Assembly (NCBI GenBank): GCA_003141315.1
Contig: PLLP01000017.1
Location: forward strand, 1 to 64,000
DNA from: Phycisphaerales bacterium
Lineage (GTDB): Bacteria > Planctomycetota > Phycisphaerae > Sedimentisphaerales > Anaerobacaceae
Reading direction: 5' to 3'
DNA length: 64,000 nucleotides
Position numbers and translations under genes: made by a program. Shown one piece after another: positions 1 to 64,000 of this stretch; the stretch's first letter is position 1; each line of letters begins with the position of its first letter. A model generated the notes under the pieces. That model worked only from the letters and a program-made list of their open reading frames with translations, had not been told where the DNA came from and did no database searches.

Positions 1-444
1 ATCGGCGACGGCAACAACGTGGCACGTTCGCTGGCCTTCGCGTCGGCAAAGCTCGGGCTGAAGATGACGATTGCATCGCCCAAAGGTTACGAACTCGACG
101 CTGATAGTATCGCAATTGCCGATGGCATCAGCAGCGGAAGCGTCAGCCGGTTTCAGAAGCCCGCCGACGCCGTCAAAGGTGCCGATGTAATTTACACGGA
201 TACATGGGTGAGTATGGGCCAGGAGCAAGAGGAGAAAAAACGTCTGAAGGCCTTTGCTGGTTTTCAGGTAAATGACGATTTACTCGCTCTTGCCCCGAAG
301 GCAAAGATTATGCACTGTCTGCCTGCTCATCGCGGCCAGGAGATAACCGATGAGGTGATGGAGTCTGCCAATTCGATTATTTTTGACCAGGCCGAAAACC
401 GCCTCCACTTCCAAAGAGCGTTGTTGAAGAAACTGTTGAGTTAA
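1..444 (+). CDS. argF: Ornithine carbamoyltransferase, C-terminal fragment
   Basis: The reading frame is open from base 1, so the N-terminal part lies outside the window. The 147 visible residues match the ornithine-binding half of the carbamoyltransferase fold. The diagnostic HCLPAHRGQEI motif lies at fragment residues 105-115; its Cys and the following Leu-Pro contact ornithine and carbamoyl phosphate in this family. A YTDTWVSMGQE segment near residue 65 is the usual loop before it. The enzyme makes citrulline from ornithine and carbamoyl phosphate in the cytoplasmic arginine pathway. The downstream neighbours (a zinc-ribbon protein and rdgB) are unrelated to arginine. The HCLP signature favours ornithine over aspartate carbamoyltransferase; the exact substrate preference is inferred from it. 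Confidence 0.93.
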   Translation: MGDGNNVARSLAFASAKLGLKMTIASPKGYELDADSIAIADGISSGSVSRFQKPADAVKGADVIYTDTWVSMGQEQEEKKRLKAFAGFQVNDDLLALAPKAKIMHCLPAHRGQEITDEVMESANSIIFDQAENRLHFQRALLKKLLS

Positions 445-472
445 TTTTACGATGGAATAAGGAGAAATGAGA

Positions 473-691
473 ATGTCAGAGAAGGTTCTTGACCAAAATA
501 ATCTCGGAATGGACGAAGACTGGGCGGGGAACAACGCTGCTTTTCGCTGTCCTTGTTGTGGCAAGGTGTTCATTGTGAGTGGTTCTCGTGTTCACAGTGG
601 CGTAAGAAAGTGCCCGAACTGTGGAAAGTCGACAGGCCGTTGTGATATTAAATCATTCAAGAATGGTGGCACCGCAAGTTTAGAGTGGTAA
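473..691 (+). CDS. Small zinc-ribbon protein
   Basis: A 72-residue protein with two CxxC knuckles, CPCCGK near residue 24 and CPNCGK near residue 46, separated by about 20 residues: a single four-cysteine zinc ribbon. There is no signal peptide or membrane segment, so it is probably cytoplasmic. An AGGAG element at 460-464 sits 8 bases before the ATG at 473, which makes that start better than the in-frame ATG at 467. It begins 28 bases after argF and ends 4 bases before the next ORF, so the genes may be co-transcribed. No specific family was recognised; a nucleic-acid or protein-binding role is only inferred from the ribbon. Confidence 0.7.
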   Translation: MSEKVLDQNNLGMDEDWAGNNAAFRCPCCGKVFIVSGSRVHSGVRKCPNCGKSTGRCDIKSFKNGGTASLEW

Positions 692-695
692 ACAC

Positions 696-1031
696 GTGTT
701 TGTTCCCGGACACGCTACTCTCTTGAACCTACATGGAGTTAGTGTGGATTACAAAACAGAAGATGAATTGTCAAGTTATATCAAAGAAAATCACGAAGTA
801 TTTGACAGGTTTACGTTTGATTACCTGTTCAAAAGACTTTTGGCAGATGGTTATGACAATGAACAAGCTAAAGATGTGATTTTGTTCAATTGTGCATTGA
901 GTTTGTTGGTAATGCAGGAAAGGTTAGATAACAAGTATTATTTGAAAATGAAAGCTACTGATGGCGTTGCCCCAGATCTTCTTGCTATGTTGCATGAAGA
1001 GTTGATGAAAGTTCCGAATCGTTGGAATTGA
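696..1031 (+). CDS. Hypothetical protein, 111 aa
   Basis: The frame is open from a GTG at 696 to 1031 and has no recognised domain. The sequence is mostly charged and predicted helical in the middle (roughly residues 25-105), with no signal peptide. The start is uncertain: there is no good ribosome binding site at the GTG, and in-frame TTG (723) and GTG (741) codons are alternatives. It sits between the zinc-ribbon gene (4-base gap) and rdgB (18-base gap) on the same strand, which supports a real, translationally linked gene. Confidence 0.5.
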   Translation: MFVPGHATLLNLHGVSVDYKTEDELSSYIKENHEVFDRFTFDYLFKRLLADGYDNEQAKDVILFNCALSLLVMQERLDNKYYLKMKATDGVAPDLLAMLHEELMKVPNRWN

Positions 1032-1049
1032 TGGAGTGGGCATTAAGCA

Positions 1050-1694
1050 ATGGTATTGAAACAAACGATACTTATAGCAACGAGTAATGCGGGGAAGTTT
1101 GCGGAATTGGCGGCGATGCTCGATGAGGGCGTCAGCTGGGTGAGCCTGCGGGATTTTCCGAATATAACGCCGGTAGAAGAAGACGGCGAGACATTTGCGG
1201 AAAATGCACGTAAAAAGGCGCGTTCGTATGCGAAACAAACCGGCTTATTAACCCTGGCTGATGATTCGGGTTTGGTGGTTGATGCGCTCGGCGGAGAGCC
1301 GGGCGTAAAAAGCGCAAGATTTGCAGAATCTTCGCCACAAAGACACGAAGACATGAAGAAAACCAGAAAAGAAATCGATAGGAGGAATTTTGAAAAAGTC
1401 CTGAAACTGCTTAAAGATGTTCCAAAAGAGAAAAGGACCGCAAGATTTGTTTGCCACTTATGTCTTGCGAATCCCGAAAAGGCTTTGATTGAGACTGAAG
1501 GAAAACTGGAAGGATTGATGATAGATAAGCCAACTGGTGAAAACGGGTTTGGTTATGACCCGGTTTTTTTTGTGCCATCCTTAAATAAAACGGTTGCACA
1601 ATTACAGGATAGTCAAAAGAACGCGATTTCCCATCGCGGACAGGCCGTCCGAAAGCTTAAACCCATCCTCAAAAAACTGTTGAATTTATATTAA
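1050..1694 (+). CDS. rdgB: RdgB/HAM1-type dITP/XTP pyrophosphatase
   Basis: Cytoplasmic house-cleaning enzyme that hydrolyses non-canonical purine triphosphates (dITP, XTP) to the monophosphate. Family motifs are in order: SNAGK at residues 12-16, the metal-binding EEDGETFAENA segment at 43-53, DDSGL at 71-75, FGYDPVF near 167-173 and SHRGQA at 194-199. The 214-residue length is slightly above the family's usual roughly 200. The extra residues fall after SARFAE, at about 94-109. Their DNA (1335-1362) reads like the genome's intergenic CCACAAAGACACGAAG repeat inserted in frame. The core catalytic motifs are intact, so the enzyme is probably active. Confidence 0.95.
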   Translation: MVLKQTILIATSNAGKFAELAAMLDEGVSWVSLRDFPNITPVEEDGETFAENARKKARSYAKQTGLLTLADDSGLVVDALGGEPGVKSARFAESSPQRHEDMKKTRKEIDRRNFEKVLKLLKDVPKEKRTARFVCHLCLANPEKALIETEGKLEGLMIDKPTGENGFGYDPVFFVPSLNKTVAQLQDSQKNAISHRGQAVRKLKPILKKLLNLY

Positions 1695-1698
1695 TTTG

Positions 1699-1723
1699 GT
1701 TAGCCGTTGTCGGCACGACAACG
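1699..1723 (+). repeat. REP-like hairpin overlapping the RAYT stop codon
   Basis: GGTTAGC is followed by an 8-bp perfect stem, CGTTGTCG (1705-1712), a GCA loop (1713-1715) and CGACAACG (1716-1723). The copy at 2481-2506, read on the other strand, has the same layout with compensating base changes in the stem. This points to selection on structure. Confidence 0.75.
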
Positions 1724-2269
1724 AAAAATATCCGTTAACGGTTTAACGAAATCCCAGTTCTGTGCACTCATACCGGCGTTTTCAGGATTGGCGTTTATGT
1801 ATTTTATGGCGGCCTTAAGCACTTCCGTGTCATCAATAAAAACCTTCCAGCAACCTCGCGTCCATGGACTGTGTTTCAATTTTAAGACCAGTGTTGCAGC
1901 ACCTTTGAGCTGATTAACAATATATTCGACTCTATATCGCGAACGAAGAACAAGAACGTGTATATGGTCGTTCATTATCGCACAGGCACCAACTTTAATG
2001 TCTAACCGCTGAACCGCGGTCATGAAACCAGCAGCAACAATCGGCCTTGTATGGTCGTTGATAAAAAACGCCGGCCTGCCCAAAACAGGAATCGCTTCAG
2101 AATAGAAATTCAGAAGCAATTTTTTCGGTGGCGGTATTTGGCGACCATATTTAATCTCACCCAACAAACGGAGCTGGTCATTATAGATTTCTTTGGAATA
2201 AGAACCCCGCGGGTCATTCGGCAGCCACGTGCCGTAAGTGGTAAAAACGGCGTGATACGCAACAATCAT
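1700..2269 (-). CDS. REP-associated tyrosine transposase (RAYT, IS200-like Y1 fold)
   Basis: A 189-residue single-domain Y1 nuclease. It has the HUH metal motif as HIH at residues 102 and 104 (context MNDHIHVLV) and a candidate catalytic Tyr at 157 in KYINANPENAG, as in TnpA_REP proteins. These proteins nick single-stranded DNA at REP hairpins and are usually domesticated, single-copy genes. I chose the ATG at 2269 because AGGAAG lies 7 bases upstream; the longer reading would use a TTG. The stop codon lies inside a perfect 8-bp hairpin (1705-1723). Further hairpins of the same design lie beyond the 5' end (2286-2506), so gene and repeats form one unit. There is no companion orfB. Confidence 0.88.
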   Translation of the reverse strand: MIVAYHAVFTTYGTWLPNDPRGSYSKEIYNDQLRLLGEIKYGRQIPPPKKLLLNFYSEAIPVLGRPAFFINDHTRPIVAAGFMTAVQRLDIKVGACAIMNDHIHVLVLRSRYRVEYIVNQLKGAATLVLKLKHSPWTRGCWKVFIDDTEVLKAAIKYINANPENAGMSAQNWDFVKPLTDIFRCRADNG

Positions 2270-2285
2270 TAACAATCTTCCTCTT

Positions 2286-2306
2286 GTTTAGCTCGCCTGC
2301 GGCGAG
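2286..2306 (+). repeat. REP-like hairpin upstream of the RAYT
   Basis: A GTTTAG tag (2286-2291) is followed by CTCGCC, a TGC loop and GGCGAG. It has the same GTTTAG-plus-hairpin design as the other copies and lies just upstream of the RAYT start. Confidence 0.7.
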
Positions 2307-2417
2307 CCGGCACGGCTGCTTTTTTCAAAAACATAACCCGAAAAAGCGAAAAAAACAACGATAAAATCAAAAACATACCGGTGTCGTATCGACAAAATAC
2401 TACAGTTGTCGTTCCGA

Positions 2418-2506
2418 TTCGCCTGCGGCGAACTAAACAATAATATCATCAGCGTTCCGCCGAGGGCTAAACGATAATATCGTCGCCGTGCCGGCGACGG
2501 CTAAAC
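2418..2506 (-). repeat. Cluster of three REP-like hairpins, including a 34-bp tandem duplication
   Basis: Three hairpins in inverted orientation relative to the copy at 2286, each followed on the + strand by CTAAAC (the complement of GTTTAG). They are TTCGCC-TGC-GGCGAA (2418-2432), an imperfect stem in the unit 2433-2466, and a perfect CGTCGCCG-TGC-CGGCGACG (2481-2499). Units 2433-2466 and 2467-2500 are diverged 34-bp direct repeats. Together with the copies at 1699 and 2286 they bracket the transposase gene. Confidence 0.75.
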
Positions 2507-2531
2507 AAATCCTCGCAAAAGGCTTTTATCC

Positions 2532-2560
2532 TTGACAATTCAACTCCATATCTGTATTTG
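2532..2560 (+). promoter_or_regulatory. Candidate sigma-70 promoter for topA
   Basis: A consensus -35 TTGACA (2532-2537) is followed after 17 bases by TATTTG (2555-2560), a weak -10. It is the only TTGACA in the gap before topA and lies about 45 bases upstream of the start codon, just past the hairpin cluster. Confidence 0.4.
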
Positions 2561-2604
2561 ACTTTATTAAATATTATTTCAATAAACGCCGATTAAGATT
2601 GATT

Positions 2605-4995
2605 ATGGCAAAGACAAAAACAAACGGTAAATCTTTGGTAATCGTTGAGTCGCCCGCCAAGGCAAAGACGATAAACAAGTATTTAGGCAGCGGCTACGAG
2701 GTGACGGCCTCGATGGGGCACGTCCGGGACCTGCCGGCGAGCGGGCTGAACGTGGACATCGAAAACGATTTTGCGCCGACGTATCAGGTAATGCCCGGTA
2801 AAAAAAAGACGGTGGCGGGATTGAAGGCCGCCGCCAAAAATTGCAGTAATCTCTACCTGGCAACCGACCTTGACCGCGAAGGCGAGGCAATCGCCTGGCA
2901 TCTGTCTGAGCTTCTGGGCATACCGGAGGAGCGGACATTTCGCGTAATTTTTAACGCCATCACCGAATCATCGATAAAGCAGGCCTTTGCCCACCCGGGC
3001 AAGGTCAATATGGATAAAGTCCTCGCCCAGCAGGCAAGGCGCATCCTCGACAGGCTCGTCGGCTACCAGATAAGCCCACTGTTATGGAAGAAGGTAGCCA
3101 GGGGACTATCCGCCGGCAGGGTTCAGTCGGTAGCGGTCAAAATGGTGGTCGAAAAAGAAAGGGAAATCCGCAATTTTAGGCCGGAAGAATACTGGCTAAT
3201 CCCTGCCGTCTTCACCACCGATACCAACGCCGACTACCATCAGCAGTGGCAGGATTTTTTTGCCGGCAAATCCGAAGAACAGTCTCCAACTCTCGAACAG
3301 CAGGGGCAGTGGCTCGCAGGGCATAACGCCTTTAAGGCGGAACTGTATAAAGTCGGCGATGAAAAATTCGCGGCATCCAAAAAGGAGCAGTCCGACAAAA
3401 TCTTCAACTCGCTCAAGGATGCAAGATTCAAAGTTTCCGATTTGCAGACCAAAGAGTCCACGTCGCGTCCTTCGCCGCCCTTTATCACCTCGACGCTTCA
3501 GCAGGCAGCCGCAAATCGACTCGGCTTTTCCGCCAAACGAACTATGATGGTCGCTCAGCAGTTGTACGAAGGTATTGACCTCGGCTCGATGGGTTCGCTG
3601 GGCCTGATTACCTATATGCGAACCGACAGCACGCATATCTCCCCGGAGGCAATCAACGAGGTTCGCAATTATATTGGCAGAAATATCGGCAGCGAGTATC
3701 TGCCCGGAAAACCCCTGTTCTATGCCGACAAAAAGAACGCACAGCAGGCACACGAGGCGATAAGGCCTACCGATGTCGATATGATACCGCAGCAGTTAAA
3801 GGAATTTCTTACCGATGAGCAGTTTAAGCTCTATGATTTGGTATGGCGGCGGTTCGTCTCCTGCCAGATGGCATCCGCACGATGGGATGTTACAAATATC
3901 GATATCACCGCAACGACGCCGGCGGGCAATTGCTTCTATCGTGCCACAGGAAGAGTAATAACCTTTGACGGCTTTACAAAGGTCTGGCCTGTTAGTTCCC
4001 CGGAGCAGCAGCTTCCGGCTGTTAAGGTCGGCCAGAATCTTGAGGCTGTGGATTTAAGGGCGGAGCAGCATTTTACAAAGCCGCCTGCCCGGTACAACGA
4101 GGCCTCGCTGATAAAGGCTCTCGAAAAAGAAGGCATCGGCAGACCAAGCACTTATGCTTCCATTGTAAGCACCATTCAGGAGCGGGGCTACGTCGAGCAG
4201 AATAAAAAACAATTTTTCGCAACAAACCTCGGCGAGGTTGTCACAGACAAATTAGAGCAATATTTCCCGAAGATAATGGACCTGGCATTTACGAGGTATA
4301 TGGAGGGAAGGCTCGACGAAATCGAGGAGCAGCATCTGGACTGGATTAGCGTCCTGAAGGAATTTTACGGCCCGTTCAAAGAAAGCCTTGAGAGAGCCGG
4401 CGAGCAGATGAAACACGCAAAGGCCGAAACCACGCCGAGCGAATATACTTGTCCCAAATGCCAAAAGCCGCTGGTCTACAGATTCGGCAAAAGGGGAAGG
4501 TTCTTGAGCTGTTCGGGATACCCGGACTGCAAATTTGCCTGCCCGTGCGACCAGAACGGGAAAATGGTTGAGGAAAAAATTACCGAGCATAAATGTCCGA
4601 ATTGCGGCAAGGCTATGGTCGAGAAAACCAGCAGGTACGGTAAATTCCTTGGCTGCTCCGGATACCCGGAATGCAAAACGATACTGAAGATTGACAAAGA
4701 GGGCGGTATTGCCCCGCCAACACAGCCGAAAGAGCCGCCGCGCCCGACGGGCCTGAAATGTTTCAAATGCAAAAGCGGCGAGTTCGTTATCAGGAAAGGC
4801 AGAAAAGGCGAATTTTTGGGCTGCAACAGATTTCCGAAATGCAGAACCATTATTGATATGAGCAAACTCGAAGAATTAAAAAAGCTTCAGGAGGAGGGCA
4901 GCTGGCCTCCGAAATCAGCGGCACAGGCAACGGCAATTCTCGGCCCTTCTCTTTCCAAAAAGAAAAAAAAGACAACCAAAGAACAGGCTGTTTGA
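2605..4995 (+). CDS. topA: DNA topoisomerase I (type IA)
   Basis: Relaxes negatively supercoiled DNA through a transient 5'-phosphotyrosyl break. The Toprim domain opens with LVIVESPAKAKTI (about residue 10) and carries the DLDREGEAIAW metal motif near 90. The active-site Tyr is residue 337 in GLITYMRTDST. The C-terminus has three topoisomerase zinc ribbons starting near residues 615, 660 and 720, each CxxC ... CSGYPxC or CNRFPKC, then a lysine-rich tail. The start is the ATG at 2605, giving 796 residues; a TTG two codons earlier is less likely. The gene is monocistronic, with a convergent prenyltransferase gene downstream. Length and domain order are normal for bacteria. Confidence 0.97.
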   Translation: MAKTKTNGKSLVIVESPAKAKTINKYLGSGYEVTASMGHVRDLPASGLNVDIENDFAPTYQVMPGKKKTVAGLKAAAKNCSNLYLATDLDREGEAIAWHLSELLGIPEERTFRVIFNAITESSIKQAFAHPGKVNMDKVLAQQARRILDRLVGYQISPLLWKKVARGLSAGRVQSVAVKMVVEKEREIRNFRPEEYWLIPAVFTTDTNADYHQQWQDFFAGKSEEQSPTLEQQGQWLAGHNAFKAELYKVGDEKFAASKKEQSDKIFNSLKDARFKVSDLQTKESTSRPSPPFITSTLQQAAANRLGFSAKRTMMVAQQLYEGIDLGSMGSLGLITYMRTDSTHISPEAINEVRNYIGRNIGSEYLPGKPLFYADKKNAQQAHEAIRPTDVDMIPQQLKEFLTDEQFKLYDLVWRRFVSCQMASARWDVTNIDITATTPAGNCFYRATGRVITFDGFTKVWPVSSPEQQLPAVKVGQNLEAVDLRAEQHFTKPPARYNEASLIKALEKEGIGRPSTYASIVSTIQERGYVEQNKKQFFATNLGEVVTDKLEQYFPKIMDLAFTRYMEGRLDEIEEQHLDWISVLKEFYGPFKESLERAGEQMKHAKAETTPSEYTCPKCQKPLVYRFGKRGRFLSCSGYPDCKFACPCDQNGKMVEEKITEHKCPNCGKAMVEKTSRYGKFLGCSGYPECKTILKIDKEGGIAPPTQPKEPPRPTGLKCFKCKSGEFVIRKGRKGEFLGCNRFPKCRTIIDMSKLEELKKLQEEGSWPPKSAAQATAILGPSLSKKKKKTTKEQAV

Positions 4996-5051
4996 TGCCG
5001 GCTTCGAGAAGTGTACGCACAGCCTAATCTGCCGATAAAAAACTGCGGGAT

Positions 5052-5957
5052 TTATTTTTTCCTGTCGAGCAATTCCATTGCGAGCTGCCTGAGGAAAACG
5101 GCCTCCTGACCGAATGACTGAAGTTCGTCGATTGCCTGCTGCGCAAGCTCCCGCACAATCTCTCTGGATTTTTCAAGGCCGATGACAGCCGGGTAGGTTA
5201 CCTTGTCTGCCTTTGTGTCTTTACCCGCGGTTTTGCCGAGCTGCTCGCTCGAAGAGCAGACGTCGAGAATATCGTCTGTAATCTGGAAGCACAGGCCGAT
5301 TTTCAAACCGTACTCGCCGAGCGATTCGTATTGCCTGCGGTCGGCGTCGCCGCAGATAGCGCCCATCGCAGCAGCGGCATGAAACATCTTCGCCGTTTTG
5401 TTCGTGTGGATGTATTCGAGAAGCTCCCTGTTTCCTTTTTTCTTCTGGCTCCTGAGGTCGGCCATCTGGCCAGCAATCATACCAGCGGGCCCCGCCGCCG
5501 CCGCAAGCTCGCCAATCAACGCAACGGCTGCCGCAGGATTATTTATCCGTTCGGAGAGAACCTCAAAGGCAAAGGTCAAAAGTGCATCGCCGGCAAGAAT
5601 CGCAGTTGCCTCGTCGAATTTTTTATGGCAGGTGGGTTTGCCGCGGCGCATATCGTCATTATCCATAGCGGGCAGGTCGTCGTGAATAAGAGAATAGGTA
5701 TGCACCATTTCAACGGCGGCGGCGGCAATTTTTGCGTTTTCGTTAATCGTGCCGCTTACAGCCCGGCAGCACCACAAAAGCATCGCTGCCCTGATACGCT
5801 TGCCGGGACCTTCGAGGGTATAACGCATCGCCTGCATTATGTTCGGCTCGATTTGCTTTTGCTCTGCCAGCAATCGTTCGAGCATCGCATCGACAACTTT
5901 TTTGTTATTGGCAAGCTCAACGTCAAAATCGCTGTGACCGGCCTGGTTTGTGGGCAT
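5052..5957 (-). CDS. ispA: Polyprenyl synthetase (farnesyl/geranylgeranyl diphosphate synthase)
   Basis: Condenses isopentenyl diphosphate with allylic diphosphates to make C15-C20 precursors for quinones, undecaprenyl carriers and other lipids. The first aspartate-rich motif is DDLPAMDND at about residues 93-101, the bacterial type with a two-residue insertion. The second is DDILD at about 228-232. The GPGKRIRAAM segment near 50 binds the pyrophosphate. I take the ATG at 5957 as start (301 residues); the frame extends to a TTG at 5990 without better support. Product chain length cannot be fixed from sequence alone. It is transcribed divergently from miaA, with about 80 bases between the starts. 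Confidence 0.92.
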   Translation of the reverse strand: MPTNQAGHSDFDVELANNKKVVDAMLERLLAEQKQIEPNIMQAMRYTLEGPGKRIRAAMLLWCCRAVSGTINENAKIAAAAVEMVHTYSLIHDDLPAMDNDDMRRGKPTCHKKFDEATAILAGDALLTFAFEVLSERINNPAAAVALIGELAAAAGPAGMIAGQMADLRSQKKKGNRELLEYIHTNKTAKMFHAAAAMGAICGDADRRQYESLGEYGLKIGLCFQITDDILDVCSSSEQLGKTAGKDTKADKVTYPAVIGLEKSREIVRELAQQAIDELQSFGQEAVFLRQLAMELLDRKK

Positions 5958-6038
5958 AGAGGCACCCTTAAAGTTTAAAATTGCAAACAATCTTCGGGCT
6001 GATTATACTGCAAAGGCAATTGATTCACAAAAACTATT

Positions 6039-6977
6039 ATGGAAAACAATTTTGTTTTAATAATCGGCGTGACCGCATCAGGCAAGGGCAGGGTTGCATT
6101 CGAACTGGCCAGGCAAACCGGCGGAGAAATTATCAGTATAGACTCGATGAAAGTCTATAAACGAATGGACATCGGCACCGCCAAGCCGCCGAAAGAAGCC
6201 CGTCAGATTGTTCCGTACCACCTGATAGATATAATCGAGCCGAGCGAACAATTTAGCGCAGGCCTGTTTCTCAAATCCGCAAACGCGGCAATCGAGGAAA
6301 TCCGAAAAAAAGGCAAACCGGTTATCGCTGTCGGCGGTACCGCACTATACATCAAGGCCCTTTTGTACGGCTTGTTCGAAGGCCCTTCTGCGGATGCAAA
6401 GATACGCAGCGAGCTTAAAACGGAGGCGCAAACGAACGGTCTGAAAAGTTTATATGAGCAGCTGCAAAAGGTTGACCCTGACACAGCCGGCAGAATCAGC
6501 AGCAACGACGAAAAACGGATTATACGGGCGCTCGAGGTCTTTCGCATTACAGGTAAGCCGATATCCGCTTTTCAGAATCAGTGGGATTCCGAAAAAAATG
6601 CCGGCCATAACTGGATAGTTTTGGGACTGCGAAGAGACAAGCAGGAGGAAAATAAAAGGATGAATGCGAGGGTCGGCAAAATGATTGAGGCAGGTCTCGT
6701 TGATGAGGTTCAATCGCTGCTGGCTGAAGAAAAACCCCTGAGTATGCAGGCCCGTTGTGCAATCGGGTACGCCGAAATAATCGATTATATCAATGGCAAA
6801 ACGTCTCTCGATGATGCGGTCGAGCTCATCAAAAAAAATACCAGGTTCCTGGCTAAACACCAGCGGACCTGGTTTAGGAGTTTCAAGAACGTCCGCTGGC
6901 TCGATATAGCAAATGAGGAACCGCCTGAAAAAATATTCGCAGAGGCGGTTAATCTCATAGAAGGAATTAATCATTAG
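6039..6977 (+). CDS. miaA: tRNA dimethylallyltransferase MiaA
   Basis: Transfers the dimethylallyl group to N6 of A37 in tRNAs reading UNN codons. Recognition rests on the N-terminal P-loop region GVTASGKG (residues 10-17), the DSMKVYKRMDIGTAKP segment (about 35-50), the GGTALYIKALLYGLFEGP segment (about 100-117) and the C-terminal QARCAIGYAEI helix. The length of 312 residues is normal. The P-loop reads G-K-G where the Walker A consensus has G-K-[ST]. Its substrate, dimethylallyl diphosphate, comes from the same isoprenoid pool as the divergent neighbour's. Confidence 0.95.
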   Translation: MENNFVLIIGVTASGKGRVAFELARQTGGEIISIDSMKVYKRMDIGTAKPPKEARQIVPYHLIDIIEPSEQFSAGLFLKSANAAIEEIRKKGKPVIAVGGTALYIKALLYGLFEGPSADAKIRSELKTEAQTNGLKSLYEQLQKVDPDTAGRISSNDEKRIIRALEVFRITGKPISAFQNQWDSEKNAGHNWIVLGLRRDKQEENKRMNARVGKMIEAGLVDEVQSLLAEEKPLSMQARCAIGYAEIIDYINGKTSLDDAVELIKKNTRFLAKHQRTWFRSFKNVRWLDIANEEPPEKIFAEAVNLIEGINH

Positions 6978-7024
6978 TCCACACAGGCTGCCGAGGCGGG
7001 AGGTGATAAGCTTATTTTAACCCT

Positions 7025-7052
7025 TTGCAGTTTCCGCGGTTCATTATATAAT
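7025..7052 (+). promoter_or_regulatory. Promoter for tRNA-Ser
   Basis: TTGCAG (7025-7030), a 16-base spacer and a perfect TATAAT (7047-7052). This predicts a start near 7059, nine bases before the mature tRNA. Confidence 0.6.
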
Positions 7053-7067
7053 ATCGGCCTCTATTGT

Positions 7068-7152
7068 GGAGCAGTGGCTGAGCGGCTGAAAGCGACGGTC
7101 TTGAAAACCGTTGTGCCTACGGGCACCGGGGGTTCGAATCCCTCCTGCTCCG
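7068..7152 (+). tRNA. tRNA-Ser (anticodon UGA)
   Basis: An 85-base cloverleaf. The acceptor stem is GGAGCAG (7068-7074) with CTGCTCC (7145-7151), then discriminator G at 7152. The anticodon stem ACGGT/ACCGT encloses loop CTTGAAA, giving anticodon TGA. The long variable arm (class II) includes the GCCTACGGGC hairpin. The T arm holds GGTTCGAATCC. CCA is not encoded. All of this fits tRNA-Ser reading UCA. Confidence 0.97.
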
Positions 7153-7268
7153 TTATGAGCTTTGCGAATAACGAAGCAGAGCAGTCCGCCGAGAGCGGGC
7201 AAATTTATCGGCTGTCCCACAGGGCTGGTTGCAGCAAGGCAAAAAGGCAGGCGGCACATTTTCAAAGG

Positions 7269-8594
7269 ATGAAAATGACTTTCGTTTTTGATTTGTTATA
7301 TTTCATTGCAGCTATTTTAATCAGCCCCGTCCTGCTCTACAGGATGGTCCGGCACAAACGATACCGTGCAGGGTGGGCAAACCGCTTCGGGAAAATCTGC
7401 CGCAAATCGCCGGATAAAAAAAGCATCTGGATTCACGCCGTCAGCCTCGGCGAGATAAATGCCGTAAAAACGCTTGTCAATGAGCTTGACAAACTGCCCG
7501 GTTTCGAAATCGTCATAAGCAGCACAACAGATACCGGCTTTACGAGGGCAAAGGAACTGTACGGCAGCAAATTCACGGTTATTTATTTTCCGTTCGATTT
7601 GTCTTTTATTATGAAAAGGGCTTTTGCAAATTTGAACCCCGCAATCTGCATCCTCGTCGAGCTAGAAATCTGGCCGAACCTCGTTGGTATCGCGAACCGG
7701 AAAAATATTCCCGTTGTTGTCGTCAACGGCAGAATAGGCAACAAAAGCTACCCGAAATACAGGGCGTTTCGTCCGGTTGTAAAAAAGATATTTCAAGGAA
7801 TCACACTCACACTCGCACAAAGCCCGGAATATGCACAGCGGTTTATACAGCTCGGTGCGAAGGCGGACAGGGTGATTGTGGCAGGTTCGCTAAAATATGA
7901 CACTGCCCAGATTGCCGACAAGGTTGAAGGCGCAGACCGGCTCGCTGAAGGTTTAAATATACGCAAAGACCAGAGATTATTTGTTGCGGGAGGAACAGGA
8001 GACGGCGAGGAAAAAATAATACTGGAAGTGTACAAGAAAATTGTTTCGCAGGAAAAATTCCGGGACCTCCGCCTTGCCGTCATCCCGCGAAAGCCGGAAC
8101 GCTTCGACGAGGTTGACAACCTCATCAGGCAGGGGAGTTTCGAATCAATCCGATACAGTAAAATAAAGAACAAAACCTTAAATGTCGCTAATCAATCATC
8201 AATTAATGCGGTAATACTTGGCGATACTATGGGCGATTTGCGAAAATTTTATTCCCTCGCATCACTCATCTTTGTCGGACGCTCCCTTGTCCCAATGGGA
8301 GGCTCCGATATGGCCGAAGCCGCCGCTCTCGGCAAATGCACAATCTTCGGTCCTTACACTTTCAACTTCAACCAGACCGCTCGCGACCTGCTCGAAGACA
8401 AGGGCGCAATTCAGGTTAAAAATAATCTTGAATTATCAGAAGCAATTGAAAAATGTCTCGATGAGCCTGGTTATGCCCGGGAAATCGCCCGCAGCGGTCA
8501 AAATGTAATCCGGAAAAACCAGGGCGCTACGAAAAAAACAGCTGGAGAGATAAAGGCCATATTGGCCGGACAAGCCAGTTCAATCCGGGTCTGA
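7269..8594 (+). CDS. waaA: 3-deoxy-D-manno-octulosonic acid (Kdo) transferase
   Basis: Adds Kdo residues to lipid IVA at the cytoplasmic face of the inner membrane. The N-terminal anchor helix (FDLLYFIAAILISPVLLYR, residues 6-24) is followed by a GT30 domain. Typical segments are WIHAVSLGEINAVKTL, SSTTDTGFTRAK and VELEIWPN, and near the C-terminus FVGRSLVPMGGSDMAEAAA. I start at the ATG at 7269 (441 residues), behind the AAAGGA at 7264-7268; an ATG at 7275 is equally possible. The frame is open further upstream but that part runs into the tRNA and is not coding. With lpxB at 28-29 kb it indicates lipid A with a Kdo core. Confidence 0.93.
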   Translation: MKMTFVFDLLYFIAAILISPVLLYRMVRHKRYRAGWANRFGKICRKSPDKKSIWIHAVSLGEINAVKTLVNELDKLPGFEIVISSTTDTGFTRAKELYGSKFTVIYFPFDLSFIMKRAFANLNPAICILVELEIWPNLVGIANRKNIPVVVVNGRIGNKSYPKYRAFRPVVKKIFQGITLTLAQSPEYAQRFIQLGAKADRVIVAGSLKYDTAQIADKVEGADRLAEGLNIRKDQRLFVAGGTGDGEEKIILEVYKKIVSQEKFRDLRLAVIPRKPERFDEVDNLIRQGSFESIRYSKIKNKTLNVANQSSINAVILGDTMGDLRKFYSLASLIFVGRSLVPMGGSDMAEAAALGKCTIFGPYTFNFNQTARDLLEDKGAIQVKNNLELSEAIEKCLDEPGYAREIARSGQNVIRKNQGATKKTAGEIKAILAGQASSIRV

Positions 8595-8639
8595 AAAAAA
8601 ACTGCGGCACCTTAAAAAGTTCAACCGGCTGCAAAATAA

Positions 8640-10178
8640 TTAATTGTCCCTGCCGCCGAATATAAACCGCATCTTGCCGACGTTGGGTATAATTGCAAAA
8701 GGAAAACTGCTCTGCCCTATACTCGGCCTGAAACCGCCGGGCCAATAGACAAAGACCGCCTTGCCCACAAGATAATCTCGCGGCACTATTCCTTCGTCAT
8801 ATTCCCTGCCGTTATTACCAATCCCTTTGCTTTCCCACCACCTGCAATCTTCGCTGTTTGGGCTGTTGTCGCCGAGAACAAAATACTGGTCGGCCTTGAG
8901 TGTTAGCGGGCTTCCCTCGTCTGCCCTTAAAATTTTCCTTCCTTGTCTTTCTCTGCCGGATGTATAATAAGTATCTCTGACGATTGACAGGTGCGACAAA
9001 GTAAGCTTCCCGCTGCCCAGTATCTCCACCCGCGGTTCGATATTGGTTTTTCTTTCGCCTGCATCGCCCGGCCTAAGCCCCAAATCATAAGACAATTTTT
9101 CGCTGCCCGCCTCAAAAACGAGCTGATGGTCAACGTTTGCGAATTTGATGCGAACCGGCCTGCCGGATAAAACCAGTGCGGTCTCCTTGCTTGCCAGTTC
9201 CGTCTCGCTGCCGCCGAACGTCCTGGAAATCTTCATCTTTCCCTTATTATCGACCCACGCCTTGTAAATCGTCTGGTATTTGCTCAATGAAATCCCCGCT
9301 CCTCCTTCGTCGCCTTTGCAGATAACATAAAAGCTCGCCATCAGGTCGCTGCAAACGGGCATATTTCTGTAATCATCAACATCGTTATATGCATAAGCGG
9401 TTCTGAAATCGTTGCCCAGCTTCGTATCGTAAGCCAGTGCGTTGACCTGGTCGGCGGGACTATCGAGAGAAAATAAGACAGGATTTGCGGGGTCTTCTTT
9501 CCATAGAGAACCCGCCGTCACAAACGGCTGCTTCCAGTTGTGACCGTTGAATGTCCCTTCGTCGGGCAGGGCGGGCTGATAATCATTGTCGTACACCGGC
9601 ATCCACAATTCTTCCTGGACCTTGGGCGGCTTTCTCGCTATCAATCCATTGATATAGACATCGCCGTCGATTATCTCCACCGTTTCTCCGGGTCTTGCTA
9701 TCATACGTTTGATAAAGTTTATCGGCGGCTCAAGCGGATTCTTAAACACAACAACATCCCATCGCTTCGGCTCGACAAACTGGTAAATACATTTCAGCAC
9801 CAGAATCCTGTCGCCGTTCGAGACCTCCTCTGCCCGGCCGGTATTGTCTATAAAACCGCAGCTCGGGCAACGCGTCGGCGGCAATCCCATAGCACCGGCG
9901 GGAACATTATCTTTGAGCAGCCGGTATCGTTCCGGCACAAACCCGTATTCATATGGAAACCCGCATTGGCGACAACGCAGCCGGAAATGCGCCCCCATTA
10001 GCGTATCTGCCATACTGCCCGTCGGTATTCGGAATGCCTCCATCACAAATGCCCGGAAAACAAAGGCCAGAATAAATGCCGTCACTAACCACTCAACGGT
10101 ATTGACAACCTCTTCTGCCCAGTTTTTGCCGGACCCGCTCCCGGTCCCTTTTTTTTCTGTATCAGCAATATTTACCAT
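8640..10178 (-). CDS. lepB: Signal peptidase I with zinc-ribbon and periplasmic insertions
   Basis: Membrane-bound peptidase (family S26) that removes signal peptides outside the inner membrane. One anchor helix lies at about residues 28-46. The catalytic Ser is 55 in RIPTGSM and the Lys is 157 in FIKRMIARPGE. The C-terminal box GDNSPNSEDCR starts at 436. The 512 residues are about twice the size of simple homologues. An insert between Ser and Lys holds two Cys pairs (69/72 and 104/107) that look like a zinc ribbon. A second insert of about 200 residues separates the Lys box from the C-terminal box. The ATG at 10178 is chosen; a GTG at 10247 would add 23 residues. Confidence 0.93.
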   Translation of the reverse strand: MVNIADTEKKGTGSGSGKNWAEEVVNTVEWLVTAFILAFVFRAFVMEAFRIPTGSMADTLMGAHFRLRCRQCGFPYEYGFVPERYRLLKDNVPAGAMGLPPTRCPSCGFIDNTGRAEEVSNGDRILVLKCIYQFVEPKRWDVVVFKNPLEPPINFIKRMIARPGETVEIIDGDVYINGLIARKPPKVQEELWMPVYDNDYQPALPDEGTFNGHNWKQPFVTAGSLWKEDPANPVLFSLDSPADQVNALAYDTKLGNDFRTAYAYNDVDDYRNMPVCSDLMASFYVICKGDEGGAGISLSKYQTIYKAWVDNKGKMKISRTFGGSETELASKETALVLSGRPVRIKFANVDHQLVFEAGSEKLSYDLGLRPGDAGERKTNIEPRVEILGSGKLTLSHLSIVRDTYYTSGRERQGRKILRADEGSPLTLKADQYFVLGDNSPNSEDCRWWESKGIGNNGREYDEGIVPRDYLVGKAVFVYWPGGFRPSIGQSSFPFAIIPNVGKMRFIFGGRDN

Positions 10179-10247
10179 ATTTATAGTAATTCCCTGGCTT
10201 CGCCCAAGACGGTGAATTTGTCGAATTTGTTGTGAATAATCATTCAC

Positions 10248-10622
10248 AAAAGACCCGATTTTTCAACCAGATTCCCGCTTAAAGCGAATAATTATGCACT
10301 ATTTATCTACCCGGTCAACCGGCTATTCTTATCCATCAGCAAAGCTTTTCGAGAGCCTCGATTGCCTGCTCAAAAAACCGTCTTGATGTTTAATGACATA
10401 ACCTTTTGGTATTAAAAGGGTTATGTTGCGGTATTCTGCCGAACAAATATGAAAAAAAGGAAGCCTCTACAGAAATTTTTGAAAAATATTTTCCCTCCTG
10501 AAAACTATTCTGCTGCTGAATCTCACGCCGTCATTACTGCTTTTTGACGCAAAAGTCTTACGATAACCGGTACATCTGCTGCCAAGTCCCTGCTAAACAA
10601 ATTTTTTTTATCTAAAAATTGC
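10248..10622. other. Intergenic region between divergent lepB and HU genes
   Basis: AT-rich DNA with no recognised gene. It contains a short + strand ORF at 10449-10547 (32 codons, starting MKKRKPLQKF), without a convincing ribosome binding site and without a recognised family. I see no repeat family here. Confidence 0.4.
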
Positions 10623-10651
10623 TTGATGAACAGAAGTCATTGTTGTATAGT
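10623..10651 (+). promoter_or_regulatory. Strong sigma-70 promoter for the HU-cold shock operon
   Basis: TTGATG (10623-10628), an exact 17-base spacer and TATAGT (10646-10651). Transcription would begin near 10658, leaving a leader of about 205 bases before the HU start codon. The leader contains a 33-codon ORF (10760-10861, starting MKSFFKEEKS) that ends 3 bases before the HU ATG. Confidence 0.6.
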
Positions 10652-10864
10652 GCCTTGTATCTCCTTTAGAATTTCTGTGCGGTTTTTTGTTCTCTGACAA
10701 AAACTTCGATTGCTTATTTGAAACAACAGGATGTTTTTAGAGTTGCTGGATGAGAATTTATGAAAAGTTTTTTTAAAGAAGAAAAAAGCGGCTGCCGAGG
10801 AGCCCTACAATTTGATAGTTTTTTTGCGGTGTTCGACCGTCAATTCCAACAGAAGAGGTAGTTT

Positions 10865-11176
10865 ATGGCCACAATAAAGAAGAAAGAACTTATAGACCTT
10901 ATAGCTGACCATTCGCAGGCAAAAAGAATTTTGGTTAAACAGATTGTCCAGTCTTTTCTCGAAGAAATTATCGCGCAGTTATGCAAAGGCAACCGGCTCG
11001 AATTCAGGGATTTCGGCGTCTTTGAAACCAAAAAGAGGGCAGCGCGAACTGCTCAAAACCCGAAAACTCTCGAGCGTGTCGAAGTGCCGGCCAAAAGAAC
11101 CGTTAAATTCAAGATGGGCCGGCGTATGAAGGAAGGCCTCAGCGAATCTGCCGTTAATCCCGTAAAAGGAAAATAA
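10865..11176 (+). CDS. HU/IHF family DNA-binding protein
   Basis: A nucleoid protein of 103 residues with the complete HU fold: two N-terminal helices with KKKELIDLIA, the saddle with EFRDFGVFETKKRAARTAQNP (about residues 55-75), the DNA-binding arm and a C-terminal helix. HU/IHF dimers bend and compact DNA. An AGAGG element at 10854-10858 precedes the ATG. The preceding leader is long, and a cold-shock protein follows 60 bases downstream on the same strand, so the two are probably co-transcribed. Whether it behaves as HU or IHF cannot be told from sequence. Confidence 0.93.
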   Translation: MATIKKKELIDLIADHSQAKRILVKQIVQSFLEEIIAQLCKGNRLEFRDFGVFETKKRAARTAQNPKTLERVEVPAKRTVKFKMGRRMKEGLSESAVNPVKGK

Positions 11177-11236
11177 ATGGTGAGCAAATTAGTGGTGAGT
11201 CCAGTCGAACCAAAATTGTTGTAAAGGAGATTGTAT

Positions 11237-11491
11237 ATGGCAGAAGGGACAGTTAAATGGTTTAACCCACGGAAGGGTTATGGTTTTATCTCTACCACTG
11301 AAGGAAAAGATATCTTTGTTCACTACGCTAATATAGCAGGACAGGGCGGCTATAAAACCTTAAACGAAGGTGATGTTGTCACTTTTGACGTTGTCGAGGG
11401 TGAAAAAGGGCCGAGAGCTGAAAACGTCGTGCAGAAAACTCCGGCACAGAAACCAGGCAGAGTGGAAGATAAAGAATATCCGAAAAGTTAA
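11237..11491 (+). CDS. Cold-shock domain protein
   Basis: An 84-residue single OB-fold protein. RNP1 is KGYGFIS and RNP2 is DIFVHYANI, preceded by the typical GTVKWFNP start. It binds single-stranded RNA/DNA and melts mRNA structure. AAAGGAG at 11223-11229 precedes the ATG at 11237; an in-frame TTG two codons earlier is not needed. The last 20 or so residues (GPRAENVVQKTPAQKPG onward) form a charged tail slightly longer than in minimal Csp proteins. It follows the HU gene. Confidence 0.95.
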   Translation: MAEGTVKWFNPRKGYGFISTTEGKDIFVHYANIAGQGGYKTLNEGDVVTFDVVEGEKGPRAENVVQKTPAQKPGRVEDKEYPKS

Positions 11492-11701
11492 TAGTACTGC
11501 CATGCATCACCCCGCGTCAACAAACTGATTGTAAAAGGTTGTCTCGTTTTAGCCCCCGCCGTTGTGTTTCGCCTGTCGCCCGGGCCTGTGTTGAAAGACC
11601 CGCAGGCAGACCAAAGCAGTTGTATATCCTGTTGAAAAAACAGTGAATGCTCTGAAGGTTTTTTTTATTTAAGATTGATTATGTTTTCCGGCGAGCAAAA
11701 A

Positions 11702-12340
11702 ATGACTGGACAGGCCGAACCGCTTAATGGCCTTACGTGCAGCGTGCTTGTCCTCAACAAACACTATATGGCCATCCGCGTAATCGAGGCCAAACGCGCA
11801 TTCTCGCTCCTCTTTCGCCAGCTTGCTGAAGTTGTCGCTTGCGAGGAAGGCACTTATTGCAATTACAATTTCAAGAGCTGGTGCGAAGTAAGCCGGTTCA
11901 AACGAAATTTTCAGCCCGATATGTACGACTGGGTATCAACCGTGAATTTCCACGTCGCCGTTCCGAAAATTATCCGGCTTCTTTTTTATGACCGCTTGCC
12001 CAGAAACGAGGTGAAATTCAATCGCCGGAATATTTTCGCACGCGACAGAAACTCCTGCCAGTATTGCGGCAAAAAATTCCACACAAGCGAATTGTCGCTC
12101 GACCACGTCATACCGAGAAGTCTCGGCGGCAAAGCTACCTGGGAAAATATCGTTTGTGCCTGCACCAGTTGCAATGTCCGAAAAGGCGGCAGGCTGCCGA
12201 AAGAGGCGGGTATGACCCTGATAAAACTGCCCGTAAAACCGAAACGCAATCCTCTTATCCACGTCCATCTCGGCACCGAACGCTATAGCAGCTGGAAGCA
12301 ATTCCTCGACCACGCCTACTGGTCCGTAGAACTCAAATAA
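11702..12340 (+). CDS. HNH endonuclease family protein
   Basis: A 212-residue protein with a C-terminal HNH module. The zinc-binding CQYCGKKF pair is followed by LSLDHVIPRSLGG (His of the beta-beta-alpha-metal fold), then ENIVCACTSCNVRKGGR with the second Cys pair and the Asn. The N-terminal half starts with the VLVLNKHYMAIRVIEAKRAF segment common to this stand-alone HNH family, which is widespread in bacteria and of unknown role. GGCGAG 6 bases before the ATG at 11702 supports that start; an ATG at 11681 and a TTG at 11675 are alternatives. No modification or restriction partner is adjacent, so a restriction role is not supported. Confidence 0.88.
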   Translation: MTGQAEPLNGLTCSVLVLNKHYMAIRVIEAKRAFSLLFRQLAEVVACEEGTYCNYNFKSWCEVSRFKRNFQPDMYDWVSTVNFHVAVPKIIRLLFYDRLPRNEVKFNRRNIFARDRNSCQYCGKKFHTSELSLDHVIPRSLGGKATWENIVCACTSCNVRKGGRLPKEAGMTLIKLPVKPKRNPLIHVHLGTERYSSWKQFLDHAYWSVELK

Positions 12341-12347
12341 TTCGGCC

Positions 12348-12380
12348 CCGCCTATGGCGGCGAGATACCGTATCTTTTTT
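12348..12380 (+). terminator. Possible terminator after the HNH gene
   Basis: CCGCC-TAT-GGCGG (12348-12360) is followed directly by AGATA-CCG-TATCT (12363-12375) and a run of T. It begins 8 bases after the stop codon. The second stem is short, so strength is uncertain. Confidence 0.45.
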
Positions 12381-12518
12381 AACTTTTGGGTTCCATATTT
12401 AAGATAAAGGTTGCTAAAGAACTTCCACTGTAAAACCGATAAATTTTAATGAACCTGCACTCTGCTGGTTCGTATAAACTTATAGGACTATAAGCGCTTC
12501 TTATCGAAAGGGGCAGAA

Positions 12519-13208
12519 ATGATTCGGGAACTTGTCACAAGACGCCGCCGGCGGGTATTGGTGGATGTGAACACCCAAAGGGATTTTCTGCTCGCCGAAG
12601 GCAGCGCCTGCATAAGAAACCACAGAAGAGTTTTATCGCATATTCGCAGAATAATGGCGTGGGCCAGAATCAGGCATATTCCGATTATTTCAGTCTGCGA
12701 CGTATATCCCGGCGATGATGGCGCATCCTGCTGCATAGACGGTACCGATGGCCAGAAAAAGGTGCGATATACCGTGATGCATAATCATGTAAGTTTTCCC
12801 GCTGACGGCCACGCCGACCTTTCGGGCGGCATTCTCAAACAATACAGGCAGGTTATTCTTAACAAACGCTGCGTTGACCCGTTCGATGAGCCGAGGATTG
12901 AAAGGCTGCTTACCGAAGTGAAGGGTAGTGAGTTTATCGTCGTCGGGGCGGGCACTGAAACCTCGGTGATGGCTACCGTACTCGGATTGCTGCAGCAGGG
13001 AAAGAAGGTCTCCGTTGTAATTGATGCTGTTGGTTCACAGGACAGCAGGGCTGCCGAACTGGCCCTGCGGAAAATGAAGGCAAAAGGCGCCAAACTCGCA
13101 GAGACACGAGATATTGCCGGCACGACACACTTGCTTCAGGTAGGCGCCTGCGATTGCAAACGTTGCCGCGGCTCATCGGAATTAAAACACGTCGAGAGCA
13201 ACAACTAA
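12519..13208 (+). CDS. Isochorismatase-like hydrolase with Ser in the Cys position
   Basis: A 229-residue protein of the isochorismatase/cysteine-hydrolase fold. It has LVDVNTQRDFL (Asp16 of the triad), NKRCVDPF (Lys117) and VVGAGTETSVMATVLGLL. In the last motif the usual catalytic Cys is Ser149. True isochorismatases also lack the Cys, whereas nicotinamidases and other amidohydrolases need it, so the reaction is unclear. A short Cys-rich tail, CDCKRC, near residue 210 is not part of the family core. AAGGGG at about 12508-12513 supports the ATG at 12519. The downstream nitroreductase is convergent. Confidence 0.82.
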   Translation: MIRELVTRRRRRVLVDVNTQRDFLLAEGSACIRNHRRVLSHIRRIMAWARIRHIPIISVCDVYPGDDGASCCIDGTDGQKKVRYTVMHNHVSFPADGHADLSGGILKQYRQVILNKRCVDPFDEPRIERLLTEVKGSEFIVVGAGTETSVMATVLGLLQQGKKVSVVIDAVGSQDSRAAELALRKMKAKGAKLAETRDIAGTTHLLQVGACDCKRCRGSSELKHVESNN

Positions 13209-13216
13209 TTTTAAGA

Positions 13217-13258
13217 GACTCAAGACCCCAGACTCAAGACACAAGACGCAGGACTCAA
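13217..13258. repeat. Degenerate short-word repeat (ACTCAAGAC type)
   Basis: Variants of GACTCAAGACC / ACAAGACGC repeat head to tail for about 42 bases between two convergent genes. The right end overlaps the stop codon of the nitroreductase gene. Confidence 0.6.
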
Positions 13259-13773
13259 TCCGCAAACTGCCAGTTGTTGAAGCATGCTATTTTTTCTACG
13301 GGCTTTCGATTTTGTTCCTGCTGCTTGTCAGCTGGGTAGCCAATCGCCAATAATTCCACAATCGTAATATCAGCCGGTATGCCGGCGAGGGGTTTCACCT
13401 TTTCAGGATAAAACGAGCCTATCCAGCAGGTCGCAAGCCCAAGCTCTGTCGCCTCCAGGCAGATATGTTCCAGTGCGATAGCCACGTCGACCGTCCCCGC
13501 GGGCTGGCCGCACCGCATCAGGTAATCCGTGTTGGTGCAGGCCACAATAATCGCTCCAGCCTTTTCTATGAATGACTGGTTGTTTGCCGCCTGTGCCAGT
13601 TTTTGTTTTTTCTCTTTGTCTGTGATAATTACAAATCGCCAGTCCTGAAGATTTTTCGCCGACGGCGCAAGCCTCGCTGCTTCGAGAAGTTGACTAAGCT
13701 TTTCAGACTCAATCTCCTTTTCCTTATACGAGCGGCAGGAATATCGCTTTTTAATAGCTTCAAACACATCCAT
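13255..13773 (-). CDS. Nitroreductase family protein
   Basis: An FMN-dependent NAD(P)H oxidoreductase fold of 172 residues. The N-terminal motif KKRYSCRSYKEKEI (about residues 8-21) and APSAKNLQDWRFVIIT (about 36-51) bind FMN phosphate and ring. GLATCWIGSF near 128 and VVELLAIGYP-like ITIVELLAIGYP near 150 are the usual C-terminal elements. The physiological substrate cannot be assigned. It lies 36 bases downstream of the S8 peptidase gene on the same strand and may be read through from it. Confidence 0.92.
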   Translation of the reverse strand: MDVFEAIKKRYSCRSYKEKEIESEKLSQLLEAARLAPSAKNLQDWRFVIITDKEKKQKLAQAANNQSFIEKAGAIIVACTNTDYLMRCGQPAGTVDVAIALEHICLEATELGLATCWIGSFYPEKVKPLAGIPADITIVELLAIGYPADKQQEQNRKPVEKIACFNNWQFAD

Positions 13774-13808
13774 AATTATACTCCAAAAAATTGCAGTTTC
13801 TTAATGTT

Positions 13809-15428
13809 CTATTTACTCTTGCCGGTTTCTGAAGAAACCTTGGTCTTTTTGACCAGATTGATAAATTCTCTTGGATTAATGATTTTTTCGCCACCGGGCG
13901 TTACATAGGCCGACTGGAAAAGCAACTGGCGCATCTGTTCAGGCGAAAGAGCCGGATTTATCTGCCAACCCATAGCGAGGACACCGGCACAATAAGGTAT
14001 TGCCCAACTCAGGCCGCCCCGTCCGCAGTATTGGTAACCGAATTTACCTTTATCATATTCTTCTGCTGTTGTTCTGGGACTTGAAGGAACAAGAATCCGT
14101 CCGGGGTAGCTTTGCGGCGGTTGGCCGGGGTAACCAGGTGTGCATTTTTTCACATCTTCGGGCTCATCCGCACTGCACCAACAGGAGCTAATGAATCCAT
14201 GGTGCGTAGTACAATCGAGAACGAGAATGCCTGCCTTCTCGGCGCGGGCGCAGGCTTCATCCCACATTTGCTGATTTTTATCAAAGGGAGAACCAGCTCC
14301 TGAAGGCGCAGCAGAAACCGATACGACACGAATTTTTTCCGAGGCAGGTAAGTCCTCATTTTGTTCGATAATCCAATCGAGGGCCTTTGCATAATAGTCT
14401 GCGTCCTTCTTCCATGATGGGGCAGCCGCATAATATACTCGTGCCTCTGGGGCAGTTCCGCAGTTAGTTCCCACAAGCAGACTTGTGACCGCAGGTCCGT
14501 GCATACTGCTTTCCGATTCGCAACCTGTATCGTAATACTTTACTATCTTTCCGGCAAATTCAGGATGGTCCAGATACAAAGGCTGGTCGATGATTGCTAC
14601 ATTGATACCTTTGCCGGTTATACTCTGTCGATGTAAACTTCGCACGCCCAAGCCGGGATTCATTGCTTTTTTGAGCAGCACCACCGGGTTATTCCCCATA
14701 GGCAATCTTGCTGCTACTGGCCAGACTGACTGCTGGTTAAAGGTCAGCGTGGTAATGAGACCCATTCTGCTTGAGAGGTTGAGCTTGCTCATATCTTTAA
14801 ATCGCACATCGTCGAACTGCTCAACCGATGTTATTGGTTTTACAGTTGTGAATGAGTCGTTGCCGCCACTGCCAAAATCACTGCGAGTCAAATACAACGC
14901 CGATACTCTGTAGTCTGCGAAGAAGAACCGAACGTTCTGTCCTGCAGGTTTGTAGTAGCAAGCACCTTTTCTGCCGTCAACGTCTTTGCAAAGGACGCCA
15001 TCTTCCCATTCTATAGACCGGCCTGTAACTGTTTGCCGCGGCTGGCCAACGACAACAAGCACCTCATCGAGTGTTGAGCCAACCCGGATTTTTCCTTTGT
15101 AGAGATAACCTATTTCCTCTTGTTCAAATCGTACTTCACTAACCTTACCTTCGCTTATGACAATCTGAAACCGATTTGAACAATAAGAAGCGATATATGT
15201 TGAGGGCAGATTATCTTTTGTAAACGTTTTATTGCCCCAAAGATATTTTTCCGGCTCGCCGAAAATCCTGACAACATCAATAAGGGTAGCGTTGTTGACA
15301 TCCAATTGAGTGACCTTATCGTTGATGTTTGCGTCAGCGGCGTGTGCCGACGGCGTATTCACAAACAGCACGAATAGGGACAGGCAGGACGCAGCGAAAC
15401 AGCCGTAGGTTTTTTTGGAAGTGAACAT
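13809..15428 (-). CDS. Secreted subtilisin-like (S8) serine peptidase
   Basis: A 539-residue exported protein. A signal peptide covers about residues 1-30 (cleavage after SAHA). Residues 40-190 hold two modules beginning DVVRIFGEPEKYLWG and DEVLVVVGQPRQTV, resembling the small SmpA/OmlA-like fold. The S8 domain follows, with Asp281 (AIIDQPL), His310 (SSMHGPAVTSLLVG) and Ser474 (GLSWAIPYCAG; the usual GTSMAxP motif is altered but the Ser is kept). The triad looks complete. Several Cys pairs in the catalytic domain suggest disulfides. Substrate unknown. Confidence 0.87.
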   Translation of the reverse strand: MFTSKKTYGCFAASCLSLFVLFVNTPSAHAADANINDKVTQLDVNNATLIDVVRIFGEPEKYLWGNKTFTKDNLPSTYIASYCSNRFQIVISEGKVSEVRFEQEEIGYLYKGKIRVGSTLDEVLVVVGQPRQTVTGRSIEWEDGVLCKDVDGRKGACYYKPAGQNVRFFFADYRVSALYLTRSDFGSGGNDSFTTVKPITSVEQFDDVRFKDMSKLNLSSRMGLITTLTFNQQSVWPVAARLPMGNNPVVLLKKAMNPGLGVRSLHRQSITGKGINVAIIDQPLYLDHPEFAGKIVKYYDTGCESESSMHGPAVTSLLVGTNCGTAPEARVYYAAAPSWKKDADYYAKALDWIIEQNEDLPASEKIRVVSVSAAPSGAGSPFDKNQQMWDEACARAEKAGILVLDCTTHHGFISSCWCSADEPEDVKKCTPGYPGQPPQSYPGRILVPSSPRTTAEEYDKGKFGYQYCGRGGLSWAIPYCAGVLAMGWQINPALSPEQMRQLLFQSAYVTPGGEKIINPREFINLVKKTKVSSETGKSK

Positions 15429-15501
15429 TTTTGTTTCTCCTAATATTTTCTTTGCTGAATTCTTACAGACCGATTGAACTGCATCCGGCCTTTAAGAATA
15501 T

Positions 15502-15530
15502 AATATAAACAATTGAAAAGATTGACGCAA
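15502..15530 (-). promoter_or_regulatory. Promoter for the S8 peptidase gene
   Basis: On the minus strand, TTGCGT (15525-15530), a 17-base spacer and TATATT (15502-15507), about 75 bases upstream of the start codon. Its -35 overlaps the -35 of the divergent tRNA-Val promoter. Confidence 0.5.
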
Positions 15531-15550
15531 GGGCGAAAAATGGGTATCGT
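15522..15550 (+). promoter_or_regulatory. Promoter for tRNA-Val
   Basis: TTGACG (15522-15527), a 17-base spacer and TATCGT (15545-15550). A start near 15557 would lie 21 bases before the mature tRNA. Confidence 0.5.
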
Positions 15551-15577
15551 AATTGCCGGAATTATCGTTTGAATTTC

Positions 15578-15651
15578 GGGCGATTAGCTCAATTGGCTAG
15601 AGCGCCTGCCTTACACGCAGGAGGTCACTGGTTCGAGTCCAGTATCGCCCA
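15578..15651 (+). tRNA. tRNA-Val (anticodon UAC)
   Basis: A 74-base cloverleaf. The acceptor stem is GGGCGAT (15578-15584) with ATCGCCC (15644-15650), discriminator A. The D arm is TAGCTCAATTGGCTAGAGC. The anticodon stem CCTGC/GCAGG encloses loop CTTACAC (anticodon TAC). The T arm includes GGTTCGAGTCC. CCA is not encoded. Confidence 0.97.
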
Positions 15652-15695
15652 GTTTTCAATAGGATCAGTTGCAAAATTTTTGGAAGGGTGAGTTC

Positions 15696-17312
15696 ATGAA
15701 TAAAAAATCCTTAACTTTATTGCTCGCGATCGGTTTTTTTGCCGTGGTAATATCAGAACCAGCCTTTGCATGCACCAGCTTAATAGTATCCGGAGGTGCC
15801 TCAGCCGATGGTTCGGTTTTCATTACTTATACCTGCGATGCCGAGTTTCATCCCTACCTCGAGGTTATTCCCGCTGCTGACCACGATCCCGATACATTTA
15901 TTCCAGCTGCTCGCTGGAGTCGGGGTATCGAGGGCAAGATTAAACAGGCTGCTCATACATACGCAGTGATTGGCTCATCAAGCGCCGGCTTAATTAACGA
16001 CCAGCAGGTTGCTATTGGTGAAACCACTTTCGACGGACGTTCGAAACTAATTAACCGCAGGGGACTGCTTACTTATCCGCACCTGATGATACTTGCCCTT
16101 CAGCGCGCACGTACAGCGCGTGAAGCGATTAAAATAATGGCAGAACTTGTGGACGAATACGGGTATCGCTCTACCGGCGAATCCTTCTCTATCGGCGACT
16201 CAAAAGAAGCCTGGATTATGGAGATGATTGGTCCGGGTCGCGGAGGAAAGGGAGCGCCCTGGGTGGCTGTTCGTATTCCTGATGGTTACCTGTGCTGCCA
16301 TGCAAATAAATCCCGTATCGGCGAATTTCCAAAAGATGACCCGAACAATTGCCTGTATTCCAAAAATGTCGTTTCAGTTGCTGTTGAAAAAGGGTATTAC
16401 GACCCCAATTCCGGCAAGCCCTTTAGTTTTTGCCAGGCCTATGACCCGGAAACCGTCGACGGTCGCCGCTACGCCGGAGCAAGAATCTGGAGTATATTTC
16501 GCCGGGCGGCTCCATCATTGAATTTATCTGCGGACTATCCTCGCGGGCTGCCCGATGCAAAGCCTTTTCCGTTGTACATCAAGCCTGATAAAAAGCTCTC
16601 GACAAAAAATGTTTTCTCCCTGATGCGTGACCACTATGAGGGCACTGCCTACGATATGACCAAAGGCATTGATGCAGGACCCTTCGGCAATCCCAACAGG
16701 TGGCGCGGAATAGAATGGAAAGTGGACGACGTGAATTACCAGTGGGAAAGGCCCATATCCACCCAGCAAACCGCTTACTCTATAGTGGCCCAATTGCGTG
16801 ATTCGCTGCCCGCTCCCGTAGGCGGCGTGCTTTGGTTCGGGATGGATGATACTTACACCACCTGTTATATTCCGCTTTACTGCTGTATTGATGCGGTGCC
16901 GAAATCCTTCGATAGCGGCAGTATAGACGCGTTCTCCTGGGACTCGGCCTGGTGGACTTTTAACCTCGTGGCAAATTATGCCTGTCTTAAATATTCTTAT
17001 ATGATTAAAGATATCCAGGCGGTACAAAACGAAACAGAGGATAATTTTTTGAAATTACAGCCTGCAGTCGAGGCCACCGCCGCCGAATTATATCGCACAA
17101 ATCCTGCTCTTATGAAAAGCTATCTGACCGATTATTCGGTCTCGCACGGCGAATTAACCGTGCAGCGCTGGCGTGAATTGGCCAGGCATTTGATTACTAA
17201 ATACAATGATGGTTATATCAACGGCCGCGAGGTGGGATATCCGGAAGAATGGCTGAGGAAAGTTATTAAAGAGAACCCGAAGCAGTACCGCCTAAATCCA
17301 ATTGATAAATAG
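15696..17312 (+). CDS. Exported C69 family dipeptidase (Ntn hydrolase)
   Basis: A 538-residue protein of the PepD/C69 family. The signal peptide ends in SEPAFA and is followed at once by Cys26 (CTSLIVSGGASADGS). In this family the N-terminal Cys is the nucleophile, freed here by signal cleavage. Later family landmarks are AIGETTFDGR, YGYRSTGESFSIGDSKEAW and MRDHYEGTAYDMTKG. The fold predicts an aminodipeptidase acting in the periplasm or outside the cell. The ATG at 15696, behind GAAGGGTGAG, is preferred to the upstream TTG. It starts 45 bases after tRNA-Val on the same strand. Confidence 0.93.
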   Translation: MNKKSLTLLLAIGFFAVVISEPAFACTSLIVSGGASADGSVFITYTCDAEFHPYLEVIPAADHDPDTFIPAARWSRGIEGKIKQAAHTYAVIGSSSAGLINDQQVAIGETTFDGRSKLINRRGLLTYPHLMILALQRARTAREAIKIMAELVDEYGYRSTGESFSIGDSKEAWIMEMIGPGRGGKGAPWVAVRIPDGYLCCHANKSRIGEFPKDDPNNCLYSKNVVSVAVEKGYYDPNSGKPFSFCQAYDPETVDGRRYAGARIWSIFRRAAPSLNLSADYPRGLPDAKPFPLYIKPDKKLSTKNVFSLMRDHYEGTAYDMTKGIDAGPFGNPNRWRGIEWKVDDVNYQWERPISTQQTAYSIVAQLRDSLPAPVGGVLWFGMDDTYTTCYIPLYCCIDAVPKSFDSGSIDAFSWDSAWWTFNLVANYACLKYSYMIKDIQAVQNETEDNFLKLQPAVEATAAELYRTNPALMKSYLTDYSVSHGELTVQRWRELARHLITKYNDGYINGREVGYPEEWLRKVIKENPKQYRLNPIDK

Positions 17313-17410
17313 AGTGTGGTTTTTAATATATTCCTGTTAGGTCTGCGATTGCCTTCTGTTCTCATAAGCTCTCGCTTAAGCTTACGACATACAAATTACC
17401 GGGGACAAAA

Positions 17411-18484
17411 ATGAAACCAGATGTTTTTTTTGCCGGTGTCGATTCGAACGAACGCGAAACCGCAATATCAGAAAAGGCTCTCGAACTTTTCAGGGCGGGC
17501 GATTTTTCCGGCTGTTTCAAAAAAGGCGATTTTACCGCTGTCAAAGTTCACGTCGGCGAATTTTCCAATAATACCTTTCTTAAGCCGGGCTGCATCAAAG
17601 GCCTGGTCGGCGAGCTTCTCGCCCTCGAAACCAAGCCGTTTCTAACCGATACCAGCACCCTGTACACCGGCCGAAGATGGAATGCGATAGACCATACGGT
17701 TTTGGCAAACGAGCATGGTTACGGAATTGCCGGTCTCGGCATTCCTTTTATTGCCCCCGATGGTCTGTTCGGCACTTCTGAAATCAGCGTAAAAATTGAC
17801 GGCGAGCTAAACAAGGAAGTTTTTATCGCATCTGATATTGTAAGGTGCCAGTCAATTCTTTCCATTGCTCACTTTACCGGCCATATTGCTTCTTGCGCCG
17901 CCGCCACACTCAAGACGCTCGGGATGGGCTGCTCCAGCAGAAAAGGAAAGATGCGGCAGCATTCTGCTCTGAAGCCCAGCATAAAAAAAACCTGCACACG
18001 ATGCGGCGAATGTTTCAATTATTGCCCGGCCGGCGCAATTACTATTGACGATGTAAAAGCAAATATAGACGAAAATAAATGTATCGGCTGTGCTGAATGC
18101 GTGGCGGTTTGCCGGTTCGATGCGGTTAAATATGACTGGGGGACTGAAAGCGAGCTGCTGCAAAAACAAATTGCCGAGCATGCGCTTGGCGTCGTAATCG
18201 GCAAAAAAGGCCGCGCCGCATTTTTTAATTTCCTGATTTCTATGACCAACGATTGCGACTGTTTCGGCAGAAAGGATATGTTCCAGATTGCAGATAACAT
18301 AGGGATACTTGCCTCCAAAGACCCCGTAGCGGTAGATAAAGCCGCCATTGACCTCGTTGAGCAGGCGGGCGGGGAAAAAATGGACAAGCTTATTGGCCAC
18401 AGAGGCTTAAATCCCTTTTACCAAATCCGGCACGCTGAAAAAATCGGTTTGGGAAGCAGCGATTATAATCTGATTAAGATTTAG
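17411..18484 (+). CDS. DUF362 protein with two 4Fe-4S clusters
   Basis: A 357-residue protein with an N-terminal DUF362 domain (starting MKPDVFFAGVDSNERETA, with VKVHVGEFSNNTFLKPG near 47) and a ferredoxin module. The two cluster motifs are CTRCGECFNYCP from about residue 195 and CIGCAECVAVC from about 223. After the ferredoxin, a tail returns to the DUF362 pattern (DNIGILASKDPVAVDKAAIDLV). There is no signal peptide. The family is often described as uncharacterised iron-sulfur proteins, so an electron-transfer role is inferred. It is convergent with the S37 peptidase gene, 13 bases between stops. Confidence 0.9.
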   Translation: MKPDVFFAGVDSNERETAISEKALELFRAGDFSGCFKKGDFTAVKVHVGEFSNNTFLKPGCIKGLVGELLALETKPFLTDTSTLYTGRRWNAIDHTVLANEHGYGIAGLGIPFIAPDGLFGTSEISVKIDGELNKEVFIASDIVRCQSILSIAHFTGHIASCAAATLKTLGMGCSSRKGKMRQHSALKPSIKKTCTRCGECFNYCPAGAITIDDVKANIDENKCIGCAECVAVCRFDAVKYDWGTESELLQKQIAEHALGVVIGKKGRAAFFNFLISMTNDCDCFGRKDMFQIADNIGILASKDPVAVDKAAIDLVEQAGGEKMDKLIGHRGLNPFYQIRHAEKIGLGSSDYNLIKI

Positions 18485-18497
18485 CTGTGGCTTACCT

Positions 18498-19799
18498 TCA
18501 CTGCCGCACAAGTTTCATATCCAGCCACCTGTCCATATTCGAATAAAATAATTCCTTTTGTTCGGGCGAAAAATCTCTCACCGATGTTCCGTGATAGCCG
18601 TTCGGCACAACGATTTTAATCGAATCCGTTCGCCCGATTAGCTGTATCTGCGTCGCTGCCCAGATGTCCAGCCCGCCGTAAGTGTAGATAACATGATTGG
18701 CCTTGTATTGAAGATAGTTATACACAAAGGCCATTGTCGCTGGATTATAAACTATTTTTGCATTGTCAGGACAAATTACAAGGTTCGTCGGCTCCTTCAG
18801 CGTCTTCATATACGGCTTGAATTCCGTAATGTCATAGTTGTAATTGCCCATCTCCGTGAACGACTGATACAGGAACGGCTCAAACTGTTTTTGGCCCTGG
18901 TCGCTGTAGTAATAAAGCGTTCCCACCCTGTTGTAATGCGCCGCCAGTTTTTCCGCCGGTGCATTCGGCTCAGGAATATCGCCCGGTTTCGTTCCATACT
19001 GCCAAAAGGCGTACAGGTATTCCAGTATTCCGTATTCATAGGCGGCGGGCAATCCCATCTTAAAAGTCCATTTCCTTTTCTCCGCCTGCTCCTTTACCAG
19101 CGGCAATATCTCGTCCTGGCGTTTGAACATCGCGATTTGAAAGTCTGTTAATTTTTTTCTGGTTGCGGCATCGCCGACCGTTTGAAGGAATTGATAAAAG
19201 CGGGGGTCTTCTTGTCCTATGTTGACCGGCGCAGAATATGCGACTGTGGCATCGACGTCATCAGGATAGAAACTCTTGTAAAATAGCGCCGTCTGGCCGC
19301 CTTTACTTACTCCCGAACTTACCCATTTGCCTGTATAAAGCGTTTTCAAAGCTGTCACAACTGCGTGAAGGTCATCTGTAGATTGTTTAATGGTCAAATA
19401 CTCCCATTTTAGATTCTTCGGAGCGGATTTGCCGAAAAAGCGGTGTTCTACCGTCACCAGATTGCCCTTTAACATTCGCTGCAATTCCCCGCCGGAATGC
19501 CCGAATGCCGCGTATCCTTCCGTTTCGAGAAGCACCGGCTTGTTATAATCGGCAAGAGATACGAAAACCCGCTGATGAAATTTCTCGCCATTGGGATTTT
19601 GATGGTCGAGCGGCTGCTCGAAAGTCACCTCATAAGATTCCTTGAAAAATTTTGCGTCATTTCGTGTTTTATTTACGTCAACAACGCCCGGAAGAGATTT
19701 TAACTTATTATACAATTCGGACGGCTTGTTCGCGTCCTGCGAATAGGCCGGAATACAAAACAGTAAAACAAAAAGCAAAAACCATTTGAAGTTTCGCAT
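18498..19799 (-). CDS. Secreted S37 (PS-10) family serine peptidase
   Basis: A 433-residue exported alpha/beta-hydrolase-type peptidase. A signal peptide covers about residues 1-20 (FVLLFCIPAYS). The domain opens with FEQPLDHQNPNGEKFHQRVFV, as in Streptomyces PS-10 tripeptidyl aminopeptidases. The nucleophile elbow is GVSKGG with Ser165, and VEHRFFGKSAP near 117 is a family signature. The His of the triad is likely in PNGYHGTSV near the C-terminus. It is probably a periplasmic or extracellular aminopeptidase. Confidence 0.88.
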   Translation of the reverse strand: MRNFKWFLLFVLLFCIPAYSQDANKPSELYNKLKSLPGVVDVNKTRNDAKFFKESYEVTFEQPLDHQNPNGEKFHQRVFVSLADYNKPVLLETEGYAAFGHSGGELQRMLKGNLVTVEHRFFGKSAPKNLKWEYLTIKQSTDDLHAVVTALKTLYTGKWVSSGVSKGGQTALFYKSFYPDDVDATVAYSAPVNIGQEDPRFYQFLQTVGDAATRKKLTDFQIAMFKRQDEILPLVKEQAEKRKWTFKMGLPAAYEYGILEYLYAFWQYGTKPGDIPEPNAPAEKLAAHYNRVGTLYYYSDQGQKQFEPFLYQSFTEMGNYNYDITEFKPYMKTLKEPTNLVICPDNAKIVYNPATMAFVYNYLQYKANHVIYTYGGLDIWAATQIQLIGRTDSIKIVVPNGYHGTSVRDFSPEQKELFYSNMDRWLDMKLVRQ

Positions 19800-20001
19800 A
19801 ATTTGCTCCTTTTCATAAAATACATTTATCTTTTTATTCTACACTGACGTTTGGATAGAAACAACCTGTTAAAAATAGATTTTTCAGTTTGGCTGCCGCT
19901 GTCCCGTGGCTGTTTCACAATGGTTACAAAATGCGTTTTGCTTAATGTTTGCCAAAAGTTTCAGTATTGTTATAATTCGCACCGGCTTGAAGGCCGCAGT
20001 T

Positions 20002-20772
20002 ATGGTTAAATTAAGCGTAAATGTGAATAAAATAGCCCTTTTGCGGAACGCCCGCAGCCTGGAGTTGAATCTGCCGGACGTCTGTGATGCCGCACGCGCT
20101 ATAATCCGGGCCGGTTCACACGGCATCACGGTGCATCCGAGGCCCGACCAGAGGCACATCCGCTACGATGATGCTTATCAGCTCTCGAAAATGCTCCGGT
20201 CTGATTTTAAGGGAATCGAATATAATATCGAAGGCAATCCTTTTGCTGGCAGGTATATGGAGATTGTCCTCGAATTGCGGCCCGACCAGGCGACGCTGGT
20301 GCCGGATATGCCTGGGGCAAATACTTCAGACCACGGCTGGGACTTGACCGGCGAGAATCAGAAAAAGCTTTTGCCGGTAATCGAAAAATTAAAAAATGCA
20401 GGCATACGCACCAGCATTTTTATAGACCCTGATTGCAGCCAGGCCGCTCTTGCAGCCCGGATTGGCGCCGACCGCGTAGAATTATATACCGAGCCTTTCG
20501 CCCGCTCTTTCAGGACAAATCTGGACGTTCAGGGAACAACCGGGCTGTATGCCGATGCCGCACGTGCTGCCGTTGATGCCGGTCTTGGCGTTAATGCGGG
20601 CCACGACCTCAATCTGCAAAATCTCGGTTTCTTTATTAAAGCGGTGCCGGCGGTTGCAGAGGTCTCCATCGGGCATGCGCTCGTTGCTGACGCCCTTTAT
20701 TTCGGACTTGAAAAAACGGTTAAAAAATATCTGGACGCTCTATCTATACGGACTATAGGGGAAAAATATTGA
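20002..20772 (+). CDS. pdxJ: Pyridoxine 5'-phosphate synthase
   Basis: Last step of DXP-dependent vitamin B6 synthesis: condenses 1-deoxyxylulose 5-phosphate with 3-amino-2-oxopropyl phosphate. A TIM barrel of 256 residues with LSVNVNKIALLRNAR at the N-terminus, ITVHPRPDQRHIRYDD (about residues 43-58), EYNIEGNPF and VNAGHDLNLQNLGFF. The ATG at 20002 (MVKLSVNVNK) matches the family N-terminus; the open frame from 19906 is longer than any homologue I know. The downstream DNA is repeat-rich, so it probably ends its own transcript. Confidence 0.95.
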   Translation: MVKLSVNVNKIALLRNARSLELNLPDVCDAARAIIRAGSHGITVHPRPDQRHIRYDDAYQLSKMLRSDFKGIEYNIEGNPFAGRYMEIVLELRPDQATLVPDMPGANTSDHGWDLTGENQKKLLPVIEKLKNAGIRTSIFIDPDCSQAALAARIGADRVELYTEPFARSFRTNLDVQGTTGLYADAARAAVDAGLGVNAGHDLNLQNLGFFIKAVPAVAEVSIGHALVADALYFGLEKTVKKYLDALSIRTIGEKY

Positions 20773-20860
20773 ACCACGAAGAACACGAATAAACACGAAG
20801 AAAAATGCAGAAAAGAGAAAAGATATTTATACTTAACTTCGCGACCTTCATTTGCTTCAC
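20773..20860. repeat. Interspersed repeat, left copy flanking the GxxExxY gene
   Basis: ACCACGAAGAACACGAA (20773-20789) with AAACACGAAGAAAAA, then AACTTCGCGACCTTCATTTG (20835-20854) leading into CTTCAC. The two ends are imperfect inverted complements of each other. The layout is repeated after the gene at 21255-21323. Confidence 0.7.
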
Positions 20861-20874
20861 AATAAAGGGTATTT

Positions 20875-21246
20875 ATGGAATTTGACGAGCTGTCTAATAA
20901 GGTAATTGGCTGTGCCCTCGAGGTGCATAAGGCGTTAGGTCCGGGTCTGATGGAATCAGTGTATGAAAAATGTCTGTCCTTTGAACTTACCAATTCAGAC
21001 TTACGAAATGAAACTCAAAAAGCTTTGCCTGTAAATTATAAAGATGTTCGAATTGATTGTGGTTATCGAATAGACATACTGGTTGAAAACAAGCTTATTG
21101 TTGAGCTGAAATCAGTTGATAAGGTGCTGCCGATACACCAATCGCAGATTTTAACCTATATGAAGCTTGCTGGTGTTTCTACAGGCCTGCTTTTGAACTT
21201 TAATGTTGCAAAACTCAAGGACGGAATCAAAAGATTTGTGCTATAA
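20875..21246 (+). CDS. GxxExxY family protein (PD-(D/E)XK-like)
   Basis: A 123-residue protein. The name-giving motif is GLMESVYEKCL (about residues 24-34). A nuclease-like core follows: YRIDILVENKLIVELKSV (about 63-80), which has the D...ExK pattern of PD-(D/E)XK enzymes. The function is unknown. These genes are common in environmental bacteria, and I recall them being associated with short interspersed repeats. Here the gene is bracketed by two copies of such a repeat. It starts about 100 bases after pdxJ and ends about 100 before dapA, on the same strand. Confidence 0.88.
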   Translation: MEFDELSNKVIGCALEVHKALGPGLMESVYEKCLSFELTNSDLRNETQKALPVNYKDVRIDCGYRIDILVENKLIVELKSVDKVLPIHQSQILTYMKLAGVSTGLLLNFNVAKLKDGIKRFVL

Positions 21247-21254
21247 GAATGGAA

Positions 21255-21323
21255 TGATGAAGAACACGAAGCTAAAAGAATAAAATAAAAAATTTACTTC
21301 GCGATCTTCGTGTGCTTCGTGGT
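21255..21323. repeat. Interspersed repeat, right copy flanking the GxxExxY gene
   Basis: ATGAAGAACACGAAGCTAAA from about 21258, then ACTTCGCGATCTTCGTGTGC from 21296, ending TTCGTGGT (21323). It has the same order of elements as the copy at 20773-20860, with a shorter middle. Confidence 0.7.
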
Positions 21324-21352
21324 AAAAAATTTGTGTACAGAAAGGGATTAGT

Positions 21353-22231
21353 ATGTTCACAGGGGCTATGGTTGCACTGATTACGCCGTTCGATGAAGGC
21401 GGTATCGATTTCAGGACGCTCGATGAGCTTATTCAGTTTCAGCTCGAAAGCGGCATAGATGCGATTGTGCCGGTCGGCACCACGGGCGAATCGCCGACCC
21501 TCAGCCACGCCGAGCATAAAGAGGTTATCGAGCGTGTCGTTAAGAAAGTTGCGGGCGAAGTGCCTGTTATCGCAGGCGCCGGCTCAAATTCAACCGCAGA
21601 GGCAATCGAGCTTACCAGCTTTGCAAAAAAAATTGGAGCCGATGCGACACTGCAGGTCTGCCCCTATTACAATAAGCCGACACAGGAAGGCTTTTATCAG
21701 CATTTCAAAACCATTGCCGAGGAAGTTGACCTGCCGATGGTGCTTTATAATATTCCAGGCCGGTGCGGCGGCACAGGGCTGGCCGTCGAGACCATCGCAA
21801 GGCTCGCTGCTGACGTGGAAAATGTCGTTGCCATTAAAGAGGCAACAGGTTCGCTCGATATGGCCTCTTCTATTGCCAACATCTGCGACCTGACGATTAT
21901 TTCCGGCGATGATTCGCTCACGCTGCCTATCGCTGCCGTCGGCGGCAAGGGCGTCATCAGCGTCGTCGCAAATATTATCCCCGCGGATGTAAAAGCTATG
22001 ACCGATTTGATTCTCGAAGGCAATTTCACCGAAGCCCGCAAATGGCACCATAAACTATTCCCGCTCAGCAAAAATATGCTCTCCATCGCGACAAACCCGA
22101 TACCGATTAAGGCTGCGATGGCTATGCTCGGTATGGCCTCCGATGAGATGCGCCTGCCGATGACGCCTTTGGAGGAAAGCAAAAAGGTTGCCCTATCCCA
22201 AATTTTGAAATCTTACGGCCTGCTGAAGTGA
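21353..22231 (+). CDS. dapA: 4-hydroxy-tetrahydrodipicolinate synthase
   Basis: First committed step of lysine and diaminopimelate synthesis: condenses pyruvate with aspartate semialdehyde. A 292-residue TIM barrel. The Schiff-base Lys is 162 in VVAIKEATG. The triad Tyr is 132 in VLYNIPGR, with GTTGES at 42-47. Length and motifs are textbook. It supplies diaminopimelate for peptidoglycan and is not clustered with other lysine genes here. Confidence 0.97.
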   Translation: MFTGAMVALITPFDEGGIDFRTLDELIQFQLESGIDAIVPVGTTGESPTLSHAEHKEVIERVVKKVAGEVPVIAGAGSNSTAEAIELTSFAKKIGADATLQVCPYYNKPTQEGFYQHFKTIAEEVDLPMVLYNIPGRCGGTGLAVETIARLAADVENVVAIKEATGSLDMASSIANICDLTIISGDDSLTLPIAAVGGKGVISVVANIIPADVKAMTDLILEGNFTEARKWHHKLFPLSKNMLSIATNPIPIKAAMAMLGMASDEMRLPMTPLEESKKVALSQILKSYGLLK

Positions 22232-22242
22232 TTTGTTATTCT

Positions 22243-22326
22243 GCGTAAATCGTAATGCGTTGCGCGTATTGCGTATGCCGGTCGTTCAACATTGGATATT
22301 GGGCATTCGATATTGAATATTCAATT
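22243..22326. repeat. Two short-word repeat blocks downstream of dapA
   Basis: Block 22243-22277 is built from variants of GCGTAAAT / GCGTATT. Block 22288-22326 is built from variants of ATTGGATATT / ATTCGATATTGAATATTC. The second overlaps the stop codon of the next gene on the minus strand. Confidence 0.55.
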
Positions 22327-23382
22327 TCTTTGCGTCTTCTTACTTTGGGCTTCTAACTTCCCCAAATCAACCTCTTTGTCGTTTTTGTCGATAACCTTGC
22401 CGTCCCGCCAAGTAAATTTTTGTCCTGATGGCGGCAAGGCACATAGATTTACAGCAGTCCCATTTGGAATGTCATCGGTGCTGAAGGATTTCAGGGCTTC
22501 ATGGTCGGGATTAAATAAACAATTGGTAAATTTTATATTCGTTTCCGCTATTGCGAGATTCTTGTAATAGTAACTATTGTGTTTAAACTTGCATACTTCT
22601 GGGAACCAGGCGTCTCCTACTCGTTGAAATCGAATTACCTCGAAGGTCTCATTGGAATAATCTGTTGCCCCCAGCTTATTCTGACCAATATGGTCGTTTG
22701 CCCTTCGTTGGACATGAATCTTGGCAATATGATAATCATGAACCGGGTCAATCCAGATAGTATATTTCCCTCTTCCCTTCACGACGGCCTCGATGACGAA
22801 ACAATCTGCTCCTCGAATTGCTTCTCTTTTTTCCCTTAATTTAAGTGTTTCCGAATTGTTTATCAGCAGCTTATCAATCGTCACACCATCCCCCCAATGA
22901 TACCCATTAACCTCACCCGAATAACTATATTTTACTAAATTCGTATTTTCTATTTTAAAATTCTTATCTTTTGCATTAGTGATAACAACCATTCCTGGTT
23001 CAGATGGTTTGCCGCGGTTATAACTGTATAAACTATCTCCATCCCATAAGGCACTGGAATAATTAGCCTGGCTTTCACTTAAATTCGGAGTCCTGCCAAC
23101 ATCGCCCCATATATATTGGGTCGTTTTGTTCCGATTCCCACCGTACCTGAAACTAAATTTTATGTACATTGTACCATTATAATTATCCCTGGAGTTTGTG
23201 AACTTTGCATCTGTCAGGCCATCAATCACATAGGAGTTCATATTTTGTCGCGATTCAGCAAATTTTTGCAGCAACTGCTGAACCGTTAGCTGATTTGGTT
23301 CCGGCTGTATCTGCTTGTTTTCAGCAAAACTGGTTGTGGATATTATCGTTAAGAGAACAGTTGCGAATAAAACTTTATTCAT
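22321..23382 (-). CDS. Exported LolA/LppX-like hypothetical protein
   Basis: A 353-residue protein with a clear signal peptide (MNKVLFATVLLTIISTTSFA). After it, LTVQQLLQKFAESRQNMNSY is the helix-plus-strand start typical of LolA/LppX-like periplasmic carriers. The body alternates short strands, including a YTIWIDPVHDYHIAKIHVQ segment seen in outer-membrane lipoprotein-sorting domains. There is no lipobox. The family assignment is by fold resemblance only. It is encoded just downstream of the glycosyltransferase on the same strand. Confidence 0.75.
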   Translation of the reverse strand: MNKVLFATVLLTIISTTSFAENKQIQPEPNQLTVQQLLQKFAESRQNMNSYVIDGLTDAKFTNSRDNYNGTMYIKFSFRYGGNRNKTTQYIWGDVGRTPNLSESQANYSSALWDGDSLYSYNRGKPSEPGMVVITNAKDKNFKIENTNLVKYSYSGEVNGYHWGDGVTIDKLLINNSETLKLREKREAIRGADCFVIEAVVKGRGKYTIWIDPVHDYHIAKIHVQRRANDHIGQNKLGATDYSNETFEVIRFQRVGDAWFPEVCKFKHNSYYYKNLAIAETNIKFTNCLFNPDHEALKSFSTDDIPNGTAVNLCALPPSGQKFTWRDGKVIDKNDKEVDLGKLEAQSKKTQRN

Positions 23383-23443
23383 TTTTTCCCCTTACGGTTT
23401 TTGGCCGGCCTGTTTGGGTTGTCTGCCTTTTGGGAAAGAGCCT

Positions 23444-24562
23444 CTATGTATGATTATACCAGCTTTGTGCCTGGCGGTAAATTTTAATGGTCTCGGCTGC
23501 CATTTTGCTTACGGTATGGTTTTTCCTTACAAAATCCTGGGCCTTTGCGGCGAGATTCATAGCCGATTGCCGGTTATCAAGCAAACGGCCAAGGCTGTAG
23601 TATATATCCTGCTCATCACTTTTTGTCAGAATGGCCGCTGTCCGGTCTTCAATGATTAAGTCATCGACGCCGCCTTTGCATCCTGCGACGGCTGTCCCGA
23701 CGCTTAAGGCCTCGAGTAATATCGGGTTAAAAAAATTATTCCGGTACGGCTCGACGAAAATATCGCACACCAACAAAACTTCACGCCAGGGTTCCGTTCT
23801 CGGAATAATACTTACGTTTGCCGATATACCCAGCGCCGATATAATCGACCGCAGGGGTTTTTCGTTTGTGCCGTCGCCGATAATAATCGTCATAAACTCC
23901 CGGCCTTCGACCGCCAGCCGTTTTATTGCCGAAAGAAATTTTCCAAAATCCGTTTTTCCTTTTGCCGGGCAGGCGACGGCTACTGCCGTCAGTCTTTCAG
24001 GTCTGCTGAAACAGCAGGCCGATTCGGAAACAAATGTGCCCATTTTTATTTGCTTAATCCGGTCGGCAAGATTCGGATAATTTTTTCGCAGATTATCCGC
24101 AATACTTTCGGCAGGTGCGATTATCCCTGCCAGCCGTTTCATCGAAACCGAAAGCTGACGGGATTCTTTCGGCAGGTCGTTAATCGACAATAGATACGGC
24201 AAATCTAAATCCTTTGAAACCTGCCTGGCAAGAGCAGCACAGCTTTCGCAGAGGCAGTGAATAACGGTTGGTTTGAATTTATCGATTTTTTCGACAAGTA
24301 TTTTCCTGTTCTCCCTGCCCATAAACGGGAGTCTTATAGCCGGGTGCCTTACAATCTCTGTTGTCGGGCTTACAACGGACTGCACCTCGGATTTATCCGG
24401 GCAAACAAGCGCCACAGGTATGGATTCATCAGCCAGGCCTATTAAAAGCCGGTGCAGATACAGCGAATACTCCGACAGTGTATGGCTTGATGCAATCAGG
24501 ACCGGCCTGACAGTCCTTTCGCCGGAATCCTTCGCGCTAAAACCATTGCCCAAATCAGCCAT
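23444..24562 (-). CDS. Glycosyltransferase family 4 protein
   Basis: A 372-residue GT-B enzyme. The N-terminal half has a Rossmann-like region (VLIASSHTLSEYSLYLHRLL, SLLSIND-type LLSINDLPKES). The C-terminal half has the donor-binding IIIGDGTNEKPLRS, then VEPYRNNFFNPILLEALSVG (the EX7E-like region) and GCKGGVDDLI. It transfers an activated sugar to an unknown acceptor, plausibly in surface polysaccharide. There is no signal peptide. Confidence 0.87.
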   Translation of the reverse strand: MADLGNGFSAKDSGERTVRPVLIASSHTLSEYSLYLHRLLIGLADESIPVALVCPDKSEVQSVVSPTTEIVRHPAIRLPFMGRENRKILVEKIDKFKPTVIHCLCESCAALARQVSKDLDLPYLLSINDLPKESRQLSVSMKRLAGIIAPAESIADNLRKNYPNLADRIKQIKMGTFVSESACCFSRPERLTAVAVACPAKGKTDFGKFLSAIKRLAVEGREFMTIIIGDGTNEKPLRSIISALGISANVSIIPRTEPWREVLLVCDIFVEPYRNNFFNPILLEALSVGTAVAGCKGGVDDLIIEDRTAAILTKSDEQDIYYSLGRLLDNRQSAMNLAAKAQDFVRKNHTVSKMAAETIKIYRQAQSWYNHT

Positions 24563-24633
24563 TTTCCTGCCTTCCTCTTGAAATTCGTATTATCAAAAAT
24601 CCGCCGCGGGCGGCTTCTCCGCGTAATCGCCTG

Positions 24634-25062
24634 CTAACTTTGCGGCCCAGCGCCTTCGGGTTTTCCCGGCATCGGAATTTTTCTACAGATAACCCGCCTT
24701 TCGCCGAGAAGCTCGCCTTCGGTAAAAAGCTGAAAGCGGTATTCGCCCGGCTCAGGAAACACCACGCCGTGCAGGCCTACCGCCAGCGTCACAATCTGCT
24801 GAACATCTGTAAATTCCACGTCGCCGCTCTGCTCGAATATCGGCTTGTCGTCATTTTGCGTATTGACGAGCCGCACCGTTGTTTTTGTCCTGCCGTGGCC
24901 GTTCGTTAGCTCGCAGAAAAATACGAGAACATTTCTTATCGGATACGCCGGGGCGTTGACTGTCTGAATAATATTTATCAGGCTCGGCATACCCGTGATT
25001 TTGTCGAATATTACCCTGTCGCATATTATGGCCGACAGCATAATTGGTGAAATTTTATTCAT
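24634..25062 (-). CDS. DUF6941-like hypothetical protein
   Basis: A 142-residue protein starting MNKISPIMLSAIICDRVIFD, with a beta-rich middle and GVVFPEPGEYRFQLFTEGEL near residue 100. This resembles a small family of unknown function whose members carry the phrase 'PGxYRFQL...' in a beta-sandwich. No catalytic residues, signal peptide or membrane segment are apparent. It lies between panB and the glycosyltransferase on the same strand. Family assignment is from memory of the motif. Confidence 0.7.
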   Translation of the reverse strand: MNKISPIMLSAIICDRVIFDKITGMPSLINIIQTVNAPAYPIRNVLVFFCELTNGHGRTKTTVRLVNTQNDDKPIFEQSGDVEFTDVQQIVTLAVGLHGVVFPEPGEYRFQLFTEGELLGERRVICRKIPMPGKPEGAGPQS

Positions 25063-25101
25063 TTCTCGTGTCCTTTATTATTTATCCGCTGCTTCTTTTT
25101 A

Positions 25102-25962
25102 TCAGAAGAAAAATTCCCTGTCCGCGAGCGTTTTGATTAACTTTTTTAATTCGCCGCTCTTTATATGGTAGCTGTGTTTGGCGTCCGGATATTTTTTACC
25201 TTTAACGTCTTTGTCGTATCGGCCAAATGCCTTAATAATCGTCTCCTGGATATCGCAGTAATTTTTTGCGAATTTCGGTTTCTCTGTTGTCAGGCCGAGT
25301 ATGTCGGGCGCGATAAGAATCTGCCCGTCGCATCCCGGCCCCGAGCCGCATCCTATCACGGGAAGTTCGTATCGTTTGGTTATAATTTCCGATACCTCCG
25401 CGGCGACCCCTTCGAGTAATAGCGAGCAGACGCCTGCCTCTACGAGCTGGTCCGCCAGGCGGATTAGCTCTTGTGCCTGCTGTACCGTTTTGGCTTCAGC
25501 CCGGAGTCTGCCGACCTTGTTTATGCTTTGAGGCCTGATGCCGATATGTCCCATAACCGCCATACCCGCATCGCCGATTGCCTTCACGACATCTAAATAA
25601 GATTCGCTTGCCTCAATCTTTACCATTTGCACGCCGCACTCGGTGAAAAATCTGCCTGCGTTTTCGACCGCTTTTGGCACCGATACGTGATACGACAAAA
25701 AGGGCATATCGGCTACTAAGCACACGTTCGGCGCCGCCCGCCTTACCGCTGCGGTGATAGCGACCATAAAATCCATCGTTGCCGGCAGCGTCGTATCGTA
25801 GCCCAGCATAAACTGCGCAGCCGAATCGCCCGCGAGGAGCATTTCTACGCCTGTTTGGCCGGCCAATTTTGCCGTAGTGTAATCGTAGCAGCTTACCGCA
25901 GATATTTTTTTACCCCTTCTTTTGGCCTCTGCCAGGTCTGCTATCGTGATTTTAGTTCCCAT
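25102..25962 (-). CDS. panB: 3-methyl-2-oxobutanoate hydroxymethyltransferase
   Basis: First step of pantothenate synthesis: adds a hydroxymethyl group from 5,10-methylene-THF to 2-oxoisovalerate. A 286-residue barrel with SCYDYTTAKLAGQTGVEMLLAGDS-type start (SCYDYTTAKLA at about 24, LLAGDSAAQ at about 43), VADMPFLSY, KIEASES, GHIGIRPQS and the GCGSGPGCDGQILI end motif. All family motifs are present and the length is normal. It is the first gene of a leftward run that includes the DUF6941-like gene. Confidence 0.96.
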   Translation of the reverse strand: MGTKITIADLAEAKRRGKKISAVSCYDYTTAKLAGQTGVEMLLAGDSAAQFMLGYDTTLPATMDFMVAITAAVRRAAPNVCLVADMPFLSYHVSVPKAVENAGRFFTECGVQMVKIEASESYLDVVKAIGDAGMAVMGHIGIRPQSINKVGRLRAEAKTVQQAQELIRLADQLVEAGVCSLLLEGVAAEVSEIITKRYELPVIGCGSGPGCDGQILIAPDILGLTTEKPKFAKNYCDIQETIIKAFGRYDKDVKGKKYPDAKHSYHIKSGELKKLIKTLADREFFF

Positions 25963-26109
25963 AAAAACCTTTCTCCAAAAAGAATAACAGCCTTTTGGTT
26001 AAATATTCTTTGAACAAAAGAACCTTTGCTTCGTAAAAAATGCGAACGGTTTAACGGAATTGACGCTATTTTAAGGAAATTTACGAAAATTGGAAATTAT
26101 TTTAAAAAA
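25963..26109. other. AT-rich spacer upstream of panB
   Basis: No gene, repeat or clear promoter recognised. The panB ribosome binding region (AGAAAGG on the minus strand) lies just before its ATG. Confidence 0.4.
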
Positions 26110-26275
26110 AGACTTGATTGTTTTTAAGATTAGTGCAATCTAAAAAAAAATGAGATTTTCTAAAGAATTTTTCAGCACCTGCCCGATAAAAATAACTAAG
26201 GAAATACTGGAAAAAAAGAAGTAAGGCAAAATTTAATGTTTTCTTACTTCATGAGCTTTTCATCACCCTCCTCCG
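26110..26275 (+). ncRNA. Candidate small RNA or tiny ORF ahead of an orphan terminator
   Basis: There is no annotated gene on the + strand here, yet a strong + strand terminator follows at 26276. A weak promoter-like TTGATT (26114-26119) with AATCTA after 17 bases could drive it. Within lies a 24-codon ORF (26150-26224, starting MRFSKEFFST) without a good ribosome binding site. Whether the product is an RNA or a peptide cannot be decided. Confidence 0.3.
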
Positions 26276-26310
26276 AAGCCAGGTTCTGTCTTGTAGAATC
26301 TGGCTTTTTT
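26276..26310 (+). terminator. Rho-independent terminator with no obvious upstream gene
   Basis: A 12-bp stem, AAGCCAGGTTCT (26276-26287) with AGAATCTGGCTT (26295-26306) and one G-U pair. The loop is GTCTTGT, and a T run follows. It is one of the strongest intrinsic terminators in the window. Confidence 0.8.
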
Positions 26311-26396
26311 ATTATCACATCTATCTTGTTAATATAGGCAAAAGATAAGCAAAATGATATGTTAATCTGGATTGCTTTGAAACGGATAGAATACAG

Positions 26397-26448
26397 TCCG
26401 CCACAAAGATGGCGGATATCCGAAATACAGAATACAGAAGACAGAATA
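26397..26448. repeat. TCCGCC hairpin plus ATACAGA short-word repeat
   Basis: A perfect 7-bp hairpin, TCCGCCA (26397-26403), loop CAAAGA, TGGCGGA (26410-26416). It is followed by AATACAGAATACAGAAGACA (26424-26443), a degenerate tandem word. Confidence 0.55.
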
Positions 26449-26468
26449 ATTCAAAATGCAAAATTGGT

Positions 26469-26499
26469 CACCGATTAACAGGATTGACTGGATTAACGC
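26469..26499. repeat. Interspersed GATTAACAGGATT-type repeat
   Basis: CACCGATTAACAGGATTGAC leads into TGGATTAACGC. It is made of diverged GATTAAC-GGATT words and runs into the stop codon of the HNH gene. Confidence 0.5.
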
Positions 26500-27068
26500 A
26501 AAATAAAATCTATATCGAGAACTGTTAATTCCCCATCACCATCGATATCGCTGCTGTTCAGTGTCCCCGTACATAAATGGCAGTTGTAAATCGTCTTAAG
26601 ATACTTCTTTTCTAACAATGGCGGTATCAGGTCATAGTATTTTTGTTCGCCTGAAAATTTCTCTTTGAAGAACCGGTATAGTCCCTTTGTTGCCTTCATT
26701 GAGTTGCACTGCCTGCAGGCCCATATCTGGTTATGTATCCCCTGTATCGTCTCGCACGTCTGACACTCCGGCTTAATCCTAAGCGACTTAGGCACAATAT
26801 GTTCCCAGTTCAAATCGCCCTCAACTCCGCAATACACACACTTTTTTTCCGCCTCAACGAATTGCTTGTCCTCTCGTGTTATTTCCGACCAAGAAATTTT
26901 GCCGGTTTTCAGTTCCCGAAACTTATTTTTGATTAATCCGTATGATTGCGCCTTTGCCTCTTTACCGTTTGTTGCGCCGGAAGCCCTTCGCACAATTATT
27001 TTGGCATATTGATAATAAATCAAATCCTGAATTGTTTTAACGTCTCTATCGGGCATTGTCAAAAACAT
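26493..27068 (-). CDS. HNH endonuclease with dockerin-like calcium-loop tail
   Basis: A 191-residue protein. The HNH core is CVYCG (about residue 77), NWEHIVPKS (about 87-95), then CRQCNSMKATKG (about 118-129). A third pair, CHLCTG, lies near 164-169. Residues 173-190 (SSDIDGDGELTVLDIDFI) look like one Ca-binding dockerin/EF-hand loop (D-x-D-G-D-G...D). That is unexpected on a protein with no signal peptide. The stop codon falls in an interspersed repeat, so the tail may be a recent addition. It lies 34 bases downstream of the HEPN-like gene and may be translated with it. Target unknown. Confidence 0.78.
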   Translation of the reverse strand: MFLTMPDRDVKTIQDLIYYQYAKIIVRRASGATNGKEAKAQSYGLIKNKFRELKTGKISWSEITREDKQFVEAEKKCVYCGVEGDLNWEHIVPKSLRIKPECQTCETIQGIHNQIWACRQCNSMKATKGLYRFFKEKFSGEQKYYDLIPPLLEKKYLKTIYNCHLCTGTLNSSDIDGDGELTVLDIDFILR

Positions 27069-27102
27069 CTCCCCAGCCGTTTATAGTTTGCTATCCCCGC
27101 TA

Positions 27103-27918
27103 TTATCTATTGTCTACATCTCCGTTATTGTTCTCGGCTAAATCTTTGTGTCTGTAATTTCCGTACTTATATGCCCACCATAACGGCATATCTACAATCC
27201 GGTCCAATATTGTAATATCTCGAGGTGGTGCAAAACCGTACCAGTTTCTAAATTTGGAATCGAAATGGTCGAGCAGGTTATCAATCAGCTTTTGATACTC
27301 GCAAAGAACAAAACCAATATATTGTCTGATATCTTCATATTCTTTTGTAGTATGTCCCATAGTACTGAAATGCCCAAGAATATTCTCGCCGTTTTTGCCT
27401 TGTCGAAAAGAGATTAAAAGTGATTCATAATTATGCTCCAAATCAACTCTTCTTTGCCTCATCTGACAAAACCATTCCTTGGACGGCTGTATTAGTGCAA
27501 TAAGGTCTTCAGGTAATTTACGATTGTCGGCTTTTTTAAGAAGGTCATCGAAGCTTTTTGGCACTATAATAGGGTGTTCGTTTTCATCGTAAAAATGCTT
27601 AATTATACCTGATACATCATCAAGTATTATGCGAAGAAACATGTAGCATACTTTCATGAAGGCTCTGGCCTGAGCATAAGCTAAATAATCGAATTTGTCA
27701 GGTGTAAGCGGTGTTTTCTCAAGTATCTTCAAATTATTATCTAAATATGAAAGCATTAATGATAAGTCATACGTATTATCGTTATATGAAACAACCTCTT
27801 GGGGTATTCTTATTGGAGGTTGAGTCTTTTTAATGTTGTTCATCACATTAAGCCAACTCCCTATATAACCGCTTAAATTATTCTTATGATTTATAATCGT
27901 TCGTCTATCCTGTGCCAT
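27103..27918 (-). CDS. HEPN-like hypothetical protein
   Basis: A 271-residue, mostly alpha-helical protein that matches no family I can name with certainty. Residues 157-162 are RVDLEH, an R-x4-H motif of the kind found in HEPN ribonucleases, set in a long helix (WFCQMRQRRVDLEHNYESLL). This resembles the helix context of HEPN proteins, but a single motif is weak evidence. It begins 11 bases after the lpxB stop and is followed by the HNH gene, all on the same strand. There is no signal peptide. Base composition is more AT-rich than the adjacent lpxB, which hints at later acquisition. Confidence 0.6.
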   Translation of the reverse strand: MAQDRRTIINHKNNLSGYIGSWLNVMNNIKKTQPPIRIPQEVVSYNDNTYDLSLMLSYLDNNLKILEKTPLTPDKFDYLAYAQARAFMKVCYMFLRIILDDVSGIIKHFYDENEHPIIVPKSFDDLLKKADNRKLPEDLIALIQPSKEWFCQMRQRRVDLEHNYESLLISFRQGKNGENILGHFSTMGHTTKEYEDIRQYIGFVLCEYQKLIDNLLDHFDSKFRNWYGFAPPRDITILDRIVDMPLWWAYKYGNYRHKDLAENNNGDVDNR

Positions 27919-27929
27919 TTCTATTCACA

Positions 27930-29141
27930 CTATTTATTATGGACAGCATTTATCTTTTTCGCTCCGCCTACTGGATTCTGACTTTTGATTTTTTCAATCA
28001 CAATCTTGCCGACCTTCTCGGCTGCGTTGCCAACCATCGGTTCAGCGAGCCTTACTAATTCCCCGCTTGTTTCGGCTATACTTTCTTTGTCTTCTAAAAG
28101 CAGTTCGATTGCCTTTACTACAGGTTCAATTGAGGTAAAATACGGCATAAATTCCGGTACCAATTCTTTATCAGCGAGTATGTTCACTAATGAAAGATAT
28201 TTTGTCTTTATGATGAATTTGCCCGCCAAATGCCAGAGCAATTTGCTCGATTGATACATTATAACCATCGGGCAGCCAGCCGCCGCCACCTGCAAAGTTG
28301 CGCTGCCGCTTGCGACGATTGCAAAATCCGCCCTGCGAGCCGCCTCCATCACGTTACCAATACTGTAATCACAATCGAAACCCGATAGTTGCCTCGATTT
28401 TAAAATCGCCAGGCCTTTTTCATCTACCGCCACAGCGTTAAAAGTAATCCCCTCATATTTTTGTTTGAGCCGGATTGCGATTTGCTGCATCGCCGGCCAG
28501 AGCGTCTCTATCTCAGCAGCCCTCGAACCCGGCAGGATAGCTAATCTCGCATTTTGAGATGGGTTCGGCAAGCTCACCACAAGTTTGAAATCTCTGAAAT
28601 CTTTGATATTCGTGCGTAAATTCCCTCCGGCCTCATCCAGCAGGGGATTGCCGACAAAAGTCGCATCGATTCCCCGCCGGCTGAACCAATCCTGCTCGAA
28701 CGGCAAAATGCAGCAGAGCTTGTCGCAGTATTTTCGCAGCTTTCCTATTCGCCATCCGCCCCACGCCCAAAGCTGCGGCGCAACGTAGAAAAGCGTCCCG
28801 ATACCGGCTTCTTTAGCAGCCTTTGCAATATGAAAATTGAACGACGGCGAATCGCAGACAACAACTAAATCGATTTTATTGTTTTTGATGTATTTTTTCG
28901 CTTTGTTTATCAGTTTGATGTATCTGCCGATATGGCCGAACGCCGCCGCCCCCATTACCGCGCCGCTCGCCGTATTTTCGATGAGGCTGCAACCGGCGGC
29001 CTGCATCTTTATCCCGCCCAAGCCGGCAAATTCGATATCCAGTCCGGTTTTTCTGAGCGCATTTATCAGGCCGGCGCAATGTGCATCTGCGCTTGGTTCA
29101 GCGGCGCTGATGAAAATTTTATATTGTCTGCCGGTATCCAT
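27930..29141 (-). CDS. lpxB: Lipid-A-disaccharide synthase
   Basis: Condenses UDP-2,3-diacylglucosamine with lipid X to form the lipid A disaccharide at the inner membrane. A GT19 enzyme of 403 residues. Motifs are ISAAEPSADAHCAGL (N-terminus), FAGLGGIKMQAAG, VVVCDSPSFNFHIAK, FYVAPQLWAWGGWRIGKL, FVGNPLLDE, AILPGSRAAEIETLWP and ASGSATLQVAAAGCPMVIMY. All are present and the length is normal. With waaA it supports a lipid A-containing outer membrane. No lpxA, lpxC or lpxD lies nearby. Confidence 0.96.
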   Translation of the reverse strand: MDTGRQYKIFISAAEPSADAHCAGLINALRKTGLDIEFAGLGGIKMQAAGCSLIENTASGAVMGAAAFGHIGRYIKLINKAKKYIKNNKIDLVVVCDSPSFNFHIAKAAKEAGIGTLFYVAPQLWAWGGWRIGKLRKYCDKLCCILPFEQDWFSRRGIDATFVGNPLLDEAGGNLRTNIKDFRDFKLVVSLPNPSQNARLAILPGSRAAEIETLWPAMQQIAIRLKQKYEGITFNAVAVDEKGLAILKSRQLSGFDCDYSIGNVMEAARRADFAIVASGSATLQVAAAGCPMVIMYQSSKLLWHLAGKFIIKTKYLSLVNILADKELVPEFMPYFTSIEPVVKAIELLLEDKESIAETSGELVRLAEPMVGNAAEKVGKIVIEKIKSQNPVGGAKKINAVHNK

Positions 29142-29355
29142 ATCTGGTTTTTATGATAACCCCCAATCCATTAAATGGCAACCGTTTATCAGGCGATGGT
29201 TCATCCCGAAACCCTGCAAATGCCGATTGCACAGATAGGCCCGATGAAAATTAAATTGATTGCAGCGAACAGAATTGGGATTATATCATTATATTTGTTT
29301 TGTATCAGGATTCGGAACGTATCCTGAGTTTTTTATAGGACTTTAGAGGCAGACA

Positions 29356-30003
29356 GTGTCTGAAATCGTTAATAAAAATGCCGCGGACGTGCCCGCTGAT
29401 GCGGCTCAGCCGATTAATTTTGATGAGAAATCGCTAATCGAGCGGTGCCGGCAGGGCGATTCCGCCGCCATTGAAACGCTTATCCTTCGATACCAGGACC
29501 GCATTTATAATACAATTCTGAAAATTTGCGGAAATCCCGACGACGCCGCGGAACTTTCGCAGGATACGTTCGTCAAATTGATAGGCAGAATCGGCGAATT
29601 CGAGAACCGGAGCAGTTTCTACACCTGGGCCTTCTCGATTGCCGTTAATCTTACAATCAGTTTTTGCAGGAGGAAACAGAAGATTAGGTTCAGCTCCATC
29701 GATGAGGCCAGCGGGCAGGATGATTCTGATGCTGCGGTCGCGTTGCGGGATTTTTTGCAGGATGACGCCTCGCCGGACCCGGCTGCTATTTCGCAGAACG
29801 CCGAGCTTTGCGGCCTTGTTATGAAAATGCTGGACCAGCTTTCGGAAGAACATAGAACCATCCTTGTCCTGCGGGATATCGAAGGAATGGATTATGCCCG
29901 GATTGCCGAGACGCTCAACATCGGGCTGGGAACCGTAAAGAGCAGGCTGGCAAGGGCGAGAAGTAATTTAAGAGAACTTTTGGAGTCGTCCTTAAATGAA
30001 TGA
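29356..30003 (+). CDS. ECF-type RNA polymerase sigma factor
   Basis: A 215-residue sigma factor with regions 2 and 4 only. Region 2 runs from LIERCRQGDSAAIETLILRY to SSFYTWAFSIAVNLTISFCR. Region 4 runs from LSEEHRTILVLRDIEGMDYARIAETL to GLGTVKSRLARARSNLRELL. A polar segment (DDSDAAVALRDFLQDDASPDP) joins them. Translation starts at the GTG at 29356. It overlaps the anti-sigma gene by 8 bases, a typical coupled pair. A GGAAC at about 29316 upstream resembles an ECF -35, so autoregulation is possible but unproven. Confidence 0.93.
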   Translation: MSEIVNKNAADVPADAAQPINFDEKSLIERCRQGDSAAIETLILRYQDRIYNTILKICGNPDDAAELSQDTFVKLIGRIGEFENRSSFYTWAFSIAVNLTISFCRRKQKIRFSSIDEASGQDDSDAAVALRDFLQDDASPDPAAISQNAELCGLVMKMLDQLSEEHRTILVLRDIEGMDYARIAETLNIGLGTVKSRLARARSNLRELLESSLNE

Positions 30004-31030
30004 TAACCGCGAAACAGAAGAACTGTTGAATGCCTTTATTGACGGCGAAAGCTCACCGAGGGAGCAGACCGAGGTCAAACGGCTTATCGACAACGACCCG
30101 CAGGCTGCAAAGCGGCTAAAAGAACTCCAGAAATGCAAATCGCTGCTCTCTTCTTTGCCGCACCAGCAGGCGCCTTCCAAAATTTTGACAAATGTTATGG
30201 CAAAAATCAGTGCGGGCGATTCCGCATCGGCCCAGAGTGGGCAGAGCGGCCAGCAAACCTTCAGGTCGAAACGGAAGGCTCTCGGCGAAATTCAGCTCTT
30301 CATCCGTAAAACGCTTACCGCCGCTGCGATGTTTATCCTGGTTTTCGGTCTGGTTTTAGTAATTTATCAGATTGTCTCCCCGCAGAAAACGCAGCCTGTC
30401 GCCCGCAAAACTTCGGCATCTAAGGGCGTATTGGAAAATCGAACTGTTGTTAAAGAGACCATCGCCGTCAAAGCCGAAAAAACAGCACCACTATCGAATG
30501 TATCAGCCGGTTCACCTGTGCAGGCTGCTGCCGGCGTATTGACTGCCAGGCTCGAACTTAAAACAAAGACGCAGGATGCACGCATTGCGATTCAGAAACT
30601 CCTCGAAGAGAAGCTTGCTCCTGATTTTGTAGTGCTGCCGAGCGAGGCTGAAAAGACCATTTATACTCTCAATTGCAGCGGCGAAAAAATCGCGGCTGTC
30701 CAGGCGGATTTGGAAAACGTGTGGAACGAATTTGCCTCTGCCGTGCTGCTCGTGGAAACAGACAAGCCCGGCCGGCTGATTGTGATTGATAAAATTACGG
30801 CATCGCAAGTTGCCGATATTGCCTCACAGCAGAATTTGGAGAGGCAGCTAAAGGCCGCCTCGTATTTTTCAATCGTTAATAATATCCGGCAAAGCCGTTT
30901 CGCAGCGGATACCACCTCTTCAAAACCGAACGACATCCCCAGGCCTCTCCTCGCTAAGGATGAGCAGGCCAAACCATCGCCGGGACAGGCCGCCCTTATT
31001 CACTTGACGATTGAAATTGGAAGTGAATAA
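29996..31030 (+). CDS. Membrane anti-sigma factor
   Basis: A 344-residue protein with an N-terminal anti-sigma domain (about residues 1-55: ELLNAFIDGESSPREQTEVKRLI). A linker follows, then one transmembrane helix at about 107-126 (TLTAAAMFILVFGLVLVIYQ) and a roughly 215-residue periplasmic region. The zinc-type HxxxCxxC motif is absent; only Cys47 occurs, so this is a non-zinc anti-sigma domain. The periplasmic part has a ferredoxin-like TARLELKTKTQDARIAIQKLLEEK segment and no known sensor domain. It is coupled to the ECF sigma gene by an 8-base overlap and presumably holds the sigma factor at the membrane. Confidence 0.85.
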   Translation: MNDNRETEELLNAFIDGESSPREQTEVKRLIDNDPQAAKRLKELQKCKSLLSSLPHQQAPSKILTNVMAKISAGDSASAQSGQSGQQTFRSKRKALGEIQLFIRKTLTAAAMFILVFGLVLVIYQIVSPQKTQPVARKTSASKGVLENRTVVKETIAVKAEKTAPLSNVSAGSPVQAAAGVLTARLELKTKTQDARIAIQKLLEEKLAPDFVVLPSEAEKTIYTLNCSGEKIAAVQADLENVWNEFASAVLLVETDKPGRLIVIDKITASQVADIASQQNLERQLKAASYFSIVNNIRQSRFAADTTSSKPNDIPRPLLAKDEQAKPSPGQAALIHLTIEIGSE

Positions 31031-31079
31031 TAGCCGGCGTACTTTGATTCCTTCAAAAAGTTTTTAAGGATGAAAGCCG

Positions 31080-31619
31080 ATGTTAAAGCCGGAAAACTCC
31101 TGTTTAGTTGTTGTCGATGTGCAGGGCAAACTCGCGACATTGATGTATAATCACGAAATCCTGTTCAAAAATATCCAGATTCTGATAAAAAGCTGCAAGA
31201 TAATGTCAATACCGATTCTCTGGTGTCAGCAGCAGCCAAAGGCTCTCGGCTCGACGGTTCTTGAAATCGCAAACCTGCTTACCGACAATCAGCCGATAAA
31301 CAAAACCTCTTTTAGCTGTTGCGGCTGTGAGGAATTTACCGGCAAATTAAATTCCATTAGCCGAAGTCAGATTCTGCTTTGTGGAATCGAGGCGCACGTC
31401 TGCATTTATCAGACAGCCGTTGACCTGATGAAGGCAGGCAAAGAGGTGCATCTGATTACCGATGCCGTTTCCTCCAGAACGGCTGAAAATAAACAACTGG
31501 CAATCGAGCGGCTGAAAACAGAAGGCGTAAAATTAAGCTCTGCCGAAATGGCAATCTTCGAGCTTATGAAGACCGCCGATTACCCGCAGTTCAAACAAAT
31601 CGCGATGCTCGTAAAGTAG
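31080..31619 (+). CDS. Isochorismatase-like cysteine hydrolase
   Basis: A 179-residue protein with a complete triad: Asp13 in LVVVDVQGKL, Lys75 in INKTSFSC and Cys108 in CGIEAHVCIYQTA. This is the YcaC-like branch of the cysteine hydrolases, whose substrates are mostly unknown. Unlike the related protein at 12.5 kb, the nucleophile is kept. It lies 49 bases after the anti-sigma gene on the same strand and is probably a separate function. Confidence 0.9.
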   Translation: MLKPENSCLVVVDVQGKLATLMYNHEILFKNIQILIKSCKIMSIPILWCQQQPKALGSTVLEIANLLTDNQPINKTSFSCCGCEEFTGKLNSISRSQILLCGIEAHVCIYQTAVDLMKAGKEVHLITDAVSSRTAENKQLAIERLKTEGVKLSSAEMAIFELMKTADYPQFKQIAMLVK

Positions 31620-31703
31620 TTCGCTGTTCGTATTACAGGCGAACCTTGTAATTTTCCATTTTTCTGATAGACTGCCGTTTTTCATAATTTTAAGGTTCGA
31701 TTA

Positions 31704-32873
31704 ATGGGCAAAAAAATATCTGAGTTCGATAAATGCATCAGCAGGATTGATACGGGCAGTCTCAAATACGACAAATACAAAGGCAGAGACGTAATTCCGA
31801 TGTGGGTTGCGGATATGGATTTTCGTTCGCCTGAGCCGGTTCGGGACGCCCTGCGAAAACGAATCAATCACGGCATTTTCGGTTATTCTTCCGTGCCGGG
31901 CGAGCTTATCGGCGTGATTGTCGATAAATTAAAGCGAGATTACGGCTGGATTGTTTCACCCCGCTCAATCGTGCCGCTTCCGAGCGTTGTGGTGGGGCTG
32001 AATCTTGCCTGCCGCTGCACCGGCTCTGACGGCGACGAGGCGATAGTATTTACGCCGGTTTATCCGCCGTTCCTCGAAGCCCCGCCCCATTCCCGAAGAA
32101 CGCTCGTTATGGTGCCGCTTGCCTGCAGGAATAATTTTTATACGATTGATGCGCAGGCGTTCGAAAATGCGATAACAAAGAAAACCAAAACGCTTCTACT
32201 CTGCAATCCGCACAATCCCGTCGGCAGGATGTTCGGCAAAAAAGAGCTGAAGGCCGTCGCCGGCGTCTGCCTGAAAAACAATATCACAATCTGTTCCGAT
32301 GAGATTCACTGCGAATTGGTTCTGGCCGGCAAAAAGCACATTCCTATTGCTGCGATGAGTAAGGAAATCGAGGATATTACGATTACCCTGATATCAGCAG
32401 GCAAGACGTTTAACCTGCCGGGGCTTAACTGCGGCTTTGCGATAATCCCGAATGAAAAACTGCGAAGGGCATTTAAAACAGCCAAGGTCGGCATAGTCGA
32501 GCCATTCGTGAATCTTTTCGGGCTTACTGCATCGCTCGCCGCTTACAGGGATTGCGAACCTTGGAAAAAAGATTTGCTCATCTACCTCAAAAAAAACAAG
32601 GACATTTTACATAAGGCGGTGAACACGCAGATGAAACCGCTTTCTATGGGCGACGTCGAGGCGACATATCTCGCCTGGATTGACGCACGCAAACTGAATG
32701 TCGCCGACCCTGTAAAGTTTTTCGAGGAGGCCGGCGTCGGTCTCGGCGATGGCAGTGAGTTCGGTTTGCCCGGCTTTGTTCGGCTTACTTTCGGCTGCCC
32801 ACGCAAAGTGCTGTTAGAAGCCCTCGACCGCATGAGAAAAGCGGTTAATGAACACTTAGTGGAGAGTGTTTAA
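31704..32873 (+). CDS. PatB/MalY-type pyridoxal-phosphate C-S lyase
   Basis: A 389-residue fold-type I aminotransferase-like enzyme. The opening IPMWVADMDFRSPEPV is the MalY/PatB signature. PNPHNPVGR-type LCNPHNPVGRMF lies at about 166-177. The PLP Lys is 234 in ISAGKTFNLPG, and the C-terminal RLTFGCPR binds the substrate carboxylate. These enzymes cleave cystathionine or cysteine (beta-lyase) and some act as aminotransferases. No methionine genes are adjacent, so the exact substrate is open. Confidence 0.93.
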   Translation: MGKKISEFDKCISRIDTGSLKYDKYKGRDVIPMWVADMDFRSPEPVRDALRKRINHGIFGYSSVPGELIGVIVDKLKRDYGWIVSPRSIVPLPSVVVGLNLACRCTGSDGDEAIVFTPVYPPFLEAPPHSRRTLVMVPLACRNNFYTIDAQAFENAITKKTKTLLLCNPHNPVGRMFGKKELKAVAGVCLKNNITICSDEIHCELVLAGKKHIPIAAMSKEIEDITITLISAGKTFNLPGLNCGFAIIPNEKLRRAFKTAKVGIVEPFVNLFGLTASLAAYRDCEPWKKDLLIYLKKNKDILHKAVNTQMKPLSMGDVEATYLAWIDARKLNVADPVKFFEEAGVGLGDGSEFGLPGFVRLTFGCPRKVLLEALDRMRKAVNEHLVESV

Positions 32874-32911
32874 CAAGCGGAAACATGATACAGCTGTTTA
32901 AGGAGACAAAA

Positions 32912-34318
32912 GTGAAAACTATGAAACTATTTTTTTTAATGGCGCCAATTTTTATTCTTTTCATCGGCCAGGTATGTAAAGTCCAGTCTGCGGAGCCGGC
33001 AGATAAGGCCGCTGTGCAATCTGGCGTCAAGAGTGAGGGGAAAAATATAATATGCGGAGAAGTGCGTGACCAAACGGGCAAACCGATATCCGGCGTATTA
33101 ATTTTGCCTGAACCAGAAGGCGGATACCCAGTTAAAACCGATGAGGCTGGGAAGTTTGAACTCGCCGGCCCTTCCGAAAATCGCTTGATTATGAGCATTT
33201 TCGCTCGTGAACCCAACCGTAATCTTGCTGCTGCTGTTGAACTGAATGATTGCAATAAGCCTGTTCATATTATCCTTAGTGAAGGCGTCATATTCAGCGG
33301 TCGTGTGACCGACCCACAGGGTAAGCCTATTGCCGGGGCAAGTGCATCTCCGGTGGTGGATGCTAAGACTTACAGAGCGGGTTTTGGCTATACGGTTTGG
33401 AAACCAACCGACAGTAATGGCTGCTATGAAATCAAGACCTTACCTGTGGGGGCCGAATATGGCATCGATGTTTGGGCCAATGGGTATGGGGGGGACCAGA
33501 TAAAAATTATTGCGGATAAGCCTGGACGCCAACAATTGAAGGATATTGTTCTTCAGCCGGCAAACCTGTCGGTTTCAGGAATTGTTTTGGATGAGAATCT
33601 TGAGCCGGTGCCAGGTGTTTCTGTTCAAGCATCCGGCGAACATCAACCGTACCGGGAGGTCGAAACTGATTCCAAAGGCAAGTTCAAAATTGATGGAGTC
33701 TGCAATGGCCGTGTTTCGTTGCAGGCGCGGCCTTCCGACAAGGTTTGGAAGTCTCATGGAGATGAAGCTAACGGTGGCGAAAGTGATGTTGAACTCTATA
33801 TTACAAAGTTGACAGGGCCGGGAAGCTGTCTGATTCCAGCCAAGAATCCTCCTGCATCATTAGTTGGGAAAAAACTGCTGGATTTAGACGACCTGAATAT
33901 TTATCTTGTAAAAAAGGATATTCAGGGCAAACGTGTTTTAGTGTGTTTTTGGAATATATATCACGACAAATCGAGAGATTGTATCCGGCAATTAGCTGCG
34001 AGGTCGGAAGAATTAGCGAGGAAGAATATCGTTATCGTTGCCGCTGAATTCTGGCCTTGTAATGAAAAACAGTTTCGCAGATGGCTGGCAAAAAATAATA
34101 TTAAGTTTCCAGCGAGCATACTACCGGACCAGTGGCAGCAAAAGCCTGAGCAAAGGACAATAGATCGTTGGGGTATGCAAAACCGAGTCCCCTGGCTTAT
34201 TCTAACAGACTCCCGGCACATAGTGACTGCCGAGGGCTTTTACTTAAAGGAACTCGATGAAAAGATAGAGAAATCCGTACCCAAACCTGCTGCCCGGAAA
34301 GAGGCAAAAGGAAATTGA
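32912..34318 (+). CDS. Exported protein: carboxypeptidase-regulatory repeats plus thioredoxin-like domain
   Basis: A 468-residue exported protein. A signal peptide is followed by three beta-sandwich repeats of the CarboxypepD_reg type (ICGEVRDQTGKPISGVLI, FSGRVTDPQGKPIAGASA and VSGIVLDENLEPVPGVSV). The last 150 residues look like a redoxin/TlpA domain (VLVCFWNIYHDKSRDCIRQL ... NRVPWLILTD). The usual WCxxC is replaced by WNIYHDKSRDC, so disulfide chemistry is unlikely. The GTG at 32912 has AAGGAG 6 bases upstream; the ATG at 32885 lacks one. Confidence 0.78.
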   Translation: MKTMKLFFLMAPIFILFIGQVCKVQSAEPADKAAVQSGVKSEGKNIICGEVRDQTGKPISGVLILPEPEGGYPVKTDEAGKFELAGPSENRLIMSIFAREPNRNLAAAVELNDCNKPVHIILSEGVIFSGRVTDPQGKPIAGASASPVVDAKTYRAGFGYTVWKPTDSNGCYEIKTLPVGAEYGIDVWANGYGGDQIKIIADKPGRQQLKDIVLQPANLSVSGIVLDENLEPVPGVSVQASGEHQPYREVETDSKGKFKIDGVCNGRVSLQARPSDKVWKSHGDEANGGESDVELYITKLTGPGSCLIPAKNPPASLVGKKLLDLDDLNIYLVKKDIQGKRVLVCFWNIYHDKSRDCIRQLAARSEELARKNIVIVAAEFWPCNEKQFRRWLAKNNIKFPASILPDQWQQKPEQRTIDRWGMQNRVPWLILTDSRHIVTAEGFYLKELDEKIEKSVPKPAARKEAKGN

Positions 34319-34484
34319 TATGATTTCCGGGGTTTATAAGATTATCGCATTCGGAGTTGTGCAAAATCGTTGCTGGTGACCGCAGGGAAGGCGTTTTGCC
34401 TGCTTAAGAACGCGGAAGGTTTATTTGGGCGGTCTTTTTGCCGGATACCAGTGCAACTTTTATATTTCGCCTGTCAGGTTCGGC

Positions 34485-35312
34485 TTAGAATTTCCACAGG
34501 AGATTTACGCCATATTCTGTGGTATTGTTTTTCGGTTCCAATCCACTGATGCCTGAGGTTTCTTCTATTTCCGAGTCATTAATATTCCAGTACCTGATGA
34601 AAGGTTCTATAATGAAATTTACTTTTTTCCCTGTCTTTTCAAATCTGACGGAGCCTCTCGCTCCGTAGCCGCTCTTCTGGCGATTCTTGACATCCTCCAA
34701 ACCGACGTCGCTGAGGCGTGATTTTTGCTGGCCGGTAATGAAGAGGTCAAATTCTGCATTGGCCCCGAGAATCCAGTCGCTATTCAATTGTCCCTGCAAG
34801 GTTATCCCCATTGGTGCATAGACGTAGTTTGCCTGCCTGTTATATCCTGACGGGTCGTGAGAGCCGTCATCTTCGAGATACCTGTAAGCAATACCGATAT
34901 AAGGCGTGTTATTGCTTTGCGTCCCGGGGAAATCGAGACCGAGCATCATTCTTAAATCCGTTGAAATGTCGTTGTTATTTTTGGCTTTATATGGTGTTCC
35001 ATTCTGAAGAGCGCCGTCGTAATCCACCTGGCCCCAGCTCACCATAGCCTCGGCCCTTAACATCCATTTAAGTTTGTTTATGTTTTCCGGATAAGCTGGT
35101 ACCCATCCCCGGTAGGTATAAGCGGCGGTTACTCCGTAGAATATTCCCTTATCTTCCATCAGGCCCGGCTCTTTATATCGAAAGTAATATATCTGTGGCC
35201 CTGCCTCCGATGTTTGCGGCCTAAGCTCCTGCCAGATAGTTCCGGATTTTTCCTCGGCACAGATTACTCCCGCAGACATAAATAATACCGTTAGTATTAC
35301 GAGTTTCTTCAT
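34485..35312 (-). CDS. Outer-membrane beta-barrel-like hypothetical protein
   Basis: A 275-residue protein with a signal peptide (MKKLVILTVLFMSAGVICA). Its strands are rich in alternating aromatics (WMLRAEAMVSWGQVDYDG, YIGIAYRYLEDDGS, VNFIIEPFIRYWNINDSEIE). It ends in ...GVNLLWKF, the terminal Phe typical of Gram-negative outer-membrane barrels. No specific family was recognised. Neighbouring genes do not suggest a substrate. Confidence 0.75.
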   Translation of the reverse strand: MKKLVILTVLFMSAGVICAEEKSGTIWQELRPQTSEAGPQIYYFRYKEPGLMEDKGIFYGVTAAYTYRGWVPAYPENINKLKWMLRAEAMVSWGQVDYDGALQNGTPYKAKNNNDISTDLRMMLGLDFPGTQSNNTPYIGIAYRYLEDDGSHDPSGYNRQANYVYAPMGITLQGQLNSDWILGANAEFDLFITGQQKSRLSDVGLEDVKNRQKSGYGARGSVRFEKTGKKVNFIIEPFIRYWNINDSEIEETSGISGLEPKNNTTEYGVNLLWKF

Positions 35313-35522
35313 AACATAATTCCTTTCGTTTTTACCGGCACACCGGTATATTTTTTCAGGTTCACCTGCGACGCTATTGTCTTTTTCTGGTCAGGTTATC
35401 CCAATAATATCGGATAAATAGCGGGGAAAGTGTAATTTTTATGATAGTTTTAATGCCGTTATCCGGCTGTCTAAAACGGTTAATGACAAATTTTGCCCGG
35501 TAAGGCGGATTCTGGAAGTGAA

Positions 35523-35828
35523 TTAAGCGGTTTTCTTTTTATCCTTTGCGGATTTTTCTGCTTTTCCGCTTGGTTTTTTCTCCGGTTTTTTTACGGGCGG
35601 GGCGATTATTTCTTTTTCGCTTTTTTGTCCCTTTTTGTAGCTTTCCGTCCGGTAGTCGGTCTGATAGAAACCGCTGCCTTTGAAGATTATGCCTGCGCCG
35701 CTGCCTATCAGCCGTTTGAGACTGCTCGTTTTGCAGGCGGGGCATTTACGAAGCGGTTTTGACGTTATGGACTGAAGCTGCTCAAACGTGTGTCCGCATT
35801 TTTCGCACCTGTATTCGTAAGTAGGCAT
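35523..35828 (-). CDS. FmdB-type zinc-ribbon protein
   Basis: A 101-residue protein. The FmdB zinc ribbon covers residues 1-45: MPTYEYRCEKCGHTFEQLQS with CxxC, then CPACKTSSLKRLIGS with the second CxxC. A lysine-rich low-complexity tail follows. The family is widespread and its role is unclear, sometimes described as regulatory. It sits 2 bases downstream of grpE and is the last gene of the chaperone cluster. FmdB genes next to groES or grpE are known in other bacteria. Confidence 0.93.
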   Translation of the reverse strand: MPTYEYRCEKCGHTFEQLQSITSKPLRKCPACKTSSLKRLIGSGAGIIFKGSGFYQTDYRTESYKKGQKSEKEIIAPPVKKPEKKPSGKAEKSAKDKKKTA

Positions 35829-35830
35829 AA

Positions 35831-36496
35831 TTATTCCACGTCCGTAGTTTCTTCCTGCTGATTGTCCGGCTGTTCGCTCTGCGGCGTTTGCTGATTTTCC
35901 TCGCCGGGTTTTGCACGCTTATTTACGATGACCCTGCTGGGCCTGATGACCTTTGCGCCGATTTTGTATCCCCTCTGGCTTTCTTCGATGACAATGTTAT
36001 CTTCTTTATCACTCTGATTTATCTGGCTTATAGCCTGGTGCAGGAACGGGTCGAACTTTTGGCCGATTGCCGTTATCTGTTCGACATCGCAGGCCTTCAG
36101 TATATCGAGCATGTGGTCATATATTATCCTGATTCCGCTGACTATTGCCTTCGTATTTTCATCGGTTCCGATTGTAATCTTTAACGTATGTTCGAAGTTG
36201 TCGAGCGCAGGCAGAAGCGATTTTATTATTTTTTCTTTTTCGAAACATACGGTATCTGCCGTCTGTTTGGCGGAACGTTTCTGGAAATTCGCATAGTCCG
36301 CGCTTAACCGCTGCAATCTCGCGAACAGCTCGTCCTTTTCCTTAACCGCCGCTGCCAGCTTTTCCTGCAGCTCTTTGTGATGTCTGTCTTTTTCGTGTTT
36401 ATTGTTCGCAGAATGAGCCTGTTCTGCCGCCGGTTCAGCCGGATGAGCGGCGCCGGCGGTTTCTTTTTTATTTTGTTCTTCTTTTTTCTCTGTCAT
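35831..36496 (-). CDS. grpE: Nucleotide exchange factor GrpE
   Basis: Releases ADP from DnaK. A 221-residue protein with a charged N-terminus, a long coiled coil (about residues 35-95: [20 protein letters not shown]...) and the C-terminal beta domain holding [37 protein letters not shown]. Its start overlaps the dnaJ stop by 4 bases, so the two are translationally coupled. No dnaK is in the window. Confidence 0.95.
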
Positions 36497-37638
36497 CGCT
36501 TATTACCAAAATAATTTTTCAATTTTTCAAAAAAGTTTTTTGTCTTCGGATAGGAATTATTTGTATCCAGCTTTGCGAATTCCATCAGCAGCTCCTGCTG
36601 CTTTGCCGAAAGTTTCGTAGGCGTTTCTACTATAACATGCACTAACTGGTCGCCATGCTGCCGGGTTCGGACATCGGGCAGGCCCTCGCCTTTTATCTTG
36701 AAGATATTTCCGTATTGCGTGCCCGGCGGGATTTTTAATTGTTTTTTGCCGTCAAGACTCGGCACATCAATTGTTGCGCCGAGCGCCGCCTGCGTAAAAC
36801 TTATCGGGATGGTTGAAATGAGATTATTGCCGTCTCTCTGGAGAAACTCGTGAGGCCTGATTGTGACATAGCAGTAGAGGTCGCCTCTCGGCCCGCCGTT
36901 TCTGCCCGGCTCACCTTCGCCGGCCACGCGGACGCCCTGGCCTTCGTGGACGCCTGCCGGTATCCTGATGCTCACTTCCCTTTTATGGGCAACCCTGCCC
37001 GTCCCCCTGCAATTTTTGCACGGGTTGGTAATGACCTCGCCTGTCCCGCCGCATTGCGGGCAAGTTGAAATCATCTGGAAGAACCCGCCGCCTTTCGATA
37101 CATGTCCTGTTCCTCCGCACACGTTGCATTTGCTCGGCTTGCTCCCTTTGCTGCTGCCGCTGCCGCCGCAATCCGGGCAGGTATCCTGCCGCGTAAATTC
37201 TATTTTCTTTTCAGTGCCTTTGGCGACTTCCTCGATGCTTAAATTCACCGATGTTTCAAGGTCGTATCCCCGCGATGCTCCTCTTCTGCCGCCGGCTTTT
37301 CTGTCGCCCATTCCGAAGATGTCGCCGATGCCGCCGAAGTTGCCTAATATATCCTCGAAAATACTGCTGATGTCCTGCGGGTTCATATGGCTGTAATCCC
37401 GCATCCCCATACCGCGCAGCCCTTCGTAGCCGTAATGGTCGTACTGCTTCTTTTTGTCCGGGTCGCTGAGGACTTCGTAAGCCTCGGCGCATTCCTTGAA
37501 TTTGGCCTCGGCTTCTTTATCGCCCGGGTTTTTATCCGGGTGATATTTCATTGCCATTCGCCTGTATGCCCGCTTTATATCCTCAACCGAGGCGTCTTTG
37601 CCGATACCCAGAACTTCGTAATAATCTCTTTTTGCCAT
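36493..37638 (-). CDS. dnaJ: Chaperone DnaJ
   Basis: Hsp40 cochaperone of DnaK. A J domain with YHPDKNPGD (about residues 32-40) is followed by a G/F region with GMRDYSHM and [11 protein letters not shown]. Four zinc repeats follow: [24 protein letters not shown] and CKNCRGTG. Then comes the substrate-binding C-terminal domain. The 381-residue length is standard for type I DnaJ. The start lies about 60 bases after groEL1; that gap carries a CTCGTGGCTCGT short-word repeat. Confidence 0.97.
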
Positions 37639-37648
37639 GCTATCGTTT

Positions 37649-37674
37649 CTCGTGGCTCGTGACCCGTGGCTCGT
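37649..37674. repeat. Short-word repeat (GGCTCGTGACC type) between groEL1 and dnaJ
   Basis: Three diverged copies of CTCGTGG / CCGTGGCTCGT in tandem occupy the short spacer inside the chaperone cluster. Confidence 0.5.
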
Positions 37675-37700
37675 TTCTTTGAATCATAAGCCAATACAAT

Positions 37701-39344
<1,644 letters not shown>

Positions 39345-39386
39345 TCAATTAAAAACTAAAAATTGCTCTGTTTCTTTGTTCGTTTT

Positions 39387-39677
39387 TTACTTTTCAACTA
39401 TTCCCAGTATATCATGTTCCTTAAGGATTACGTATTTTTCGCCGTCAATCTCGACGTCGTTTCCCATATATTTTGGAAATAAAATCTCGTCATTTTTCTT
39501 GATGTTCATCGGGCTTCTTTTGCCGTTATCCAGCAGTTTGCCCGGGCCTGTGGCGATAACCTTTCCAATCTGTGGTTTCTCTTTTGCCGTATCAGGCAGG
39601 TAAATTCCGCCCGCTGTTTTTTCCGCAGCCTCTGATGGCTTTATCACAACACCGTCATCTAATGGTCTCAGTTTCAT
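39387..39677 (-). CDS. groES: Co-chaperonin GroES
   Basis: The 10-kDa lid of the GroEL chamber, 96 residues. It starts MKLRPLDDGVVIKPSEAAEK. The mobile loop AAEKTAGGIYLPDTAKEKP (about residues 17-35) and the roof loop are present, followed by DEILFPKYMGNDVEIDGEKY. It is flanked by a groEL on each side, and the same strand continues into dnaJ and grpE. Confidence 0.97.
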   Translation of the reverse strand: MKLRPLDDGVVIKPSEAAEKTAGGIYLPDTAKEKPQIGKVIATGPGKLLDNGKRSPMNIKKNDEILFPKYMGNDVEIDGEKYVILKEHDILGIVEK

Positions 39678-39710
39678 ACTGCTCTCCTTATTCTACTAAA
39701 AGCTTAAAAC

Positions 39711-39755
39711 TATTCGCTCTACACTCCACGCTATACGCTGTATGCTCTACGCTAA
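39711..39755. repeat. Short-word repeat (TACGCTATACGCT type) between groEL2 and groES
   Basis: Variants of CTCTACRCT / CTATACGCTG in tandem fill most of the 80-base spacer. Confidence 0.55.
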
Positions 39756-39757
39756 TT

Positions 39758-41446
39758 TTACATCATATCTTCCATACCGCCCATATCGCCGCCCATTCCA
39801 CCCATGCCGCCGTAGCCGCCGCCCATGCCACCCATACCACCGCCTGCTCCCTTGGCGCCTTTTTCTTTCGGCTTTTCGGTTACTAAGCAGCCCGTTGTAA
39901 GCAGCAGACCGGCTATGCTTGTTGCGTTCTGCAATGCCGTTTTTACTACCTTTACCGGGTCCACAACGCCTGCCTTGAACAGGTCTTCGAAGGTATCCGT
40001 GTTGGCGTTGTAGCCGAACCCGTCTTTACCTTCGCTTACCTTGCTTACTACGATGTTTGCCGTTGCGCCGGCGTTGTCCGCGATGCAATAGCACGGCGTA
40101 GTCAATGCCTTTGCGACAATTTCTGCACCGGTTTTTTCATCGCCTTCGAGCTTGAGCGATTTGATTGAATTGATACAGCGGATAAGCGCCACGCCGCCGC
40201 CCGGCACGATACCTTCCTCGATGGCAGCCCTCGTTGCGTGAAGGGCGTCCTCGATTCTCGCCTTCTTCTCTTTCATTTCTGCTTCCGTTGCCGCCCCGAC
40301 GTTTATCTGTGCCACGCCGCCCGACAGTTTCGCTAATCTTTCCTGCAGCTTTTCCTTGTCGTAGTCGCTGGTTGTGGCCTCGATTTCTCCCTGTATCTGT
40401 TTAATTCTCCCCTTTATTGCATCGGTTTTGCCGGCGCCTTCGATGATTGTCGTATTCTCGCTGTCGATTGTCACCTTTTTTGCCTGGCCAAGCTGCGATA
40501 TACTTGTCTTGTCCAGTTCGATTCCGAGGTCTTTGTATAAGGCCTCGGCTCCCGTTAACGCTGCGATATCGCCGAGCATCGCCTTGCGCCTGTCGCCATA
40601 ACCCGGCGCCTTTACCGCTGCCACCTGCAATATGCCTTTTAATTTGTTGATGACCAGCATCGCCAGCGCCTCGCTCTCGATGTCCTCGGCCAGTATCAAT
40701 AGCGGTTTTTTCGTCTTCGCGATTTTTTCAAGCAGCGGCACCAATTTGGTAACCGAGCTTATCTTGTCTTCGTAAATTAATATATAAGGCTTTTCCATTT
40801 CGCAGACCATGTTGTCCATGTCGGTCACAAAATGCGGCGACAGATAACCTTTGTCGAACTGCATACCCTCGACAAATTCGACCTGCGTTTCGAATCCTTT
40901 GCCTTCCTCGACGGTGATTACGCCGTCTTTACCGACCTTCTGAAATGCCTCCGCCATAATTTTGCCTATTTCGGAATCATTATTTGCGGAAATCGATGCT
41001 ATGTTAATGATGTCGTCGGTCTTCGTTATATCGATTGGCTTTGCCATTTTCACAAGCTGCTCGATTACTTTTTCTGATGCCTTCACGATGCCGCGATTGA
41101 GGCTCATCGCATCAGCGCCTGCTGCGAGGTTGCGGTATGCCTCTTTGAATATCGCTTCTGTGAGCACCGTTGCGGTGGTCGTGCCGTCGCCGGCAATCTT
41201 TGACGTCTTGCTGGCCGCCTCTTTTACCAGTTTTGCGCCCAGGTTTTCATTTTTGTTCGACAATTCGATTTCTTCGGCTACTGTCACGCCGTCCTTGGTC
41301 ACGTTCGGGGCTCCCCATCCTTTATCGATGATAGCGTTTCTGCCCCTTGGCCCGAGTGTTGATTTGACCGCCGCCGCCAGTTTTTCCACTCCTGCCAGCA
41401 GCGCTGCCCTTGCCTCTGCCTCATAAGCCAGTTGTTTAGCCGCCAT
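39758..41446 (-). CDS. groEL: Chaperonin GroEL (copy 2, with GGM tail)
   Basis: A 562-residue chaperonin subunit diverged from copy 1. It keeps [19 protein letters not shown] near the N-terminus, [16 protein letters not shown] for ATP and [26 protein letters not shown] in the apical domain. The tail is glycine- and methionine-rich ([18 protein letters not shown], then DMGGMEDMM). It is the first gene of the leftward chaperone cluster with AAGGAG before the ATG. I looked for CIRCE (TTAGCACTC-N9-GAGTGCTAA) in the 379 bases upstream and did not see it, so HrcA control is not supported. Confidence 0.95.
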
Positions 41447-41825
41447 TTTGTACTCCTTAAAATTATATAAATTGCTTTTTTACCAATTCTTTGGTCAATA
41501 GACGGACGCCCTAAAAACGCGTCCCGATTTGCTCTAAGACAGCAAACTATATACCATTAACAGCCTTTTGAAAAGAACAAATGCGCCCTAAAATTATAAA
41601 TCCTTGTTTTTGGAAGGTTTGCGCAAAAAGACAAACATCGCCCCAGCATCTGCAAAGCAGCGCCGCCTGCAATTTTTGGCATACTTTTTCCTTTTGCCTT
41701 TGCCAATCTGACAGCCGGCCTCTTCGTTTAAGTTTGACGTCTGTTGTGTTTTTATGGTAGCCTATACAGGCTGGCGTTGAGATCTTTTCAAATATAATGG
41801 ATTCTAAAAGGCGGAGATTCTATGT
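41447..41825. other. Divergent promoter region: groEL2 (leftward) and LVIVD gene (rightward)
   Basis: A gene-free 379-base gap. Leftward, TATAGT with TTTTCA 17 bases before it (region 41530-41580) is a plausible promoter for the chaperone cluster. A small perfect hairpin, AGCCT-ATAC-AGGCT, lies near 41759-41772. No CIRCE or other known heat-shock operator is visible. Confidence 0.4.
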
Positions 41826-42962
41826 GTGGGTGATATAGTTCTTAATAGTTCGAAGCTCTATTTGGTTTTGTTGTTGCTGTTATTGTTTTCGGCAGCGAGG
41901 GCTGATATCCCGCTGGTTTTAGTCGGCCAATCAGCGCACGTTAGCAATACTGTTGCAGTTCAGGGCAGCAGGGCATATTTGGGCAGCGACGCAACTCTGC
42001 TTGTTCTTGATATATCCGACCCTTCAAGACCGGTCGTCCTCGGGCAAAGCCAGCTTCTGCCGGCAAATATTGCAGATGTAGCTGTGCAGGATAATTTTGT
42101 TTATGTTGCCGATTCCGATGGAGGCCTCAGGATATTTGATGTGAGCAATCCCGCAATTCCTGTTATCGCGGGAAGTTTCTGCACCACAGGCAAAGCGTAT
42201 GGTGTTGCCGTATCGGGAGACTATGCCTATATTGCCAACTGGGATATTGGCCTGCAAATAATCGACATTTCAAAATCTGACGAACCTGTTTCCGCCGGCA
42301 CCTTTTATATGAACAGCGGCTCATGCTCAGTGGCGGTCTCGGGCAGGTTCGCTTATGTTGCGGACGGCAGTTATGGTCTGGAGATAATTGATGTCAACAA
42401 TCCTGCCGCGCCTGTCCGTGCCGGAGGCTTCAATACTTCAGGCCTGGCAACCGGTGTAGAGATTATCGGTTCTATCGCTTACGTGGCAGATGGCGATTCT
42501 GGATTACAGATAATTGATGTCCACAATCCCGCTGTTCCGCAGCGAATCGGCTGGTATAATACATACGGGTTTGCCTGGGATGTAGCTGTGGCAGGCAGTT
42601 TTGTTTACATGGCAACTGACAGGGCCGGCCTCCAAATTGTGGATATTTCCTGTCCCCAAGCCCCGGTTCCTGTATGCCTGTATAATACGGATGGAAGGGC
42701 CATTGCCGCTGCGGCAGCGGGCAGTTTCATCTTTATTGCCGACAATGGCAGGGGATTTTTGATACTGCGTATTGGCTGGCCGGGTGATTTAGAACCGGAT
42801 GGCAATGTGGATTTTGACGATTTAAAACATTTTGCCCGCCACTGGCTCCAGACCGGTTGCGACCCGCCTGAAGGCTGCAGCGGTGCGGACCTCAACAGCA
42901 GCGGGGGTGTAAATTTCAAAGATTTTAAACGGCTGGCGGATAATTGGTTCAAAGGATTTTAG
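41826..42962 (+). CDS. Secreted LVIVD beta-propeller protein with dockerin-like tail
   Basis: A 378-residue exported protein. The signal peptide runs to about ARAD (residue 27). Seven or so LVIVD repeats of about 42 residues follow, such as VAVSGDYAYIANWDIGLQII and VAVAGSFVYMATDRAGLQIV, predicted to form a beta propeller. The last 55 residues hold two dockerin-like Ca loops: PDGNVDFDDLKHFARHWLQT and LNSSGGVNFKDFKRLADNW. The start is the GTG at 41826; the ATG at 41822 ends after three codons. Tails like this are common in Phycisphaerae secreted proteins, and partners are unknown. Confidence 0.85.
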   Translation: MGDIVLNSSKLYLVLLLLLLFSAARADIPLVLVGQSAHVSNTVAVQGSRAYLGSDATLLVLDISDPSRPVVLGQSQLLPANIADVAVQDNFVYVADSDGGLRIFDVSNPAIPVIAGSFCTTGKAYGVAVSGDYAYIANWDIGLQIIDISKSDEPVSAGTFYMNSGSCSVAVSGRFAYVADGSYGLEIIDVNNPAAPVRAGGFNTSGLATGVEIIGSIAYVADGDSGLQIIDVHNPAVPQRIGWYNTYGFAWDVAVAGSFVYMATDRAGLQIVDISCPQAPVPVCLYNTDGRAIAAAAAGSFIFIADNGRGFLILRIGWPGDLEPDGNVDFDDLKHFARHWLQTGCDPPEGCSGADLNSSGGVNFKDFKRLADNWFKGF

Positions 42963-43053
42963 CGGATGATTTTTTGAATTTGACAGAATTTCATCTTTGA
43001 AGTATGTTTTATCTATCAGAACCCGAACCGAATTTATTAAGGAGGTAAAAATT

Positions 43054-44463
43054 ATGAGGATAAAATGGGGTTGTTTGTCGGCTGTTATCGCGTTAATCCT
43101 GATATTCAACAGCTCTTGTGCTAAGGCAACAGACCAGAAAAATGCGTTGACAGGTCTCAAAAACGTTTCGGTCGTTGTTGAAAGTCTGCCGGACGAGATT
43201 ACAAAAGCTAAAATCACCGCAGCAGATATTCAGGCAGACATCAAACAAAAGTTGAGCATTTCAGGCTCCATTGTTTTGGGAGAATTCGAAGGCTCGCCGA
43301 TACTTTCTATAGCAATTACTGCCAATGGTGAGCAGAGTCGAACCGCCGATTTGAATTCAGAAACTAAGGATTATTCGATATGCTGCAGCCTGTCATTGAA
43401 AAAGATTGTATCGGCGGGAGGGAAAGCAGAAAAGCCGATAGAGGTATTGACTTGGCAGAAAAATCGCTTCGCAACCTGCGGGATAGAGCAAATTAACAGC
43501 ACGGCAAAAAAGTGCCTTACAGAAACTCTCGACGCATTTGCCAAAGAATATACAGCGGCTAATCAGAAAGCCGCGGGAGGACAGGATATGCTTACAGGAC
43601 AGGTAAAGTTCCAGAATATCGAGGGCGGGTTTTACGGAATTCTCGCCGATGATGGGCAAAAATTTGACCCCGGCAAACTGCCGCCGGAATTCAGAAAAGA
43701 CGGCATGCGCATCAGGTTCACTGTTAAACCGAAGGAAAATACTATGAGCTTCCGCATGTGGGGGAAGATTGTGGATATAATCAGTATAGAACATGCGGAA
43801 AAGGAGGCGACTATGGCTGCCGCGAATACGGCTATAACGCTGCAGTGGTTTGGACACGCCAGCTTTAAGATTTGCAACGAGGGCAGGGTTATTTATATCG
43901 ACCCGTGGAAGCTGAAAGATGCCCCGAACGATGCAGCGATTATCCTCGTGAGCCACAGCCACTATGACCATTATTCGCCTGATGATTTGAAAAAGGTCTG
44001 GTCTGCGAATACGAAGTTGTTTGCTCCCGCTGATGTCACGGCAAAGGAAGGCAAAGGCGAAATACTTTTGCCCGGCCAGACAATCGAGGCCGCCGGCGTT
44101 AAGATTACCGGCATCCCGGCCTATAACCCCGCCAAGCAGTTCCACCCGAAATCGAATAACTGGCTCGGCTTCGTAATCGAAATAGGCTCCGTAAGGATTT
44201 ATTATGCAGGCGATACAGATTTGATTGACGAAATGAAGTCGCTCAAAAATATTGACGTGGCGTTATTGCCAATCGGCGGAAAATTCACAATGAATATAGA
44301 TGAAGCTGCTCAGGCTGTTAAAATTATAAAGCCGAAAGAGGCCATTCCTTCTCATTTTGGCGACATTGTCGGCAGCCCCGGAGACAGCAGAAAATTTGCC
44401 GGCATCGCCGACTGCGACGTCCTGCTGATTAAACCTGGCGACATCGTATTGCTCAAAGAATAA
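43054..44463 (+). CDS. Lipoprotein with C-terminal metallo-beta-lactamase-fold hydrolase
   Basis: A 469-residue protein. A lipoprotein signal (VIALILIFNSSC; lipobox NSSC, Cys at residue 20) anchors it to a membrane. An uncharacterised N-terminal domain spans about 25-190. A UlaG-like MBL domain follows: TLQWFGHASFKICNEGRVIY, VSHSHYDHYSPDDL (HxHxDH zinc motif) and YYAGDTDLI, with PSHFGDIVG at the end. It is probably a periplasmic hydrolase with an unknown phosphoester or lactone substrate. A very strong AAGGAGGT at 43039-43046 fixes the ATG at 43054. Confidence 0.85.
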   Translation: MRIKWGCLSAVIALILIFNSSCAKATDQKNALTGLKNVSVVVESLPDEITKAKITAADIQADIKQKLSISGSIVLGEFEGSPILSIAITANGEQSRTADLNSETKDYSICCSLSLKKIVSAGGKAEKPIEVLTWQKNRFATCGIEQINSTAKKCLTETLDAFAKEYTAANQKAAGGQDMLTGQVKFQNIEGGFYGILADDGQKFDPGKLPPEFRKDGMRIRFTVKPKENTMSFRMWGKIVDIISIEHAEKEATMAAANTAITLQWFGHASFKICNEGRVIYIDPWKLKDAPNDAAIILVSHSHYDHYSPDDLKKVWSANTKLFAPADVTAKEGKGEILLPGQTIEAAGVKITGIPAYNPAKQFHPKSNNWLGFVIEIGSVRIYYAGDTDLIDEMKSLKNIDVALLPIGGKFTMNIDEAAQAVKIIKPKEAIPSHFGDIVGSPGDSRKFAGIADCDVLLIKPGDIVLLKE

Positions 44464-44480
44464 TTTTAGGAGTTTTTTAA

Positions 44481-45059
44481 ATGGCGGAAATTGTGCCGAC
44501 AAGAGAACAGACGTTCGAATTGTTAAAAGAATATAATAAGAATGAAGCCCTTATCAAGCACGCACTGGCTGTCGAAGCGGTGATGAGATATTGCGCCCGC
44601 AAAAAAGGTGAGGATGAGAAAAAGTGGGGCGTAATCGGCCTTATACACGATTTGGATTACGAGCAGTTTCCAGCCGAGCATTGCAAAAAGACGCCGGAGA
44701 TTTTAAGGCAGCACAACTGGCCCGAAGATTATATTCACGCCGTCGTTAGTCACGGCTGGGGCTTATGCAGCGACGTCGAACCAAAAACGGATTTGGAAAA
44801 AACTCTTTATGCGATTGATGAATTGACAGGTTTGGTGACAGCAACGGCTCTTGTCAGGCCCAGCAGAAGCGTCCTCGATATGGAGGTTAGTTCCATTAAA
44901 AAGAAGTGGAAGGACAAACGTTTTGCCGCGGGCGTCAATCGCGAAGTAATAGAAAAAGGCGCTGCGATGCTCGGCGTTGACCTCTGGAGTCTGGTCGCTG
45001 ATACCATCGAGGGTATGAAGACCGTCGCCGCCGACATCGGTTTGAAAGGCAATATTTAG
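44481..45059 (+). CDS. HD-domain phosphohydrolase-like protein
   Basis: A 192-residue HD-fold protein. KHALAVEAVMRYCARK carries the first His and GLIHDLDYEQFP the HD pair. A later conserved VVSHGW (about 93-98) supplies another ligand. It belongs to the small HDIG-type hydrolases whose substrates are unclear. It lies 17 bases after the MBL lipoprotein gene on the same strand and could be co-transcribed. Confidence 0.88.
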   Translation: MAEIVPTREQTFELLKEYNKNEALIKHALAVEAVMRYCARKKGEDEKKWGVIGLIHDLDYEQFPAEHCKKTPEILRQHNWPEDYIHAVVSHGWGLCSDVEPKTDLEKTLYAIDELTGLVTATALVRPSRSVLDMEVSSIKKKWKDKRFAAGVNREVIEKGAAMLGVDLWSLVADTIEGMKTVAADIGLKGNI

Positions 45060-45070
45060 AAATAATATTT

Positions 45071-45188
45071 AGCCACAGATGGAATTTATCCGCTCCGCCA
45101 GAGGCGGATGGCGGACAGATTAACACAGATTTTTAAACCGATACAAAAGCACGAAGACAAATGAAAAAAAAGACGGGATGACAGGATT
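45071..45188. repeat. Composite interspersed repeat locus between HD and M48 genes
   Basis: Several repeat words lie side by side: AGCCACAGAT (45071-45080), a perfect TCCGCC-AGA-GGCGGA hairpin (45094-45108), GACAGATTAACACAGATT from 45115, an AAAGCACGAAGACAAATG segment near 45145 and GACGGGATGACAGGATT near 45172. The words CCACAGAT, ACACGAAG and GGATT also occur at other loci in this window. Confidence 0.65.
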
Positions 45189-46410
45189 ATTTTTGAGGAA
45201 TTGTCAGGGTTTTGTGGCAGCGGGGGCAATTCACTGTAGGATTACTAAAATTGGGCGGGATTTTCAAATTCAGGCCGCAAAGGCAGGTAAGAAAAGTAAA
45301 GCCGTTAACTTTTCGCATCAAATCGCCGACCTGGTGAATTTGTTTTTCCGTTTTCTGCTGCTTTTCTGCTTTCGTCGCTGCCTCTCTTATCGCCACCTCT
45401 TCCGACGTAATTGCGGAAGGGGGGATAATAGTTCTTTGGCCTGTAATGTCCGAATACGCCTTTGAATAATCCCTGTACGATGCGCCGCCGGACAGCTTGC
45501 GAAGGATTTTGATTCGTTCCTGAATTGGCGGATGCGTGCTTAACAGGCCTTCAGCCGACAATCCCATTTTCGTTTTGAACGGGTTGGCGATGAACATCGG
45601 AGCGTTGACTTTGTTTGCACTCGCCAGCTGCGGAGCGGAATCGGCTGCGATTTTTTCGAGGGCGTTTGCCAATCCTTCGGGATAACGTGTGAGTCTTGCC
45701 GAGCCTGCGTCAGCGAGGTATTCGCGTTTTCGTGAAAGTGCGAAGTAAAGAACTTGTGCCATAATCGGAGCGAGGATTGCCGCTACGAGGGCAATGATAA
45801 TGAAGATTGCCGCGCCCTGTCCGCCGCCGCGTCCTTCAGATGAATATCTTCTGCGTGAGCCGCCGCCGTAATACAGGCCTCTCATAAAAACCTGCGAGAG
45901 CAGGACGATTGAGCCGAGCATAATCCCCGCCAGCGTCACAAAGAGAATATCGCGATGTACGACGTGGCTCATCTCGTGGCCGATGACGCCCTGCAGCTCA
46001 TCGCGGTTGAGTCTGCCGAGCAGTCCCGCGGTGATGGCGATGGAAGCATTTTCGGGATTTCGGCCCGTGGCGAAGGCGTTCAGGGCAGGGTCGTTTATGA
46101 TGTAGATTTTGGGCACCTTATTTAGCCCGGCGGCTATCGTCATTTCCTCGACCACGTTGAACAGCTGCGGGTGGACATCATGGGTTATCGGCACAGCGTT
46201 GCTCGCAGACAGGAGAATCTGGTCGCCGCTGGTAAAACTAACAATAGTAAGCAGCAGCCATACGCCTGTAGCAATAAAGACGCCGACGTACCCGCCCTCC
46301 GGCCCGCCATACGATGCGCCGATTACAAAACCGAGCAATACCAGGACGCAGGCCATCGCAGCCAGCAGAAGAAGGGAATTGCGTTTATTGACCCTGATTT
46401 GCTCCCACAT
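45187..46410 (-). CDS. HtpX-like M48 family membrane metallopeptidase
   Basis: A 407-residue zinc peptidase. Two membrane helices lie near residues 12-34 and 42-60. The HEMSH zinc site is at 145-149 in GVIGHEMSHVVHRD, and two more helices follow (ILFVTLAGIMLGSIVLLSQV and a second hydrophobic stretch near 200). The Glu ligand is probably in SRKREYLADAGSARL. The C-terminal 50 residues end in CLCG...CPRCHKTL, a likely zinc ribbon absent from minimal HtpX. It lies downstream of lemA in the same operon, a frequent pairing. Confidence 0.92.
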   Translation of the reverse strand: MWEQIRVNKRNSLLLLAAMACVLVLLGFVIGASYGGPEGGYVGVFIATGVWLLLTIVSFTSGDQILLSASNAVPITHDVHPQLFNVVEEMTIAAGLNKVPKIYIINDPALNAFATGRNPENASIAITAGLLGRLNRDELQGVIGHEMSHVVHRDILFVTLAGIMLGSIVLLSQVFMRGLYYGGGSRRRYSSEGRGGGQGAAIFIIIALVAAILAPIMAQVLYFALSRKREYLADAGSARLTRYPEGLANALEKIAADSAPQLASANKVNAPMFIANPFKTKMGLSAEGLLSTHPPIQERIKILRKLSGGASYRDYSKAYSDITGQRTIIPPSAITSEEVAIREAATKAEKQQKTEKQIHQVGDLMRKVNGFTFLTCLCGLNLKIPPNFSNPTVNCPRCHKTLTIPQK

Positions 46411-46450
46411 AATTAGTCAGCAGCTATTAGTTGTTATCGGATAGTCGCAA

Positions 46451-46489
46451 TCCGCCGCATGGCGTAAGCCATCCCTTATGGGAGGCGGA
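46451..46489. repeat. Predicted three-way-junction element between lemA and the M48 gene
   Basis: The outer stem is TCCGCC (46451-46456) with GGCGGA (46484-46489). It encloses two perfect hairpins, ATGGC-GTAA-GCCAT (46459-46472) and CCC-TTAT-GGG (46473-46482). The outer arms match the TCCGCC/GGCGGA hairpins at 45094 and 26397. Confidence 0.6.
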
Positions 46490-46538
46490 CCAGCCGGAAT
46501 TACGAACCGCGAATAATAAATTACCAATCACGGCCTGT

Positions 46539-47108
46539 TTATGTAAAACTTACTTTTGGCACCTCGCGTTCGGCAGGGGTTTCAAGCTCGAAGAAATCCC
46601 GCTGGGTAAAACTAAACATACCCGCCACGATATTCGACGGGAAAACCTGAATCTTGTTGTTGTAAAACAGGACCTGGTCGTTATAGCTTTGCCTGGCAAA
46701 CGAGATTTTATTTTCAGTGCTCGAAAGCTCTTCCTGCAGCGCGAGAAAATTCTGGTTGGCCTTTAAATCGGGATAGTTTTCCACGACGAGCATAAATTTG
46801 CTAATCGCATCCGCCAGCGCGCCTTCGGCCTTCGATGCCTCGGGGACGTTTTTGGCGGCAACGGCCTGGCTTCTCGCCTGTGTGATGGCCTCGAACGTGC
46901 CGCGTTCGTGCCTCATATACCCCTTGGCGGTTTCCACAAGGTTAGGTATCAGGTCGTGACGTCTTTTTAACTGCACGTCAATTTGAGACCACGCGTTTGT
47001 CACTTGATTGCGAAGGCGAACCAGGGAGTTGTATATGCCTATACCGTAAAATATAAACAATACCAACGCCACCAAGATGACAGCAAAAACAACAGTAATT
47101 GCCATCAT
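46539..47108 (-). CDS. lemA: LemA family protein
   Basis: A 189-residue membrane-anchored helical protein. The N-terminal helix (VVFAVILVALVLFIFYGIG) is followed by the family core IYNSLVRLRNQVTNAWSQIDVQLKRRHDLIPNLVETAKGY (split here across about residues 28-65), then LSSTENKISFARQSYNDQVL. The function is not settled in any bacterium. AAGGAG precedes the tandem ATGs. It lies between a 28-residue membrane peptide gene and an M48 peptidase gene on the same strand. Confidence 0.95.
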   Translation of the reverse strand: MMAITVVFAVILVALVLFIFYGIGIYNSLVRLRNQVTNAWSQIDVQLKRRHDLIPNLVETAKGYMRHERGTFEAITQARSQAVAAKNVPEASKAEGALADAISKFMLVVENYPDLKANQNFLALQEELSSTENKISFARQSYNDQVLFYNNKIQVFPSNIVAGMFSFTQRDFFELETPAEREVPKVSFT

Positions 47109-47150
47109 AGGCTTACTCCTTATTTCAGGATAATACAGATACTTAATTTT

Positions 47151-47237
47151 TTATTGTTGCTTTTTCTTCAGGACCAGTGCAACAACGATGAGTACGATGG
47201 CGACTCCGGCTAAAATAATTGACCACTTCCATGACAT
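47151..47237 (-). CDS. 28-residue single-pass membrane peptide
   Basis: The ORF starts MSWKWSIILAGVAIVLIVVA, then LVLKKKQQ: one hydrophobic helix with a positively charged C-terminus. A GAGGAG element lies 7 bases before the ATG, a strong translation signal for a gene this small. It sits between the zf-TFIIB gene (42-base gap) and lemA (42-base gap) on the same strand. It has no recognised family; a helper or assembly role with LemA or the peptidase is inferred only from position. Confidence 0.55.
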   Translation of the reverse strand: MSWKWSIILAGVAIVLIVVALVLKKKQQ

Positions 47238-47279
47238 AGTTTTACTCCTCAATAATTAACTTCTAAACTTTTAATATTT

Positions 47280-47669
47280 TTACCGGTATCCGAACATATC
47301 GGCCAGCATTGTACGGATTTTATTATCCTTATCAAGATGGGCTTTGTCAAAGATATTTTGCAGTTCATTTTTATCGAACCACAGGCCATCGCCTTTCGGG
47401 CAGCGGTCGATAACCAGCGGCTCCGCCGAGTTACCGACGATAATTTTATCCATTTTACCATCACATATCGGGCAGCGCCTCGCTTTTTCTTTAGAATTCG
47501 GGTCTTTTTGGAATGATTCGATTAGTTCCGCAGCAATGCGCCTATCCTGCAGGAGCAGTTCAAGTTCGCCGGCGTCAAGCCAGATTCCATCACAGCTTAC
47601 ACAGTGGTCAATCTCCACGTCGGAAAGCTCGATTGTTATCATCGCATTTTTACACACCGGACAATTCAT
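47280..47669 (-). CDS. Twin zf-TFIIB-type zinc-ribbon protein
   Basis: A 129-residue protein with two zf-TFIIB-like ribbons: MNCPVCKNAMITIELSDVEI then CVSCDGIWLDAGELELLL, and CPICDGKMDKIIV then RCPKGDGLWFDKNELQNI. Both have the CxxC...CxxC-G-WLDAGEL pattern, although the second has CPKGD with one Cys lost. I start at the ATG at 47669 (an in-frame TTG is 12 bases earlier). It is the first gene of the leftward lemA operon. Confidence 0.88.
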   Translation of the reverse strand: MNCPVCKNAMITIELSDVEIDHCVSCDGIWLDAGELELLLQDRRIAAELIESFQKDPNSKEKARRCPICDGKMDKIIVGNSAEPLVIDRCPKGDGLWFDKNELQNIFDKAHLDKDNKIRTMLADMFGYR

Positions 47670-47969
47670 TGCCTTGCCCAATAAAAACGTTAGCTGTAAT
47701 AAATTAACAATCGGACAATATTCGTGCAGCCAACCGGATTCCTTTAAGTTTTCCTTCGGCGGTGATACTACAACAGGCAGCCTTGCTCGTCAAGAATAAT
47801 TGCCGCAAACTCTGTTCGAGCCGTAAAATCCCGAAGTCGAACCGGCCTGTGGCGAGTGCCGGGCGAATCGGCAGACCAAATATTTGGTTTTAGGCTTGAC
47901 GATTGGGTTTTAGTCGGTTAATGATATTCGACTATAGATTATTGTTTGGCTGTATTAAGGTATTTGCGG

Positions 47970-48758
47970 ATGATAGTTGATTGCCACACACATTTTTCAT
48001 CAGATAACAGGATAATGTCGGAACATATCGGGGCGGCAGAGCCGGTCGATAAGTGTATTGTGCTGGGGACACCGGAGCCGGCTGTTGAGGATATAAATGA
48101 ACGGCTGGCAGATTATGTAAAAAGTTATAAGGACAGGATGATAGGCTTCGCATTCATTGACCCGGTGCGCGATTTGTACAATACCAAAGAGTTGCGTTAC
48201 GTCACGGGAGACCTGGGGCTTTCGGGGACGGCTGTTTATTGTGCGCAATGCGGTTTTCACCCTGCTCAAAGCAGGGCAATGCGGTTTTACGAGGCGGCTG
48301 AAGAGCTTGGACTGCCGGTATTTTTTCACAACGGGCCTGTCCTTAAAGCGGATTCGTTTCTCGAATATGCCCAGCCTGTCCTGCTCGACGATATTGCACG
48401 AACCTTCAGAAAGCTCAAAATTATCATTGGCGATATCGGCCTGCCTTTTGTGGAGCAGACATACTCAATGCTGGCCAAGCACGAAAATGTCTACGCCGAT
48501 TTTACCATAAATCCCGACAGTTCCTGGCAGACTTTCAACCTTGTTGTCCGTGCGTATGAAAGCAAGGTAATGGATAAGCTGCTGTTCGGCAGCGGTTTTC
48601 CTCTCGGAAGGGCGCAAAAGTGCATTGAAGTGCTTTTGGGGTTTAATAAGATGTTCATTGAAGCCGACCTGCCTTCTGTTCCGAGGGCCGAGATACAGGA
48701 TTTCCTCCAGAGGAATACGCTTTTTGCGCTCGGGATAAAGCAAATCGCGGAAAAATAG
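47970..48758 (+). CDS. TIM-barrel amidohydrolase family protein
   Basis: A 262-residue protein of the amidohydrolase_2 type. MIVDCHTHF supplies the HxH metal pair at residues 5-7. Later landmarks are FHNGPV near 128, IIGDIGLPFVEQ near 155 and LLFGSGFPLG near 205, where the usual Asp of the family (GSDxP) is replaced by Gly-Phe. Metal dependence is therefore uncertain. AAGG at 47957-47960 supports the ATG at 47970 over an upstream TTG. Substrate unknown; neighbours do not help. Confidence 0.87.
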   Translation: MIVDCHTHFSSDNRIMSEHIGAAEPVDKCIVLGTPEPAVEDINERLADYVKSYKDRMIGFAFIDPVRDLYNTKELRYVTGDLGLSGTAVYCAQCGFHPAQSRAMRFYEAAEELGLPVFFHNGPVLKADSFLEYAQPVLLDDIARTFRKLKIIIGDIGLPFVEQTYSMLAKHENVYADFTINPDSSWQTFNLVVRAYESKVMDKLLFGSGFPLGRAQKCIEVLLGFNKMFIEADLPSVPRAEIQDFLQRNTLFALGIKQIAEK

Positions 48759-48794
48759 CCGAATCATCGCTATAAAGCCAACGCAGCAGCCGGC

Positions 48795-49058
48795 TTATTT
48801 GAAACCCTTGACACGATTACCGGAATATTTTTTGCACGCCTTTTCGAGGTCAACATCACTTATATTAGCGAGGGTGCACAGCCATGCGAGACAATCCGCA
48901 AATTCCGCTTCTTTATTTTTCTGGTCCTTGCCTGCCAGAGCCGTCGATAGTTCGCCTACCTCTTCTACAAACCACATAAAGGTTTTTGGCATGCCTCTTT
49001 GGCGGTCGCGTTTCTCGTATCTTTTGGATATCAGGCGTTGAAATTCTCTTATGTGCAT
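48795..49058 (-). CDS. MazG-like nucleotide pyrophosphohydrolase
   Basis: An 87-residue single-domain all-alpha NTP pyrophosphatase. The Glu/Asp metal motif is FVEEVGELSTAL (EExxE), followed by AEFADCLAWLCTLAN with ExxD. Such short MazG-type proteins hydrolyse (d)NTPs to monophosphates and are often house-cleaning enzymes. It lies downstream of the Rrf2 regulator gene on the same strand, about 100 bases apart. Confidence 0.9.
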   Translation of the reverse strand: MHIREFQRLISKRYEKRDRQRGMPKTFMWFVEEVGELSTALAGKDQKNKEAEFADCLAWLCTLANISDVDLEKACKKYSGNRVKGFK

Positions 49059-49160
49059 TTTAGTATGCCCTGAAAAAATTTTCGGCGTATAGCTATGGCT
49101 TTTTTAAACTGCCTTACTGATTGAGCCACAACTATACGCCGTTTTTTTTTGCTGCGATGA

Positions 49161-49553
49161 TTAGAGAACGTCGCTCATTTTTGTCTTATCAAAGACAACT
49201 TTCGCCTGTCCGTAGGCCTTGTCAATGGCAGCCTCTGCCTTTGGGCCGAATCTTTCCTTCGGCGCCAGGACGGCAATCTTCAGATTGCGTTTCATTGGCC
49301 CTTCGACCGCCTCGATTACGTCCAGCATTGAAACTTTCTTCAGGGGCTTCGCCAGCGAATAACCGCCTCCCGGGCCTCTTTTGCTGTGAAGGATGCCTGC
49401 CTTGACAAACTGCTGGAGTATCTTAAAAAGATATTCCAGCGGTATGCCGTACCGCTTTGAGATGTCATCTGAAAGGATGAGAGACCCATCCTGGTGCTTG
49501 GCGATATACTCTAACGCCACGATTCCATAACTGATTGACTTACTTAACTTCAT
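49161..49553 (-). CDS. Rrf2 family transcriptional regulator
   Basis: A 130-residue winged-helix regulator: MKLSKSISYGIVALEYIAK, SDDISKRYGIPLEYLFKILQ (recognition helix) and AGILHSKRGPGGGYSLAKP (wing). Residues 85-110, where iron-sulfur members carry three Cys ligands, contain none. It is therefore the cluster-free type and senses something other than Fe-S status. AAGGAGG precedes the ATG. The long AT-rich upstream gap could hold its operator. Confidence 0.93.
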   Translation of the reverse strand: MKLSKSISYGIVALEYIAKHQDGSLILSDDISKRYGIPLEYLFKILQQFVKAGILHSKRGPGGGYSLAKPLKKVSMLDVIEAVEGPMKRNLKIAVLAPKERFGPKAEAAIDKAYGQAKVVFDKTKMSDVL

Positions 49554-49946
49554 TTTATCCTCCTTAAAAAAGGATTAAAAAAATTTTTCCGGTTTTTATG
49601 CCGTATTTATAATGCTTTCTCACTAATATTTAAACAGGGATATTCCTTATTTTCGGATTCCAAATCCCTTGTTTTTTATCAGCCGCTCATTATACAAGAA
49701 AAGCGTAAAATCCAAAAACAAACAAGTTTAATCCGAAAAAAACCTAAAAACACGTCAGACACATCCACTTTAGGGTGTGAGTTAAGGATACGTCTCTTTG
49801 AAAACACACAACAAAAGGTAATTATTCTCGACTATTATTGGCAGGATGGGAAAAAATGCAAGCATTTTTATTCGGGAAAATAAAAAATTTTATTTTTTCT
49901 CAGCCGAAACGTTTGTGGGATAAATGCGTAAATAATCTTAAAATGC
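49554..49946. other. AT-rich gap upstream of the Rrf2 gene
   Basis: No ORF recognised. On the minus strand TTTGGA (49711-49716), a 16-base spacer and TATAAT (49689-49694) form a plausible Rrf2 promoter, giving a 130-base leader. The rest has A/T tracts and no repeat family I could define. Confidence 0.45.
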
Positions 49947-49975
49947 TTGACATAATGGTTAAGATGGTGTAAATA
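49947..49975 (+). promoter_or_regulatory. Sigma-70 promoter for the STAS gene
   Basis: A perfect TTGACA (49947-49952), a 17-base spacer and TAAATA (49970-49975). Transcription would start near 49982, about 34 bases before the ATG at 50016. Confidence 0.65.
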
Positions 49976-50015
49976 AGCTGCCTTTTGGACAAGTGAAATT
50001 TTAGGGAGAAAAGTT

Positions 50016-50384
50016 ATGGCGTCATTAAAGCCTGGAATTAGCGTGCAATATACCGAAACCGCCACGATTATCACGTTTGCGAAGGAAAAAATTCTCGAAG
50101 AAAGGGACATACAGAGCCTGCAGGAGACGATAATGCCTGTTGTAGAGCAGTCTGAACAGGTTCATTTTATCCTCGATTTTCACAATGTTCAGTTTCTCTC
50201 GTCGGCAGTGCTTGGGCTTCTTTTAAGGATAAGCAAGAAGGTCTACGAAAAGAACAGCACCCTGAGGATGTGCGGCATAAATCCGAAGATTTATGAAATT
50301 TTCAAGATAACGCGCCTCAACAGGATTTTCGATATATACGATGACCTCGATGCCGCACTCGCCGCAGGCGAGTCGGCAGCCTGA
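50016..50384 (+). CDS. STAS-domain anti-anti-sigma factor
   Basis: A 122-residue STAS domain of the SpoIIAA/RsbV type. The phosphorylatable Ser lies in LDFHNVQFLSSAVLGLLLRI (Ser68 or Ser69). In partner-switch systems the HATPase partner phosphorylates this Ser and the unphosphorylated form frees the target. The gene has its own good promoter and GGGAG upstream of the ATG. The HATPase gene follows 178 bases later on the same strand. Confidence 0.93.
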   Translation: MASLKPGISVQYTETATIITFAKEKILEERDIQSLQETIMPVVEQSEQVHFILDFHNVQFLSSAVLGLLLRISKKVYEKNSTLRMCGINPKIYEIFKITRLNRIFDIYDDLDAALAAGESAA

Positions 50385-50562
50385 CAAGCGGCACAACTGA
50401 AGATGGCGATTGGCTTCGGCAAGTCTGCCGCCGGTCGGAACAAATTTGTAAATTATCGCAAGCAGTTAGTCGATAGAAGTATAAGTTGCCATACCCAGAC
50501 GCTTTGAAAGCGGGGCCCCACGATAGGAGCAGGGTATTTATTCGCCGCTGGCGGATGATTAG
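50385..50562 (+). other. Possible structured leader between the STAS and HATPase genes
   Basis: The 178-base gap contains ATACCC (50491-50496) paired to GGGTAT (50532-50537). These enclose a perfect CGCTTT-G-AAAGCG hairpin (50500-50512) and a GGGGCCCC palindrome (50513-50520). It could be an RNA structure controlling the downstream gene, but it matches no riboswitch I know. Confidence 0.3.
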
Positions 50563-51024
50563 TTGAGTCTGAAATTTATGTTATCAAAAGAGCCTGTTGG
50601 TTGTTCAGTGGTTGTTGAAAGTAAATCATCGGCGGCGGAGAAGGTGATTGGTCAGATTTTGTCGAAAATGAAGGCTCAAAAGTTCGCCGATGATGATATT
50701 TTTGCCCTTCACCTCGGGCTTGAAGAGGCCTTCATAAATGCCGTCAAGCACGGAAATAAGTTTGACCCGGCCAAGAAGATTACTATTACATACACCATCC
50801 GGCCTGAAAAAGCGGAAATCTGTCTTGCCGACGAGGGCGACGGCTTCGCTCCGGGAAATATCCCCGACCCGACGTTGGGGGATAATATCTATAAAATCGG
50901 GGGCAGGGGGCTTTTCCTGATTCGTTCTTATATGGACGAGATAAATTTTAATGAAAAAGGCAACTGTATCTGTATGGTTAAATATAACAGTAATAAAAAC
51001 TTAAAACCTAAACCTGAAAACTAA
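50563..51024 (+). CDS. Anti-sigma (RsbW-type) HATPase
   Basis: A 153-residue GHKL ATPase domain. The N box is LEEAFINAVKHGNKF (about residues 56-70), the G1 box DEGDGFAPGNIPDP and the G2 region GGRGLFLIRSYMDEI. This is the serine-kinase/anti-sigma partner of STAS proteins. The start is uncertain: TTG at 50563 or ATG at 50578, neither with a clear ribosome site. The last residues (NKNLKPKPEN) are encoded by an AAAACCTAAACCTGAAAAC short-word repeat that runs to 51029. Confidence 0.88.
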   Translation: MSLKFMLSKEPVGCSVVVESKSSAAEKVIGQILSKMKAQKFADDDIFALHLGLEEAFINAVKHGNKFDPAKKITITYTIRPEKAEICLADEGDGFAPGNIPDPTLGDNIYKIGGRGLFLIRSYMDEINFNEKGNCICMVKYNSNKNLKPKPEN

Positions 51025-51029
51025 AAACC
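50996..51029. repeat. Short-word repeat encoding the C-terminus of the HATPase gene
   Basis: AAAAACTTAAAACCTAAACC from 50996 continues into TGAAAACTAAAAACC. It is made of diverged TTAAAACC / CTAAAAACC words and crosses the stop codon at 51022-51024. Confidence 0.55.
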
Positions 51030-51058
51030 GCTTTTTTTAATGGGCTGGCCTGAAAAAT

Positions 51059-51694
51059 ATGAAATTCCATCTGAAAAAAATTTATTGGCTCTCGCTTTGC
51101 TTCGTCGCCTTTTCCTTGAATGGCTGTATCGAGCCTGTCGAGACGCCTGTTATTACTTCAATTCCTCCTTCCGTTTCGATTGCACCTGTAATCAGGCCGC
51201 AGGTTAGTACAAGTCCTTATCCTTACGATTGGACACCACCCAGCCTGCTCGAACGAAGCTGGACCGCGATAGTTGTTCATCACTCCGCCACCGCTTACGG
51301 CAGTATGGCTATTTTTGATAAGTGGCACAAGGAAGGCAACGGCTGGGAGGGCGTTGGCTACGATTTTGTGATAGGAAACGGCACTTACAGCGGCGATGGG
51401 CAGGTCGAGGTCACCTTCAGATGGAGGCAGCAGCGGACAGGCGCCCATGCCGGCGGAACGCCAGGAAACTGGGCCAACGAAAAGGGTGTCGGAATCTGCC
51501 TTGTCGGCGATTTTAACAGGACTATCCCTACCGCAAAACAGATGCAGTCTCTTGCAAAGCTTGTCAAATTCATTCAGGCCAGGTATAAAATTCCCGCAAG
51601 CCGCATTTACGGACATGGTACTGTCCCGGGCGGACACCAGACGGATTGCCCAGGCAAATATTTTTCTATGTCCCGCCTCAAGGCAATGCTCTAA
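51059..51694 (+). CDS. PGRP-like N-acetylmuramoyl-L-alanine amidase lipoprotein
   Basis: A 211-residue lipoprotein (lipobox SLNGC, Cys at residue 22) with an Amidase_2/PGRP domain: TAIVVHHSATAYGSMAIFDKWH (first zinc His), GAHAGGTPGNWANEKGVGIC and the C-terminal GHGTVPGGHQTDCPGKYF (second His and Cys). It cleaves the bond between N-acetylmuramic acid and the stem peptide of peptidoglycan. It probably acts on the periplasmic face of a membrane. The start is an ATG at 51059 without a strong ribosome site. Confidence 0.9.
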   Translation: MKFHLKKIYWLSLCFVAFSLNGCIEPVETPVITSIPPSVSIAPVIRPQVSTSPYPYDWTPPSLLERSWTAIVVHHSATAYGSMAIFDKWHKEGNGWEGVGYDFVIGNGTYSGDGQVEVTFRWRQQRTGAHAGGTPGNWANEKGVGICLVGDFNRTIPTAKQMQSLAKLVKFIQARYKIPASRIYGHGTVPGGHQTDCPGKYFSMSRLKAML

Positions 51695-51807
51695 AACAGA
51701 ATTCTGTATCCTGTTTTATGGAGTATTTTTTTCTCATTTTTTCCTTGATTTCTCTGTTAGGAATGTAGTATCTTTATCCATATAAATATTCGCAGAGGAT
51801 AGGACTT

Positions 51808-54348
51808 ATGAGGCTGAAAAATCATTCAATATATCCGATTGTTTTTTTGTCTTTACTATTCCTATCGATATCGCAGGTGCAAGCGGCTAAATCCGGCAAA
51901 ATCATAGCCTGGGGAGATAATAACCGGGGTCAATGTAGCATCCCTGGTTCCAATGCCGGCTTTGTGGCAGTGTCAGCAGGCTACAAACATAGTCTCGGAC
52001 TGAAGGCCGATGGCTCCATTATCATGTGGGGAGATAAATGGCATGGTCAACGCGATGTACCTTTGTCAAATACAGACTTTGTGACTATCGCCGCTGGGGA
52101 AAAGTATGGCCTTGGCCTGAAGGCCGACGGCTCGATTGTAGCATGGGGAAATAAAGGGTATGGCCGGTATAAAATTCATTTTCCCAATACCAACTTTGTA
52201 ACAGTGGCAGCAGGAAATAACCATTGTTTAGGCCTGAAGGCTAATGGCTCTATTGTTGCCTGGGGGAATAACCGGTATGGCCAATGCAAAGTTCCTTCTC
52301 CTAATACCGGATTTGTGGCTATTGCGGCTGGTTCCTTGCACAGTCTCGGCCTAAAGGCCGACGGTTCTATTGTAGCCTGGGGAGATAACCATTCTGGCCA
52401 GTGCAACGTCCCTTCTCCAAATGCAGGCTTTGTGGCAGTATCGGCAGGCGGATATAATAGTCTCGGACTGAAGGCTGATGGTTCCATCGTTGCCTGGGGA
52501 AAAAACACTTATGGCCAGTGCAATGTCCCTTCACCAAATACAGGCTTTGTAGCGGTGGCGGCAGGCACGGGGCACAGCTTAGGGTTGAATGTGGATGGTT
52601 CCATAGTCGCCTGGGGAGATAACGAATATGGTCAATGCAATATTCCTTGTCCAAATACCGGCTTTATAGCGATAGCGGCAGGCGAGGATTATAGTCTCGG
52701 CATAAAGGAGATTAAGTATTCAGGCGGCAGCGGCACTGAATCCGACCCCTGGCAAATCTCCTGCCCAAACGATTTACTATATCTGGCAAACCATACGGAT
52801 GATTACAATTCCTCTTTTATCCTTACAGCAGATATTGACCTTGCCGGCCGCAGCTTTACCACGGCAGTCATTGCACCGAATATAAAAGCCACTGGTAGTT
52901 TTCAGGGTGCATTGTTCACGGGGACATTTAATGGCAATGGCTTCGTGATTCGCAACCTTACGATTGACACAAATGGCGCACAAAATACCTATCTCGGTTT
53001 ATTTGGGTCCACAGATTCCATCTGCCAAATCAAAAATCTCGGCATTGAAGATGTTAATATTATTAGTGGGAAAAATTCGCAACAAATCGGGGGACTGGCG
53101 GGTTTGAATTATGGCACAATTAGCAACTGCTATGCTGCAGGTTATGTAAGGATGGGTGGCGAGGATATTGGCGGGCTGTGCGGAAGTAATGGATGGGGCG
53201 GCATAATCAGCAACTGCTTTGCAAACGTCAATATCACCGGCGACCATACGCTCGGCGGGCTTTTGGGAAGGAATGAGTTCGGCACAATCAGCGACTCTTA
53301 TGCAACTGGTAATGTTGCCGGCAAAAAAAATGAAATCGGCGGGTTGGTGGGAGATAATTGGGAAGGCACAATCGACAACTGTTATGCTGAAGGAACGATT
53401 ACTGGCGAGGGGGCTTCATTGTGTATCGGCGGGCTGGCGGGAATAAATGATTCCGGCACAATAACCAACTGCTATGCGACAGGCGGTGTAGCCGGAGGAA
53501 TAGAAATTGGCGGGCTGGCAGGAATGAATTATGGAGGCACAATAATCAACTGTTGTGCAAAAGGTGCGGTTGCCGGCGGCGGTCGAATCGGCGGACTGGT
53601 CGGAGATAATTATGTAGGCACAATCGACAGCTGTTATGCTGAAGGAAAGATAACAGGCGGTTGGGGTTCATGGTATCTCGGCGGGCTGGCCGGACAGAAT
53701 TATGAAGGCACAATCGACAAATGCTATGCGGCGGGAGATGTAAAAGGAGGGGACAGGTCTGGCGTTTTCGGAGGGCTGACGGGAGGGAATTATATGGGTG
53801 CGGTCAACAACTGCTATGCGACAGGCGCCATCACAGGTGGTTATTATTCGAGTGAACTCGGCGGACTTATTGGTGAAAATTCCAGTGGTATGGTCAGCAG
53901 CTGCTATGCAACAGGTGCGGTTGCAGGTTGTAAGAATTCATCTTATCTCGGCGGGTTGGCGGGATGGCATCAGTATAGTATTATCGACAACTGCTTCTGG
54001 GATACAGATGCGAGCGGTATGACAGATGGTGTATCTAATTCGGAACCTGACCCTGAAGGTGCAAAAGGCAGATGTACAGTTGAAATGCAAACTGAATCGA
54101 CGTTCACCAATTACGGATGGGATTTTGTCGGCGAAACTGCTAACGGAACAGCGGATATTTGGCGGATGCCTTTCAAAACTGGCTATCCGATTTTGAGCTG
54201 GAATTTTGTTGATTATGCAGCTTTTGTCCAGGCCTGGCTTTCAACGCCCGCTGATGCAAACTGGAATCCGCTTTGCGACCTAAAGCCGGATAATATAATC
54301 GACAATCTCGATTTGCAGATATTTGCCGAACATTGGCTAAATGGCTGA
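51808..54348 (+). CDS. Large secreted RCC1-repeat/GLUG-repeat protein with dockerin-like tail
   Basis: An 846-residue exported protein. A signal peptide (SLLFLSISQVQAA) precedes seven or so RCC1-like repeats of about 41 residues (for example GLKADGSIVAWGDNHSGQCN), predicted to form a beta propeller (about residues 25-300). A stretch with SGTESDPWQISCPNDLLYLA follows, then about twelve GLUG motifs (for example GGLAGLNYGTISNCYAAGYV) that make a repetitive beta solenoid (about 400-730). The end is a dockerin-like pair, DYAAFVQAWLSTPADANWNP and DNIIDNLDLQIFAEHWL. GLUG proteins are often adhesins or polysaccharide binders; the role here is unknown. Coding repeats explain the apparent tandem DNA repeats. 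Confidence 0.88.
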   Translation: MRLKNHSIYPIVFLSLLFLSISQVQAAKSGKIIAWGDNNRGQCSIPGSNAGFVAVSAGYKHSLGLKADGSIIMWGDKWHGQRDVPLSNTDFVTIAAGEKYGLGLKADGSIVAWGNKGYGRYKIHFPNTNFVTVAAGNNHCLGLKANGSIVAWGNNRYGQCKVPSPNTGFVAIAAGSLHSLGLKADGSIVAWGDNHSGQCNVPSPNAGFVAVSAGGYNSLGLKADGSIVAWGKNTYGQCNVPSPNTGFVAVAAGTGHSLGLNVDGSIVAWGDNEYGQCNIPCPNTGFIAIAAGEDYSLGIKEIKYSGGSGTESDPWQISCPNDLLYLANHTDDYNSSFILTADIDLAGRSFTTAVIAPNIKATGSFQGALFTGTFNGNGFVIRNLTIDTNGAQNTYLGLFGSTDSICQIKNLGIEDVNIISGKNSQQIGGLAGLNYGTISNCYAAGYVRMGGEDIGGLCGSNGWGGIISNCFANVNITGDHTLGGLLGRNEFGTISDSYATGNVAGKKNEIGGLVGDNWEGTIDNCYAEGTITGEGASLCIGGLAGINDSGTITNCYATGGVAGGIEIGGLAGMNYGGTIINCCAKGAVAGGGRIGGLVGDNYVGTIDSCYAEGKITGGWGSWYLGGLAGQNYEGTIDKCYAAGDVKGGDRSGVFGGLTGGNYMGAVNNCYATGAITGGYYSSELGGLIGENSSGMVSSCYATGAVAGCKNSSYLGGLAGWHQYSIIDNCFWDTDASGMTDGVSNSEPDPEGAKGRCTVEMQTESTFTNYGWDFVGETANGTADIWRMPFKTGYPILSWNFVDYAAFVQAWLSTPADANWNPLCDLKPDNIIDNLDLQIFAEHWLNG

Positions 54349-54440
54349 CAAGTCAAAATCACATCAAGTCTGCATTTACCTGTCTGCTCACATATTTCTA
54401 TTCATTACGTATGACGCAATACGTCATACCCGCTGCTGGA

Positions 54441-54550
54441 AACGAGTGACGAGCGACAAGCGACTAACCTGCGTCCTATAACCTGTGCTTCGCAGCCCCA
54501 ATCCGCTCCGCCTGCAGCGGATTAGGGACTAAAAGACTAAAAGTATCTAA
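54441..54550. repeat. Three repeat types in the spacer before the 54.6-kb gene
   Basis: AACGAGTGACGAGCGACAAG (54441-54460) is a degenerate GACGAGC word. AATCCGCT-CCGCCTGC-AGCGGATT (54500-54523) is a perfect 8-bp hairpin. GGGACTAAAAGACTAAAAGT (54525-54544) is another short-word repeat. Just upstream, GTATGACG-CAATA-CGTCATAC (about 54409-54429) forms one more perfect hairpin. Confidence 0.6.
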
Positions 54551-54621
54551 CGGGGTCAAAAGATTCAGCCGATGGATATGCCTGTTGAGCAATACGGAAA
54601 ATGGGGTGATAGGTGAGAACT

Positions 54622-55095
54622 ATGAATGATTCGACTTTTTATCCCGCAAGCGTTTTGAGTGAACAGGTTGCCCGCCAGATATTCGAGATTCTGCCCGAAA
54701 GCGGACTGGTGATGGTTATTCTCGACAAGGACGGGAACTGCTGGCCAAGCAATTCAGATGAATTTACCAAACTGCATCTCGACGAATCCTTCCTCAAACA
54801 GTTGCGGCAGAAAATCGATGATGGCCAGGAGCCGGTCATCACTCAGCTCGACCAGTGCAGCATCGTCTCTGCACAACTCGCCACCAGCAAGACCAACTGC
54901 GGTTATGTAATCATAGCCCTGCCTCAATACAGCCCCGAATCGACTCTGATAAATATCGACCTGATAGAAATCCTGCTCAATCAGGTTAATCTCATTGCAA
55001 AGCTCCTCGAAAAGAACAATATGCTTTACGAGCTGCTGTTGCGGCACCATATCGCAGCGACCACTTCCGAGGCGGGCGCTGCCTCGTTGAATTAG
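54622..55095 (+). CDS. Hypothetical protein, 157 aa
   Basis: A cytoplasmic-looking protein with no signal peptide. The middle (LVMVILDKDGNCWPSNSDEF) has the strand-turn-strand look of a PAS or GAF-like sensor, but the match is too weak to name. Two acidic helices follow (IDLIEILLNQVNLIAKLLEK). The AGGTGA at 54611-54616 supports the ATG at 54622 over the GTG at 54613. It is the first of a rightward run leading to the GH10-like gene. Confidence 0.6.
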   Translation: MNDSTFYPASVLSEQVARQIFEILPESGLVMVILDKDGNCWPSNSDEFTKLHLDESFLKQLRQKIDDGQEPVITQLDQCSIVSAQLATSKTNCGYVIIALPQYSPESTLINIDLIEILLNQVNLIAKLLEKNNMLYELLLRHHIAATTSEAGAASLN

Positions 55096-55269
55096 CAGTC
55101 CATCGCGTTTTTTTCCTTTCTGAAGCCGTTCCGGATGAGCTTCGTATCCCTGTTTTGTTCATAAGGCCGAAAGTTTCGATTGAGTTTGCCTGCACTGTTG
55201 TTATAATCTCTCCTTTGCGGAATTGCAGGGCCGACTATTTAAATTATTTTGTTAGGGCAGAGATACGAA

Positions 55270-56733
55270 GTGAAATTTCAGATTTTTCAGAACGGAAATC
55301 CGGCTTACAACTTCAGGTTGTGCGGCGAATATGTTTTCGGCAACGACGGCATCGCGCTTCGCCGCGTGCGTCTCGATTTGAAGAACGGTATTATTGACTG
55401 CAAAAAGCAGCAAAAGGAGACAAGCGGCCTGGCGCTGTTGTGGCCGGTGAACGGCTTCGGACGATTAGTGCTGCCCACAACTGTTTTGCCCGAAAGAGGC
55501 AAACCTTACAACCTGAATGTGGAAATTGCCAGGGCAAAATTGATGCAGATTGTCAACAAAAGGGAGGACTGGTCGATACTCGATGACCTCGGCGGAATGT
55601 CCAAAGAAGCACAGGAACTTTTCGTACAGGCTGTTCAAAATCTTTCATCGCCGTCTGCTGCTTCTAAGCTTGCAGACCAGTCGCTCGAAAAGGCAATGGC
55701 TTTTTCGGAAAGGCTGGCTGTCAAACAGGCGGAGTCTTTTTTTAACGCCAAAAGCTCCAGTCACGGCTTCAGCAGGGGCTGTCTCGGCTGCCGGTTGGAA
55801 CCTGCACGGATTTTCGAGGAAAAATACGTTGACGAGCTTATGGAATTGTTCGGCTATGTATCGGTGCCTATAAGATGGGCAGATGTGGAGCCGGAGAAGG
55901 ATAAATATGATTTTTCTTTGATTGACTCCTGCATCCAGGTTTTAAGCAGAAGGAAACTGGCAATCTGTGCGGGACCGCTGCTCTGCTTTTCGGCGGATTC
56001 CCTGCCCGAATGGCTGATGGATGGAAAACATGATTTCGATTTTGTCCGCGAGAGGGCTTATCAGTTTGTTCTCAAAATGGTCAGCAGGTACGCCGACCGT
56101 ATTCGTTCCTGGATTGTAATCAGCTCTCTCAATCTCCACAACCATTTTGCCTTTAACTTCGACCAGGTTCTCGAAATGACGCGCTCCGCCACTATGGCTG
56201 TTAAATCGGTGAGCAACAGAGTTCTCAAGATTATCGAAATTAGCAATATCTGGGGCGAGTATTACGCGACCGAGCCGAATGCGATGCCGCCGGTTGTTTA
56301 TATCGATATGCTTTTGCAGAGCGGGATTGCGTTTGACGCTTTCGGTCTCCAACTGCAGTTCGGCAGAAACAAAAGCGGGATGCACGTAAGGGATATGATG
56401 ACAATATCCGCCGTTCTGGATAAGTTCGCTCTTCTGGGAAGGGCGTTGTATATAACGGGTGTCGAGATTCCGAGCGTAAAGGATGAAAGCGATGATGGTC
56501 AGCTTGCAGGCGAATGGCACGGCCCGTGGAACGAAAGCCTCCAGGCGCAGTGGATTGAAGAGCTTTACAAAATCGCATTAAGCAAGCCTTTCGTTGACAG
56601 CGTCGTATATTCGAATCTCGTCGATGACAGCAGCAACGTTATACCAAACAGCGGCCTGATGACCCGTAAATTCGAACCTAAAAAATCTCTTATAACTCTT
56701 AAAAAACTGCACGAGACGATTTTCCTCAGATAA
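55270..56733 (+). CDS. GH10-like (xylanase-fold) protein lacking catalytic glutamates
   Basis: A 487-residue protein without a signal peptide. The N-terminal 150 residues form a family-specific domain ending in VEIARAKLMQIVNKREDW. The C-terminal 320 resemble glycoside hydrolase family 10, with PIRWADVEPEKDKYDF (substrate cleft). Where GH10 enzymes have WxxVNE and ITELD, this protein has WIVISS (W281, S285-S286) and ITGVE (G397). Both catalytic Glu are therefore missing, and hydrolysis is unlikely. I start at the GTG at 55270, matching homologues that open MKFxxF; the frame extends to a TTG at 55249. Proteins like this recur in Planctomycetota and may sense or bind glycans. Confidence 0.8.
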   Translation: MKFQIFQNGNPAYNFRLCGEYVFGNDGIALRRVRLDLKNGIIDCKKQQKETSGLALLWPVNGFGRLVLPTTVLPERGKPYNLNVEIARAKLMQIVNKREDWSILDDLGGMSKEAQELFVQAVQNLSSPSAASKLADQSLEKAMAFSERLAVKQAESFFNAKSSSHGFSRGCLGCRLEPARIFEEKYVDELMELFGYVSVPIRWADVEPEKDKYDFSLIDSCIQVLSRRKLAICAGPLLCFSADSLPEWLMDGKHDFDFVRERAYQFVLKMVSRYADRIRSWIVISSLNLHNHFAFNFDQVLEMTRSATMAVKSVSNRVLKIIEISNIWGEYYATEPNAMPPVVYIDMLLQSGIAFDAFGLQLQFGRNKSGMHVRDMMTISAVLDKFALLGRALYITGVEIPSVKDESDDGQLAGEWHGPWNESLQAQWIEELYKIALSKPFVDSVVYSNLVDDSSNVIPNSGLMTRKFEPKKSLITLKKLHETIFLR

Positions 56734-56775
56734 TAGTGCAAAAGCGTTTGCCGATGGATTCGGGAGTTTATAGAT

Positions 56776-57132
56776 ATGACAGAAGACCGCCGGGATAATC
56801 AGCAGTTAAGACTTACATCTTTGGTGATTGTGATTTCACTTGCTGCGGTGTCATCGGTATTTTTCGCGGCAGGCATAATTCATAGGCATCGCCAATTATT
56901 GCCGAATGGCCTTGAAGACAGGATAAATCCGAACACCGCATCGGCAGCGAGCCTGGCGAGGCTGCCCGGATTCGGGAGGGTTAAGGCCGAGGCGATTGTG
57001 TTATACAGACAAAATTTTTCGGCTTCCGGAAAAGAGGTAAAGCCCTTTAAGGACGCATTGGAACTCGATAAAGTTGAAGGAATCGGTCAAAAGACCGTCG
57101 ATAATATCAGCGGGTTTCTAAGTTTTAATTAG
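56776..57132 (+). CDS. ComEA-like helix-hairpin-helix protein
   Basis: A 118-residue protein with an N-terminal membrane helix (LVIVISLAAVSSVFFAAGII, about residues 16-35). A double HhH module follows: NPNTASAASLARLPGFGRVKAEAIVLYR and LELDKVEGIGQKTVDNISGF (shown in pieces here). In competence systems ComEA binds incoming DNA in the periplasm. Here there is no ComEC nearby, and it sits between a GH10-like gene and hypothetical genes. DNA binding is therefore likely but a DNA-uptake role is not shown. Confidence 0.82.
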   Translation: MTEDRRDNQQLRLTSLVIVISLAAVSSVFFAAGIIHRHRQLLPNGLEDRINPNTASAASLARLPGFGRVKAEAIVLYRQNFSASGKEVKPFKDALELDKVEGIGQKTVDNISGFLSFN

Positions 57133-57203
57133 AATAATAGCTCCCCCCGACCCGTTCCTGCGGCGGGAACAAGCGGCAGTTGGATGGATTAGTGGTAAAT
57201 ACT

Positions 57204-57692
57204 ATGGAAGAATGGGCGATAAGCAAGACAATCGGTAAATGCTTCGGAACAGACAGGATTATACAGCCGGGCGAAGAATATTTTGCTGCGCTGGCCGAAA
57301 CCGGGCAGGAGCTGCAAAGACAGGATTTCTCAGCCGAGTACTGGAACGAGAAGCACCCCGCTGTCTATTGTTTCTGGAAGACAAAGATGCCGCAACCGGA
57401 CCAGAAAAAAAAGATTTTTATCGATGATGATATGCTCTTTTCCTTTTTTGAAAGGCTCTCTTCCGAAACCGACGCCGAACGACTCAGTTTCAGATTTGTC
57501 CTTACGCTGATTCTGATGCGAAAAAGAAAACTGAAATATGATTCGACGCGGAACGAAAATGGCGGCGAGATATGGCGCCTGCGGATTACCGGAACCGACC
57601 GGTATGCCGATGTTGTCAACCCGCACCTCCAGGAAAGCCAGATTGAACAATTATCGACACAAATAAGCCAGATTTTACAGGCGGATTTATAA
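57204..57692 (+). CDS. Hypothetical protein, 162 aa
   Basis: An alpha/beta protein starting MEEWAISKTIGKCFGTDRII, with FIDDDMLFSFFERLSSETDA near residue 80. There is no signal peptide, membrane segment or recognised domain. The ATG at 57204 is preferred over in-frame GTG and TTG codons upstream. It lies 71 bases after the HhH gene and 55 before the lipoprotein gene, on the same strand. The conserved company suggests a shared pathway, but nothing in the sequence names it. Confidence 0.55.
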   Translation: MEEWAISKTIGKCFGTDRIIQPGEEYFAALAETGQELQRQDFSAEYWNEKHPAVYCFWKTKMPQPDQKKKIFIDDDMLFSFFERLSSETDAERLSFRFVLTLILMRKRKLKYDSTRNENGGEIWRLRITGTDRYADVVNPHLQESQIEQLSTQISQILQADL

Positions 57693-57747
57693 CCGCCTGA
57701 TTGTAATTGGGACTTGGAGGCATTTTGCGTTTTTACCGGATAGTCTT

Positions 57748-58587
57748 ATGCGGACAAAATTGTTGAGTGTTGTTGTCCTTGTTTTCATTGCCGGCTGTGT
57801 CGGCCCGGAGGCTGAGAAGCTGGCCATCTGCACCGGCAGGGCGACGCTGCAGGATTCGCTGGCAAGTCTCGATTCCAATACGGCACAAATTAAGCCGTTC
57901 AGGGCAAACGGCCAGTGTTTCGCCACTTACAATGAGGATGGGAAAAAACATAAAGAAGAATTTTCCTTTAAGCTGTGGTTCAATCCTCCGAACGAGCTGC
58001 GGTTTTTCGGCGACGTCGCTTTTAATGCCCGCGGCCTCGATATAGGCTGCAACGAAACCGAGTTCTGGTTTGCCGCAAAACCCAAAGAGCTCGGAAACAG
58101 CTTTTGGTGGGGCAAATGGTCGGAGCAGAAAAATACCTTTGCCGGTTTTGGCTCGAAGATGCTTCTTGATTCGCTCTGCAAAATTACTATCGCCAATCCG
58201 CAGGACTGGTCGCTGTCGAATGAAGGGCCTTTTGATATCCTTTCCGAACAATCGCAGGGAAAAATCGTAAAAAAATTTTACATTTACTGCTGTGATTACC
58301 GGATAAGAAAAATCGAATACTTTAACGAAGGCAATGTTTCCGCCGTCCTCGAAATGAGGGATTACAGAAAAATTTTTGACGGCAGCCTTTTTCCTTCAGA
58401 ATTGATGTTGCGGGATTTTAACTATGAAGGAAAGGAATCTTTAATCAGGATTGTCTTTGGAACCGTTAAAGGTTATGGATATACCAGTCAGAAAAGGACG
58501 GCCTACTTTGAAAGGCCGACAGATTTGAACGGCTTTGAACATATTTACAGGGCCGCCAATGGCGGGTTGAATGAGAAGCAAAAATAA
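57748..58587 (+). CDS. Predicted lipoprotein with LolA/DUF4292-like fold
   Basis: A 279-residue lipoprotein (lipobox FIAGC, Cys at residue 17). The N-terminal helix is followed by beta strands with HKEEFSFKLWFNPPNELRFF and LDIGCNETEFWFAAKP. The arrangement resembles half-barrel LolA-like or DUF4292 lipoproteins, which carry lipids or shape the outer membrane. Catalytic residues are not expected. It is the last unknown gene before the methyltransferase and lies 16 bases from it. Confidence 0.72.
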   Translation: MRTKLLSVVVLVFIAGCVGPEAEKLAICTGRATLQDSLASLDSNTAQIKPFRANGQCFATYNEDGKKHKEEFSFKLWFNPPNELRFFGDVAFNARGLDIGCNETEFWFAAKPKELGNSFWWGKWSEQKNTFAGFGSKMLLDSLCKITIANPQDWSLSNEGPFDILSEQSQGKIVKKFYIYCCDYRIRKIEYFNEGNVSAVLEMRDYRKIFDGSLFPSELMLRDFNYEGKESLIRIVFGTVKGYGYTSQKRTAYFERPTDLNGFEHIYRAANGGLNEKQK

Positions 58588-58602
58588 GGCGAGGTGATTT
58601 CT

Positions 58603-59517
58603 ATGGCCAGAACAGAATTAAAAGAAAGAATCGGAAAAGGCCTGTTCCTTTTGGATGGCGCTATGGGCTCGCTGCTGATGCACCAGGGCATCAAGCCCGG
58701 AAGCGGTCTTGTTCTTGCTAATCTCGAACACGGCGATATTGTAAGCAAAATCCATAAGTCGTATCTCGATGCCGGCAGCGATGCGATTATAACAAATACT
58801 CTTATCGCGAACCGGATTTTTCTCGGAAAGCATAACCTTGCCGAAAGATGCGTAGAGATAAATCGTTCTGCTGCACAGCTCGCGCGTCAGGCCGCCGGCG
58901 ACAATTTTTATGTTCTCGGAAATATCGGGCCTACGGGCGATTTTTTGGAACCGGTAGGCACCTTGAAGGTGGCGGATGTCAAAGCCGCTTATATCGAGCA
59001 GGCCAAGGCTCTTGTGTCCGGCGGCGTTGACGGCTTTATTATTGAAACTATGACAGCGGCTGAGGAAATAAAAGCAGCCATTGAGGCGGCAAAAGAGGCG
59101 GCAGGAAATCTCCCCGTCTTTGCCTCGATGGCCTTCGATACTGCCGGCAAGGATTTCCGAACCTCAATGGGCGTCGATGTCGAGACCGCGGTTTCGGTTA
59201 TGGCCGAAGCGGGGGCCGATTTTCTGGGTTTCAACTGCGGCAGTCTGCCGGCAGGCGATTACGAAAAATTGGCGAATGAATTTGTCGCCTTTTCCCGTGC
59301 GATAGCAGATAACAAGCCCGTATATGCCGAGCCGAACGCGGGCAGACCTGTCCTCGAAGAGGGTAAGGTTGCTTATAGATTGCTGCCGGACGATTTCGCC
59401 GCTACTATGCTCGATGTTTATAATGCCGGCGTACACATTATTGGCGGCTGCTGCGGAACCACCCCCGACCATATCCGTGCCGTTGCTTCCCTCTTAAAAA
59501 AACAAAGACATCATTAA
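58603..59517 (+). CDS. Homocysteine S-methyltransferase domain protein (MetH N-terminal type)
   Basis: A 304-residue single-domain barrel. LLDGAMGSLLMHQGIKPG lies at the N-terminus; the zinc ligands are Cys in FNCGSLPAG and the CC pair of IIGGCCGTTPDHIRAV. The domain transfers a methyl group to homocysteine, with the zinc activating the thiol. Cobalamin and methyl-THF domains are absent. This could be a stand-alone methyltransferase or a MetH module working with partners elsewhere. GAGGTG spaced 6 bases before the ATG at 58603 supports that start. Confidence 0.9.
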   Translation: MARTELKERIGKGLFLLDGAMGSLLMHQGIKPGSGLVLANLEHGDIVSKIHKSYLDAGSDAIITNTLIANRIFLGKHNLAERCVEINRSAAQLARQAAGDNFYVLGNIGPTGDFLEPVGTLKVADVKAAYIEQAKALVSGGVDGFIIETMTAAEEIKAAIEAAKEAAGNLPVFASMAFDTAGKDFRTSMGVDVETAVSVMAEAGADFLGFNCGSLPAGDYEKLANEFVAFSRAIADNKPVYAEPNAGRPVLEEGKVAYRLLPDDFAATMLDVYNAGVHIIGGCCGTTPDHIRAVASLLKKQRHH

Positions 59518-59518
59518 T

Positions 59519-59534
59519 ATCCGCGTGCAGCGGA
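59519..59534. repeat. ATCCGC hairpin downstream of the methyltransferase gene
   Basis: A perfect inverted repeat, ATCCGC with GCGGAT around GTGC. It is another member of the loose ATCCGC/GCGGAT hairpin group. A second stem, ATTGC-TTCGCTC-GCAAT, lies near 59583-59600. Confidence 0.5.
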
Positions 59535-59682
59535 TGAGGCCGGATGCCGAAGCAATTTCTGTTTTTCAGTCAAAAAAGCAAGATTGCTTCGCTCGCAATG
59601 ACCCGCGGTGACGGGTTTCTACAGGGCAAACCGGGTTCTAAAACGAACAACTCAGGCATCCTGTTCGTAAGCTAAAAAAAGC

Positions 59683-59711
59683 TTGACAATCATACTCGAA
59701 TAAATTAAAAT
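59683..59711 (+). promoter_or_regulatory. Promoter for the TetR-MacAB operon
   Basis: A perfect TTGACA (59683-59688), an exact 17-base spacer and TAAAAT (59706-59711). Transcription should begin near 59718, inside the palindrome described next. Confidence 0.7.
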
Positions 59712-59717
59712 GTCTAT

Positions 59718-59735
59718 TTCAAATGTGCATTTGAA
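59718..59735 (+). promoter_or_regulatory. Probable TetR operator
   Basis: A perfect palindrome, TTCAAATG-TG-CATTTGAA, begins at the predicted transcription start and ends 25 bases before the TetR start codon. This is a classic position for an autorepressor site. A bound dimer would block the promoter at 59683-59711. Confidence 0.7.
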
Positions 59736-59760
59736 TTTTGCCGGATAATACGGGTTTGAT

Positions 59761-60477
59761 ATGAAACCGACAGGCAATCAAAATAACGACACGAAAAACA
59801 GGCTTCTCAAAAGTGCCTGCGAGGTGTTTGCAAAGAAAGGTTTCCGCATCGCCACGATTGCGGATATCTGCAAAGGCGCCGGGACGAACATCGCAGCGGT
59901 CAATTATCATTTTCGCAACAAGAAGACTCTTTATGTCGAGGCGTGGCGACAGGCGTTTAACCGGACAATAGAATCGCACAGACCCGATGGCGGCGTGCCT
60001 GCCGATGCTCCTGCGGAGAGGCGGCTTTACGGCAGGATTATATCCATTCTTCAGCGATTCTCGGAGATGGACAGCTATGTATTCGAGGTAATGCGAAAGG
60101 AAATGGCAAATCCAACGGGGCTTCTGACGGAGGCGATGCGTAAATCCATCGAGCCGCTCCAGGAAGAGTTGCATTCGATTGTCCGCGAACTGCTCGGCAG
60201 GAAGGCGACAGAACAGCAGGTATTGCTCTGCCAGAGGAGTATCAAAGCGCAATGTTTCGACCCGATGAACTGGGAGCAGCATCGCAGGAGGCTCGAAAAG
60301 GCCGGCATCAGGTTTGGCCTGGCAGCGGTGAAATTCCCGATTGAGACAATTGCAGAACATATTACCCGGTTTTCGCTTGCGGGTATTCGTGAAATCAGGC
60401 GGCAAATTGAAAATGGTACCGATAAGGCCGATAGACTTGCCGGCCGGAAAAGCCGGGCAATGAAGGTTTCCAAATGA
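59761..60477 (+). CDS. TetR/AcrR family regulator (CecR-like)
   Basis: A 238-residue repressor. The N-terminal HTH is NRLLKSACEVFAKKGFRIATIADICKGAGTN-style (NRLLKSACEVFAKKGFRI then IADICKGAGTNIAAVNYHF, about residues 15-60). The rest is helical ligand-binding core of the CecR/DUF1956 type, with a helix FDPMNWEQHRRRLEKAGI near 180. Its gene is followed by a MacA-like adaptor and a MacB-type transporter, and a perfect palindrome lies in its own promoter. It most likely represses the efflux operon and is released by the exported compound. Confidence 0.9.
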   Translation: MKPTGNQNNDTKNRLLKSACEVFAKKGFRIATIADICKGAGTNIAAVNYHFRNKKTLYVEAWRQAFNRTIESHRPDGGVPADAPAERRLYGRIISILQRFSEMDSYVFEVMRKEMANPTGLLTEAMRKSIEPLQEELHSIVRELLGRKATEQQVLLCQRSIKAQCFDPMNWEQHRRRLEKAGIRFGLAAVKFPIETIAEHITRFSLAGIREIRRQIENGTDKADRLAGRKSRAMKVSK

Positions 60478-60516
60478 ACAGTTGGATAAGCGAAAAGACA
60501 AAGATGAGGTGCTGAT

Positions 60517-61869
60517 ATGAAACCGTTGACGAAAATGATTGTGACAGCAGTTATTTTGTTGTCTGTAGCTGGTATTATTGCAGCCTTGTTTCTAAAAAGT
60601 TCGGGCGGCGGGAAGAATTCGTTTAAGACAGTTAAGCTCAAACGAGGGGAACTCCTGGTCACCATACCCGCAACCGGTACGGTCGAGCCTGAAGAAGTGA
60701 TTGACGTCGGCGCACAGGTTGCAGGGCAAATACTTGCCTTCGGCAAAGACAAAGACGGCAAAACGGTTGACTACGGGTCGAATGTCGAAGAAGGAACAAT
60801 ACTGGCACAGATTGACGAAACCGTATATGCCGCCAATGCTGCACAAGCCTCTGCACAGCTTTTGCAGGCGAAAGCCGGCGTTATGCGAGCCGTGGCCGAC
60901 CTCGAACAATTGAAAGCCAGATTATACCAGGCTCAGCGGGATTGGGAACGGGCTCAGAAACTCGGGCCGGAAGCGCTTGCGGAAAGCAGCTACGATGCCT
61001 ACAAGGCGGCTTATGAGACAGCCAAAGCAAATGTCACGATAGGTGAGGCCACCATCGAACAGGATAAGGCTTCTGTCACCCAGGCCGAGGCAGTTCTTCA
61101 GTCGGCGCAGCGAAACCTCAGCTACTGCACGATAAAGTCGCCGGTCAGCGGGATAATTATCGACCGGAGGGTGAACATCGGCCAGACGGTCGTTTCCAGC
61201 TTGAATACACCGAGTTTATTTCTGATTGCAAAAGACCTCAAACGAATGCAGGTCTGGGTTTCCGTCAACGAGGCGTTTATTGGACTTATTCATCCGGGGC
61301 AGCAGGTGAGTTTTAAAGTTGACGCCTACCCGAATGAGGTATTCAGCGGCGAGGTGGGCAAGGTGAGGCTTAATGCTACTATGACGCAGAATGTAGTGAT
61401 GTACACCGTTGAGGTTATAACGGATAATTCGAGCGGAAAACTGCTGCCATACCTTACTGCAGCCGTTCAGTTTGAACAGAGCCGCAGAAGCGACGTGCTG
61501 CTTGTGCCGAATGCCGCCCTGCACTGGATGCCAAAAACTGAACAACAGGTCACTCCTGAATTTCGCACTTCTTCATCGAATGATTCCGATCAGGGCGAAG
61601 GACAGTCTGCCGCAGGCGGTTCGCCGAATCAGGTGACGCAGGCATCGGCAGGCAGAAACAATCAGCAGGTTATCTGGGTGCCGCAGGGCAGTTTTGTCAG
61701 GCCGATTGCGGTGAAGGCAGGCGCCTCTGACGGCACAATGACAGAGGTCGAAAGCGACGAATTAACAGAAGGCCTCGATGTGGTTCTGGGAGAGCAGCAG
61801 TCAGCGACACCCGGCACCGGCAGCAGCGGTACCACTAATCCGTTTGTTCCGCAGTTCAGGAGACGTTAA
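60517..61869 (+). CDS. macA: MacA-type periplasmic adaptor protein
   Basis: A 450-residue HlyD-family adaptor. One N-terminal membrane helix (VTAVILLSVAGIIAALFL, about residues 8-25) is followed by a lipoyl half-motif (GTVEPEEVIDVGAQVAGQIL) and an alpha-hairpin coiled coil (about 95-190). The barrel half-motif CTIKSPVSGIIIDRRVNIGQ and a beta-barrel domain follow. A low-complexity region (about 345-390) is longer than in Escherichia coli MacA. It links the MacB transporter to an outer-membrane channel, here probably encoded elsewhere. It starts 40 bases after the regulator gene. Confidence 0.92.
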   Translation: MKPLTKMIVTAVILLSVAGIIAALFLKSSGGGKNSFKTVKLKRGELLVTIPATGTVEPEEVIDVGAQVAGQILAFGKDKDGKTVDYGSNVEEGTILAQIDETVYAANAAQASAQLLQAKAGVMRAVADLEQLKARLYQAQRDWERAQKLGPEALAESSYDAYKAAYETAKANVTIGEATIEQDKASVTQAEAVLQSAQRNLSYCTIKSPVSGIIIDRRVNIGQTVVSSLNTPSLFLIAKDLKRMQVWVSVNEAFIGLIHPGQQVSFKVDAYPNEVFSGEVGKVRLNATMTQNVVMYTVEVITDNSSGKLLPYLTAAVQFEQSRRSDVLLVPNAALHWMPKTEQQVTPEFRTSSSNDSDQGEGQSAAGGSPNQVTQASAGRNNQQVIWVPQGSFVRPIAVKAGASDGTMTEVESDELTEGLDVVLGEQQSATPGTGSSGTTNPFVPQFRRR

Positions 61870-61940
61870 TACCGGTATGAACAGAATCCGCTTTGCCTTA
61901 ACCGGCACAGGTGGGAGTGCAGATACAGGAGTAAAAGTTT

Positions 61941-62708
61941 ATGCAGCTTATAGAATTGCGGGACATTTACAAAACATATCACGTTGATGAGCTGCCGGTT
62001 CCCGTGCTGAGGGGAGTATCGTTAGCCGTTGCCGAAGGAGAGCTTGTTGCGCTGATGGGCGCTTCCGGCTCCGGTAAAAGCACGCTGATGAACATCCTCG
62101 GCTGTCTCGACAGGCCGACCTCGGGGGAATACTGGCTGGATGGACACGAGGCGTCGCGGATGTCAACGGACGAACGTGCCTTTCTGCGAAATCACAAGAT
62201 AGGTTTTGTTTTCCAGAACTTCAATTTGCTGCCCCGCACCACTGCCCTGGAAAATGTTGTTATGCCGCTGTCATATACGACGGAAAAAATTTCCGATAGC
62301 CAGGCCAGGCAAAGGGCTGTTGAATCGCTTACCCTGATGGGTCTTGCAGACCGGCTCGATTATGAGCCGGCGAAGCTGTCGGGCGGACAGCAGCAGAGGG
62401 TGGCAATTGCCCGCGCGCTGATAAGCAAGCCGTCAATTCTTCTTGCGGATGAGCCGACGGGCAATCTGGATTCGAAGACCAGCGAGGAAGTGCTTCAGTT
62501 ATTCGGTCGGCTTAACACGGAAGAGGGTATAACAATCATTTTAGTGACGCACGACCCCGGCATTGCAAAGCATGCCAAAAGGATAATCCACATTAGTGAT
62601 GGCATTATCGACGGCCAGGGAGCAGCTGACAACAGTTCGCCAGGGACGGCAGAATCCAGACGAAACGTCTATCGTCCCAGACGGTTTGATTCAGGAGGCG
62701 CACAATGA
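61941..62708 (+). CDS. macB: MacB-type ABC transporter ATPase subunit
   Basis: A 255-residue nucleotide-binding domain with a complete set of motifs: Walker [10 protein letters not shown] (about residues 40-48), the Q loop [12 protein letters not shown], signature [15 protein letters not shown] and Walker [13 protein letters not shown]. In E. coli MacB this domain is fused to the permease; here it is a separate protein. Its stop overlaps the permease start (ATGA). The product powers export through MacA. Confidence 0.95.
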
Positions 62709-64000
62709 AAATCAGCCGTACGTTTAGAACGGCGCTGCGGGCGCTTCGCCGCAATCCGATGAGGGCAACGCTTACGACTCTGGGCATAGTTATCGGCGTT
62801 GCAGCGGTGATTGCAATGATGGAAATCGGCAGCGGTTCGTCTGCAATGGTTCAAAATTCAATCGCAGGGATGGGGGCGAACAGTATTCTTGTCCTGCCCG
62901 GCGCTGCTGCCAGCGGTGGTATAAATTTTGGTGCCGGCAGCGTTATGACTCTTACGCCCGGCGACTGCGATGCAATTATTCGTGATTGTCCTGCCGTTCG
63001 CAGCGTAGCGCCTGTTGTTCGGACAAGAGGCCAGGTAGTCTATGGCAGCCGCAACTGGATTCCTTCCTCAATGTACGGCACAACCCCGGCTTTTCTGGAT
63101 GTGAGGGACTGGACTACGATGGCTGAAGGGGAAGTCTTCACTGACCAGGATGTGCGAAACAGCAACAAGGTCTGCGTAATTGGTCAGACTTTGTCGCGAG
63201 AACTGTTCGAGGGACAATCGCCTGTCGGCAAAGAAGTAAGGGTTATGAACGTGTCGCTGAAGGTGGTGGGCGTGTTGAGTCCGAAGGGAGCGAATATGAT
63301 GGGGATGGACCAGGATGACATTATTCTGGCGCCCTGGACGACCATCAAATATAGAATTTCGGGTCAATCGACAGCCAATACCAGCCAGAGCAGCTCAACA
63401 TCGAGCAGTTCAAGTTCAATCAATACATTGAGTCAGCTGTACCCGACCAGTCAACTGAATTTATACCCTGTTCCGTCCGCGACGCAGGCGGCTGATACAC
63501 CGCAGCCGGTACGATTCGCCAATGTCGACCAGATTATGGTTGCTGCACGGGCAACTGCCGATATACCTGTGGCCATCAAACAAATGACTGCTGTGCTGCG
63601 TGAACGCCACAGGATACACAACGGGGAAACGGAAGATTTCAACATTCGCGATATGACTGAAATGCTTAAAACTTTAACGGCGACGACAGGACTGATGACG
63701 AATCTGCTGCTGTGCGTCGCGCTTATCTCGCTGGTAGTTGGCGGGGTTGGAATTATGAATATAATGCTCGTGTCGGTGACCGAAAGAACAAGAGAAATTG
63801 GATTGCGAATGGCGGTCGGGGCGCGGGCAAGAGATATTTTGAGGCAATTTATTATCGAAGCGATAATTTTGTGTCTGATGGGTGGTGCTTTCGGAATTCT
63901 TCTCGGGCACGGCGGGTCGTATCTGGTAAAGTTCTTTTTGCATTGGCCGGTCAAAACATCACCGGCAGCTATTATCTCGGCGGTTCTGGTTTCAGCGGGT
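62705..64000 (+). CDS. macB: MacB-type ABC transporter permease, truncated by the window end
   Basis: An open frame of 432 codons that runs off the right edge. The N-terminus has the membrane segment FRTALRALRRNPMRATLTTL then GIVIGVAAVIAMM. The extracellular MacB_PCD domain follows with a Ser-rich low-complexity insert (about residues 225-245). The FtsX-type helix region comes next: LVSVTERTREIGLRMAVGA and the segment before it. This is the permease half of a MacB-type exporter, coupled to the ATPase by a 4-base ATGA overlap. The final helices lie outside the window. Confidence 0.93.
   Translation, partial: MKISRTFRTALRALRRNPMRATLTTLGIVIGVAAVIAMMEIGSGSSAMVQNSIAGMGANSILVLPGAAASGGINFGAGSVMTLTPGDCDAIIRDCPAVRSVAPVVRTRGQVVYGSRNWIPSSMYGTTPAFLDVRDWTTMAEGEVFTDQDVRNSNKVCVIGQTLSRELFEGQSPVGKEVRVMNVSLKVVGVLSPKGANMMGMDQDDIILAPWTTIKYRISGQSTANTSQSSSTSSSSSSINTLSQLYPTSQLNLYPVPSATQAADTPQPVRFANVDQIMVAARATADIPVAIKQMTAVLRERHRIHNGETEDFNIRDMTEMLKTLTATTGLMTNLLLCVALISLVVGGVGIMNIMLVSVTERTREIGLRMAVGARARDILRQFIIEAIILCLMGGAFGILLGHGGSYLVKFFLHWPVKTSPAAIISAVLVSAG

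Follow-up and report, generated by a model that had tools for sequence, protein, structure and literature searches.

A transposase gene bracketed by tagged hairpins

The window, meaning the whole 64,000-nucleotide stretch analysed, belongs to a draft genome of an uncultured planctomycete, 2.35 Mb in 25 contigs (96.6% complete). It contains a minus-strand gene for a RAYT-like Y1 (HUH) transposase of 189 aa (1700-2269; ATG at 2269, TAA at 1700-1702), recognized from its open reading frame and from Pfam and NCBIfam matches. The ATG at 2269 was taken as the start because homologs begin M(I/V)IAYH. Five hairpins with a [GA][TG]TTAG tag bracket this gene, as an earlier sequence-only reading of this DNA had described, and all five were found where it had placed them. 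Among the 26 occurrences of G[GT]TTAG in the 64-kb window, only these five are followed by such a hairpin. Two of the hairpins (1698 and 2481) are intact, one (2447) is decayed and two (2286 and 2418) are composite. Apart from the TCGCCTGCGGCGA pair described below, no direct or inverted repeats of note were found around the gene.

The intact hairpin at 1698-1723 (plus strand; GGTTAG-C-CGTTGTCG-GCA-CGACAACG; E 5.6e-8 with the covariance model R1, see below) overlaps the 3' end of the transposase gene, and the complement of its tag (CTAA) provides the stop codon; of 13 distinct homologous genes, 8 end within a tag, with a stop codon that reads TAG on the tag's own strand or TAA on the opposite one. 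The intact hairpin at 2481-2506 (minus strand; GTTTAG-C-CGTCGCCG-GCA-CGGCGACG; R1 E 1.4e-10) is an identical 26-mer at five other sites in the genome. These two copies lie on either side of the Y1_Tnp gene on opposite strands and differ at two stem pairs, with a perfect 8-bp stem in each, as the earlier reading had described. Upstream of the gene, 2286 is the one tagged hairpin on the plus strand; the other three are on the minus strand, with tags that start at 2438, 2472 and 2506, a spacing of 34 bases. When folded as single-stranded DNA, four of the five, including both intact copies, were more stable than shuffled sequences (z -2.8 to -4.1), and the decayed REP at 2447-2472 (minus strand; GTTTAGC-CCTCGGCG-GAA-CGCTGATG; R1 E 0.16) folded no better than its shuffles (z -0.9; 40 of 200 as good).

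The two composite hairpins contain in their stems the core of a separate genome-wide palindrome, CGCCTGCGGCG. In the plus-strand copy (2286-2319), the GTTTAG tag is followed by the foreign palindrome TCGCCTGCGGCGA (2293-2305), giving a hairpin at 2286-2306 with a TGC loop, and a relic REP half, GCCGGCACGGCTGC (2306-2319), lies directly beyond it. In the minus-strand copy (2403-2438; GTTTAG tag at 2433-2438), the palindrome (2418-2432) occupies the 5' arm of a hairpin at 2418-2438 with a GCA loop, and directly beyond lie a relic REP apex and 3' arm, CAGTTGTCGTTCCGA (2403-2417), the complement of TCG-GAA-CGACAACTG. The palindrome CGCC(TGC/GCA)GGCG with its close variants occurs 28 times in 464 kb of the genome, including window positions 2293-2305, 2419-2431, 12543 and 50360 and further sites in L015-L033. 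Only 3 of the 28 lie near a TTAG tag, two of them being the composites, where the palindrome stands directly after a REP tag beside the transposase gene. Judged from their sequence, 2286 and 2418 appear to be REPs that were struck by another palindrome. Because their stems come from that palindrome, the TGC/GCA loop that they have in common is partly coincidence; of the earlier statement that all five hairpins share a tag and a three-base loop, the tag holds and the loop has to be qualified for these two.

The window transposase has a class 2 Y1 signature and replaced guide-contact residues

The HUH motif of the window transposase is DHIH, and its tyrosine of catalytic type lies in YINANP, which contains the signature Y---NP listed for class 2 Y1 proteins in Table 1 of PMC6006769. 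The residues H102, H104, Y157, N161 and P162 are invariant in seven aligned homologs. The protein matches Pfam Y1_Tnp (E 3.8e-6) and NCBIfam REP_Tyr_transpos (NF047646; E 2.6e-10), the latter at 40.4 bits, under the 80-bit cut-off, with homologs L064 and L069 scoring 60.4 and 51.6 bits; its match to transpos_IS200 (E 1.4e-4) scores 22.1 bits, under a cut-off of 55. The best match of the predicted structure (pLDDT 75) is 4er8, which is TnpAREP bound to a REP hairpin (Z 10.3, rmsd 3.0, 123 residues), and IS608 transposase chains (Z 9.4) fall within the tie margin.

Four residues of E. coli TnpAREP, Q95, E100, H101 and R104, are named for GTAG recognition in the open text of PMC6006769. In a profile alignment to 4er8, they pair with T137, K142, V143 and D146 of the window transposase, all four being replaced, and W94 pairs with W136, so that the tryptophan is kept. 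Of the four replacements, K142 and V143 do not vary among the seven aligned homologs. The genome encodes only three Y1 genes, all mutually diverged: the window gene, which is present as a single copy, a class-3-like gene, and one inside valyl-tRNA synthetase.

Tagged hairpins are dispersed through the genome and enriched between genes

The existence of further tagged hairpins elsewhere in the genome had been set as a test of the REP assignment, and such copies were found. The 2481-type pattern (up to 2 mismatches) gave 12 genome matches vs 0 for a reversed-pattern control, and R1, a model of 26 positions built from 32 hairpins, gave at least 14 sites at E <= 2.3e-7, nine of them on one 425-kb contig. 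Twelve of the 14 strong R1 sites listed lie away from the transposase gene. Counts from R1 and R2 are lower bounds, since no more than 127-150 candidates were scored in each genome.

Hairpins were also scanned in a sample of 464 kb, composed of 20 stretches and the window. A tag-blind scan (at least 8 Watson-Crick pairs, 5 G/C) returned 43 hairpins, 23 of which have a TTAG foot; these 23 comprise about ten unrelated stems. A strong hairpin follows TTAG at a rate of 26.2 per 1000 (38/1453) vs 4.1-14.7 for 18 other tetranucleotides chosen from the 256. Enrichment between genes, for which a test had been proposed, was borne out: of the sample's 28 tagged hairpins, 19 lie between ORFs, vs 10.8% of random 26-mers under a greedy ORF mask, and five of the 19 lie between divergent genes. 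An Rfam search returned no match on the hairpins and one chance match elsewhere (E 0.83). Two intact tagged hairpins lie within long ORFs (L015:4517-4543 and L017:4233-4258) and are candidate in-gene insertions. TTTAG hairpins of unrelated stems, CCCC-stem ones among them, are grouped in mixed arrays at L015:3771-3906, L015:15272-15483 and L033:10567-10800.

The tag is constant and the stem covaries

The alignment used for the analysis of covariation (A2) holds 32 of 58 listed hairpins; exact repeats from the genome itself, CCCC-class rows and a small number of imperfect hairpins (L015:3771, L029:14100, L033:10695, L033:10568, window:2447 and L038:2096) were dropped. TTAG is invariant in the 32 aligned copies, and GTTTAGC is found in 43 of 50 copies, a C usually standing between tag and stem; a pyrimidine immediately precedes the tag in 90% of the 50. 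The expectation of GTTTAG or GGTTAG instead of the GTAG tag was thus upheld and could be refined, the invariant part being TTAG, one base from GTAG. CT and CA, examined as cleavage dinucleotides, were not enriched at any flank position of 50 class-1 and 44 CCCC-class copies. The attC sites of integrons, a candidate suggested by eye from the GTT-like tag, were set aside, as GTTTAG does not fit their core-site form.

Stems are far more variable than loops or tag, and the claim that the hairpins covary was confirmed on the 32 aligned copies, with two-sided change at seven of eight stem pairs and a covariation score of 0.496 vs 0.171 for shuffled alignments (0/500) and at most 0.118 for slid partners. 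The rows had been chosen for pairing (at least 7/8), which inflates the share of paired cells; a test on unselected tags guards against this bias. Of 65 [AG]NTTAG tags located no more than 300 bp from one of nine such transposase genes, 34 are followed by a perfect stem of at least 6 bp, vs 4 of the 489 at other places in the own genome. The tag appears to be the conserved part of the element and the stem the free part. According to the open text of PMC8266576, the Sm system loses cleavage on changes to tag bases three and four, and with CTAG cleavage is only reduced; since TTAG keeps TAG and alters the first base, it is plausible by this analogy that TTAG could serve as a working guide sequence.

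Tag and gene are linked in relatives

A homolog of the window transposase at E <= 1e-3 was found in 28 of 60 genomes, and nine genomes, including the own genome, carry a strong homolog (at least 54% identity across most of its length). Metagenome assemblies of Planctomycetes and Phycisphaerae are the source of the gene's named relatives; two of the six named loci (L064 and L066) duplicate L035 and L038 and were left out of the counts. Tagged hairpins lie within a few hundred bases of the gene at 12 of 13 distinct homologous loci (38-75% protein identity). All eight strong homologs outside the own genome, L042 among them, are flanked by tagged hairpins, as are L065, L067 and L069; the last, only 38% identical, keeps GTTTAGC before a wholly different stem. 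The sole exception is L068 (58% identical), which has no tagged hairpin beside the gene. A different repeat, CCTGG-TTCCGAC-GCA-GTCGGAA, lies on both sides of this class-1 homolog (L068:1721 and 2772). The genes neighbouring the transposase in the window had no convincing match at any other homologous locus, and neighbours are common within two groups of loci, L036/L038/L067 and L035/L065/L041.

All nine genomes with a strong homolog have R1 matches (at least 5-106). R1 was built with rows from seven of the nine; G019 and G058, which contributed none, have at least 18 and at least 56 matches. Among the other 51 genomes, in which no strong homolog was detected, at least 11 likewise have five or more R1 matches, for which gene loss or incomplete assemblies could account. 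The association of homolog and hairpins gave Fisher p-values of 1.1e-5 overall and 3.8e-4 within the two families concerned, values that are only descriptive because the genomes share ancestry.

A second TTAG lineage and a class-3-like gene

A second RAYT lineage, type 2 (about 30% identical; most of L043-L063), usually has [AG][TG]TTAG and then CCC...GGG stems on the flanks of its genes; these stems also covary (two-sided change at 4 of 8 pairs in 11 rows). It has the TTAG tag in common with the window system and differs from it in that the CCC start and GGG end stand directly at the tag, in its loops of 3-6 bases and in its separate position in the tree. Type 2 forms one branch (96/95) and class 1 a weaker one (80/63); the rows resembling class 3 fall with type 2 (91/89). 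The own genome has at least 18 matches to the CCCC-stem TTTAG hairpins, although a type-2 RAYT gene was not detected there; the only Y1 genes that it encodes are the three named above.

The class-3-like Y1 gene of this genome (G000:C10:175853-176483; L003; motif YVKNGQ) lies between CAGA-footed repeats, CAGAGCCGCGAACNNNAGTGAGCGG, with 15 genome copies (up to 2 mismatches) vs 0 in a reversed control. This CAGA foot agrees with CnGA, the foot that the open text of PMC6006769 gives for class 3 Y1 proteins.

A probable REPtron of a TTAG tag class

The single-copy gene and the tagged hairpins very probably constitute a REPtron, that is, a RAYT/TnpAREP with cognate REP hairpins of a TTAG tag class, in which the protein would bind, cleave and mobilize the hairpins. 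The hairpin would extrude when the DNA is single-stranded, for example on the lagging-strand template, and a RAYT dimer would grip its foot, reading the [GA][TG]TTAG tag both for recognition and as a guide; the tyrosine would then nick beside the hairpin, which would be moved or copied elsewhere, mostly between genes. That tag and gene stay linked despite changed stems suggests a tag class, not described before, within a known repeat-spreading system. Points that speak against the REPtron reading are the untagged L068 locus, the 11 or more genomes with hairpins and no detected strong homolog, the modest copy number in the own genome, the REP_Tyr_transpos score under its cut-off and the lack of CT or CA enrichment at the flanks; nor was an empty site seen.

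That the hairpins are intrinsic terminators or RNA-stabilizing hairpins at gene ends, with the transposase as an incidental neighbour, is highly improbable. Most of them are intergenic (19/28), at least five T follow within eight bases of the stem in 4 of 11 class-1 sample copies, and the CCCC-stem class is usually followed by TT. However, the T-run is absent from 7 of the 11 on the tag strand and from all 11 on the other; this absence, together with an intergenic position that includes divergent gene pairs (5/19), where no terminator is needed, argues against terminators. Nor are a fixed six-base tag and identical dispersed 26-mers features of terminators, and Rfam had no match at the hairpins. 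An ordinary IS200/IS605 insertion sequence, whose subterminal hairpins the flanking repeats would then be, has the Y1_Tnp fold in its favour, along with the sub-threshold transpos_IS200 match (22.1 vs 55 bits) and the near tie of the IS608 chains with 4er8. We give this explanation very little credence, as IS200/IS605 elements carry Y---Q and exist as near-identical multiple copies, whereas the window protein has YINANP with the class 2 signature, its gene has no second copy among three mutually diverged Y1 genes, and 12 of the 14 strong hairpin sites listed lie away from it.

An old, inactive repeat population, in which the gene has been domesticated for another role and the hairpins are no longer mobilized, deserves more weight and is nevertheless unlikely. 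Three of the five local copies are damaged, the copy number in the own genome is modest (at least 14), and at least 11 genomes have hairpins and no detected strong homolog. Against this stand the identical 26-mers at six sites, the compensatory changes kept across genera and the intact catalytic residues.

We compared the putative REPtron with the GTAG REP/RAYT REPtrons of Proteobacteria (E. coli and Stenotrophomonas), as described in the open text of PMC2817692, PMC3733652 and PMC8266576. Both have the same kind of single-copy Y1 HUH protein with Y---NP, hairpins tagged at the 5' foot on both sides of the gene in tandem and inverted arrangement, dispersed and mostly intergenic copies, and stems that vary with compensation. 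Unlike the GT[AG]G tag of those systems, the window tag is [GA][TG]TTAG, the first base of the tetranucleotide being changed from G to T; the conserved tag is longer, usually with a C between tag and stem, and the four contact residues of E. coli TnpAREP are replaced. On account of the tag, the contact residues and the one curated cut-off that was failed, the system was filed as a TTAG-tag variant rather than as a GTAG REPtron. Class 3 Y1 proteins of Planctomycetes and Acidobacteria, as treated in the open text of PMC6006769, resemble the window system in phylum, in their many atypical hairpins and in a W followed by T or A, and differ from it in having Y----Q and a CnGA foot. No TTAG-tagged REP was found in the literature searched, which included the open text of PMC3733652, PMC6006769, PMC2817692 and PMC8266576.

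We tentatively suggest that the tag rather than the stem carries specificity, that the TTAG readers of Planctomycetota are a separate branch whose guide-contact residues changed in step with the tag, and that one enzyme may serve several unrelated stem families per cell. If specificity is indeed borne by the tag, this would explain how CCCC-stem TTTAG hairpins are kept where no type-2 gene was detected. The natural swap from GTAG to TTAG is paralleled by replaced contact residues in more than a dozen genes, which makes the choice of tag and cleavage site by RAYTs testable by exchanging tags and residues. Screens limited to GT[AG]G feet would miss a Planctomycetota REP population.

Y1 domains inside other genes

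The third Y1 gene of this genome is a RAYT-like Y1 domain (HUH PNHVH, tyrosine motif YVLSNP) that lies in frame within valyl-tRNA synthetase, before the VATTRPETMLGDTA segment. The own copy (G000:C14; L071, minus strand; 1359-aa ORF, L001/L072) was the one analysed with Pfam, and copies in other genomes are L070/L077 and L073-L084. The domain is flanked in frame by palindromic GTGFQPV/HGQDARAT-type peptides. A match of at least 54% identity in a long ORF was found in 15 of 99 genomes, and valyl-tRNA synthetase motifs surround the domain in 13 of the 15, representing 12 genera, one of them incomplete (480 aa) and all without stops. Literature searches found no paper on a Y1 domain within valyl-tRNA synthetase. 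The RAYT lineage of this insert is also present in frame in two other ORFs (L085, 1381 aa; L086, 1372 aa), again between repeat-coded peptides, and by eye these host ORFs resemble DNA methyltransferase or restriction-type proteins.
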